Positions 1 to 32,604 of a stretch of 32,604 bases of DNA are shown here, piece by piece. The DNA comes from Clostridia bacterium (GTDB lineage Bacteria; Bacillota; Clostridia; Christensenellales; Aristaeellaceae), in contig JAGBDL010000110.1 of the NCBI GenBank assembly GCA_017937505.1, positions 1-32,604 on the forward strand, read 5' to 3'. The position numbers were made by a program, and so were the translations under genes. Under the pieces are notes generated by a model. It saw only the letters and a list, made by a program, of their open reading frames with translations. It made no database searches and had not been told where the DNA came from. How positions within the stretch are numbered: position 1 is the first letter of the stretch; each line of letters starts with the position of its first letter.

Positions 1-953
1 ACGACGGCGTATTCCCGCAGCATCGCCATGATGCACGCGCGGATTGTGCCGGGCGCCGCACCCGTCAGCGCAGTGAAAAACACGAGGAAAGCGCTCAGCA
101 CGGCAAAGCGCATCTTCCGCCCGACCGGCGCGCGTGAAAGCAGCGCGCTGACCACGCCCGCAATCATGCTCAGGTGCAGGCCGGAGACCGTCAGGATGTG
201 CGCCGTGCCCGTCAGGCGCATGGCTGCGGCAGTCTCGCTGTCCAGGCCGGACCTGTCGCCCAGCATCACGCCCCGGAACAGCGCCGCCTGCCCGCCAAAG
301 AGCGTCTCGATCTGCGCAGCGATCCCCGCGCGGAGCCGGCGCAGCCACTCGCCCGGCGAGAACCGACCCTCGCCCTGCGCCGTCCATCCCGGCAGCAGAT
401 AGCCGGAAAGCTCGTATCCGTCACAGATGGCCCGGATTCGCCAGTTCATGCCGCCCGGGTTGCGCGGCTCCTCCGGCGCAAAAAGCCGTCCCGTGCCCTG
501 CACGCGCTGGCCAACCAGGGGCTCGTCCGGCGGCATGGCGCTCTCCCCGTCCTCCCGCATCAGCGTGACGGCCACGGGCCGCGACGACGCCGCTTCGCCG
601 TCCACCGTCACGTCCGCCAGCATCACGCGGTACGGCCTGAGGATGCTCTTCACCGTGCCCTCGATGGACACGCCGGGCGCCGTCGGCAGATCGCGGCGGC
701 GCAGCGCGCTGCCCGCGCGCAGATTGCCCAGCAGCAGCATGCAGATCAGCCGGCAAAAAAGCGCGCGCTTTCGCCGCAGCAGGCGCACAGCGCCCAACGC
801 AAGCGAAAACGCGCAAAGGATCATCAGGTATTGGGGAGGAAGCATGGCGATTTCCGTCAGATAAATGCCCAGCAGATACGCGGCCGCAGCCGCCATCAGC
901 CTGCGGCGAACGGGCAGCAACACGGGCGGCTTCTGCCCGGCATGCTTCTTCAC
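1..953 (-). CDS. comEC: ComEC/Rec2-type DNA uptake channel, N-terminal part (cut by window edge)
   Basis: ComEC forms the inner-membrane channel that passes single-stranded DNA into the cell during natural transformation. The start is a GTG at 953-951 that overlaps the TGA stop of the MATE gene as GTGA. About 317 residues are in the window and the frame stays open to base 1. The N-terminus is a run of hydrophobic segments (for example LMAAAAAYLLGIYL and YLMILCAFSLALGAVRLL), followed by a DUF4131-like soluble stretch. The ComEC signature GTAHILTVSGLHLSM lies near the truncated end, followed by further membrane segments. It is the last visible gene of the glycosyltransferase operon, so it may be co-transcribed with glycan genes. 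The C-terminal metallo-beta-lactamase-like domain of long ComEC forms would lie outside the window and cannot be judged. Confidence 0.9.
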   Translation of the reverse strand, partial: MKKHAGQKPPVLLPVRRRLMAAAAAYLLGIYLTEIAMLPPQYLMILCAFSLALGAVRLLRRKRALFCRLICMLLLGNLRAGSALRRRDLPTAPGVSIEGTVKSILRPYRVMLADVTVDGEAASSRPVAVTLMREDGESAMPPDEPLVGQRVQGTGRLFAPEEPRNPGGMNWRIRAICDGYELSGYLLPGWTAQGEGRFSPGEWLRRLRAGIAAQIETLFGGQAALFRGVMLGDRSGLDSETAAAMRLTGTAHILTVSGLHLSMIAGVVSALLSRAPVGRKMRFAVLSAFLVFFTALTGAAPGTIRACIMAMLREYAV

Positions 954-2338
954 GGCTTTTGCACACTCCCCTGTCTGGCGATGCAGCGGTCAAGCCATCT
1001 GCCGCGCAGATAATAGACGATGAACATGGCGGAGGTGATGACCCAGGTGATCGGATAGCTCAGCAGCAGCACCGGCAGCTGATGCATCCTGGGCACGACA
1101 ACCGTCACCCAGAACACGCGCATCAGGCATACGCCGGTGAGCGTCATCAGCGTGGGCATCAGCGAATCGCCCGCGCCGCGCATCGCGCCGGAGAGGATTT
1201 CGATGCACAGATAGGTGATCCACGTCGGCACAATCAGGCGGATGATGGACATGCCCGTCTCCACGACGTGCGCATCGTCCGTGAACATGCCCAGCATCGG
1301 GCGGCCAACCGTCAGGATCAGCGCGCTCATGAACACCGTCACGCCGGCGGCCATGCCCAGACACACGCGCACGCTGCGGCGCATTCTGTCGTAGCGCCGC
1401 GCGCCGAAGTTCTGCCCCGCGAACGTGGTGATCGACACGCCGAACGCGCTGATCATCATCCAGTACAGGCCGTCGATCTTGCCGTACGCCGTCCAGGCCG
1501 CCATCACATCCGTGCCGAAGCCGTTGACGCTGGCCTGAATGATCATATTGGACAGCGAGTACATGACCGACTGCAATCCCGCCGGCAGGCCGATTTGCAC
1601 GATGCGCAGAAGCATGTCGCCATGGAAGCGAATCTTCCCAGCGTACAGGCGGTACACCGGCTGCGCATGGCACAGGCTGACGAGGATCAGCACCGCGCTG
1701 ACGACCTGGGAGAGCACCGTGGCAATCGCCGCGCCGCGCACGCCCATTTCAAGGCCCAGCACCAGGAGAATATCCAGCACGATGTTGGTCAGCGCCGCGC
1801 AGATGAGAAACAGCATCGGCCGCCGGGAATCGCCCACCGCGCGCAGCACGCCGGAGCCGATGTTGTACACCAGCTGCGGAATCATGCCCAGAAAATAGAT
1901 GTTCAGATACGGCAGCGCGTAGGCCATGACCTCCTGCGGCGTGCCCATCATTTCAAGGATGCCGCCGGCGCACAGCAGGCCCACCGCCGTCAGCAGCGCG
2001 CCGCTTGAAAGCGCCAGCGCGATCGTCGTGTGCACCGCGCGGGAGACGTCCTGCGCCTTTCGCGCGCCAAAGAGCTGCGCGATGATGACCGACGCGCCGG
2101 AGGCCAGGCCCACAAAAAAGCCGACCAGCAGATTGATGAGCGTGCCGGTCGAGCCGCCGACAGCCGCCAGCGCCTCCTTGCCGACAGCCTTGCCGACGAT
2201 GATCGCGTCCGCCGTGTTGTACAGCTGCTGAAAGAACGTGCCCAGCACGATCGGGAAAAAGAACAAAAGCAGCTGCTTCCAGATCACGCCCTCGGTGATG
2301 CCGTTGATATCCGGATGCTGCCTGATCAGTCTTCTCAT
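950..2338 (-). CDS. MATE family transporter
   Basis: This is an integral membrane antiporter of the MATE/NorM class in the MOP superfamily. Members export cationic drugs or metabolites using a sodium or proton gradient. I start it at ATG 2338-2336, preceded by GGAAAGGA at good spacing, giving 462 residues, the usual family length. A longer upstream frame has no similarity and overlaps the preceding gene. The N-terminus carries the typical sequence FFPIVLGTFFQQLYNTADAI, then VGLASGASVIIAQLFGAR. A second half-repeat contains LPAGLQSVMYSLSNMIIQASVNGFGTD in order, so about twelve membrane segments are expected. It follows the FrhB-like gene by 46 bp. In a glycan operon it occupies the place where a lipid-linked oligosaccharide flippase of the same superfamily would be expected. 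That role is inference, because the sequence looks like ordinary MATE rather than Wzx. Confidence 0.88.
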   Translation of the reverse strand: MRRLIRQHPDINGITEGVIWKQLLLFFFPIVLGTFFQQLYNTADAIIVGKAVGKEALAAVGGSTGTLINLLVGFFVGLASGASVIIAQLFGARKAQDVSRAVHTTIALALSSGALLTAVGLLCAGGILEMMGTPQEVMAYALPYLNIYFLGMIPQLVYNIGSGVLRAVGDSRRPMLFLICAALTNIVLDILLVLGLEMGVRGAAIATVLSQVVSAVLILVSLCHAQPVYRLYAGKIRFHGDMLLRIVQIGLPAGLQSVMYSLSNMIIQASVNGFGTDVMAAWTAYGKIDGLYWMMISAFGVSITTFAGQNFGARRYDRMRRSVRVCLGMAAGVTVFMSALILTVGRPMLGMFTDDAHVVETGMSIIRLIVPTWITYLCIEILSGAMRGAGDSLMPTLMTLTGVCLMRVFWVTVVVPRMHQLPVLLLSYPITWVITSAMFIVYYLRGRWLDRCIARQGSVQKP

Positions 2339-2384
2339 AAATCCTTTCCTTGTCCATGCGCCGCCATGCCCGGCGGCGCACGCT

Positions 2385-3578
2385 TCACCCTCTGCCCAGC
2401 AGGACGCGGACGCGCCGCAGCAGACCCTTGGGCAGATGCGCGATGCGCGCCGCGGCGCGCTCAAGCCGTCCCGGGCCGGCGAGCAGCTTCATCACATACG
2501 CGCTCTCGAAGCCCTTCCTCTTATATCGCCTGAAAAACGCCTCGCGGTTCTGATGTGGCTTCGCCGCGTGCGCGATGCTCGGGTTATCGCGCAGCAGCTT
2601 CTGCGTGCCCTCAATCGGGAAAACCGCAAGCTGCGACCGGCAGGCCTCGAATGCCTGCCTGCCCCGCTTCGTATTCAGGAACACGAGCGACATGCCCGTG
2701 TCGTCATCCGCATCGGGCGTAACCTCCTGTATGCCCCACAGATCCGCGACGGTGATGTCGGCCGGATGGTGCCCCTCGCGCATCGTCTCGCACTGCGTGC
2801 ACGACGGGCGCAGGTACAGATTCTGCAAAAAGCCGTAGAGGAACGGCTCCGTCGTCTGCTGGCCGGCATGCTCCGTGCCGTCCTCGAACGTCGCCACGGC
2901 GGAAAAGTCCTTCCAGCCCCTTCGCTTGTCGCGGAAGGTGTAGCGCACGACCCGCTGGCCATGCCTTTTCTCCAGCTCGCGCAGATACGAGGCAAACACG
3001 CCGGGCGACGGCACGCCGTGACAGACGAAATCGACCGTCAGCAGCAGGTCGCTCTCCTTCTTGCCCACGCGCGCCTTCAGGCCGCTGATCTGGCAGGGCG
3101 TGCCGGAAAAGAGCACCGGGATGCCGCGCTCCAGCAGCGCCGCTGCATGGGCGATCGCCTCCGACGCGTCGCTCTGCACATACTTGCTGCCGCGCATGCC
3201 GTCCAGCTCCGTCTCGTCAAACGCACCGATGTGCTCCACGCGCAGCGCCTCGTCAAACGCGGCGCCGAAGACCACGCCGCCCCGCTTCATCCATGCCCTC
3301 GCCAGCGCGGTGAACACGCCGCCGGAGGAGGACGCCCGGCGAAGCGCCTCGTCCCGGTTCTGCGCACCGAAGAGCTGCGGCCTGTTTTCTGCCTGCGTCC
3401 TGCCCGCCGGGCAGCGCTTCTCGCACAGGTCGCATTCCACGCAACGGGTGCCGTCGACAGCCGGATACAGGAAGCCCTCCTCGTCCGGCTGCATCGTGAT
3501 CGCGCCCCTGGGGCAGATGCTCATGCACGCGCCGCAGCCCGTGCACTCCGCCTTGCTTTTCCTGACCGTCTGTCTCAT
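2385..3578 (-). CDS. FrhB-like iron-sulfur flavoprotein (coenzyme F420 hydrogenase/dehydrogenase beta subunit family)
   Basis: This 397-residue protein begins with two 4Fe-4S ferredoxin motifs (Cys 12, 15, 18, 22 and Cys 46, 49, 52, 56). The FrhB N- and C-terminal domains follow, with family-type stretches such as SSSGGVFTALA, FSGTPCQISGLK, VDFVCHGVPSP and HPADITVADLWG. In methanogens FrhB binds F420 and flavin. In gut Clostridia and Bacteroidetes such genes recur in polysaccharide clusters beside pyruvyl transferases, where the substrate is unknown. It is 13 bp downstream of the pyruvyl transferase gene and is presumably co-translated. The start ATG at 3578 has a GGGAGAGAG site. I infer a redox step on a sugar or its pyruvyl/lipid carrier; nothing in the sequence fixes the substrate. 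Confidence 0.87.
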   Translation of the reverse strand: MRQTVRKSKAECTGCGACMSICPRGAITMQPDEEGFLYPAVDGTRCVECDLCEKRCPAGRTQAENRPQLFGAQNRDEALRRASSSGGVFTALARAWMKRGGVVFGAAFDEALRVEHIGAFDETELDGMRGSKYVQSDASEAIAHAAALLERGIPVLFSGTPCQISGLKARVGKKESDLLLTVDFVCHGVPSPGVFASYLRELEKRHGQRVVRYTFRDKRRGWKDFSAVATFEDGTEHAGQQTTEPFLYGFLQNLYLRPSCTQCETMREGHHPADITVADLWGIQEVTPDADDDTGMSLVFLNTKRGRQAFEACRSQLAVFPIEGTQKLLRDNPSIAHAAKPHQNREAFFRRYKRKGFESAYVMKLLAGPGRLERAAARIAHLPKGLLRRVRVLLGRG

Positions 3579-3591
3579 CGTCTCTCTCCCG

Positions 3592-4758
3592 TCACTTCGC
3601 CAGGTTCATCACTGCGGAGAGAATCTCCCCGCGCCCCGCCGTATAGTCCGGCATGCGCGCCGTGAGAAACGCCCGCTCCTCCTGAGCGCGCGCCCTCATC
3701 GCCTCGTACGCCGCAATCAGCTCCGCTTCGCCGCCCAGCTCCTGCACCGGGATCAGGTGCCCGGCCTCGTCGCCGAACAGATCGCGTGCGATGCCCCTGG
3801 CCTTGACCGAGTAGCCGATCACCAGCGTCGGCACGCCGGTCGAGTAGCCCGCCACCGACGCGTGCGTGCGCGCCGTCACCAGCGCCGCAAGGCGCGCGAT
3901 ATAGCCCTTGAGCTGCGGCGCGGTCAGCGCTTCGGCCTGCGGGAGCAGGAACACGCGAGGCTCGTTTTCAAACTGCGCCTTGATCCTGCCCAGCGCGTCC
4001 ATGTCGTTGTCGTGTGCCCAGAACACATGCGGGATCAGCGCCACGGCGCAGTCGCTCGTATTCAGGATGTGGCGCACCAGCCCCACAAACGCATGAAGCG
4101 TCCTGTCGCCGTCCTTCGCCCGGCTCAGAATCAGCGGGCTCACGTTGAGGCCCACCGTCTTTCCCTCGCGCCAGCCGTCCGGCAGCGGCAGCTCCTCGCG
4201 CACCATCGTGAACGCCGGATCGCACCAGCGAATCACCGGCAGGCCGGCTGCGCGCATCGCTTCCTCCGTGATCGACTCGCGCGCGACGATCAGGTCGTAG
4301 GCGCGCAGGTCGCAAAGCGTCTCGCCCTTGATGATGTCCGGCTCCACCGAGCAGCCCCACAGCACGAGCGGCTTGCCCGCGCGGCACAGGCGTCCGTTGA
4401 TCACCTGCAGATGCTCCTGGTGGCCGTAGCAGTAGGTATCCCCGCCGATGGACAGGCAGACGTCGCTTTTTTTGCCCAGATCGGTGACCGTGGCGTGCTT
4501 GCGGGCGACCTCCTGCTCGCGCGGGATGCCCAGGCGAAAGCCGATGGAATTGACGAGCCGACGCACGCTGTACGGCGCAATCTGGCTGCAAACAATCCTG
4601 TCCACGCGCTCAAGCCGCTGCGCACGATCCTCCTGCGGCGCGTCGGAGGCCAGAGAGACCGCCGCCAGGCCGTCAAAGAGCGCCGCCGTCGAGCGCACGA
4701 TCGCCTCGCAGCCGCGGTTTCCGCAGCCGCCGTGGTTGTAGAGCATGATCTGCTTCAT
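3592..4758 (-). CDS. polysaccharide pyruvyl transferase family protein (CsaB-like)
   Basis: The family transfers pyruvate from phosphoenolpyruvate to cell-surface sugars, creating negatively charged ketals. The best-known case is CsaB, which prepares wall polymers to bind SLH domains. I choose ATG 4758-4756 because it overlaps the upstream TGA as ATGA. An ATG 15 bases earlier would add five residues. The product is 388 residues. Visible family features are the N-terminal IMLYNHGGCGNRGCEAI, SIGGDTYCYG, LWGCSVEPD, the central DLIVARES, and the C-terminal VTARTHASVAGYSTGVPTLV with the characteristic R-x-H. The TGA at 3592-3594 is followed closely by the FrhB-like gene. The pairing with glycosyltransferases and an FrhB-like protein supports a surface-glycan role; the acceptor sugar is unknown. 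Confidence 0.87.
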   Translation of the reverse strand: MKQIMLYNHGGCGNRGCEAIVRSTAALFDGLAAVSLASDAPQEDRAQRLERVDRIVCSQIAPYSVRRLVNSIGFRLGIPREQEVARKHATVTDLGKKSDVCLSIGGDTYCYGHQEHLQVINGRLCRAGKPLVLWGCSVEPDIIKGETLCDLRAYDLIVARESITEEAMRAAGLPVIRWCDPAFTMVREELPLPDGWREGKTVGLNVSPLILSRAKDGDRTLHAFVGLVRHILNTSDCAVALIPHVFWAHDNDMDALGRIKAQFENEPRVFLLPQAEALTAPQLKGYIARLAALVTARTHASVAGYSTGVPTLVIGYSVKARGIARDLFGDEAGHLIPVQELGGEAELIAAYEAMRARAQEERAFLTARMPDYTAGRGEILSAVMNLAK

Positions 4759-5738
4759 CGCCTGATTCCCCATTTCCTTCCCGTCAGCTTCTCCCGGACG
4801 CGCATGAGCGTGTAAAACGCCGGGAATCCGCCCTGCCTGACCAGCCGGTACAGCCGCTTATCCTGCGGCAAAAGCCTGTCCTCCCGCACGCCGTCCATCG
4901 CAAGCGGGCGCACCCGCCTGTCAAACGTCTTCATGCACGCGCGGATGCCGCGCTCCTTCTCGTCGATCCAGACGCAGCTCTGCAAAAAGTCCCGGAAATA
5001 CCGCTCCTTCACGCCCTGCGCCAGCAGAATCGCGCTCATGCTGCGCAGCATGGGCTGATGCGCCTCGCTGTGGCCGCGGATACCCGCCATCGCCGACTGG
5101 CTGTGCACGCGGTAGACATAGGTGTAATCCGGCAGATGGGCAACCTTGTCCGCGCGCAGGAAGAGCTGCAGATTGAGCAGCGCGTCCTCGCCGATGCGCA
5201 CGCCCTCGTCAAGCCGCAGGCCGTCAAACAGCTCGCGCGCGTAAAGCTTGTTCCAGATGTTGTTGTAGATGCGGTGCATGTGAATGATCTCCCGGACGAT
5301 CTGTGCGCTTTCCTGCGCCACCGGCGGGAGATGAACCGGCATGCGCTGTCCCTTTTCCATGTCAAAGAGCGTATGATTGGCCGAGACGATCTGCGCTCCG
5401 GTGCGCGCCGCGCACTGAAACAGCGTGCGCAGGCTGTTTTCCTCCAGCGCGTCGTCCGCGTCCACGAACGCGATATACCGGCCCGTCGCCAGCGCGAGAC
5501 CCCGGTTGCGTGCGGCGGACACCCCGCCGTTTTCCGTATGGATCACCCGCGCCCGCGGCTCGACGCGCGCGAAATCATCCAGCATCGCCCCCGTCGCGTC
5601 GGTCGAGCCGTCGTCGATGAGGATCATCTGAAGCTCCGGCTCCCTCTGCGCCTTGAGGCTCTCCAGACACACGCTCAGATAGCGTCCGGCGTTATAGCAC
5701 GGCACGATGACGCTGATATCGGCCTGTGATTCACTCAT
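4755..5738 (-). CDS. family 2 glycosyltransferase (fourth of four paralogs)
   Basis: This is an inverting GT-A glycosyltransferase of 327 residues, expected to add a sugar from a nucleotide donor to a lipid-linked or surface glycan on the cytoplasmic membrane face. The nucleotide-binding fold is clear: ISVIVPCYNAGRYL (8-21), DDGSTDAT (42-49), ENGGVSAARNRGL (69-81) and the DADD metal-binding motif (93-96). The C-terminal half has the NIWNKLY and IGEDALLNLQLF segments shared with its three neighbours. The start is ATG 5738, with AGAAGGAG six bases upstream; a longer open frame upstream overlaps the previous gene and has no homology. It is separated by 20 bp from the paralog before it and overlaps the pyruvyl transferase gene by four bases. 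Confidence 0.9.
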   Translation of the reverse strand: MSESQADISVIVPCYNAGRYLSVCLESLKAQREPELQMILIDDGSTDATGAMLDDFARVEPRARVIHTENGGVSAARNRGLALATGRYIAFVDADDALEENSLRTLFQCAARTGAQIVSANHTLFDMEKGQRMPVHLPPVAQESAQIVREIIHMHRIYNNIWNKLYARELFDGLRLDEGVRIGEDALLNLQLFLRADKVAHLPDYTYVYRVHSQSAMAGIRGHSEAHQPMLRSMSAILLAQGVKERYFRDFLQSCVWIDEKERGIRACMKTFDRRVRPLAMDGVREDRLLPQDKRLYRLVRQGGFPAFYTLMRVREKLTGRKWGIRR

Positions 5739-5758
5739 GTGTACTCCTTCTTCCCGGC

Positions 5759-6691
5759 TTACGGCAGCAAAAAGCTCAATGCAGGCAGCGCACGAAGCGC
5801 CAGGTAGTACAGCTTCTGCTTGGCGGGCAGGCTGCCAAAGGCCACGTCCTTGGTGATGCGCGCCACCATGGCGCGGGAAAGCGAGCACGCCGCCTTTGCC
5901 CGTCCCCGGTCCGCCCGCAGCGTGCGGATGTAGAGATCGATGTGCGCGCGGAACAGCGGCGTCGCCAGATCGTGCGCGTCAATGAAGCGACCGATGCCCT
6001 CGATCATCGGCACGCTGCGCGCGTAAAAGTCCTTGTGGGCCCGCGTCATCGCGGAATCCCCGCCGAATTCGTAGATGTAGACGGTCTCCCCGCTCATGCG
6101 CCAGGCGCGCGCGGCGGCAAACGCGTCGAGGTTGAACAGCACGTCCTCGCCCACCTTCACGCCCTCGGGCGCGCGCACGCCGTGCGCGCGAATCAGCTGC
6201 GTGCGGTACAGCCGGGCGCACATGCTGTTGAGCGCACTGTCCCCGCGCAGAAGGCTCTCCAGCACGGTCTGTAGATCGCCGTCCGCGCAGGCGTGGTACT
6301 CCTCCCGGCCGCCCTCGTCGCGAAAGCGCATCACATACGCGCCGCAGGCGATGTCCGTTTCCTCATCAGTCAGCGACAGCAGGTGCGTCAGCGCGTGCGG
6401 CAGAAGGTGGTCGTCCGCGTCCACAAACGACAGCCACGTTCCCCGCGCCGCGTCGATGCCCGCGTTGCGCGCGGCGGACACGCCCCCGTTCTCCTGATGG
6501 ATGACGCGCATGCGCGGCTCGTCCTGCGCCAGACGGGTCAGAACGGCCAGGGTGTCGTCCCTTGAGCCGTCGTCCACGGCGATCAATTCCCAGCTTTCCT
6601 CCGTCTGCGCCTGGATGCTGCGCACGGTGCGCGCAAGCGTCCGGCCGCTTTGGTAGCACGGCATGACGATGGACACAAGCGGCCTGTTCAT
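5759..6691 (-). CDS. family 2 glycosyltransferase (third of four paralogs)
   Basis: A GT2 enzyme of 310 residues. Motifs seen are VSIVMPCYQSGRTL (6-19), DDGSRDDT (40-47), ENGGVSAARNAGI (67-79) and DADD (91-94). After the catalytic domain comes the SMCARLYRTQLI and VGEDVLFNLDAF signature shared across the tandem set. Start ATG 6691 overlaps the stop of the preceding paralog (ATGA). The stop TAA at 5761-5759 is one of the few non-TGA stops in this operon. Donor and acceptor sugars cannot be read from sequence. Confidence 0.9.
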   Translation of the reverse strand: MNRPLVSIVMPCYQSGRTLARTVRSIQAQTEESWELIAVDDGSRDDTLAVLTRLAQDEPRMRVIHQENGGVSAARNAGIDAARGTWLSFVDADDHLLPHALTHLLSLTDEETDIACGAYVMRFRDEGGREEYHACADGDLQTVLESLLRGDSALNSMCARLYRTQLIRAHGVRAPEGVKVGEDVLFNLDAFAAARAWRMSGETVYIYEFGGDSAMTRAHKDFYARSVPMIEGIGRFIDAHDLATPLFRAHIDLYIRTLRADRGRAKAACSLSRAMVARITKDVAFGSLPAKQKLYYLALRALPALSFLLP

Positions 6692-7710
6692 TGCGGCATC
6701 TCCTTCTTTTTGCGCAAGGCAAACGCGGCCTCGCCGAGCTTGCGGCGCAGCACCTGCACGGGGTAGATCAGCGGATAGACGCGCGGATACGCGCCGCTGC
6801 GGCACAGCCGCCAAAGCACGCGCGCGCTTGGAGTCAGCCGGCCTTCGTCAAGATCATCAAGCGGCAGGAGCGGCAGAACGTCCGCGTCAAACCGGCGAAT
6901 CACGCCGGCCACGCCGCCGTCCTTGTACAGCCGCAGCGCCGCGCTGTCCACGTACGCGGCAAAGTAGGCTTCCATCTGCCCGCGTCTGAGGAGCATGCCC
7001 CGCATCGTGAGCAACCAAAGCCTGTGGCGCTCCATCTCGCCCGCGGCCTGCGCGTGCATCGCGGAGGCGCCGTGCATGCGGTAGCGGTACGCCACGCGGT
7101 TCACATACGCGATGGCGCGCCCGCAGAGCACGGCCTCCAGATTGAACAGCGCGTCCTCCGCGATCTTCACGCCCGCCTGGAGCCGCAGGCCCTCGCGCTC
7201 GATCAGGGCGCGCCGGTGCAGCTTGCAGCACATGATGTTGAGCACACAGTCGCCCTCGATCAGCCGCAGCGCCGCCGCGCGCCGCTGGGCCTCGCCCCGC
7301 CTGTCCATCCAGCGCGTCTGCGGGATGACGGTTTCCAGGGGGCCGTTTTCATCAAACGTCTCGTGCGGGCAGACCACCATGTCCACATTTTCATCCGTGC
7401 CGGAGAGCATCGTCTGGAGCGCGTCCGGAGGCAGCAGGTCGTCGCTGTCCACGAATGTGATCCACTCGCCCCGCGCATGCTCAAGCCCCAGGTTGCGCGC
7501 AGCGGCCACGCCGCGGTTTTCCTGCGCCAGCACACGCACGCGAGTGTCCCTTTCGGCATACGCCTGCGCCACGGCAAGCGTGCCGTCCACCGATCCATCG
7601 TCAATCAGGATCGCTTCAAAGTCCTCCATCGTCTGCGCAAGCACGGAATCCATGCATGCGCCCAGATAGGCCTCGCTGTTGTAGCACGGGATGATGATGC
7701 TGACCTTCAC
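6688..7710 (-). CDS. family 2 glycosyltransferase (second of four paralogs)
   Basis: A GT2 enzyme of 340 residues. It starts with GTG at 7710-7708, which overlaps the stop of the preceding gene as GTGA, so translation is probably coupled. Motifs are VSIIIPCYNSEAYL (3-16), DDGSVDGT (37-44), ENRGVAAARNLGL (64-76) and DSDD (88-91), where serine replaces alanine of the neighbours' DADD. The tail has NIMCCKLHRRALI and IAEDALFNLEAV, the same architecture as the other three paralogs. It ends with a basic stretch (RKKKE), common in peripheral membrane glycosyltransferases. Confidence 0.9.
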   Translation of the reverse strand: MKVSIIIPCYNSEAYLGACMDSVLAQTMEDFEAILIDDGSVDGTLAVAQAYAERDTRVRVLAQENRGVAAARNLGLEHARGEWITFVDSDDLLPPDALQTMLSGTDENVDMVVCPHETFDENGPLETVIPQTRWMDRRGEAQRRAAALRLIEGDCVLNIMCCKLHRRALIEREGLRLQAGVKIAEDALFNLEAVLCGRAIAYVNRVAYRYRMHGASAMHAQAAGEMERHRLWLLTMRGMLLRRGQMEAYFAAYVDSAALRLYKDGGVAGVIRRFDADVLPLLPLDDLDEGRLTPSARVLWRLCRSGAYPRVYPLIYPVQVLRRKLGEAAFALRKKKEMPQ

Positions 7711-8750
7711 GGCGTATCCTCCCGTCCCTGCACAAGGCTGGCCGCGCCCTTCACGTCGCCGCGCAGCCAGCGCAGGGCAAACACGCGCGCGCGAATCTGC
7801 GTGCGCACACCCTTGTGCGTCTTGAGCGTGTACATGAGCAGCGGCATGGGCGAGATCAGCGCACGCAGCAGGCTTCTCATCGTCCCGTTGTCCCGGTATT
7901 CCTCCATCGCGCGGTGCACATCATCAAGCTCCGGGTCCAGCCGGATGCCCTTGGTGATCAGCTTGTCGTAGCAAAGCACCGGCAGCACGTCTTTGATCTC
8001 GTCAAACCGGCCGCATGTTTTCGCATATTCCCACAGCCGCACGGACAGCGTCATCAGCCGCCGGGCCAGCCGGGGCTTTTTCATGCCCATCAGCGAATCG
8101 CCGCGCTGGACATAGTACACATACGGCGTATCCAGCGCCGCAATCGTGTGCGTATGCATCAGATACTGCGCGGAAAACAGCGTATCCTCCGCGAAAATCT
8201 CGTCATTCGGCGCAAAGCGCAGGCCGTTTTCCTCGATCACGCTGCGGCGGTAGAGCTTGCTCCACGCCTCCTGACCGTGCCGATACGGCATCCAGTACCG
8301 GTAGAAATAGTTGGCGAGGCCGAGCCGGTCCACGTCGATCGTCCCGCTCTCAAAGCGCAGGTACGGCCCCTGCTCCTGTCCGTCCACGACCAGCGCGTAG
8401 TTGTAGAGCACCTGCTGCGCGCCGGTTTCATCCGCCGCGCGTACGGTTTCCTCCAGCCACCGCGGCGCAACATAATCGTCCGCATCAACGAACGCGATGT
8501 ACTCGCCCCGCGCCGCATCAAGCCCCGCGTTGCGCGCGGAGGACAGGCCGCCGTTCTCCTTGTGGATCTGGCGGATGCGGCCGTCGCGCTGCGCGTACGC
8601 CTGCATGATCGCCGGACAGCCGTCCTTCGTGCCGTCGTCAACCAGGATCAGCTCGAAATCGGCAAACGTCTGCGCCAGAATGCTGTCGAGGCATTTCGGC
8701 AGATACGCCTCCACCTGATAGACCGGCACAATCACGCTCACACGGCACAT
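7707..8750 (-). CDS. family 2 glycosyltransferase (first of four paralogs, first gene of the operon)
   Basis: A GT2 enzyme of 347 residues. Motifs are VSVIVPVYQVEAYL (4-17), DDGTKDG (38-44), ENGGLSSARNAGL (65-77) and DADD (89-92). EAWSKLYRRSVI and FAEDTLFSAQYL follow in the C-terminal half. The start ATG 8750 has a GGGAAG site and lies about 40 bases downstream of a good promoter (8794-8823), making this the first gene of an eight-gene unit that runs to comEC. It likely adds an early sugar of a surface glycan, but gene order does not prove reaction order. Confidence 0.9.
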   Translation of the reverse strand: MCRVSVIVPVYQVEAYLPKCLDSILAQTFADFELILVDDGTKDGCPAIMQAYAQRDGRIRQIHKENGGLSSARNAGLDAARGEYIAFVDADDYVAPRWLEETVRAADETGAQQVLYNYALVVDGQEQGPYLRFESGTIDVDRLGLANYFYRYWMPYRHGQEAWSKLYRRSVIEENGLRFAPNDEIFAEDTLFSAQYLMHTHTIAALDTPYVYYVQRGDSLMGMKKPRLARRLMTLSVRLWEYAKTCGRFDEIKDVLPVLCYDKLITKGIRLDPELDDVHRAMEEYRDNGTMRSLLRALISPMPLLMYTLKTHKGVRTQIRARVFALRWLRGDVKGAASLVQGREDTP

Positions 8751-8793
8751 CCGTCTTCCCTCCTCACACGCAGATACGCAACCATACAGATTG

Positions 8794-8823
8794 ATTATAC
8801 CATACGATACAAGGTCATGACAA
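8794..8823 (-). promoter_or_regulatory. sigma-A-type promoter of the glycosyltransferase-comEC operon
   Basis: Read on the minus strand, TTGTCA (8823-8818) is separated by 18 bases from a perfect TATAAT (8799-8794). Transcription would begin near 8787, about 37 bases before the first glycosyltransferase start. No other convincing promoter occurs inside the tightly packed operon. Confidence 0.65.
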
Positions 8824-8833
8824 GGGCCTCCCC

Positions 8834-9034
8834 ATGCCCGGAAGGCCGCTGCAAAAGGAGCAAAGATTTTCCGTTACAGACAGGATCATCGCGCAGCTCG
8901 AAGCCGGTCAGATTCCATGGCACAAGCCCCGGATCGCATCCGGGCAGGCTGTCAGCCGCAGCACCGGCGAGAAGAAACAGGATCCATTCCTGCGCGATTA
9001 CAGTTGCACGCTTCCGGACGCGTTTGTCAAATGA
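8834..9034 (+). pseudogene. relic of an ArdC-like antirestriction / ssDNA-binding protein, N-terminal end only
   Basis: A 66-codon plus-strand frame contains SVTDRIIAQLEAGQIPWHKP followed by ASGQAVSRSTGEK. This matches the start of the ArdC N-terminal domain family, whose members read roughly TDRIIxxLExGxxPWxKPW, then AVSxxTGxPYSLLN. Similarity stops abruptly after STGEK, and the frame ends 19 codons later in unrelated sequence. Full ArdC-type proteins are hundreds of residues long and travel on conjugative plasmids and integrative elements. I read this as a truncated remnant of such an element, oriented opposite to its neighbours. The match is from memory of the family, not from a search. 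Confidence 0.5.
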
Positions 9035-9082
9035 TCTGCGCAAGGCTGCTGTGTGTCTGCTGCGCCTTAAATCCTCTTGGCA

Positions 9083-9134
9083 CAACAAAAGCAGCGGCAC
9101 TCCGCCAGGAACACCGCTGCTCATTTTGTTTTTT
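9083..9134. terminator. two-way intrinsic terminator after the ROK-SIS gene
   Basis: AGCAGCGG (9090-9097) and CCGCTGCT (9114-9121) form a perfect 8-bp stem around a 16-base loop. A-rich sequence precedes it and TTTTGTTTTTT follows it on the plus strand, so it can act in both directions. On the minus strand it lies about 110 bases past the ROK-SIS stop. Confidence 0.7.
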
Positions 9135-9244
9135 GGAATATGCTGCGATTCAACTTGTTGTCCCATGCCGCATCCGTAAATCAGCAGCACACGAAAGAGT
9201 TCAAATGTTTCCTACGGATGGATTGAACAAAGCGATCCCTTGGA

Positions 9245-10891
9245 TTATGCAAAGAATTTCGCTTCCAGCATGGCGCAGAGGGTGTGGCAAATCGGCACAT
9301 GCATCTCCTGCACTTCAGCCGTACAGTGTCCGGGTACAACGATTGCAGAATCGCAAAGCTGCGCCATGCGTCCGCCCGTTCCGCCCGTGAGACAGATCGC
9401 GCGCATGCCCAGCGCCTTGCCGGCGGCGATTGCAAGCAACACATCCTTCGCGTTTCCGCTGGTGCCGATGCCCAGGAGCACATCGCCCTTGCGTCCATAG
9501 GCAACGGTCTGCTGCGCCATGGAAAGATACGCGCCGCAGTCGTTCTCAGCAGCCGCTGAAACGGCTGCCTGTCGTGTCAGGGCAATCGCAGGCAGGCCCT
9601 GCTGCATGGCCTTGGCGCTGCCGGGCAGTATCGCGTCCATATTCCGGCTGAGCGCTTCAAGCCGGGCGCCATGAAACCGTCGCGGCAGGGAAGATCCCTT
9701 CACCAGTTCTCTGGCAATGCGCTCGCCGTCCGCGCAGCTGCCTTCCTCGCCGCAGATCAGCAGCTTTCCGCCGTCCTGATAGCAGTCCCGCATGATCAGA
9801 TACGTATCCATGATCTGTTCTCTGCATCCTTCAAGCTGCGGATACTGCTCAAACAGGCGATTGTAGTGCGCCATCACCTCGGGCTTCCGCTCGTCTCCGT
9901 GCGTCAGCGGGTCAATTCCCAGGTTATACAAAGCCACCATGATGCTGGCCAAATCCCCGATCGCCTCGCCTGTCTGCGCAGGCACAACCCGAAGCCCCTC
10001 CAGCGAGAAGGGAATGGCTTCCGCCTTCAGCTCGGCTTCCATAGCGGGGCGCAGCAGTTCTTCACAGCGCACAAATATGCTGCCGATCGTCACAACCTCC
10101 GGATTGAAGGCATCCACCAGCATGGCCACCGTCCTGCCCAGCATCCTGCCGATATGATTCCAGAAGCGGATCGCGTCTTCATCCCCACGGCGGGCACAGT
10201 CCGCCATCACCTTGACGTCCAGTTCTTCAATGCTGTTTACATCATTCATCCAGGCAGGGATTTGCCCCCTGCTCATCATGTCCTTCGTCCATGCCATGGC
10301 CTGATGGCGGATCGCCTCGCCGCTGGTGTATCCCTCCACGGAGCCAGCCTTGCCAAACCCCACAGGCCCATCATCCGTCAGGCGAAGGTGGCCAATCTCG
10401 CCGCCCATATCCGTATGACCGCAAAGCAGCCTGCCTTCAACAATCATGCCGCCTCCCATGCCGGTTCCCATCGTCAGGAAGATCATGTTGGAGGTGTTGC
10501 GTCCGGCGCCCAGCTTCCATTCAACCAGGGCACAGGCGTTGGCGTCATTCTGCAGAAAAGCCTGAATGCCATACTTTTCTTCCAGCATGCGGGTCAGCGG
10601 AATGTTCACCCAGCCGCGAAGATGGGGCGGGCACAGCACAATGCCGTGGCGGGCATCGAGCGGGCCGCCGCAGCTGATGCCAATGGCATCAATGTCCCGC
10701 GGGGTCAGCCGATGGGCCGCCAGAATCGCATCAATGCCCTCGCAGAGCTTGCCCCAGGCATAGTCAAATCCCTTGTCAACACATGTGGCAAAACGGATTT
10801 TATCCGTGATCACGATGCCGTGGTTCACCTCGGCCAATAACACGCAGCACTTTGTTCCGCCGATATCCAGGCCAATGTATTTCTTTTCCAT
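9245..10891 (-). CDS. fused ROK-family sugar kinase and GmhA-like SIS isomerase
   Basis: One uninterrupted 548-residue frame joins two enzymes. Residues 1-325 are a ROK sugar kinase, with the phosphate-binding GLDIGGTK (7-14), GISCGGPLD (71-79), catalytic Asp116 in QNDANAC, GTGMGGGMI (142-150) and GEIGH (164-168). Residues about 345-548 are a SIS domain close to sedoheptulose-7-phosphate isomerase, with GGKLLICGEEGS (374-385), KGDVLLGIGTSGN (468-480), LTGGTGG (501-507) and EVQEMHVPICHTLC (526-539). The expected products are a sugar phosphate made by the first half and isomerised by the second. Two departures from the families are visible. The usual CxCGxxGC zinc cluster of ROK proteins is replaced by GFGKAGS (178-184), and the SIS position usually held by a metal-binding histidine is Arg391. 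The start ATG 10891 has GGGAGGAA upstream. It is the only intact gene of its locus. Confidence 0.88.
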   Translation of the reverse strand: MEKKYIGLDIGGTKCCVLLAEVNHGIVITDKIRFATCVDKGFDYAWGKLCEGIDAILAAHRLTPRDIDAIGISCGGPLDARHGIVLCPPHLRGWVNIPLTRMLEEKYGIQAFLQNDANACALVEWKLGAGRNTSNMIFLTMGTGMGGGMIVEGRLLCGHTDMGGEIGHLRLTDDGPVGFGKAGSVEGYTSGEAIRHQAMAWTKDMMSRGQIPAWMNDVNSIEELDVKVMADCARRGDEDAIRFWNHIGRMLGRTVAMLVDAFNPEVVTIGSIFVRCEELLRPAMEAELKAEAIPFSLEGLRVVPAQTGEAIGDLASIMVALYNLGIDPLTHGDERKPEVMAHYNRLFEQYPQLEGCREQIMDTYLIMRDCYQDGGKLLICGEEGSCADGERIARELVKGSSLPRRFHGARLEALSRNMDAILPGSAKAMQQGLPAIALTRQAAVSAAAENDCGAYLSMAQQTVAYGRKGDVLLGIGTSGNAKDVLLAIAAGKALGMRAICLTGGTGGRMAQLCDSAIVVPGHCTAEVQEMHVPICHTLCAMLEAKFFA

Positions 10892-10950
10892 AGAGGATTC
10901 CTCCCATTCTGCAATCATCCGCATCCATGAATGCCGTTTCCCCAAGCCGA

Positions 10951-11780
10951 TTACAGCGCCTCATGCACCATCTCCGGGCCATCGGCGGTATAGCAAACCT
11001 CTCCGCGCATCGTTTTCAGAGAGAAACGCAGGCTGCAGCAGCTCGCATACTTGCGCCAGGTGAATTCGATCTCTCCGTTTTCCTCATAGCGATCAAAGAA
11101 ATCCCCGCTGAAGGCAGGGTGCCTCCGCTTCAGCCGGATCAGGCGAATCACGCGCTGCACCTCGGGCCGCGTTTTTTCGCCACATAGCCCACCGCGTCAA
11201 GACGGATATACCGGATCCCGTGAGCCTGCATGTCATCGAGCAGATCCGTAAAGTAGGCCCGAACCTGGGGGCAGGTGATGTCCAGGTCGATCTGTTCAGA
11301 CGGATCCGTCGCGCCAAAGGTCGTCCACAGTGTGACCTTCCGTCCATCCTTGCGGGTATACGTGGAGTAGTGACACGAGCGGCGCAGCAGCACAGCCTTC
11401 TCTTCCCCGAGCGTAGGCGGCGCATCACCCCACACCTTCTGCGGCGTGATGAAAAAATCGGCGTAGGCGGAATCATCGCCCTTTTCCAGGTAATCCCTGA
11501 AGAACGGCGAAAGCCGCGATACATGATCGACCATGATGTTAAGCATCACATCATAGTCCCTGGCCAGCGCAGCCATATCATCCCAGGTGCCAAAGGACGG
11601 TTCTATCACCGCGTAATCGATAGGTGCAAAGCCGCGGTCGCCGGACGAAAGAAAGGGAGGCAACACATGCACGCCCGTAAACAGCCCGCTGAGCGAATGA
11701 TTCAGCACCTGATGAAGGGCGGCAAGGCTTCCGCCCATGGAGTCTGCATAGGTGATCAGCTATACCTGATTCCGTTCCAT
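10951..11780 (-). pseudogene. sucrose phosphorylase-like GH13 enzyme, inactivated
   Basis: The intact relatives are GH13 subfamily 18 phosphorylases of roughly 490 residues that cleave sucrose or a related glucoside with phosphate. Three lesions are visible. The natural start ATG 11780 reads MERNQV and then an in-frame TAG (11762-11760), exactly where relatives have glutamine before LITYADSMGG. From there the frame is good for about 200 residues (HVLPPFLSSGDRGFAP, FGTWDDM, VDHVSR, DPSEQIDLD) up to the catalytic nucleophile in RLDAVGYVAKK. At about 11165-11185 the sequence jumps out of frame to the C-terminal end of the enzyme (EVQRVIRLIRLKRRHPAF), so roughly 220 codons are deleted and the frame shifts. 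It ends at TAA 10953-10951, 59 bp before the ROK-SIS start. Confidence 0.85.
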
Positions 11781-11801
11781 AAAACCATTCCTTTGTGATC
11801 A

Positions 11802-12047
11802 TTAAACCGATTGCCGGATAATCAGCTTGTGAGCAACGATGATATTCCGCTCATCGGAGGTTTTTCGGATGATGTCAATCAGAAGATTGACAGATTCTCT
11901 GCCCAAAGCAATACGATCCTGCGCAACCGTGGTAAGCGGCCCAGGGACATATCCGCTCAACGTGATCTTGTCAAAGCCGATGATGTCCACTTCTCTGCCC
12001 ACGGCACTCCGATGAGCCAGCAGAGCGGTTTCCGCACCGACGGCCAT
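11802..12047 (-). pseudogene. LacI/GalR-family regulator, C-terminal fragment
   Basis: About 80 codons encode the end of a LacI-type sugar-binding domain: AVGAETALLAHRSAVGREVDIIGFD, then LSGYVPGPLTTVAQDRIALGRESVNLL and a C-terminal VAHKLIIRQSV. The DNA-binding headpiece and most of the sensor domain are missing. Just upstream the expected ANDLMAVGA can be restored by adding one A and one T (GCCATGATTGATG against GCCAATGATTTGATG), so two single-base losses broke the frame before the large deletion or after it. The fragment abuts a GH38 stub, and the two share TGATG. It would have regulated the neighbouring sugar genes when whole. Confidence 0.75.
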
Positions 12048-12190
12048 CAATCATGGCGATAGGCTTTTCTATGGTCAGCAGCTAGTACAGAACGGAATGC
12101 TGCACGGGCCGCTTCATATCCATCCTGCCAGCGCCACAGCCAGACCGGATCCAGATGCGCGTTGCCGATCATATAGCGCACCTTCTTCAT
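12047..12190 (-). pseudogene. alpha-mannosidase (GH38) N-terminal stub
   Basis: A 47-codon frame from ATG 12190 reads the start of a GH38 enzyme: YMIGNAHLDPVWLWRWQDGY, then EAARAAFRSVL. The HLDPVWLW and RSxL positions match the catalytic-domain opening of bacterial alpha-mannosidases and mannosylglycerate hydrolases, which are about 900-1000 residues long. Similarity stops after about residue 36, and the frame runs into LacI-derived sequence and a TGA. A deletion therefore removed almost the whole enzyme and the front of the regulator. A promoter-like sequence still stands upstream (12221-12251), and AGAGG precedes the start. Confidence 0.75.
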
Positions 12191-12220
12191 GACAAGACCT
12201 CTTCATGGTTACTGATGCAC

Positions 12221-12251
12221 ATAATATGCAGCAAGTCTCAACTTTTGTCAA
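12221..12251 (-). promoter_or_regulatory. promoter-like sequence of the decayed sugar locus
   Basis: TTGACA (12251-12246) and TATTAT (12226-12221) lie 19 bases apart on the minus strand, 31 bases before the GH38 stub start. The spacing is long, so the promoter may be weak. If it is active, it could still transcribe the ROK-SIS gene through the remnants. Confidence 0.4.
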
Positions 12252-12426
12252 TAGATATGAAGCAGTGTTGTCATTTTTCTCCGCGAAACCCATCAAGTCG
12301 CTTCACCATCGTATCCGGCAACGATTCCTTACCTATAGCCCCTTCAAGTCGCGGCTTTCATCGGCGGTTATTGTCAGTTTTCGTCCCCATCTGTTCCGGA
12401 TCTTCATCAAGCACACCTCATTTCAA
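12252..12426. other. intergenic stretch without recognisable gene
   Basis: This stretch lies between the promoter of the decayed locus and the rnpB terminator. Short minus-strand open pieces are interrupted by stops and match nothing I recognise. They may be further debris of the decayed locus. Confidence 0.4.
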
Positions 12427-12484
12427 TAAAAAGCCAGGCCCATCGCTTGAAGAAATCTCCGAAACAATGGGTCTGGCTCTTTTT
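12427..12484 (-). terminator. terminator of rnpB
   Basis: AGCCAGGCCCAT (12432-12443) pairs with ATGGGTCTGGCT (12467-12478) with one wobble, flanked by A-rich and T-rich runs on both sides. It lies about 30 bases past the 3' end of RNase P RNA on the minus strand and can work in either direction. Confidence 0.8.
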
Positions 12485-12510
12485 CAGGTATATCAGGTTC
12501 TTTCAAAAAT

Positions 12511-12852
12511 GTCTGTGAGCGTTGCCTGTAAGCCGAGTTCTGTAATCGGCGGTCATCTATCTAGACCCGTTGTTGCCAACGGGTTCAAGCGAAATCCTGA
12601 GAGCTCGACGGGCCGTCTCAAACGCTCTTTCGTTTCTTGCTGCGAGTGGGGTTTACATCGCGGACGAGTCGCCAGGCCGCGGGTGAGCTCTTACCTCACC
12701 TTTCCACCCTTACACGCCTTGCGGCGTGCGGTATCTCTCTGTTGCACTTTCCCTGGGGTCGCCCCCGCCGGGCGTTACCCGGCACTCTGCCCTATGCAGC
12801 TCGGACTTTCCTCACACCTTCCGGCGCGCGGCCGCCCGGCAGCCTCACAAAC
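12511..12852 (-). ncRNA. rnpB: RNase P RNA (bacterial type A)
   Basis: This is the catalytic RNA that removes 5' leaders from precursor tRNAs. On the minus strand the conserved GAGGAAAGTCCGAGCT (12813-12798) is followed by GGGAAAGTGCAACAGAGAG and GGTGGAAAGGTGAGGTAAGAGCTCACC (read in two parts). The 3' conserved region TAGATAGATGACCGCC and ACAGAACTCGGCTTA comes after that. The 5' GTTTGTGAG and 3' CTCACAGAC ends pair to form helix P1, which sets the ends within a few bases. A perfect consensus promoter and a downstream hairpin terminator frame it. The helix layout looks like the ancestral type A, but I did not fold it. Confidence 0.96.
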
Positions 12853-12858
12853 GGTCGG

Positions 12859-12887
12859 ATTATATCACATTTTGCAGCGCTTGTCAA
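12859..12887 (-). promoter_or_regulatory. rnpB: consensus promoter of rnpB
   Basis: TTGACA (12887-12882), a 17-base spacer and TATAAT (12864-12859) match the sigma-A consensus in all twelve positions. Initiation is expected near 12852. The -35 box overlaps the TGA stop codon of the upstream DUF5655 gene. Confidence 0.92.
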
Positions 12888-13237
12888 CGGCGGGACAGCG
12901 CGATGAGCGAGAGCAGCTCCTCATCGATCGCATCCGCATCCTGAAGATGGATGTGCGCGGTATACCGGCTTTTTGAAACGGGCACCACCATAGCAAACCG
13001 CGGATGCTCCGCCGCCTGCCGCAGGCTGATGCTCAGCCACAGGCCCGCCATGTGCTTTCTGGGTGGGAAAGAGACGTACAGATACGGCTTGGGATCATCA
13101 AAGGCGATGCACGTCTTCATCACGCGCAGGCCCGTGTCCGGCCAGCGCGCGAGCACCCGCTCCCTCAGCGCCTCAAACAGCGCCCACGCCTCGGACTTCC
13201 CCGCAAAGAATGCGTCGATCTGCGCGATGACGTCCAT
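12884..13237 (-). CDS. DUF5655 family protein
   Basis: A 117-residue soluble protein that I recognise as the DUF5655 family, whose biochemical function is unknown. Typical stretches are IDAFFAGKSEAWALFEAL at the N-terminus, VMKTCIAFDDPKPYLYVSFP in the middle, and AMVVPVSKSRYTAHIHL then ID-EELLSLI near the end. I start it at ATG 13237, because AGGAAGGAG lies six bases upstream. A GTG six codons earlier would place that site inside the gene. It sits between the terminator of the zinc-ribbon gene and rnpB. I see no clear promoter of its own, so it may rely on read-through. Confidence 0.75.
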   Translation of the reverse strand: MDVIAQIDAFFAGKSEAWALFEALRERVLARWPDTGLRVMKTCIAFDDPKPYLYVSFPPRKHMAGLWLSISLRQAAEHPRFAMVVPVSKSRYTAHIHLQDADAIDEELLSLIALSRR

Positions 13238-13266
13238 ATGGTTCTCCTTCCTCACGATACCGCGGA

Positions 13267-13291
13267 CAGAAAAAGCGGACCGAAGCCCGCT
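13267..13291 (-). terminator. terminator after the trmK-nif3/zinc-ribbon unit
   Basis: On the minus strand AGCGGGC, a TTCG tetraloop and GTCCGCT (13291-13274, one wobble) are followed by TTTTT-like sequence to about 13267. It lies about 100 bases past the zinc-ribbon gene stop. The bases between (13292-13388) hold nothing I recognise. Confidence 0.7.
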
Positions 13292-13388
13292 CTTCTTGAC
13301 GCATAGAAAACCGCGTAAAACCGTGCAGTGGGCACCGATCCTCCTGATTGGCCAAAGCCCTTCGGAAGCGGAAACAGCCGCAGTCCGC

Positions 13389-14096
13389 TTATTTCACCAG
13401 GATGATGCGGCCGCAGTTCTCGCACTCCACGTACGGCTGGCCGCTGCGCACCTTGTCCTTGTCCGCAGCGGAAAGCTGCATGTTGCAGCCGCCGCAGCGG
13501 TCGTCATGCAGACGCGTGATGGGCATCGCCGCATGGCGCTTAATCGACTTGTACTTCTCAATCAGCGCCGGATCGATGCTCTCCGCCTCCTTGGCCACTT
13601 TCTTCTTGAGCTCGTCGAGCTTGACGGAGGCCGTCTTGAACTCCTCGTCGTAGATGACCTTGATGCGGTCAAACTCTGCGCGGGCCTTGGCGGCGCGCAC
13701 GCGCACCTCGCGCTGCTGGCGGTCGCGCGCCTCGCTGTCCTTGCGCATCTTGGCCAGCTCCGACTCATAGCGGGAGATGGTGGTCAGCAGCTTCTGGATG
13801 GACGCGATCTGCTTCTTCGCCTCCTCGAGATCCTGCGGACGGTTCGCCTCAAAGTTCGCCGTCGCCTCGGCCACAGAGCCGTTCAGGCGCGTGATCTCAT
13901 CCGCCAGCGCTTCCATACGGTCGCTCATGATCTCCACGTCCGACTCAATCTTCTTGAGGACGCTCTGCTGCTCCAGCAGGAATTCGCGATGCTTGAGCAG
14001 CTCCTTGCGGTTGCTGCTTGCGCGCATCTCCTTCTCATACTGATCCAGCTCCATGTCAACCTGCTGGTACTGCCACAAAAGTTCGTACTGATGCAA
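13389..14096 (-). CDS. coiled-coil protein with C4-type zinc ribbon
   Basis: A 235-residue protein. Most of it (about residues 15-180) is a charged helical coiled coil, and it ends in a zinc ribbon with CGGC and CENC pairs (DRCGGCNMQLSA, then VECENCGRIILVK). The family (Pfam zf-RING_7 / C4-type zinc ribbon) is widespread beside nif3 and trmK genes. It is suspected to bind nucleic acid, but its role is unproven. Translation begins with TTG at 14096-14094, supported by GGAGGG at proper spacing; no ATG or GTG in frame fits. It follows trmK-nif3 by 19 bp. Confidence 0.87.
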   Translation of the reverse strand: MHQYELLWQYQQVDMELDQYEKEMRASSNRKELLKHREFLLEQQSVLKKIESDVEIMSDRMEALADEITRLNGSVAEATANFEANRPQDLEEAKKQIASIQKLLTTISRYESELAKMRKDSEARDRQQREVRVRAAKARAEFDRIKVIYDEEFKTASVKLDELKKKVAKEAESIDPALIEKYKSIKRHAAMPITRLHDDRCGGCNMQLSAADKDKVRSGQPYVECENCGRIILVK

Positions 14097-14115
14097 AATC
14101 AGGCCCTCCTTATCC

Positions 14116-15579
14116 TCAACGCCCGAAGGGATTTCCCTTGGAGCAAAAAACCGTTACATTATATTTTAGCGCATCACAGGCATTTTGTAAAGCATTGGCC
14201 ATCACTTCACAGGCAGGATTTTCCGTTTCAAAGTGTCCCGCCTCGATCACGCACATGCCGCTATCCATCGCCTCCAGCGCGACGTGATGCTTGATCTCGC
14301 CGGTGATGAAGCAGTCCGCGCCCAGCGCAGCGGCCTCCGGAAAGAGACTTCCGCCCGCGCCGGAGCAGCAGCCTAGCGTTCTGACCGGCGTATTCGCGCC
14401 GCCGTATGCCCGCACAACGGCATGCAGCTTTCTCTGCGCCCGCGCGCACAGATCGCCAAAGGTCGTGCCTGCCTCCACGTCGCCCACGCGAATGCAGCCC
14501 TCGCCGCGCACATTTTGGGCGCCCATCTGTGCCAGCAGCGTGTCGTTCACGCCGCCCGGCGCGCTGTCAAAATTCGTGTGCGCGGCGATGTGCGCGATGC
14601 CGTTTTCCGCCAGCGCGAGCAGCAGCCTGCCCTCGCGGTCAGCGTCCGTCATGCGCCTGCGCGCGTCCATCATGATTGGGTGATGCGTGACGATCGCCTG
14701 CGCGCCCAGCGCCTTTGCTTCTTCGATCACGCCGTCCGTCAGATCCAGCGCCGTCAGCACGCGCGTGACGCCTCTGTCTGCGTATCCCATAAGCAGGCCG
14801 ACGTTGTCCCAATCCTCTGCCAGCTCATATGGCGCGATTTCGCCGACCAGCCGTTCCAGCTCCTTCACCGTGCATGCGTTCACATTCATCGCCTCCGCCA
14901 TCCATTCAAGTTCCCGGCTGCTGACTGCCCTGCGGGCACGCGCCTTGTCGGAACAAAGCGCCGCCGTCTGCTCCATCTCGCGCACGCGCACGCTGCGCTG
15001 CCAGGCAAAGTATGCCCGCTGCCCCTCGTCCTTCATGCCGCAGACCGCCGTGCCCAGCAGCGCCTCGCGCTCATCCAGACGGCGTATCTCGTCCGCTCTG
15101 GCCAGCATCGTCACATAGCGCCGTCCTGCCGCGCGGGAGAAGACCTCTCTTTCCACGGCAAAGCCCATCTCGGCCAGCCCGCTGCGCAGCAGCGGCAGAT
15201 CGACATTCGCCTGCAGAATCAGCGATGCGCTGCCGATCCGCTCCCGGCCCTCGCGGAGAATCCGGAGGATTGTCTCCGCGCCCATGCCCGCGATCACGAT
15301 GGCCTGCACCGGCCGGTCAATGCCCGCCAGCCCGTCAGCCTGCACGACAAGCGCACGATTCTGCAGCCCGGACGTCGCCAGCAGGCGCTTCGCTTTCTCA
15401 AGCGATGGGCCGCTCACGTCGCTGGCAATCATGAAAAGCCGGCTGCACCGCTCGAGCAGATGCGCCGTCAGCTGCCCGTGATCGCAGCCGATATCCGCCG
15501 CGCAGGGGCTTTCGCAGCCCGCCACGGCCTCCAGCACCAGCTCCGCCATCGCGCCGAGCCGCTCGTCCAGCTGAACCAT
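14116..15579 (-). CDS. fusion of tRNA adenine-22 N1-methyltransferase (TrmK) and Nif3-like metal protein
   Basis: This 487-residue frame carries two proteins that are usually separate neighbours (yqfN and yqfO in Bacillus). Residues 1-228 are TrmK, which methylates A22 of tRNAs using S-adenosylmethionine: AADIGCDHGQL (27-37), SDVSGPSLEKAK (53-64), VIAGMGAETI (95-104) and a helical C-terminal part. Residues 231-487 are a short Nif3/YbgI-type protein with a two-metal site: WDNVGLLMG (257-265), VTHHP (297-301), HTNFD (334-338) and AGHFETE (447-453). The Nif3 half lacks the extra inserted domain of YqfO. At the joint Met231 (ATG at 14889) is preceded by GGAGG only two bases away, so a separate internal start is conceivable though poorly spaced. 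Start ATG 15579 has GGAGGGGG upstream. Confidence 0.88.
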   Translation of the reverse strand: MVQLDERLGAMAELVLEAVAGCESPCAADIGCDHGQLTAHLLERCSRLFMIASDVSGPSLEKAKRLLATSGLQNRALVVQADGLAGIDRPVQAIVIAGMGAETILRILREGRERIGSASLILQANVDLPLLRSGLAEMGFAVEREVFSRAAGRRYVTMLARADEIRRLDEREALLGTAVCGMKDEGQRAYFAWQRSVRVREMEQTAALCSDKARARRAVSSRELEWMAEAMNVNACTVKELERLVGEIAPYELAEDWDNVGLLMGYADRGVTRVLTALDLTDGVIEEAKALGAQAIVTHHPIMMDARRRMTDADREGRLLLALAENGIAHIAAHTNFDSAPGGVNDTLLAQMGAQNVRGEGCIRVGDVEAGTTFGDLCARAQRKLHAVVRAYGGANTPVRTLGCCSGAGGSLFPEAAALGADCFITGEIKHHVALEAMDSGMCVIEAGHFETENPACEVMANALQNACDALKYNVTVFCSKGNPFGR

Positions 15580-15615
15580 GTGCCCCCTCCTTTACGCTTG
15601 TTCTCAAAGAAATCA

Positions 15616-15683
15616 GGAAACGATGGGCTGCCGCCCAAACCTGCTTGGGGATTTCATCCCCAAACCCCTTCATCGCTTCGCGC
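15616..15683 (-). repeat. two-hairpin repeat, copy A, in the leader of trmK-nif3
   Basis: On the minus strand this begins GCGCGAAGCGATGAAGGGG. Hairpin TTGGGGAT-gaa-ATCCCCAA follows (15663-15645), then AGCAGGTT, then hairpin TGGGC-ggca-GCCCA (15637-15624) and TCGTTTCC. Copy B upstream of dgt has the same flanks and layout but different paired bases in the stems. It lies 36 bases before the start codon. Confidence 0.7.
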
Positions 15684-15710
15684 CTGTATTCAGCTTTTGA
15701 AGTCAATAGA

Positions 15711-15719
15711 ATCATAACA
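15711..15719 (-). promoter_or_regulatory. possible extended -10 promoter of trmK-nif3
   Basis: TGTTATGAT (15719-15711) fits an extended -10 element just after the rpoD terminator, with no good -35 box. A start near 15704 would put repeat copy A in the untranslated leader. Confidence 0.35.
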
Positions 15720-15723
15720 GGTC

Positions 15724-15750
15724 AAAAAACGAGGGACTTTCGCCCCTCGA
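15724..15750 (-). terminator. terminator of rpoD
   Basis: CGAGGG (15749-15744) pairs with CCCTCG (15735-15730) around an 8-base loop and is followed by six Ts on the minus strand. It begins eight bases after the rpoD stop codon. It should end the dgt-dnaG-rpoD transcript. Confidence 0.85.
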
Positions 15751-15757
15751 TCATCGA

Positions 15758-16855
15758 TTATTCGAGATAATCCTTGAGCTTCTTGCTGCGGCTCGGGTGG
15801 CGCAGCTTGCGCAGCGCCTTCGCCTCGATCTGGCGGATGCGCTCGCGCGTGACGTTGAACTGCTGTCCGACCTCTTCAAGCGTCCTCTGGCGGCCGTCCT
15901 CCAGGCCGAAGCGCAGGGACAGCACCTTCTTTTCGCGCGGGGTCAGGGTGTCCAGCACGCTCATGAGCTGCTCCTTCATCAGCGTGAAGGACGCAGCCTC
16001 TGCGGGCGGCGGCGCGTCGTCATCCTGGATGAAGTCGCCCAGGTGGGAGTCCTCCTCCTCGCCGATCGGCGTCTCCAGGGAGACCGGCTCCTGCGCGATC
16101 TTGATGATCTCGCGCACCTTCTCCACCGAGATGCCCATCGCCTCGGCGATCTCCTCCGGCTGCGGCTCACGGCCCTTCTCCTGCAGGAGCTGACGGCTGA
16201 CGCGGATCAGCTTGTTGATCGTCTCGACCATGTGCACCGGAATGCGGATCGTGCGCGCCTGATCGGCGATCGCGCGGGTGATCGACTGACGGATCCACCA
16301 GGTGGCATACGTCGAAAATTTAAAGCCCTTCTGATAGTCGAACTTTTCCACCGCCTTGATCAGGCCCAGGTTGCCCTCCTGAATCAGATCCAGGAACAGC
16401 ATGCCGCGGCCGACATAGCGCTTGGCGATGGAGACGACCAGACGCAGGTTCGCCTCGGCCAGCTTCTTCTTTGCCGCCTCGGCGTCCGGGCCGCCCTCGA
16501 GCATCTTCTTGGCGATCTCGATCTCCTCGTCCGCGGTGAGCAGCGGCACCTTGCCGATCTCCTTGAGATACATGCGCACAGGGTCGTCGATGCTGATGCC
16601 CTCCGGCACGGACAGGTCAAGCTCCGGCTCCGCAGCTTCCTGCGCGCTGGCGACCGCCTCGTCCTCGGAGCTGCTCACGATGCTGACGCCCTCGGCCTCC
16701 AGCGTTTCAAAGACCGCGTCAATCGCATCCGCATCGATATCCAGCTCGCTGAGCTTGTTCATTACCTCCTGATAAGAGATCGTCTTCTTCTCGTTGCGCG
16801 CGAGATCGAGGATCTCCTTGACCTTCTGCTGCGCCTGTTCACGTGTCAGTGCCAT
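15758..16855 (-). CDS. rpoD: primary RNA polymerase sigma factor (sigma-70/SigA)
   Basis: The housekeeping sigma factor directs RNA polymerase to -10/-35 promoters like those seen in this window. The 365 residues include a short region 1.1 (1-80), region 1.2 at [16 protein letters not shown], and region 2 with the hallmark [38 protein letters not shown] and [13 protein letters not shown]. Region 3 follows, then region 4 with [15 protein letters not shown] and the helix-turn-helix [22 protein letters not shown]. The length matches Bacillus SigA and lacks the large non-conserved insert of proteobacterial RpoD. Start ATG 16855 lies six bases after the dnaG stop. The dnaG-rpoD order is the classical macromolecular synthesis operon without rpsU. 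Confidence 0.98.
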
Positions 16856-16861
16856 AAGAAG

Positions 16862-18616
16862 TCATTCCTTTCTTCCGGCCGTCTGTCTTTCCTTCGTCAG
16901 TTCCTGTATCTTCAAAAGCGTTCTGCGCTTGTCTTCGCCCGTCTGATGGCCGAGCTCCTTCTGAAGCGCCGCGATCTTCTCCTCGATGCGCTTCCTGTGC
17001 AGGATGCGCAGACAGTCGCCTGCCATGCGCAGCTGCCCCTCCTCGCCCGCGCCGCTGTCCTTTTCAAGCAGCCGTGCCGCGCGCGCGCGTTCGTTTTCGT
17101 CTGCAATCTCCTCAAGAATCGCGCCCGGCGTCATGCCGTCGATGAGCTTTTGCGCCATCGCGCGCCGCTCCGCGGAGATAAAGTCGTCCGCCGTCACCGT
17201 GCCCGGCTCAATGCGCTTTTCTGCCAGCAGCAGAAGGAGCTGGCGCTCCGCGGCGGCCGTCTCGGTGTCCACGCCCTCGTTCATTTCCTCCAGCGGCCGG
17301 GCCGCATGGCGGTACGTCCTCTGCTGCTGCTGGCTGAGCAGCTCCGTGCGGCCGATCTGCGCCAGCAGCACGTCGCGCGGAAAGCCTGTGGCAACCATGA
17401 GCTCCTTCACATAGTTTTCAAGCTCAACCGGCTCCTTGACCTTCGCCAGATATTTGGCGCAGGCGATGGCGTACGCGGTGCGTCCCTCCTGGGTGGAGAG
17501 GTCGTGATGCTGCGCCTCCTGCCTCATGCGGTAGGTCGTCGCATCCATCGGCGCCAGACTGTCCAGCGCCTGCAGTCCGCGCTGACGGATGTATTCGTCC
17601 GGATCCAGTCCGTCGGGAAACACGAGTACGCGCGCCTTCACGTTTTCCTCGTCAAAGATCTCCAGCGCGCGCAGGATCGCCTTCTGGCCCGCGGCGTCGC
17701 CGTCGTAGGATACCCAGATTTCCGGCGCGTACCGCTTGAGCAGCCTCGCCTGCTCGATCGTCAGCGCCGTGCCCAGCGTCGCGCAGACGCCCGGCACGCC
17801 CGCCTGCGTCAGCGCGATCACGTCCATATAGCCCTCGACCAGGATCACGCGCTTCAGGCCCCGCTGCTTTTTGAGCAGGTTGGCCGCAAACACGCCCAGC
17901 CGCTTGTTGAACACCGGCGTATCGCCTGTGTTGAGGTATTTCGGTTTGATATCACCCAGCGCGCGCCCGCCAAAGCCCAGCACGCGCCCCTGCGCGTCGA
18001 TGATCGGGAAAATCGCGCGCTGGCGGAACATGTCGTAAACCCGCCCGTCGCGGCGGACCGAGATGCCCGCGCGCACGAGCTCGTCGTCCGTAAAGCCCAG
18101 CGCGCGCATGGCCTGCGTCGCGCCGTCCGACCTTGCGGGCGTGGAGCCCAGGCCGAACATGCGGATCGTCTGATCGTCCAGCCCGCGGCCATACAGATAC
18201 GAGAGAATCTGCGCGTTTTCCTTCTTCCAGAGCTCACTGTGGAAAAAGCGCGCGCACTGTTTGTTCGCCTCGACAAGCCGCTCCTTCTCGCTGCGGCTGG
18301 CCGCATCCTCGCGGCCGGCGATCATCTCCGGCAGCTCCATGTGGTTCTGCTCGGCCAGCAGCTTCACCGCGTCGGCAAACTCCAGATGCTCGATCTCCAT
18401 CACAAAGGTGATGGCGCTGCCGCCCGCGTGGCAGCCGAAGCAGTAGTACATCTGGCGCTGCGGATTGACGGAAAAGGACGCCGTCTTCTCCCCGTGGAAG
18501 GGGCACAGCCCCCAGTAGCGCCCGCCCTTGGGGGTCAGGTGCACATACCGGGAGACCACCGAAACGATGTCGGAGCGTTCGCGCAGCTCGTCAAGCCACG
18601 CCTGCGGAAACCTCAA
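16862..18616 (-). CDS. dnaG: DNA primase
   Basis: DnaG lays down RNA primers at the replication fork together with the DnaB helicase. The 584-residue protein has an N-terminal CHC2 zinc-binding domain (Cys38, His41, Cys59, Cys62; CPFHGEKTASFSV and YYCFGCHAGG). A catalytic core follows, with EKERLVEANK and AQGRVLGFGGRALGD, then a Toprim fold with ILVEGYMDVIAL and SYDGDAAGQKA, and a helicase-interaction C-terminus. I use TTG at 18616-18614 as start, because the conserved N-terminus (RFPQAWLDELRERSDIV) begins there and no ATG is available. GAGAGGG and GAAGGA lie just upstream. Confidence 0.96.
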   Translation of the reverse strand: MRFPQAWLDELRERSDIVSVVSRYVHLTPKGGRYWGLCPFHGEKTASFSVNPQRQMYYCFGCHAGGSAITFVMEIEHLEFADAVKLLAEQNHMELPEMIAGREDAASRSEKERLVEANKQCARFFHSELWKKENAQILSYLYGRGLDDQTIRMFGLGSTPARSDGATQAMRALGFTDDELVRAGISVRRDGRVYDMFRQRAIFPIIDAQGRVLGFGGRALGDIKPKYLNTGDTPVFNKRLGVFAANLLKKQRGLKRVILVEGYMDVIALTQAGVPGVCATLGTALTIEQARLLKRYAPEIWVSYDGDAAGQKAILRALEIFDEENVKARVLVFPDGLDPDEYIRQRGLQALDSLAPMDATTYRMRQEAQHHDLSTQEGRTAYAIACAKYLAKVKEPVELENYVKELMVATGFPRDVLLAQIGRTELLSQQQQRTYRHAARPLEEMNEGVDTETAAAERQLLLLLAEKRIEPGTVTADDFISAERRAMAQKLIDGMTPGAILEEIADENERARAARLLEKDSGAGEEGQLRMAGDCLRILHRKRIEEKIAALQKELGHQTGEDKRRTLLKIQELTKERQTAGRKE

Positions 18617-18823
18617 CGTCCTTCACCGCCCTCTCCCTTGACCTGTAGGCAATTGCGCAAATCCGTACATCGGGCACAAAGCGGCCCGACTCTGTGAAGC
18701 TGTCCGGACGTGGGAGCGGCACGGCCCGCTTCAGGCAGCCCAAATGCCGTCCTATCTTTTTCGCCGCAGGACGGCGCATTCCTGCAAACGGACTGCACTT
18801 TTTTCGGGAAAAAGTCCTTGCTT
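18617..18823. other. 207-bp dgt-dnaG intergenic region with inverted repeats
   Basis: Two inverted repeats are present. GCCGTCCT/AGGACGGC lies at 18746-18753 and 18768-18775, and ACTTTTTT/AAAAAGT lies at 18797-18804 and 18809-18815. Neither has a clean T-run to make it a convincing terminator. Two short minus-strand open frames cross the region and overlap the flanking genes; neither has a recognisable family. Confidence 0.5.
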
Positions 18824-19831
18824 TCATCCAATTCCGTCAAAAAACGGCGGAATAAACAGCTTCTGATAGGTTTTCACCGCATACGCGTCGGTCATGCAGG
18901 CGACGAAATCGCACACGCCGCGCTGAATGCCCTCGCGATAGACGATCTCCATATACTCGTTGGGCATCTGCCCCGGATGCTCCATATAGTAGCCCACCAG
19001 TTCGGTGACGATGTGGTGCGTCTTGCGGCACTCGTTGTTCGCCCAGTCGCGGGAATACACACGCTCAAACATGAACGCGCGCAGTTCGAGCAGCGCGTCC
19101 CAGATTTCCGGCTCCATCGCCGTCTCGTTTTTTCCCTCGCTGTGGCGCACCACGCTGCGGATCATCGTATCGATGCGCTCGCCGTGGGTCGCTCCAAGCG
19201 TACGGATCGCGTGTTTGGGCAAATCCTCCACGCTCAGCAGGCCCGCGCGCACCGCGTCGTCGATATCGTGGTTGATGTAGGCGATGCGGTCCGCCAGGTG
19301 CACGCAGCAGCCCTCCAGCGTCTGGGGCTTCACCTTGCCGGAGTGATGCTCGATGCCGTCGCGCACCTCCCAGGTGAGGTTGAGGCCGCGGCCTCCGTTT
19401 TCCAGCACCTCTACCACGCGCCGGCTCTGCTCCCTGTGCTCAAAGCCGCCCTCGATGATCTTGTCGAGCGCGTCCTCGCCCGCGTGGCCGAAGGGCGTGT
19501 GCCCCAGGTCGTGCCCCATGGCGATCGCCTCGGCGAGATCCTCGTTCAGCCGCAGTGCCCGCGCCAGCGTGCGCGCCACCTGCGTAACCTCCAGCGTATG
19601 CGTCAGGCGCGTCCTGTAATGATCGCCCTGCGGGGAAAGAAACACCTGCGTCTTGCCCTTCAGGCGCCGGAAGGACTTGCAGTGCAGAATCCTGTCCCGG
19701 TCGCGCTGGAACTCCGTGCGCATGTCGTCCGGCGTCACGGGCCGCTCCCGGCCGCGGCTCTCGCTCGAGAGCGTCGCGAACGGGCTGAGCGTGTCGCGCT
19801 CCCGCTGTTCAAGCATCGCCTTGATAGTCAT
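18824..19831 (-). CDS. dgt: deoxyguanosinetriphosphate triphosphohydrolase-like HD-domain protein
   Basis: Dgt-type enzymes split dNTPs into nucleoside and triphosphate and help set dNTP pools, which fits the position before dnaG. The 335-residue protein shows FRRLKGKTQVF (54-64), RLTHTLEV (75-82), and the HD metal site GHDLGHTPFGHAGE (106-119). HLADRIAYINHDIDDA supplies the distal metal-binding aspartate. Start ATG 19831 has a strong GGGAGG. A longer open frame upstream only translates the leader repeat and is rejected. The dgt-dnaG-rpoD order is common in Bacillota. Confidence 0.93.
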   Translation of the reverse strand: MTIKAMLEQRERDTLSPFATLSSESRGRERPVTPDDMRTEFQRDRDRILHCKSFRRLKGKTQVFLSPQGDHYRTRLTHTLEVTQVARTLARALRLNEDLAEAIAMGHDLGHTPFGHAGEDALDKIIEGGFEHREQSRRVVEVLENGGRGLNLTWEVRDGIEHHSGKVKPQTLEGCCVHLADRIAYINHDIDDAVRAGLLSVEDLPKHAIRTLGATHGERIDTMIRSVVRHSEGKNETAMEPEIWDALLELRAFMFERVYSRDWANNECRKTHHIVTELVGYYMEHPGQMPNEYMEIVYREGIQRGVCDFVACMTDAYAVKTYQKLFIPPFFDGIG

Positions 19832-19866
19832 CTGCGCCGCCTCCCTTCTTGTTAGCACCACATCGG

Positions 19867-19935
19867 GGGAACGATTGGGGCTCTGCCCCAACCCCCGCAA
19901 GGGACATTGTCCCTTGGCCCTTCTTCGCTTCGCGC
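19867..19935 (-). repeat. two-hairpin repeat, copy B, in the leader of dgt
   Basis: On the minus strand it begins GCGCGAAGCGAAGAAGGG. Hairpin CAAGGGAC-aat-GTCCCTTG follows (19916-19898), then CGGGGG, then hairpin TTGGGGC-aga-GCCCCAA (19891-19875) and TCGTTCCC. It ends 35 bases before the dgt start codon, almost the same distance as copy A from trmK-nif3. Confidence 0.75.
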
Positions 19936-19954
19936 TTTCATCCAAAGTGCGGAT

Positions 19955-19960
19955 ATTATA
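19955..19960 (-). promoter_or_regulatory. probable -10 box of dgt
   Basis: TATAAT reads on the minus strand at 19960-19955. A TTGTCA lies upstream but 21 bases away, which is longer than usual. Transcription from near 19948 would include repeat copy B in the leader. Confidence 0.4.
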
Positions 19961-20003
19961 AAAGCATAATTCGACACCGGCTGACAAAAACCTATCGCGG
20001 CGC

Positions 20004-20041
20004 AAAAAATCCCCGCTTCAACTTTTTGGGTCAAAGCGGGA
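20004..20041 (-). terminator. terminator of the def-to-thiN gene run
   Basis: CCCGCTT (20040-20034) and AAGCGGG (20018-20012) form the stem and TTTTTT follows on the minus strand (20009-20004). It starts about 20 bases after the thiN stop. Confidence 0.8.
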
Positions 20042-20062
20042 CGTTTGCCTTTGCAGATGATT

Positions 20063-20701
20063 TCAGATTCCGCCGTAATGATGAAACAGCAGCAGGTCGC
20101 CCGCCTGCACGGTGATCCTCGCCTCGTCGGCCGTCACCACGTTGCTCACGCCCAGCGGATGCACGAAGTCAAAGGACAGCGCCTCCTGAGAATGATAGTA
20201 GCAGCCCTCAAGCGTCACGCCGTGCGCCTCGCCGATGGGGATCAGGGAAATCGTATCCCCCTTCGCACCGCGCAGCGTGATCTCGCCGTCGATGCGCACA
20301 ATGCGCACGCGCTCGTCGAGAATCTGCGCGAACGCGCCGCCCTCGTGCGCGCGATTAAACAGCATGAGGTTGGCCAGCGCGTGATCCATACGCCCGCCCA
20401 GCGCGCCGAGAATCGTGATCTCCGTCGCGCCGCGCGACAGCGCGACCTCCATGGCGTGTCCGCCGTCGGTGTCGTCCTTCTCGCAGGGCAGGCGCTCCAT
20501 CTCTGTGCTGCCCTCCCTGCGTGCCAGCGTCCCGGCGCTGACGGAGTCCATGTCGCCCAGCAGCAGATCCGGCAGCACGCCCGCCGCCTCAAACGCCTCA
20601 AGACCTCTGTCCGCCGCAATCGTCAGTTCAGCGCAGGACGTGCAGCGTTTCAGCAGTGGCGGGGACGGCAGGTCGCCGCCCAGCACAATCAGCGCGCGCA
20701 T
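20063..20701 (-). CDS. thiN: thiamine pyrophosphokinase
   Basis: ThiN transfers pyrophosphate from ATP to thiamine, making the cofactor thiamine diphosphate. The 212-residue protein shows IVLGGDLPS near the N-terminus, TIAADRGLEAFEAAG, LLLGDMDSVSAGTL with the metal-binding aspartates, the CEKDDTDGGHAMEVAL motif and ILGALGGRMDHALANL. The C-terminal half (ITLRGAKGDTISLIPIGEA onward) is the usual beta-rich domain. The start ATG 20701 lies inside the last codons of rpe (13-bp overlap), so the two are probably translated together. No TPP riboswitch is visible nearby. It is the last gene before the terminator. Confidence 0.92.
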   Translation of the reverse strand: MRALIVLGGDLPSPPLLKRCTSCAELTIAADRGLEAFEAAGVLPDLLLGDMDSVSAGTLARREGSTEMERLPCEKDDTDGGHAMEVALSRGATEITILGALGGRMDHALANLMLFNRAHEGGAFAQILDERVRIVRIDGEITLRGAKGDTISLIPIGEAHGVTLEGCYYHSQEALSFDFVHPLGVSNVVTADEARITVQAGDLLLFHHYGGI

Positions 20702-21360
20702 CGCTCGCCCTCCTGCAGTCCGCGCAGCGCCGCCACGAACGCTTCCGGGGCTTCCGCGCGGAACAGGCCCGTGCCGGTGACCAGCACGTTGGCGCCCGCC
20801 TCGACCACCCGGTGCGCGTTGTCCATCTTGATGCCGCCGTCTACCTCCAGGAAGATGTCGCGTCCGCACGCGTCGATCATCCTTCTGAGCACCGGCAGCT
20901 TTTGCAGGCAGTCCTCGCGCAGGCTCTGGCCGCCGAAGCCCGGCTCCACGGTCATCACCAGCACCAGGTCGCACAGCGGCAGCAGGCGGCGGATCTCCTC
21001 AGGCCGGGTGCCCGGCTTGATGGAGAGGCCGGTCTTCACGCCCAGCGCCGCGATTTCGCGCAGCAGATCCTCCACGTCGTCCTCGATCTCGGCGTGAACA
21101 GTGATCAGATCCGCGCCCGCACGGGCGTATTCTGCGATATACTGCCGCGGGTTGGAGAGCATCAGGTGCACGTCCAGAAACAGCTTCGTCTTTCTGCGTA
21201 TGGCGGTGACAGCGTCCGGGCCGAAGCTGATGTTGGGCACAAAATGGCCGTCCATATTGTCAATGTGAAGCCAGGTAAGGCCCAGCCGCTCCACCAGCTC
21301 GATCTCCTCGCCCAGGCGCATCAGATCCGCGCCCAGCACGGAAGGTGAAATATGGATCAT
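20689..21360 (-). CDS. rpe: ribulose-phosphate 3-epimerase
   Basis: Rpe interconverts ribulose 5-phosphate and xylulose 5-phosphate in the pentose phosphate pathway. The 223-residue TIM barrel has ISPSVLGADLMRLGEE at the start, WLHIDNMDGHFVPNISFG (30-47), LDVHLMLSNP, VMTVEPGFGGQSL with a catalytic loop, and LEVDGGIKMDNA with the second catalytic aspartate. The His, Asp and metal positions expected for the family are present. Start ATG 21360 overlaps the rsgA stop as ATGA. The rsgA-rpe-thiN order is typical of Bacillota. Confidence 0.96.
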   Translation of the reverse strand: MIHISPSVLGADLMRLGEEIELVERLGLTWLHIDNMDGHFVPNISFGPDAVTAIRRKTKLFLDVHLMLSNPRQYIAEYARAGADLITVHAEIEDDVEDLLREIAALGVKTGLSIKPGTRPEEIRRLLPLCDLVLVMTVEPGFGGQSLREDCLQKLPVLRRMIDACGRDIFLEVDGGIKMDNAHRVVEAGANVLVTGTGLFRAEAPEAFVAALRGLQEGERCAR

Positions 21361-22235
21361 TCGTATCGCCCCTTCCAGTTCTCCTTGACCTGCGCAAGCA
21401 ATTCGCGGTATCTCGCCCAGCGCACGGCGCTCAGCCTGCCCGCGGCTACGGCTTCCTTCACGGCGCAACCGGGTTCCCGGTCGTGCAGGCAGGGCTGAAA
21501 GCGGCATTCGCCCGAGAGCGCGTTGTACTCCGGATACAGCTGCGCGAATTCCTGCGGCTCAATGCCGTCCTCCAGCTCCAGCAGGCTGAAGCCCGGGGTA
21601 TCCAGCACCAGCATGCCGTCTGATGCCATCATCTCCGAGCGGCGGGTCGTGTGCCGTCCGCGCTCGGTCTTGCGGCTCAGGCCGCCGGTCTCCAGCTGAA
21701 GGCCGAGCAGCGCGTTGATCAGCGAGCTCTTGCCCACCGCGCTCTGGCCCGCCAGGCAGGTCACCCTGCCGCGCATCGCCTCGCGCAGCGCAGGAACGCC
21801 CTCGCCCGTCAGCGCGCTGGCCGCGAACACGCGCAGCTGCGTGCCGGCGTATTCCTCGCGGATGGACCGTTCCAGCGCATCGCCCAGGTCGATCTTGTTG
21901 ACGCAGATCGCCGGGGTCATGCCGCCCCGCGCCGCGCGCAGAATCAGCTTGTCGATGAGCAGCATGTCCGGATGCGGCACGCTGGCCACGACCAGCATGA
22001 GCATGTCGCAGTTGGCCACGCTGGGCCGCAGCATGACGCTCCTTCTGGGCAGAATCTCCTCCAGCCAGCCGTTGTCCTCGCCCTCGCCCGGCGTGAAACG
22101 CACGCGGTCGCCGACCATCGGCGTCAGCTTCTGGTGGCGCAGCTTCTTCTGCGCGCGCAGCGTGTATTCCTGCCCGTCCTCGTCGCAGAGCACGGTGTAA
22201 AAGCTGCCGATGCCCCGCATGATGCTTCCAACCAT
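21357..22235 (-). CDS. rsgA: small ribosomal subunit biogenesis GTPase RsgA
   Basis: RsgA is a circularly permuted GTPase that checks late maturation of the 30S ribosomal subunit. In 292 residues there is an N-terminal OB fold (about 5-65), then the permuted G domain with NKID (113-116) ahead of the P-loop GQSAVGKSS (163-171) and DTPGFS (212-217). The C-terminal zinc-binding set is Cys244, Cys249, His251 and Cys257. Start ATG 22235 has AAAGGAAG upstream. It lies downstream of the PASTA kinase gene, an arrangement known from Bacillus; related GTPases of this family are kinase substrates there. Confidence 0.96.
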   Translation of the reverse strand: MVGSIMRGIGSFYTVLCDEDGQEYTLRAQKKLRHQKLTPMVGDRVRFTPGEGEDNGWLEEILPRRSVMLRPSVANCDMLMLVVASVPHPDMLLIDKLILRAARGGMTPAICVNKIDLGDALERSIREEYAGTQLRVFAASALTGEGVPALREAMRGRVTCLAGQSAVGKSSLINALLGLQLETGGLSRKTERGRHTTRRSEMMASDGMLVLDTPGFSLLELEDGIEPQEFAQLYPEYNALSGECRFQPCLHDREPGCAVKEAVAAGRLSAVRWARYRELLAQVKENWKGRYE

Positions 22236-22247
22236 GGACTTCCTTTC

Positions 22248-22280
22248 ATGGGGCCTCGCCCCAGCCCGTCCGAAGGGCCG
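22248..22280 (-). repeat. possible partial copy C of the two-hairpin repeat
   Basis: Read on the minus strand, GGGCTGGGGCGAGGCCCCAT resembles the second hairpin of copy B (GGTTGGGGCAGAGCCCCAA). The GCGCGAAGCGA flank is absent, so this may be a truncated copy or chance. A separate hairpin lies beside it at 22287-22309. Confidence 0.35.
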
Positions 22281-22322
22281 TTTTCTGATTCCTCCGGCTT
22301 TCCGGAATCCGACCGCGTGCCT

Positions 22323-24161
22323 TTACTGGAGAACCGCGGTCGCTTCGCTTTTAAAGCCGCCGTCCAGATACACGCGCCAGGTCTGCACGCCGCTTTTCTC
22401 GCTGCGCAGCAGCACGTCGAGCGTCACCTCGCCGGGCTCCGTGTGCGTCGCGGCGTACATGTCGCTCTCCTTGCCGTCCTCGCCCACCAGCGTCACGCGC
22501 ACGCTCACGCCCTCGCGCGGCACCTGCACCGTCACCTTAACCGTCGCGGTGTACTTGCGCCGGTCGTAATAGCCCACGCTCATCTCCACCGCGCTGCCCG
22601 GCAGCACCTCGGTGAAGCGCTCCAGGGACTGCGTGAGCACCACGCCGTCCTGTCTGGCGTCCGAGACGTTTTCATAGGTGATCAGCCCGCGGGTCAGCCC
22701 CAGCGTTTCGATGCGCGAGAGCGCCTCCTCCTCGCGCTGGCCCACCAGATCCGGCACGACCACGCGCCCGCCGGAAACCGTCAGGCTCACCGCGCTGCCG
22801 ATTCTCGCGCTTGCGCCCGCCTCCGGCTGCTGGGCGATGACCGTGCCCGCGAGCTGATCGCTCGGCGCGAGCGTGATCTCGCCGACCGCAAAGCCCTGCG
22901 CTGCAATGGCTGTGACGGCATTGTCCTGCGTCAGGCCGGTAAAGCGCTGCACGGCGAGCATGTCGCTGCCGCGCGAGATGGTCACATACACCGTCTCGCC
23001 CCGGTTCACCTGATCGCCCGCTCTGGGGATCTGGCTGCTGACGTAGCCCTCCATCACGTCGCTGTACGCGTAATCCAGCTGCGCCTGCAGGTTGGCGCTG
23101 GCGACGAGCCGCTCCGCCGTCGCCGCGTCCACGCCGGTCAGATCCGGCATCCGGGTGAGGACGAATACGGCGCGGTACAGCGTCACGCCCGCCAGCGCGA
23201 TCATGCTCAGCATGACGACGATGACCACCGCCATCACCGCGCGCATGCGCGCGCCGCCCGGATGGGGCTTGTGCAGCGGGCGCCTGCCGCGCGGCCCGTC
23301 GTGCTCGATGCGCTGGGCCATGAACTCGCCGTCCGGATGGCGCAGCGCGCGGCGCAGGTCGCGGATCATGCTCTCCGCATTCTGGTAGCGGTCGCGCGGC
23401 TCCTTCTCCAGCGCCTTCTCGACGATGAGTTCCACCGCGCGGCTGACGTCGGCCTCTTCCCCGACGGGCCTGGGCGTCTCCATCAGGTGCATCATCGCCA
23501 CGGACACCGCCGTCTCGCCCTCAAAGGGGACGTGACCGGTGAGCATCTCGTAGAGAATCACGCCCACGGAATACAGGTCGCTGGCGCTCGTGGCGCGCAT
23601 GCCCTTGGCCTGCTCGGGCGAGAAATAGTGCACCGAGCCCATGACGTTGCCGTCGGAGGTCAGCGTTTTGGTGTCAGCCAGGCCGGCGATGCCGAAGTCG
23701 CCGATCTTGACCTGACCGCTTCGGGTGATCATGATGTTCTGGGACTTCACATCCCTGTGGATGATGCCGCGCTGGTGCGCGTGCGAGAGCGCCGCGAGGA
23801 TGCACAGCGCGCAGTGCACGGCCTCCTCCTGCTCCATTTTCCCCTTCTCGGCAATGATATCCTTGAGCGTTTCGCCGTCGACGTATTCAAGGGCGATGTA
23901 CGAAATGCCGCCGGCCTCGCCCGCGTCGATCGAGTTGACGACGTTGGGGTGGTTCAGCTTGCGGTTGACCGCCGCCTCGCGCTTGAAGCGCTCCTTGTAC
24001 TCCGGATCGTCCTCGTACTCCTCGCGCAGCACCTTGAGCGCCACCGTCTGGTGCGTCTTCAGATCAAACGCCCGGTAGACGATCGCCATGCCGCCGCGGC
24101 CGATGATGTCCTCCACGCGGAACCGGCGGCTGACGATCTTGCCAATCAGTCTCGATTCCAC
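22323..24161 (-). CDS. prkC: PASTA-domain serine/threonine protein kinase
   Basis: A membrane kinase that senses wall fragments through external PASTA domains and phosphorylates cytoplasmic targets. In 612 residues the kinase domain shows the glycine loop GRGGMAIVYRA (21-31), Lys43, the catalytic loop HRDVKSQN (135-142), DFG (155-157) and SPEQAKG (181-187). One membrane segment follows (about 308-328) and three PASTA repeats (about 338-398, 401-466, 467-530). The final 80 residues form an extra extracellular beta-rich tail that I cannot assign. It starts with GTG 24161, GGAGGG being seven bases upstream and the phosphatase stop just before it. A longer frame into the phosphatase gene is spurious. 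Confidence 0.95.
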   Translation of the reverse strand: MESRLIGKIVSRRFRVEDIIGRGGMAIVYRAFDLKTHQTVALKVLREEYEDDPEYKERFKREAAVNRKLNHPNVVNSIDAGEAGGISYIALEYVDGETLKDIIAEKGKMEQEEAVHCALCILAALSHAHQRGIIHRDVKSQNIMITRSGQVKIGDFGIAGLADTKTLTSDGNVMGSVHYFSPEQAKGMRATSASDLYSVGVILYEMLTGHVPFEGETAVSVAMMHLMETPRPVGEEADVSRAVELIVEKALEKEPRDRYQNAESMIRDLRRALRHPDGEFMAQRIEHDGPRGRRPLHKPHPGGARMRAVMAVVIVVMLSMIALAGVTLYRAVFVLTRMPDLTGVDAATAERLVASANLQAQLDYAYSDVMEGYVSSQIPRAGDQVNRGETVYVTISRGSDMLAVQRFTGLTQDNAVTAIAAQGFAVGEITLAPSDQLAGTVIAQQPEAGASARIGSAVSLTVSGGRVVVPDLVGQREEEALSRIETLGLTRGLITYENVSDARQDGVVLTQSLERFTEVLPGSAVEMSVGYYDRRKYTATVKVTVQVPREGVSVRVTLVGEDGKESDMYAATHTEPGEVTLDVLLRSEKSGVQTWRVYLDGGFKSEATAVLQ

Positions 24162-24163
24162 GC

Positions 24164-24877
<714 letters not shown>

Positions 24878-24892
24878 ATTCGTGCCCCTTTC

Positions 24893-24953
24893 AGGCTCCC
24901 TCCGTCACGGCAGCGCCGTGGCGCCTCCCCCGCAGGGGAGGCCGAGGCAGCGG
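24893..24953. repeat. GC-rich double-hairpin element between rlmN and prpC
   Basis: The plus strand holds CACGGC-agc-GCCGTG (24906-24920) followed by GCCTCCCC-cgca-GGGGAGGC (24923-24942), introduced by GGCTCCCTCCGT. It fills almost the whole 76-bp gap between the two genes. Its wording resembles dispersed intergenic repeats that I recall from gut Clostridia, a family distinct from copies A and B. Confidence 0.55.
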
Positions 24954-26030
24954 TCATTCTTTCTCGTTCAGCCTCTGATCCTTCAGATACCTGCGGCGCA
25001 GCTGGCCGCATGCGCCCTCGATGTCGTCGCCCATCTCTCTCCGCCGGGTGACGGAGATGTTCTTCTGCTCCAGCACCTTTTTGAACGCGTCCACCTCGCG
25101 CTCGGACACGCCCTGAAGCCCGCGCTCGGGCACGGCGTTGAGCGGGATGAGGTTCACATGGCACTGCATGCCGCGAAGGCGCGCAGCCAGCTCGGCCGCA
25201 TGCTCCGGCGCGGCGTTCACGCCGTGCACCAGCGCGTATTCAAAGATCACGCGGCGACCCGTCTTCTCGATGTAATACCGACAGGCGGAAAGCACCTCGT
25301 CCATGGAATACCGGTTGGCGATGGGCATCGTCTGCCGGCGGATCTCGTCGTTGGGCGCGTGCAGCGACAGCGACAGCGTCACCGGCAGATCCTCCTCGGC
25401 GAATCTCAGCATGTTCGGCACCAGGCCGCAGGTGGACAGCGACACGCTGCGCATGCCGATGCACAGCCCGCCCTCCATGCGCAGAATCCGCAGGAACTTG
25501 ACCACATTGTCGTAGTTGTCAAATGGCTCGCCGCTGCCCATCAGCACGATATTGCCGACCTTCTGCCCCTCGCCCTGCGCCGCGAGAATCCCGTTGGCGC
25601 AGACGATCTGGCCCAGCATCTCCGCCGGGGTCAGGCTGCGGGCGCAGCCGTCCAGCGTGCTCGCGCAGAACTTGCAGCCCATGCGGCAGCCCACCTGCGT
25701 GGACAGGCACAGCGTGTTGCCGTACTTGTAGCGCATGAGCACGCCCTCAATGACGTGGTTGTCCGGCAGGCGATAGAGCAGCTTGATCGTGCCGTCGAGC
25801 TTCGACTGAATGGTTTCGAGCACAGAAACCGGGTTGTCGATACAGGTTTCCTCAAGCGTCTCGCGCAGCGCCTTGGGCAGATTGCTCATGCGCTCAAACG
25901 GCACGCCCTGATGCAGCCACGCAAACACCTGCTTCGCCCGGAAGGCCGGCTGGCCCTGCGCCTTGAAAAACGCGCCAAGCTCCTCGGGGGTGAGCCCGAG
26001 AAGCTGCGTCTTGTCGTTTCTATTTTCCAT
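24954..26030 (-). CDS. rlmN: 23S rRNA (adenine-2503-C2)-methyltransferase RlmN
   Basis: RlmN is a radical-SAM enzyme that methylates C2 of A2503 in 23S rRNA, and of A37 in some tRNAs. The 358 residues show an N-terminal helical domain, the cluster-binding CRMGCKFC (Cys115, 119, 122), the SAM-binding GSGEPFDN and SLSTCGLVP regions, and the catalytic Cys341 in EGACGQL. Cys341 completes the two-cysteine mechanism and separates it from unrelated radical-SAM proteins. Cfr-type resistance enzymes are related, but the position after rsmB argues for RlmN. Start ATG 26030 is six bases after the rsmB stop. Confidence 0.96.
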   Translation of the reverse strand: MENRNDKTQLLGLTPEELGAFFKAQGQPAFRAKQVFAWLHQGVPFERMSNLPKALRETLEETCIDNPVSVLETIQSKLDGTIKLLYRLPDNHVIEGVLMRYKYGNTLCLSTQVGCRMGCKFCASTLDGCARSLTPAEMLGQIVCANGILAAQGEGQKVGNIVLMGSGEPFDNYDNVVKFLRILRMEGGLCIGMRSVSLSTCGLVPNMLRFAEEDLPVTLSLSLHAPNDEIRRQTMPIANRYSMDEVLSACRYYIEKTGRRVIFEYALVHGVNAAPEHAAELAARLRGMQCHVNLIPLNAVPERGLQGVSEREVDAFKKVLEQKNISVTRRREMGDDIEGACGQLRRRYLKDQRLNEKE

Positions 26031-26036
26031 CTTCGC

Positions 26037-27689
26037 TTACACTCTGGCCCTGCGCAGGCGGCAGACGTAGAAGCCGTCCGTACCATCGCGGTGGGCAAAC
26101 ATCTGCAGGCCGGTCGCGTTTTCATGCTCAGCCAGCGCCTGCGGCAGCTCCGCACCCATCGGGAAGATTTCATACTCCGGATGGCGCGCAAGGAACGCCT
26201 CGATCTGCTGTCCGTTCTCCTGCGGGAGAATGGAGCAGGTGGAATACACCAGCGTGCCGCCGGCCTTGACCATCGGCGCGACCGCGTCGAGGATCTCGCT
26301 CTGCGTGCGGCAGAGGGACGCGACGCCCTCGCGGCTCACGCGGTACTTGACGTCCGGCTTCTCGAGCATCACGCCCGTGCCGGAGCACGGCGCGTCGATC
26401 AGCGCCGCGTCGAGCGTCATCGCCATCTCCGGGCGCGGCGCGGAGGCGTCCTTCACCGCCGGGCGGACGTTCTCCAACTTCAGGCGGTTCGCGGTGCCGC
26501 GGATCAGCTCCACGCGGTGCGCGTGGGTATCCCAGGCGTAGACGCGGCCGGTGTCGTTCATCATCTCGCTGAGCACGGCCGTCTTGCCGCCCGGCGCGGC
26601 GCACGCGTCCAGCACCGTCTGGCCCGGCTTCGCGCCGACCATGCGGGCCGCAATCACGGAGCTCTCGCCCTGGATGGTGAACAGGCCGTTCTGGAACGCG
26701 CGCATGCGGGTCATGTCGCCGGCATTCTTCACCTTGTAGGTGCCCGGCACGATGCCCGGGGAAAACTCCAGTTCCTCGTCTGCAAACAGCGCGCGCAGGC
26801 GCGCGTCGTCGCAGCGCAGGTAGTTCACGCGCACGGTGATGTCGCGATCCTTCGGACGATAGCGCAGGATTTCCAGCGCTTCATGCTCGCCGTAGGCCTC
26901 AATGAGCAGCTGCGCCAGATCCATCGGCGCGGAGAACATGACGGACAGGTACTTCGCCGGGTCGTCCTGCGGCTTGGGCCACACGACGCTTTCCCTGCCG
27001 CGGATCATGTTGCGCAGCACGGCGTTCACCAGACCCGTGAAGCCCTCAAAGCCCATCGCGCGGGTCAGGCTGACGCTCTCGTCCACCGCGGCCATGTCCG
27101 GCACGCGGTCTAGGCAGAACAGCTGATACGCGCCCATGCGCAGAATCTCGCGCACGGCGGGCTCAATTTCCTTTTCGCCCTCCAGGAACTGATCGATGCG
27201 CCAGTCGAGCGTGATCCGGTTTTCCAGCGTACCGTAGACCAGCTGCGTGGTGAACGCGCGGTCGCGCCGGCCAAAGGCGGCCTGCGCCAGGCGCTTGTCC
27301 AGCGCCAGGGACGCGTACGCGTCGCTGCGGCTCACGTCCAGCAGCGTTTCCAGCGCCACGCGGCGCGGCGCGAGGTTCATCGGCTTCGGCTTTTCCGGGC
27401 GCGGAGAAACGCCCTTCTTTTCGCCGAAGGACGGCCTGTCGCCGCGCGGTGCAAAGCCCTTCTTTTCGCCAAAGAACGGCTTCCCGCCGCGCGGAACGAA
27501 GGCCTTCTTCCCGTCAATGCTGCGCTTCTCGCCGAAGCTCTTCTTCTCACCGAAGCTCTTCTTCTCACCGAAGCTCTTCTTTTCGCCAAAGCCGCGCTTT
27601 TCTCCGCCGAAGCCCGGCTTGCGCTCCTTGTTCTGCTCAAACTTCCTGCCGCTGCGGAATCCGCCGTCGCGGCCCCTGTTGTCTGCCAT
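26037..27689 (-). CDS. rsmB: 16S rRNA cytosine-967 C5-methyltransferase RsmB with a long repetitive N-terminal tail
   Basis: RsmB methylates C967 of 16S rRNA. The 550 residues divide into a basic low-complexity tail (1-103), a NusB-like domain (about 105-235) and a Rossmann methyltransferase domain. The last has DACAAPGGKTAVL, DAPCSGTGVM with the first cysteine and VYSTCSILPQENGQQ with the catalytic cysteine. The tail is rich in Gly, Lys, Arg and Phe and repeats FGEKK; four tandem 18-bp units lie at 27519-27590. The start ATG 27689 has GGAAAGG at good spacing and lies three bases after the fmt stop. An ATG at residue 104 would give the usual family length but has no ribosome site. Other RsmB proteins are about 100 residues shorter. 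Confidence 0.93.
   Translation of the reverse strand: MADNRGRDGGFRSGRKFEQNKERKPGFGGEKRGFGEKKSFGEKKSFGEKKSFGEKRSIDGKKAFVPRGGKPFFGEKKGFAPRGDRPSFGEKKGVSPRPEKPKPMNLAPRRVALETLLDVSRSDAYASLALDKRLAQAAFGRRDRAFTTQLVYGTLENRITLDWRIDQFLEGEKEIEPAVREILRMGAYQLFCLDRVPDMAAVDESVSLTRAMGFEGFTGLVNAVLRNMIRGRESVVWPKPQDDPAKYLSVMFSAPMDLAQLLIEAYGEHEALEILRYRPKDRDITVRVNYLRCDDARLRALFADEELEFSPGIVPGTYKVKNAGDMTRMRAFQNGLFTIQGESSVIAARMVGAKPGQTVLDACAAPGGKTAVLSEMMNDTGRVYAWDTHAHRVELIRGTANRLKLENVRPAVKDASAPRPEMAMTLDAALIDAPCSGTGVMLEKPDVKYRVSREGVASLCRTQSEILDAVAPMVKAGGTLVYSTCSILPQENGQQIEAFLARHPEYEIFPMGAELPQALAEHENATGLQMFAHRDGTDGFYVCRLRRARV
27519..27590 (-). repeat. four tandem 18-bp coding repeats in rsmB
   Basis: The units encode F-G-E-K-K-S three times and F-G-E-K-R-S once (residues 34-57). 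Further looser FGEKKG copies follow at residues 73-78 and 88-93. The units differ only at a few third positions, which suggests recent slippage growth of the tail. Confidence 0.85.
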
Positions 27690-27692
27690 GCT

Positions 27693-28631
27693 TTACGCCT
27701 TTCCCAGGCAAACGCCTGTCTCCATGGTGTGCCCGCGCAGATAGTCCTTCGCGTTCATGCGCTTCGCGCCGGGCATCTGAATCTGCGCGAGGAGCACGTC
27801 ATGATCGCCGCAGGAGACGACCAGTCCCCGCTTGGCGTCCGCCGCGATGATCTCGCCGGGTGCGCCGCTCGCCGCGCCGTCCAGTATGGTGAGCTCAAAG
27901 ACTTTGATCGTCTGCTCGCCGAGCGTCGTGAACGCGCCCGGCCACGGAGTCGTGCCGCGAACCAGCCAGTCAAGCTCCTGCGCAGGCTTCCTCCAGTCGA
28001 TGCGGCCCAGCTCCTTGTCCATCTTCGGCTCATAGGTGGCCGCCTCGTGATCCTGCGGGATGCGCAAAAGCGTTCCCGCCTCCAGCGCGCGGATCGTCTC
28101 GATAAGCAGCTCAGCCCCCATCACGGCCAGACGGTCGGTCAATTCGCCCGCGTTTTCCGTTTGGCCGATCGGCGTCTCGCGCGTGAGCAGGATGTCGCCC
28201 GTGTCCATGCCCTTGTCGGTGAACATGGTCGTCACGCCGGTCACCTGATCGCCCTTGATGATGCTCCAGTTGATCGGTGCGCTGCCGCGGTGCCTGGGCA
28301 GCAGCGAGGAATGCACGTTGATCGTGCCCAGCGGCGGGATATCCAGGATCTCCTGGGAGAGCAGCTGGCCAAACGCCGCCGTGACGCACAGATCCGGCGC
28401 GCAGCCCTTGAGCATGGCCACGCCCTCCTCGCGCTTGATGCGCTCCGGCTGGAAGACCGGGATGCCCGCGCTTTGGGCCAGCTCCTTCACCGGGCAGGCG
28501 GCGAGCTTGTGGCCGCGCCCCTTCGGGCGATCCGGCTGGCAGAAGACGCCGACGACCTCATAGCCCTGGTCAATCAGCGCCCTGAGCGACGGCACGGCGA
28601 AGTCCGGCGTGCCCATGAATACGATTCTCAC
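27693..28631 (-). CDS. fmt: methionyl-tRNA formyltransferase
   Basis: Fmt formylates initiator methionyl-tRNA using 10-formyltetrahydrofolate. The 312 residues show IVFMGTPDFAVPSL at the start, the catalytic Asn105 and His107 in NVHSSLLPRHRGSAPINW, and Asp143 in DKGMDTGDILL. The C-terminal OB-like domain begins near LVRGTTPWPGAF. It starts with GTG 28631, overlapping the def stop as GTGA. The def-fmt pair is the standard formylation/deformylation operon. Confidence 0.97.
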   Translation of the reverse strand: MRIVFMGTPDFAVPSLRALIDQGYEVVGVFCQPDRPKGRGHKLAACPVKELAQSAGIPVFQPERIKREEGVAMLKGCAPDLCVTAAFGQLLSQEILDIPPLGTINVHSSLLPRHRGSAPINWSIIKGDQVTGVTTMFTDKGMDTGDILLTRETPIGQTENAGELTDRLAVMGAELLIETIRALEAGTLLRIPQDHEAATYEPKMDKELGRIDWRKPAQELDWLVRGTTPWPGAFTTLGEQTIKVFELTILDGAASGAPGEIIAADAKRGLVVSCGDHDVLLAQIQMPGAKRMNAKDYLRGHTMETGVCLGKA

Positions 28632-29110
28632 GCTTCCCCGCCCTCTTCTTCCTCTTCGTTGTCAAAAATCTCGCGGTACATCTTGTCCACATACAGCACG
28701 CCGTCCAGATGATCGGTCTCGTGCATGATGCAGCGCGCCAGCAGATCCTCCGCCTCGATCTCATACCACTCGCCGTTGCGGTCCTGGAAGCGCGCGCGCA
28801 CGACCATTGGGCGCTTGACCATGCCGCGACGGCCGGGCACGGAGAGGCAGCCCTCCGGGCCGTCCTGCTCACCCTCGACGGAAACGATCTCCGGGTTCAC
28901 CATCTCGATCAGGCCGTCGCCGCAGTCCATCACGACCACGCGGCGCAGCACCGCCACCTGCGGGGCAGCCAGGCCCACGCCGTTGGCATGGTACATGGTC
29001 TCGGCCATGTCGTCCAGCAGCCTGTGCAGCCGCTCGTCAAACTTCTCCACCGGACGGCTCTTCTTGCGCAGCAGCTCGTCCTCAATATACACCATCTTGC
29101 GAAGCGCCAT
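28628..29110 (-). CDS. def: peptide deformylase
   Basis: Def removes the formyl group from new proteins. The 160-residue metalloenzyme has all three motifs: GVGLAAPQ (44-51), EGCLS (86-90, Cys88 binds the metal) and HETDH (130-134). The C-terminus is an acidic run (NEEEEEGGE). Start ATG 29110 has AGGAGAG upstream. It is the first gene of a nine-gene run ending at thiN. In many Bacillota it follows priA directly; here two plus-strand genes stand between. Confidence 0.97.
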   Translation of the reverse strand: MALRKMVYIEDELLRKKSRPVEKFDERLHRLLDDMAETMYHANGVGLAAPQVAVLRRVVVMDCGDGLIEMVNPEIVSVEGEQDGPEGCLSVPGRRGMVKRPMVVRARFQDRNGEWYEIEAEDLLARCIMHETDHLDGVLYVDKMYREIFDNEEEEEGGEA

Positions 29111-29200
29111 GATCTTCTCTCCTTTATGAATTCCGGAACAGGTTCAGGCCCGATTGCGCAGCCAGAGCGCAGTCAGGCATAATACTCCATAATCCATATC

Positions 29201-29206
29201 ATTATA
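29201..29206 (-). promoter_or_regulatory. possible -10 box of the def operon
   Basis: TATAAT on the minus strand stands about 90 bases before the def start. The region 16-18 bases upstream has no recognisable -35 element, so this call is tentative. Confidence 0.3.
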
Positions 29207-29242
29207 AAACAACTTCCGGCAAAAGGGAAGGGACAAATATAC

Positions 29243-29272
29243 AGAAAAAGCATGCCGCTGCTTCGGCACGCT
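29243..29272 (-). terminator. hairpin terminator facing leftward, upstream of def
   Basis: AGCGTGCCG (29272-29264) pairs with CGGCATGCT (29257-29249) with one wobble, and TTTTT-like sequence follows on the minus strand. No minus-strand gene lies directly before it. The nearest is priA, 1.4 kb upstream, whose transcript would have to cross the two plus-strand genes in antisense. Confidence 0.65.
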
Positions 29273-29380
29273 CAAAATTCTTTTCTTTTTTGTACGCTTA
29301 TATTACCACAAAAGGGGGAAAAAGTCAAGTCTTACGCTTTTTCCCGCGCGGGTGTATAGAGAATAGCGGAGGTGAATTCC

Positions 29381-29785
29381 ATGCTGTTTCCCGTTCCGAG
29401 AATCGAAGGCGCGATGCTCAACGAACAGACCGCGCCCTTTGGCCTCAGCCTCTCCCCTGTGCAGATCGCCGCGCTGCAAAAGCAGGAAGGTCAGGCGCTT
29501 TCCCGTACCGGCCGCGTGTGCTTCGGCAAAAGCATTCTGCCCCGTCTGGCCGCCGCGTTCGCCGGCTCGCCGCACATTCAGGCCTGCGACTGGGCGGACA
29601 CGCTGGGCGAATTGACCGAGCTGTTCTACGCCCTCAAGCGCGAGACGCAGGACTCACTCAGCGACGACGAGCTGATCGAGCGCATGGTCCGCACGTTCAA
29701 CGGCCCGGCGCAGGGCTCGACCCTCCTGCTGACCGATTTCTTCTTCATGCCGGACGAGACGGAGGAGGAGGACGATGAAGACTGA
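29381..29785 (+). CDS. DUF6323 family protein
   Basis: A 134-residue protein that I recognise as the DUF6323 family of Clostridia, function unknown. Family-like stretches are LSRTGRVCFGKSILPRLAAAF (read in two parts), a DTLGELTELFYALKRET helix, LSDDELIERMVRTFNGPAQGS and an acidic C-terminus (DETEEEDDED). I start at ATG 29381, because GGAGGTG lies seven bases before it; an in-frame GTG at 29372 overlaps that site. It overlaps the next gene by 11 bases. I recall DUF6323 and DUF6179 genes occurring together, which supports the paired call. Confidence 0.75.
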   Translation: MLFPVPRIEGAMLNEQTAPFGLSLSPVQIAALQKQEGQALSRTGRVCFGKSILPRLAAAFAGSPHIQACDWADTLGELTELFYALKRETQDSLSDDELIERMVRTFNGPAQGSTLLLTDFFFMPDETEEEDDED

Positions 29786-30683
29786 CCTGACGCGCCTGCT
29801 CACCCGAGCGGAAAACGACGACCTGCGTGCGGAGCTGCTCGCCCTGCTGCGCTTGCAGGCCGTCGCCTATACGCAGGGCGACAGCGACAGCCTGCCCGCT
29901 GAGGTGATGCTGGAGCTGCTTGCCTCGCTGCTGTACACGCTGGGCGTCGATCCCGCTCAGCCCCAGACGCTTGCGCCGCTGTACGGCAGGGATCTGCGCC
30001 CGCTTTATGAGGCGGGCTGCCGCGCGCTGCTACGCAAAACAGAGCAGGCACGCGCGCTCATTCAGGCGCTCTGCCGGGAAACGCCGCCGCTGGGCTGCTT
30101 GTCCCTAAGCGACACCGTGCGCAGCATCCTTGCCTCGCTGGACCACTATGACGCGCGCTTCTTCGCCCACCGCGTTCCCGGCGAGATCGACTATCAGCTG
30201 ATCGACCCCGTGCCCGAGAGCGTGCAGGGCATCGACTACATCCTGCTCTACCTTTCGCGCCTGCGCGCGGAAATGCGCTTTCTCGGCCGCTTTCCGCAGC
30301 ACCGGCTGCTCGCCCTGCTGGACGGGACAAATCCCAGCTGGCGTGAGGAGATCGTCAGCCTCTGCCTGAGCGTCGGCGCCAACGCGCTGGGGCTCGTGCT
30401 GCTCGGCGAGGATCCCCGCCGCCTGCACATCCGCGAAAGCGAACGACAGGCGCTTTTGCAGCTTTTCTCGCCCCTGCACCCGCTGGACATTGAAAACAGG
30501 CTGGCACGCGCGTGCGGCAGCCTGCTGGATACGCTTGATCTTCGCGAGGCGCAGGACGCGGACATGATGCGCGCGCTGTGCCGCGATCTCGCCCCGCGCA
30601 TCCGCAGCGCCGCGGACGCGGGCGATCTGTCGCATGTGTTTGGCGGGTTCGGGGTGCCGGTCAAAGCATACTCCCCGGGTTGA
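29775..30683 (+). CDS. DUF6179-like protein
   Basis: A 302-residue, mostly helical protein without signal peptide or membrane segment. The N-terminal AVAYTQGDSDSLPAEVMLELLASLLYTLGV resembles the opening of DUF6179 proteins (read in parts), which accompany DUF6323 genes. Other notable stretches are DHYDARFFAHRVPGEIDYQL, PVPESVQGIDYILLYL and GLVLLGEDPRRLHI. From memory, many relatives are longer, so this may be a short form. Start ATG 29775 lies within the end of the DUF6323 gene. The stop at 30681-30683 overlaps the end of priA on the other strand by 23 bp. No biochemical function can be assigned. Confidence 0.65.
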   Translation: MKTDLTRLLTRAENDDLRAELLALLRLQAVAYTQGDSDSLPAEVMLELLASLLYTLGVDPAQPQTLAPLYGRDLRPLYEAGCRALLRKTEQARALIQALCRETPPLGCLSLSDTVRSILASLDHYDARFFAHRVPGEIDYQLIDPVPESVQGIDYILLYLSRLRAEMRFLGRFPQHRLLALLDGTNPSWREEIVSLCLSVGANALGLVLLGEDPRRLHIRESERQALLQLFSPLHPLDIENRLARACGSLLDTLDLREAQDADMMRALCRDLAPRIRSAADAGDLSHVFGGFGVPVKAYSPG

Positions 30684-32604
30684 CCTGACACACGCACGCG
30701 CAGCGCTCCAGCGGCGTCCTGGCGATCTCGCTCATCTTGCCCACGGCCTCCTGGCAGACGGACTTGTCCACGATCTTGAGCGCGACCTGCCAGCGGCTCT
30801 TGCCCTTGATGCGCTTCACCGGGCAGGGCATCACGCGCAGGGAGACGACGTATTTGCGCAGGTAGGCGCGCCGCTCCAAAAACGCCTCCATCTGGCGCAT
30901 GGCGCTCTCCGCGGCGGACTGTGCGTCCTCCTCGCAGTCTGCCTCGTAGAGCAGGCGGGCGATGAGCGTGTACGGCGGATAGAGCGCGCGCTTTCTGCGC
31001 ACCATCTCCGCCTCGTAAAACGCGCGGTAATCCTGGCGGCTGGCCGTCTCGATCGCGTAGTGCTCCGGATCGTACGTCTGCAAAAAGACCTCGCCCGGCG
31101 TATCCGCGCGGCCCGCGCGCCCGGCGACCTGCGTGAGCAGCTGGAACGTCCGCTCGGCGGACCGGTAGTCCGGGAGCCTCAGCATCGCGTCGGCGGCGAC
31201 GATGCCGACCATCGTCACGTTCGGGAAGTCGAGGCCCTTGGCAATCATCTGCGTGCCCACCAGAATCCGCGCCTCGCCCCGGCGGAACTGCGCGAGGAGC
31301 CGCTCGTGCGCGTCCTTCTGGCGCGTGGTGTCGTTGTCCATGCGCAGCACCGGAACGTCCGGGAAGAATTTTTTCACTTCCTCCTCCACGCGCTGCGTGC
31401 CCGTACCGAAATACTTGATGTATTTGCTCCCGCATTCCGGGCAGACCGTCGGCACGGGCTGCTCCTGCCCGCAGTAGTGGCAGCGCAGCGTGTTTTCCGC
31501 GCTGTGGTACGTCATGGAGACGTCGCACTGGGTGCAGGTGACGGTGTAGCCGCAGCTGCGGCAGGAGACGAACGTCGAGTAGCCGCGCCGGTTGACGAAC
31601 AGAATCGCCTGCTTGCCCGCGTCCATGCAGCGCTTCAGGCCGTCCAGCAGCGCGCCGGAGAAGACCGAGCGGTTGCCCTGGGCCAGCTCTCTGCGCATAT
31701 CGACGACGTGCACCTCGGGCATCGGACGGTTGTTGACGCGCCGGGGCATGGTGAGCAGCGTCAGGTCGCCCCGGCCCGCGAGCGCAAAGGAGCGCATGCT
31801 CGGCGTGGCGCTGGCCAGCAGCAGCGCGGCCCCCTCCCGCTCGCAGCGCATACGCGCCAGCTCGCGCGCGTCGTAGCGCGGCGTGTTGTCCGCGATGTAG
31901 CTGCCCTCATGCTCCTCGTCGATGATGATGAGGCCCACGTTCTCCAGCGGCGCGAAGATCGCCGAGCGCGCACCGATGACCACGCGCACGTCGCCCCGAC
32001 GGATGCGCCGCCACTCGTCGTAGCGCTCGCCCGGGGACAGGCGCGAGTGCAGCACCGCCGCGTCCTCGCCAAAGCGGGAGCGGAACCACATGACCATCTG
32101 CGGGGTCAGCGCAATCTCCGGCACGAGCACGATAGCTGTCTTGCCCAGCTGGGCCGCATGGCGCACGGCGCGGATGAACACTTCGGTCTTGCCGCTGCCC
32201 GTCACGCCGTAGAGCAGAAACGCGCCCTTCCCCGCCGTCACCGCGGGCAGGAGCGCGCTGAGCACGTCCTGCTGCTGATGCGTGAGCTGCGGGTCCTGCG
32301 CGGCCAGGCGCTCCATCGCGCCGTACGGACTACGCAGCACCTCGCGCTTCTCCAGCTTCACAAAGCCCATTTCACGCAGCGCGTGCAGCGCCGGACGCAC
32401 GTCGCCCAGCCGCGCGCGCAGCGTCTCGCAGGGCAGCTCGCCGTTTTCGCTCTCCATCAGCAGGCTCAGCACGGCGGCGCGCTTGGGCGCGCGCTTCTGG
32501 GCGGCGAGCACCTGCGCGCGCACGGCGGGCTCCACGGTCAGCACCGCGATCTCCTGCGTCTTCTCCGCGATGCGCTCGCCGCGCATCTGCGCCGGAAACA
32601 TGAG
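30661..32604 (-). CDS. priA: primosomal helicase PriA, lacking only its N-terminal part (cut by window edge)
   Basis: PriA restarts stalled replication forks by loading the DnaB-type helicase. About 647 residues are visible and the frame is open to the window edge, so the N-terminal DNA-binding domain lies outside. Present are Walker A GVTGSGKTE, IVLVPEIALTPQM, the DEEH box in IIIDEEHEGSY, and LASATPSMRS. The zinc-binding insert has CRSCGYTVTCTQC, CHYCG and CPECG, and helicase motifs GTQMIAKGLDFP and QVAGRAGRAD follow. The C-terminal domain ends in CACVCQVNPGSML. No terminator follows the stop; the gene runs tail to tail into the DUF6179-like gene. Confidence 0.97.
   Translation of the reverse strand, partial: LMFPAQMRGERIAEKTQEIAVLTVEPAVRAQVLAAQKRAPKRAAVLSLLMESENGELPCETLRARLGDVRPALHALREMGFVKLEKREVLRSPYGAMERLAAQDPQLTHQQQDVLSALLPAVTAGKGAFLLYGVTGSGKTEVFIRAVRHAAQLGKTAIVLVPEIALTPQMVMWFRSRFGEDAAVLHSRLSPGERYDEWRRIRRGDVRVVIGARSAIFAPLENVGLIIIDEEHEGSYIADNTPRYDARELARMRCEREGAALLLASATPSMRSFALAGRGDLTLLTMPRRVNNRPMPEVHVVDMRRELAQGNRSVFSGALLDGLKRCMDAGKQAILFVNRRGYSTFVSCRSCGYTVTCTQCDVSMTYHSAENTLRCHYCGQEQPVPTVCPECGSKYIKYFGTGTQRVEEEVKKFFPDVPVLRMDNDTTRQKDAHERLLAQFRRGEARILVGTQMIAKGLDFPNVTMVGIVAADAMLRLPDYRSAERTFQLLTQVAGRAGRADTPGEVFLQTYDPEHYAIETASRQDYRAFYEAEMVRRKRALYPPYTLIARLLYEADCEEDAQSAAESAMRQMEAFLERRAYLRKYVVSLRVMPCPVKRIKGKSRWQVALKIVDKSVCQEAVGKMSEIARTPLERCACVCQVNPGSML

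Follow-up and report, generated by a model that had tools for sequence, protein, structure and literature searches.

Many ROK proteins, although not all of them, carry a zinc-binding motif, CxCGxxGC. The isomerase GmhA interconverts sedoheptulose-7-phosphate and D-manno-heptose-7-phosphate, a C1–C2 change on a sugar with one carbon more than the pair mannose-6-phosphate/fructose-6-phosphate. Fused enzymes are also known: in the human protein GNE (UDP-GlcNAc 2-epimerase/ManNAc kinase), a ROK kinase is fused to the enzyme of a neighbouring step, and in the GmhA pathway the heptose kinase/adenylyltransferase HldE is a fusion as well. In B. pseudomallei, the zinc ligands of GmhA are H64, E68, Q175, and H183; mutating any of them lowers activity, and 14% of it is left in H64Q (PMC5705639). 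The SIS enzyme NagS, a GlcNAc-6-phosphate dehydratase, was considered as a parallel and set aside, because its paper puts it near MurQ and not GmhA. In the open-access literature and the sequence and structure databases used, to which this comparison was confined, no paper on a ROK–SIS pair was found, nor anything relevant that links a ROK mannose kinase to mannosidases or to N-glycans.

The window, as we call the whole 32,604-nucleotide stretch analysed here, contains a genuine ROK kinase joined to a GmhA-type SIS domain, both of full length (Table 1). The open frame, Pfam, the PDB, and Foldseek all agree with the single 548-codon frame of the original prediction, which had not given its strand (-). 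The ATG is preceded by GGGAGGAATCCTCT, a GGGAGG sequence. The whole frame is free of internal stops, and between residues 325 and 345, where a stop or frameshift would have parted the two domains, there are zero stops and zero frameshifts. The encoded protein passes the Pfam gathering thresholds for ROK (residues 5–309, E 3.5e-43, 148.6 bits against 22.9), SIS_2 (PF13580; residues 424–503, E 2.6e-10, 40.9 bits against 27), and SIS (PF01380; residues 461–522, 30.8 bits against 25), and its separate parts match the ROK glucokinase 3vov (4e-32) and the phosphoheptose isomerase 1tk9 (5e-28) in the PDB. Similarly, the AlphaFold monomer (mean pLDDT 89.3, pTM 0.63) supports the two folds while leaving the orientation of the domains unfixed; with Foldseek, its first part resembles ROK kinases (target TM 0.83–0.87 for the better ones) and its second part GmhA (0.79–0.84). 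The genome assembly is fragmented (198 contigs), which could favour the wrongful joining of two separate genes, but this explanation has practically no chance of being right: it is refuted by 23 further fusions that share the architecture and have linkers of comparable length.

Table 1. Features of the fusion locus, in positions of the window.
Feature	Position	Strand	Details
Terminator-like stem, after the fusion gene	9089..9122	(-)	15 pairs
ROK–SIS fusion gene	9245..10891	(-)	548 codons; ATG at 10891, TAA stop 9245-9247
GmhA-type SIS domain	9248..9871	(-)	Residues ~341-548
Ser of ISTSG in relatives, Gly here	9464..9466	(-)	Residue 476; S476G
GNGGSxADxEH of relatives, GEEGSCADGER here	9719..9748	(-)	Residues 382-391; N382E, G383E, H391R
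Linker	9872..9925	(-)	Residues 323-340; pLDDT 67 at 331-340 (low model confidence)
ROK kinase domain	9926..10891	(-)	Residues ~1-322
Sucrose-phosphorylase-like (GH13_18) remnant	10951..11738	(-)	Two pieces, internal deletion
LacI-type regulator, C-terminal fragment	11802..12047	(-)	Last 81 codons; Peripla_BP_3 model positions 86-167
GH38 alpha-mannosidase, N-terminal fragment	12056..12190	(-)	~43 codons
Promoter-like site TTGACA-17-CATATT, upstream of the GH38 remnant	12223..12251	(-)	Consensus match only
RNase P RNA (rnpB)	12512..12847	(-)	Last element common to same-genus genomes before the variable segment

At least 24 fused ROK–SIS genes, from about 15 genera, are found in one clostridial family and its near kin. 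Counts of loci here are not independent, some rows being near-copies, and many of the genomes are metagenome assemblies. In the family of the window, 25 of 308 genomes have a match at E <= 1e-100. Full-length fusions account for 23, the window's own included, and the remaining two are unfused: in G053 the match is confined to the ROK half, and in G346 an in-frame stop separates the two genes. Named Clostridia contigs supply two more, L057, where the contig end truncates the gene, and L059; the same-genus genomes searched yielded no fusion. In a tree of 85 concatenated rows, 24 fusions lie on one side of one branch (support 96), and the fusion clade recurs in a tree built with more care from 35 rows (100/97). 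Since these fusions form one clade, the fusion event happened once. The closest unfused row to this clade is the SIS–ROK pair of G053, which lies inside an ABC transporter–GH38 operon. Kinase and isomerase are normally separate, as originally proposed, in that an unfused adjacent pair is usual elsewhere, yet the fusion is not unique and the domains are not always apart in relatives of the window gene.

Relatives in public genomes were sought with an alignment of the ROK rows alone; genes in the other loci were called with our own codon-score script, and neighbours were assigned by BLAST to representatives checked by Pfam. A same-strand SIS gene adjoins the ROK relative in 59 of 80 named loci (46 ROK–SIS, fusions included, and 13 SIS–ROK). 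Unfused, the two genes form a conserved neighbouring pair, in either order, and 61 such pairs were collected across Bacillota, Bacteroidota, and Spirochaetota. Of these 61, 34 have a mannosidase (GH38, GH2, or GH92) no more than 7 kb away, against 2 of 23 fused copies (Fisher p 7e-5, the loci not being fully independent). GH38 was present in 20 loci of unfused pairs, where about 0.3 were expected in the 0.75 Mb examined; the background of 0.38 per Mb was taken from 60 clostridial relatives, which makes the size of the enrichment a rough figure, though clearly a large one. Gene orders include ABC transporter, GH38, SIS, ROK (G053), GH38, GH2, ROK, SIS (G043), and, in Bacteroidota, LacI, ROK, SIS, GH38 or GH2, MFS, GH92. 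The GH38 neighbour matches Ams1-type alpha-mannosidases, and the GH2 neighbour is a relative of beta-mannosidase (5n6u, E 4e-93), with a better match, 9nfe, named just “glycoside hydrolase family 2.”

Because mannosidases adjoin the unfused pairs, the best reading of the system is mannose to mannose-6-phosphate to fructose-6-phosphate, a substrate and reaction suggested by gene context, less strongly for the fused copies; mannose had already been named among the suggested sources in the original prediction. The mannosidases would release mannose from mannosides, the ROK domain would use ATP to phosphorylate O6 of the free hexose, which is most likely mannose, and the GmhA-type SIS domain would convert the resulting mannose-6-phosphate to fructose-6-phosphate, that is, an aldose 6-phosphate to a ketose 6-phosphate. 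As the C1–C2 chemistry is the same, a GmhA-type enzyme would be chemically apt for mannose-6-phosphate. A type I mannose-6-phosphate isomerase (ManA type) is encoded in 21 of 23 fusion genomes, so the SIS domain need not do that job, and may serve another sugar or travel with the operon; for the same reason, absence of ManA was rejected as support for a role of the SIS domain. Other points against mannose are the rarity of mannosidases beside the fusions and the different operon logic in Bacilli and in a module of PfkB and HAD genes. In Bacilli and their kin (L060, L066, L068, L095, L104, L112, L123), SIS–ROK operons also encode a DUF1537-type kinase (SBD_N/NBD_C) together with a class II aldolase, to which some add a fructose-bisphosphate-type aldolase and a racemase. 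The DUF1537-kinase and aldolase genes suggest a second catabolic branch beside that of the mannosidases.

The PfkB–HAD module lies by ROK–SIS genes in L164 (the same as L058; 6216–8930), L057 (2243–5121), L163 (10203–12984), L071 (13613–16788), and L115 (10675–13731), and in partial form in L097 and L176. The best solved relative of its PfkB kinase is the heptose-7-phosphate kinase 4e84. The third member of the module is a conserved protein of about 320 aa that gave no clear sequence match in Pfam or the PDB; a model of it, of low confidence, is similar to deoxyhypusine synthase and to the C-terminal part of ArgZ/AgrE. Fusions within the module also occur, of PfkB with HAD in Bacteroidota and of HAD with the ~320-aa protein in L163. 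These neighbours, together with the likeness of the SIS domain to GmhA above all, would fit a salvage of heptose in which the ROK domain phosphorylates D-manno-heptose and the SIS domain makes sedoheptulose-7-phosphate for the pentose phosphate pathway. We regard this as unlikely, as most contexts hold mannosidases and not heptose pathways, the full module was seen in just 5 distinct loci of about 120 examined, and no nucleotidyltransferase was seen. It is also improbable that ROK–SIS forms the core of an undescribed pathway in which a fused kinase–isomerase hands its product to the PfkB kinase, the HAD phosphatase, and the deoxyhypusine-synthase-like protein, with a heptose or manno sugar processed via a bisphosphate.

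Remnants of a GH38 alpha-mannosidase, a LacI regulator, and a GH13 phosphorylase are present beside the window gene, as first reported, and all lie upstream of it. The glycerate glycoside also put forward as a source is not retained, since its basis was only sub-threshold GH38 matches to mannosylglycerate hydrolase. Full-length counterparts are found with other fusions: a full-length GH38 precedes the fusion in L159, and full-length GH13 homologues follow it in L157 and L161 (Candidatus Limiplasma), where the operon reads LacI–ABC–SBP–MBL fold–fusion–GH13 and the GH13 exceeds the sucrose phosphorylase cut-off. L157 and L161 are among the closest fused relatives of the window gene, so the substrate of the pair could be fructose or a different sugar released by the sucrose-phosphorylase-like GH13, with the SIS domain working in reverse or on another ketose or aldose phosphate. 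This seems improbable, however, as the GH13 operon occurs in only 2 of 23 fused loci and fructose-6-phosphate requires no isomerase.

Several same-genus genomes share a DUF5655 gene, and the same-genus genomes share a zinc-ribbon gene and rnpB, after which other sequence follows. GC3 is 0.70–0.72 in the fusion gene and the GH13 remnant, against 0.83–0.88 in genes of the glycosyltransferase cluster to one side and 0.78–0.91 in housekeeping genes to the other. Gene content and composition of this kind indicate that the operon was probably acquired horizontally, from another genus of the family, and is probably now decaying; the copy would have arrived as part of a short operon for glycoside use (GH38, LacI, and GH13 phosphorylase) that inserted after rnpB. 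All 548 codons of the frame can still be read through, so decay is probable rather than proven.

A surface polysaccharide cluster occupies positions 950–8750 of the window, with four GT2 glycosyltransferases, a polysaccharide pyruvyl transferase, an FrhB-type protein, and a MATE/flippase. A search of the same-genus genomes did not find it behind rnpB, and it is therefore probably part of the variable segment. Cotranscription of the fusion gene with this downstream cluster is unlikely, given the terminator-like stem (Table 1) and a promoter-like site (8794–8823) between them. In G048 (L051, 501–2350), an unfused ROK–SIS pair lies directly downstream of rnpB and a dnaG–rpoD block, matching the site in the window; either the pair is ancestral in G048 or this site has been used repeatedly.

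The two halves of the window protein differ in their state. For the SIS domain, called complete in the original prediction, the fold stands, but in the active site positions that are conserved in every other fusion have changed, namely those given in Table 1 and Y535C. Residue 391, equivalent to the zinc ligand H64 of GmhA, is Arg in place of His; the four ligand positions read R391, E395, Q528, and H536, three of the four being kept, whereas H, E, Q, and H are all present in the other fusions. Compared with 24 other rows, 14 of 70 conserved SIS positions are changed in the window, the next highest being 7 of 74, and the proportion exceeds that in its ROK half (8 of 99; Fisher p 0.035). On a fixed tree, the end branch of the window is 0.74 for SIS and 0.35 for ROK, a ratio that is the highest among the fusions. 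These active-site substitutions and the long SIS branch make it very likely that isomerase activity has been lost. The coupling of phosphorylation to isomerisation, as first envisaged, is accordingly not upheld for the window copy, its isomerase active site being degraded, and fusions are in any case rarely found by mannosidases (2 of 23).

In the kinase half, the ROK motifs are unbroken: DIGGTK, N115-D116, G142-T-G144, and E165-x-G-H168. The residues N115-D116, G142-T-G144, and E165-G167-H168 are invariant in alignment A3, and the catalytic Asp, GTGxGxG, and ExGH are all in place. The CxCGxxGC motif is missing, with GFGKAGS instead and mostly GYGKxGS in the unfused relatives; the whole ROK clade does without it and has GYGKxGSFEGFCSGGG in its place (for example, in A2 columns around G175–S190). 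The 8 changes at 99 conserved ROK positions are more than in most fusions. In this probably decaying operon, the kinase half still has the motifs for catalysis and the isomerase half is very probably inactive, so that, judging from these residues, the window copy probably keeps at most a kinase.

The fusion of G057 (L037, 10691–12340) is a mirror image of the window copy, with an intact SIS half and a kinase half in which NDANA has become NKADA, GTGxGAG has become DTGMDTG, and GEVGH has become GEAGR; the catalytic Asp and the glycine motifs are gone. This mirror case, along with the fully open frame, the well-predicted SIS fold, and the unbroken kinase motifs, would suit a repurposed single-function kinase whose SIS half is retained as a scaffold or phosphosugar sensor and is not decaying. 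We find this rather unlikely: the loop changes GEEGS and GTSG speak against phosphosugar binding, the neighbouring genes are wrecked, and conserved positions of the ROK half are changed as well. On balance, we favour a mannose kinase–isomerase family derived from a one-off fusion, of which the window copy would be an acquired, decaying member that has very probably lost its isomerase. If this is true, gut and soil bacteria using mannosides would have a second route from mannose to glycolysis, with a GmhA-type isomerase replacing ManA, and such SIS genes should not be named “phosphoheptose isomerase.” The window copy, with its degraded isomerase, and the G057 copy, with its degraded kinase, form a natural pair for the loss of one function in fused enzymes.

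Compared with known systems, the kinase half shares its fold, ATP-binding and catalytic motifs, and ExGH sugar-binding motif with ROK sugar kinases (glucokinase 3vov, TIGR00744; NanK). The window clade differs from these in being fused to SIS and lacking CxCGxxGC, and TIGR00744 scores 149 bits against a cut-off of 260. With GmhA (SIS_2), the second half shares the SIS fold, and GmhA proteins are its closest solved structures; the other fusions keep the zinc ligands, whereas the window copy is without the His ligand. The NCBIfam model TIGR00441 gives 119.4 bits, below its cut-off of 209.45, and the intact relative G029 is also below it, at 127.8. In addition, the SIS domain sits C-terminal to a kinase, and the context of the unfused relatives is glycoside catabolism and not LPS or S-layer synthesis. 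The kinase domain of GNE is among the PDB matches of the window protein, but there an epimerase takes the place of SIS and precedes the ROK domain. In HldE, finally, the kinase is of the PfkB type and acts after GmhA, whereas the ROK kinase is here placed before the isomerase.

Follow-up and report, generated by a model that had tools for sequence, protein, structure and literature searches.

The window, that is, the whole stretch of 32,604 nucleotides that was analysed, comes from a gut bacterium and carries a gene that encodes TrmK and a Nif3 protein in a single polypeptide (Table 1). The earlier note had described one continuous frame of 487 codons, and this was borne out: on the minus strand TrmK and then NIF3 are read without a stop, while the plus-strand reading of 14116-15579, in the frame shown, contains three stops. 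A missed stop codon near 14890, which the note had named as possible evidence against a fusion, is not present, and the frame is uninterrupted. The same stop-free frame recurs in the genome assemblies of 21 members of the genus, that of the window included; therefore, a sequencing or assembly slip is excluded. As the note also supposed, trmK and nif3 are neighbours in the relatives inspected, mostly in different frames. Searches of the window's genome with the NIF3 family and with the whole protein gave one match each and uncovered no second trmK or nif3, so that the fused gene holds the sole copies found. Its ATG at 15579 follows a strong Shine-Dalgarno site (duplex energy -12.1).

Table 1 Features of the fused gene and its neighbours, in positions of the window.
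Feature	Positions	Strand	Basis or remarks
trmK-nif3 fused gene	14116..15579	-	487 aa, calculated 52.2 kDa; ATG 15579-15577, TGA 14118-14116
TrmK half, residues 1-228 (second arm helix continues to 231)	14896..15579	-	Pfam, alignment, model
GGAGG, internal Shine-Dalgarno-like site within codons Ala228-Ala230	14892..14896	-	Sequence, conservation
ATG (Met231), candidate start of the earlier note, 2 nt from GGAGG and outside the conserved start column	14887..14889	-	Sequence
GTG (Val233), proposed start of free Nif3 (255 aa, about 26.9 kDa)	14881..14883	-	Conservation
DUF34/NIF3 half, residues 233-487	14119..14883	-	Pfam; without PII-like insert
C4 zinc-ribbon protein gene, next downstream	13389..14096	-	PF02591
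Primary sigma factor (rpoD), upstream neighbour	15758..16855	-	Sigma-70 regions 1.1 to 4
DNA primase DnaG, upstream neighbour	16862..18616	-	dnaG

The family of the downstream neighbour, PF02591, is given as the hallmark of COG1579, and dnaG, rpoD and zinc-ribbon genes are all among the commonest operon partners of COG0327 (Table 3 of PMC8469502). Downstream of the zinc-ribbon gene lies a bacterial class A RNase P RNA (12512-12847, minus strand), with a full-length match of 263 bits.

The two halves of the fused protein

The N-terminal half belongs to the TrmK family (PF04816, residues 28-197, 95.9 bits against a cut-off of 27). In an alignment with the Staphylococcus aureus chain, Asp29 and Asp33, both invariant across ten fused proteins, are the counterparts of SaTrmK Asp22 and Asp26, which are strictly conserved and of which Asp26 is the proposed general base (PMC9190014). 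An AlphaFold2 monomer model built from 18 sequences (mean pLDDT 92.1, pTM 0.83) contains the C-terminal arm as two helices, residues 185-206 and 211-231, the second of which is directly followed by Nif3. Partial loss of this arm is reported to abolish the activity of B. subtilis TrmK (PMC9190014). The fused TrmK is predicted to have m1A22 activity. The GMGG motif of TrmK has become GMGA in 18 of the 21 genus fusions and the QPN motif QAN in 19 of them, with QSN in G159 and QPN in G172; among the genus fusions (L027-L047), G172 (L047) retains both GMGG and QPN. These changes possibly reflect a shift of substrate or activity, or they may be harmless, as S. aureus TrmK itself has QSN.

Nif3 proteins are spread over all domains of life, and to our knowledge no function has been agreed for them. 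The C-terminal half is a DUF34/NIF3 protein by Pfam (PF01784, residues 237-481, 238 bits against a cut-off of 23.4) and by the NCBIfam equivalog TIGR00486 (167.4 against 130.55). His299, His300, Asp338, His449 and Glu453 form the two-metal pattern HH, D, H, E and are invariant in ten fused proteins. We take these residues to be the metal ligands, after YbgI. By Foldseek, each half matches solved structures of its own family, the TrmK half with a TMt of 0.79 against 6q56. Stand-alone TrmK (6Q56, 7O4M) and NIF3 (2NYD, 1NMO) agree with the two halves in sequence and fold, but are separate proteins. Known Nif3 proteins are described as hexamers (PMC1779786).

A conserved site at the junction

The earlier note remarked in passing that an ATG at 14889 with a close GGAGG could yield free Nif3. 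The GGAGG is indeed there (14896-14892), but only 2 nt separate the ATG from it; it is the GTG at 14883-14881, two codons further on and at 8 nt, that is conserved as a start. In the usual range of spacing, the duplex energy is -5.5 for the ATG and -9.5 for the GTG, and the ATG of the relatives sits in the column of this GTG. With the start so shifted by two codons, the remark on free Nif3 is the stronger part of the note. The conserved Shine-Dalgarno site and start codon expected of in-frame internal initiation were found in 20 of the 21 genus fusions, in each of which the distance from GGAGG to an in-frame ATG or GTG downstream is exactly 8 nt; the start column reads ATG in 17 genes, GTG in three (that of the window included) and GAA in one. 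In this last genome (G135) the GGAGG is also gone, and a GGGAGG stands 8 nt before an ATG six codons upstream, a displaced site that may be due to chance. The alignment of all 21 fusions runs without gaps from the GGAGG codons on into Nif3. In relatives with separate genes, Nif3 begins at or near the junction site.

The GGAGG is encoded by codons for x-Glu-(Ala/Val/Glu). Column 239, whose codon supplies the first G, is occupied by A, S, T, G, E or Q and underwent ten residue changes on the tree with zero third-base changes. This is unique among the 206 columns with at least five residue changes, the next best being one with a single third-base change. The third base is G in 21 of 21 genes, which holds for no other of the 155 columns with at least four kinds of residue. 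Seven 5-mers occupy a constant position in 20 or more of the 21 genes; GGAGG is among them, and the other six start at nearly invariant residues. By itself, the GAG of the junction Glu column is unexceptional: of the ten Glu columns, a second one also shows GAG in 20 of 21 genes.

GGAGG occurs 2-13 times per fused gene. Elsewhere in these genes, more than three codons from the site on either side, a GGAGG 5-9 nt upstream was found for 6 of 287 ATG, 8 of 424 GTG and 2 of 52 TTG codons that lie in frame; of the start-like codons within three codons of the site, none of 11 had one. When synonymous codons were shuffled within each gene (2000 shuffles), the arrangement appeared on average in 7.0 of the 21 genes and at most in 13, against 20 observed; the 21 genes are related by descent, so that these figures overstate the significance, and the count on the tree is the fairer one, but the site had been noticed before it was tested. 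The RNA also appears open at this place. In 60-nt windows, folding at the start column was on average weaker than in 94% of the other windows of the gene (above one half in 21 of 21 genes). For 17 of the 21 genes there were sufficient GC-matched windows for a comparison, and here it was weaker than in 87% of those (above one half in 17 of 17), with the reservation that the genes share ancestry and the significance is not to be taken at face value.

Distribution and history of the fusion

The earlier note proposed a survey of the fusion across Clostridia. This was carried out, and it showed a fusion that is kept in the genus and rare elsewhere. Of 29 genus genomes searched, 25 gave a match, and in 21 of these 25 one stop-free frame crosses both halves; the four that gave none are 75-84% complete. 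G167, one of the 21, could be traced to residue 462 only, because of undetermined bases and a frame break near the end. Separate trmK and nif3 genes were found in four of the 25 (G152, G156, G157 and G168). The fusions of the genus range down to 46% protein identity to that of the window. Named relatives with the fusion (L073-L077) are uncultured Clostridia or Clostridiales, two of them from sheep rectum and one an isolate called "Lapin". In G032 (L012:2754-5270), the fused frame has 839 codons between stops, about 350 of them ahead of TrmK, and the TrmK start chosen is nearly without a Shine-Dalgarno site. No Pfam domain was found upstream of TrmK in this frame, and a three-domain fusion was rejected.

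Within the family, NIF3 was found in 124 of 150 genomes. Six of these belong to the genus and all six are fused, while none of the other 118 is; five frames of at least 430 aa among the latter (G129, G062, G058, G070 and G014) had the genes in separate frames. In this count, frames shorter than 430 aa were assumed to lack room for both halves, and a small number of matches lay at contig ends. For the order and class samples, the count was made with the NIF3 family itself and with every match listed. In the order sample, NIF3 was found in 118 of 151 genomes and was fused in that of the window and in G186, G281 and G265 (3 of 117 others); five other long frames (G279, G198, G248, G194 and G200) hold separate genes. 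In the class sample, NIF3 was found in 124 of 148 genomes, with frames above 430 aa only in the window's genome and in G486 (1 of 123 others fused). In a 297-genome order sample, G032, of the same genus, G445, G389 and G319 were also fused among the matches listed. Candidates in G112, G409, G335, G360, G219, G924, G470, G226, G258, G026, G310 and G182 were rejected, as were the five long frames of the order sample, because the genes lie in different frames. The same applies to the halves of distant hits that look full-length (Falkowella, Ezakiella and others; L078-L081, L084, L085).

With a profile of ten fused proteins, matches at E 1e-60 or better were obtained in 178 of the 391 genomes searched in the class and in 43 of the 398 in the phylum, and among the matches listed only the window's own spans both halves without a stop. 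This search showed just the Nif3 part of the fused G486; therefore, it undercounts fusions. Among the matches listed, 14 class genomes match over the full length only through stops, and 8 of the 391 do so in one frame with a single stop. Since trmK and nif3 are common neighbours and may lie one stop apart, fusion is often one mutation away.

In the genomes covered, five lineages carry the fusion: the genus, g120, which is another genus of the order (G265, G281, G319 and G389), G445, G186, which also has a second NIF3 gene, and G486, which belongs to another family of the class and has a 533-aa TrmK-NIF3 frame (L118:1302-2900, plus strand). Three of the four lineages outside the genus have a strong internal site. 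A strong Shine-Dalgarno-like site and a start-like codon stand at the Nif3 start in G445 (-9.3) and G186 (-10.4), and in G486 the Nif3 start has a TTG, two codons ahead of an ATG, that AAGGAGG precedes by 8 nt (-11.7). None of the four g120 fusions (L059-L062) has an internal Shine-Dalgarno signal (-3.3 to +1.7), and they have VAH where the genus has QAN. The g120 fusion is a separate one of different design, and its lack of the signal indicates that free Nif3 is not required in every fusion. An internal start thus appears to be common in such fusions without being a rule, and in the single, young-looking fusions it may be a leftover.

An IQ-TREE tree was built from 43 rows, namely 21 fused and four separate ones of the genus and 18 separate ones of the family; six fused rows of other families and L008 (G149, whose best trmK hit is on the other strand) were omitted. 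The four separate-gene genomes form one clade (100/99) nested within the fused ones, followed outward by G172 (100/98) and then by G096 with G158 (100/98). Forcing the 21 fused rows together was rejected (p-AU 0.001), this group having been defined by the trait after a FastTree result had been seen. In these four, the gap from the end of trmK to the Nif3 start is no more than a few dozen bases, and in G157 the two genes overlap as ATGA. The nested genomes have probably lost the covalent link again; the tree alone cannot tell gain from loss, and by parsimony one fusion and one re-split take two steps and three fusions take three.

Proposed products and alternative readings

We consider it likely that the fusion kept the ribosome-binding site and start of nif3 inside the frame and that the gene makes both a 52-kDa TrmK-Nif3 and a 27-kDa free Nif3. 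An ancestor of the genus would have joined the operon neighbours trmK and nif3 in one frame with the nif3 ribosome-binding site and start codon retained, and one message would then give both proteins, the short form by translation from the internal start. In the long form, the methyltransferase, C-terminal arm included, would pass without a break into the metal-binding half, Nif3. Six-membered rings are the form of the solved Nif3 proteins, so that long and short products could come together in mixed rings with fewer than six TrmK arms each. More tentatively, linked and free Nif3 from a selected start may set the number of TrmK arms per ring, and the start may later have been the hinge of the re-split.

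The earlier note regarded the fusion as a clue that Nif3 and TrmK work in the same process. The fusion itself was confirmed and is maintained across the genus, but the idea of a shared process gains little from it: these genes join readily and the join was probably reversed once, and it is therefore weak evidence for Nif3 acting on tRNA. A joint role of Nif3 and TrmK on tRNA, with Nif3 as, for instance, a metal chaperone or scaffold, would be compatible with two products of the gene, and we hold it to be somewhat doubtful. The recurrence of the fusion in five lineages speaks for it, as does the place of COG2384 as sixth among the operon partners of COG0327, where the first row is COG0327 itself (PMC8469502, Table 3). 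However, adjacent genes fuse easily, the link was probably abandoned in four genomes, dnaG, rpoD and the zinc-ribbon gene are neighbours just as well, and the passages on TrmK that were consulted (PMC9190014 among them) mention no metal need. It is likewise rather unlikely that the link is a neutral accident without a role, selection maintaining the two activities only; this would agree with the rarity of the fusion outside the genus and its probable reversal, but not with a gap-free junction and a fused frame in 21 of 25 matching genomes of the genus.

A single 52-kDa product, with GGAGG as a ribosome-pausing signal at the domain boundary or as a relic, seems improbable. The gap-free junction of the genus fusions does suggest that the fused form itself is maintained, and the g120 fusions do without the signal. 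However, pausing needs neither an ATG or GTG at a fixed 8 nt nor an open RNA structure, both of which are conserved, and the third-base constancy persists down to the most distant fusions of the genus, which is long for a relic. Least probable is that three separate fusions took place within the genus with no re-split, which would cost only one parsimony step more but is at odds with the identical junction spacing and motif of the 21 fusions.

If both forms are made as we propose, the cells would need Nif3 both joined to TrmK and free. The gene would also be a compact test system, in which one start codon switches free Nif3 off and leaves the fusion untouched. It is a warning that a gene fusion need not mean that one polypeptide is always made, and probably an instance in which a fusion has come apart again at an internal start that was preserved.

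The fusion class COG2384-COG0327 (TrmK-DUF34) is already in print (Reed et al. 2021, section 3.8; PMC8469502), with the same two families joined in bacteria and the same operon partners (Table 3). Sections 3.7 and 3.8 of that paper do not touch on an internal start, on the spread of the fusion through a genus or on a clade with the genes split again. A literature search with most subscription journals outside its scope turned up papers on internal starts or pausing in general, and no title or opening of an abstract that treats internal initiation within the TrmK-Nif3 fusion. The proposed internal start, the conservation of its site and the separate-gene clade nested among the fused ones are new relative to the literature searched.

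Internal starts are described for other genes. The long and short forms of ClpB come from one gene by an in-frame internal GTG (Val149) that gives a shorter protein, and an ATG six codons upstream was first called the start before the GTG proved to be it (PMC11005335). There, however, one protein is shortened, whereas in the present case the second of two once-separate, now fused genes retains its start. The cas8b gene of Haloferax volcanii gives a large protein and, from an internal methionine in the same frame, the short Cas11b, both of them parts of the same interference system (PMC11899642). That case concerns a CRISPR system and was shown by experiment, whereas two products of the TrmK-Nif3 gene are predicted from sequence.

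The window contains another apparent fusion, a ROK domain (residues 23-327) and a SIS domain (442-540) in one 566-aa frame at 9245-10945 on the minus strand. A gene run of the surface-polysaccharide type lies at 950-8750 on the same strand and encodes a MatE transporter, an FrhB-like iron-sulphur protein, a pyruvyl transferase and three family-2 glycosyltransferases.
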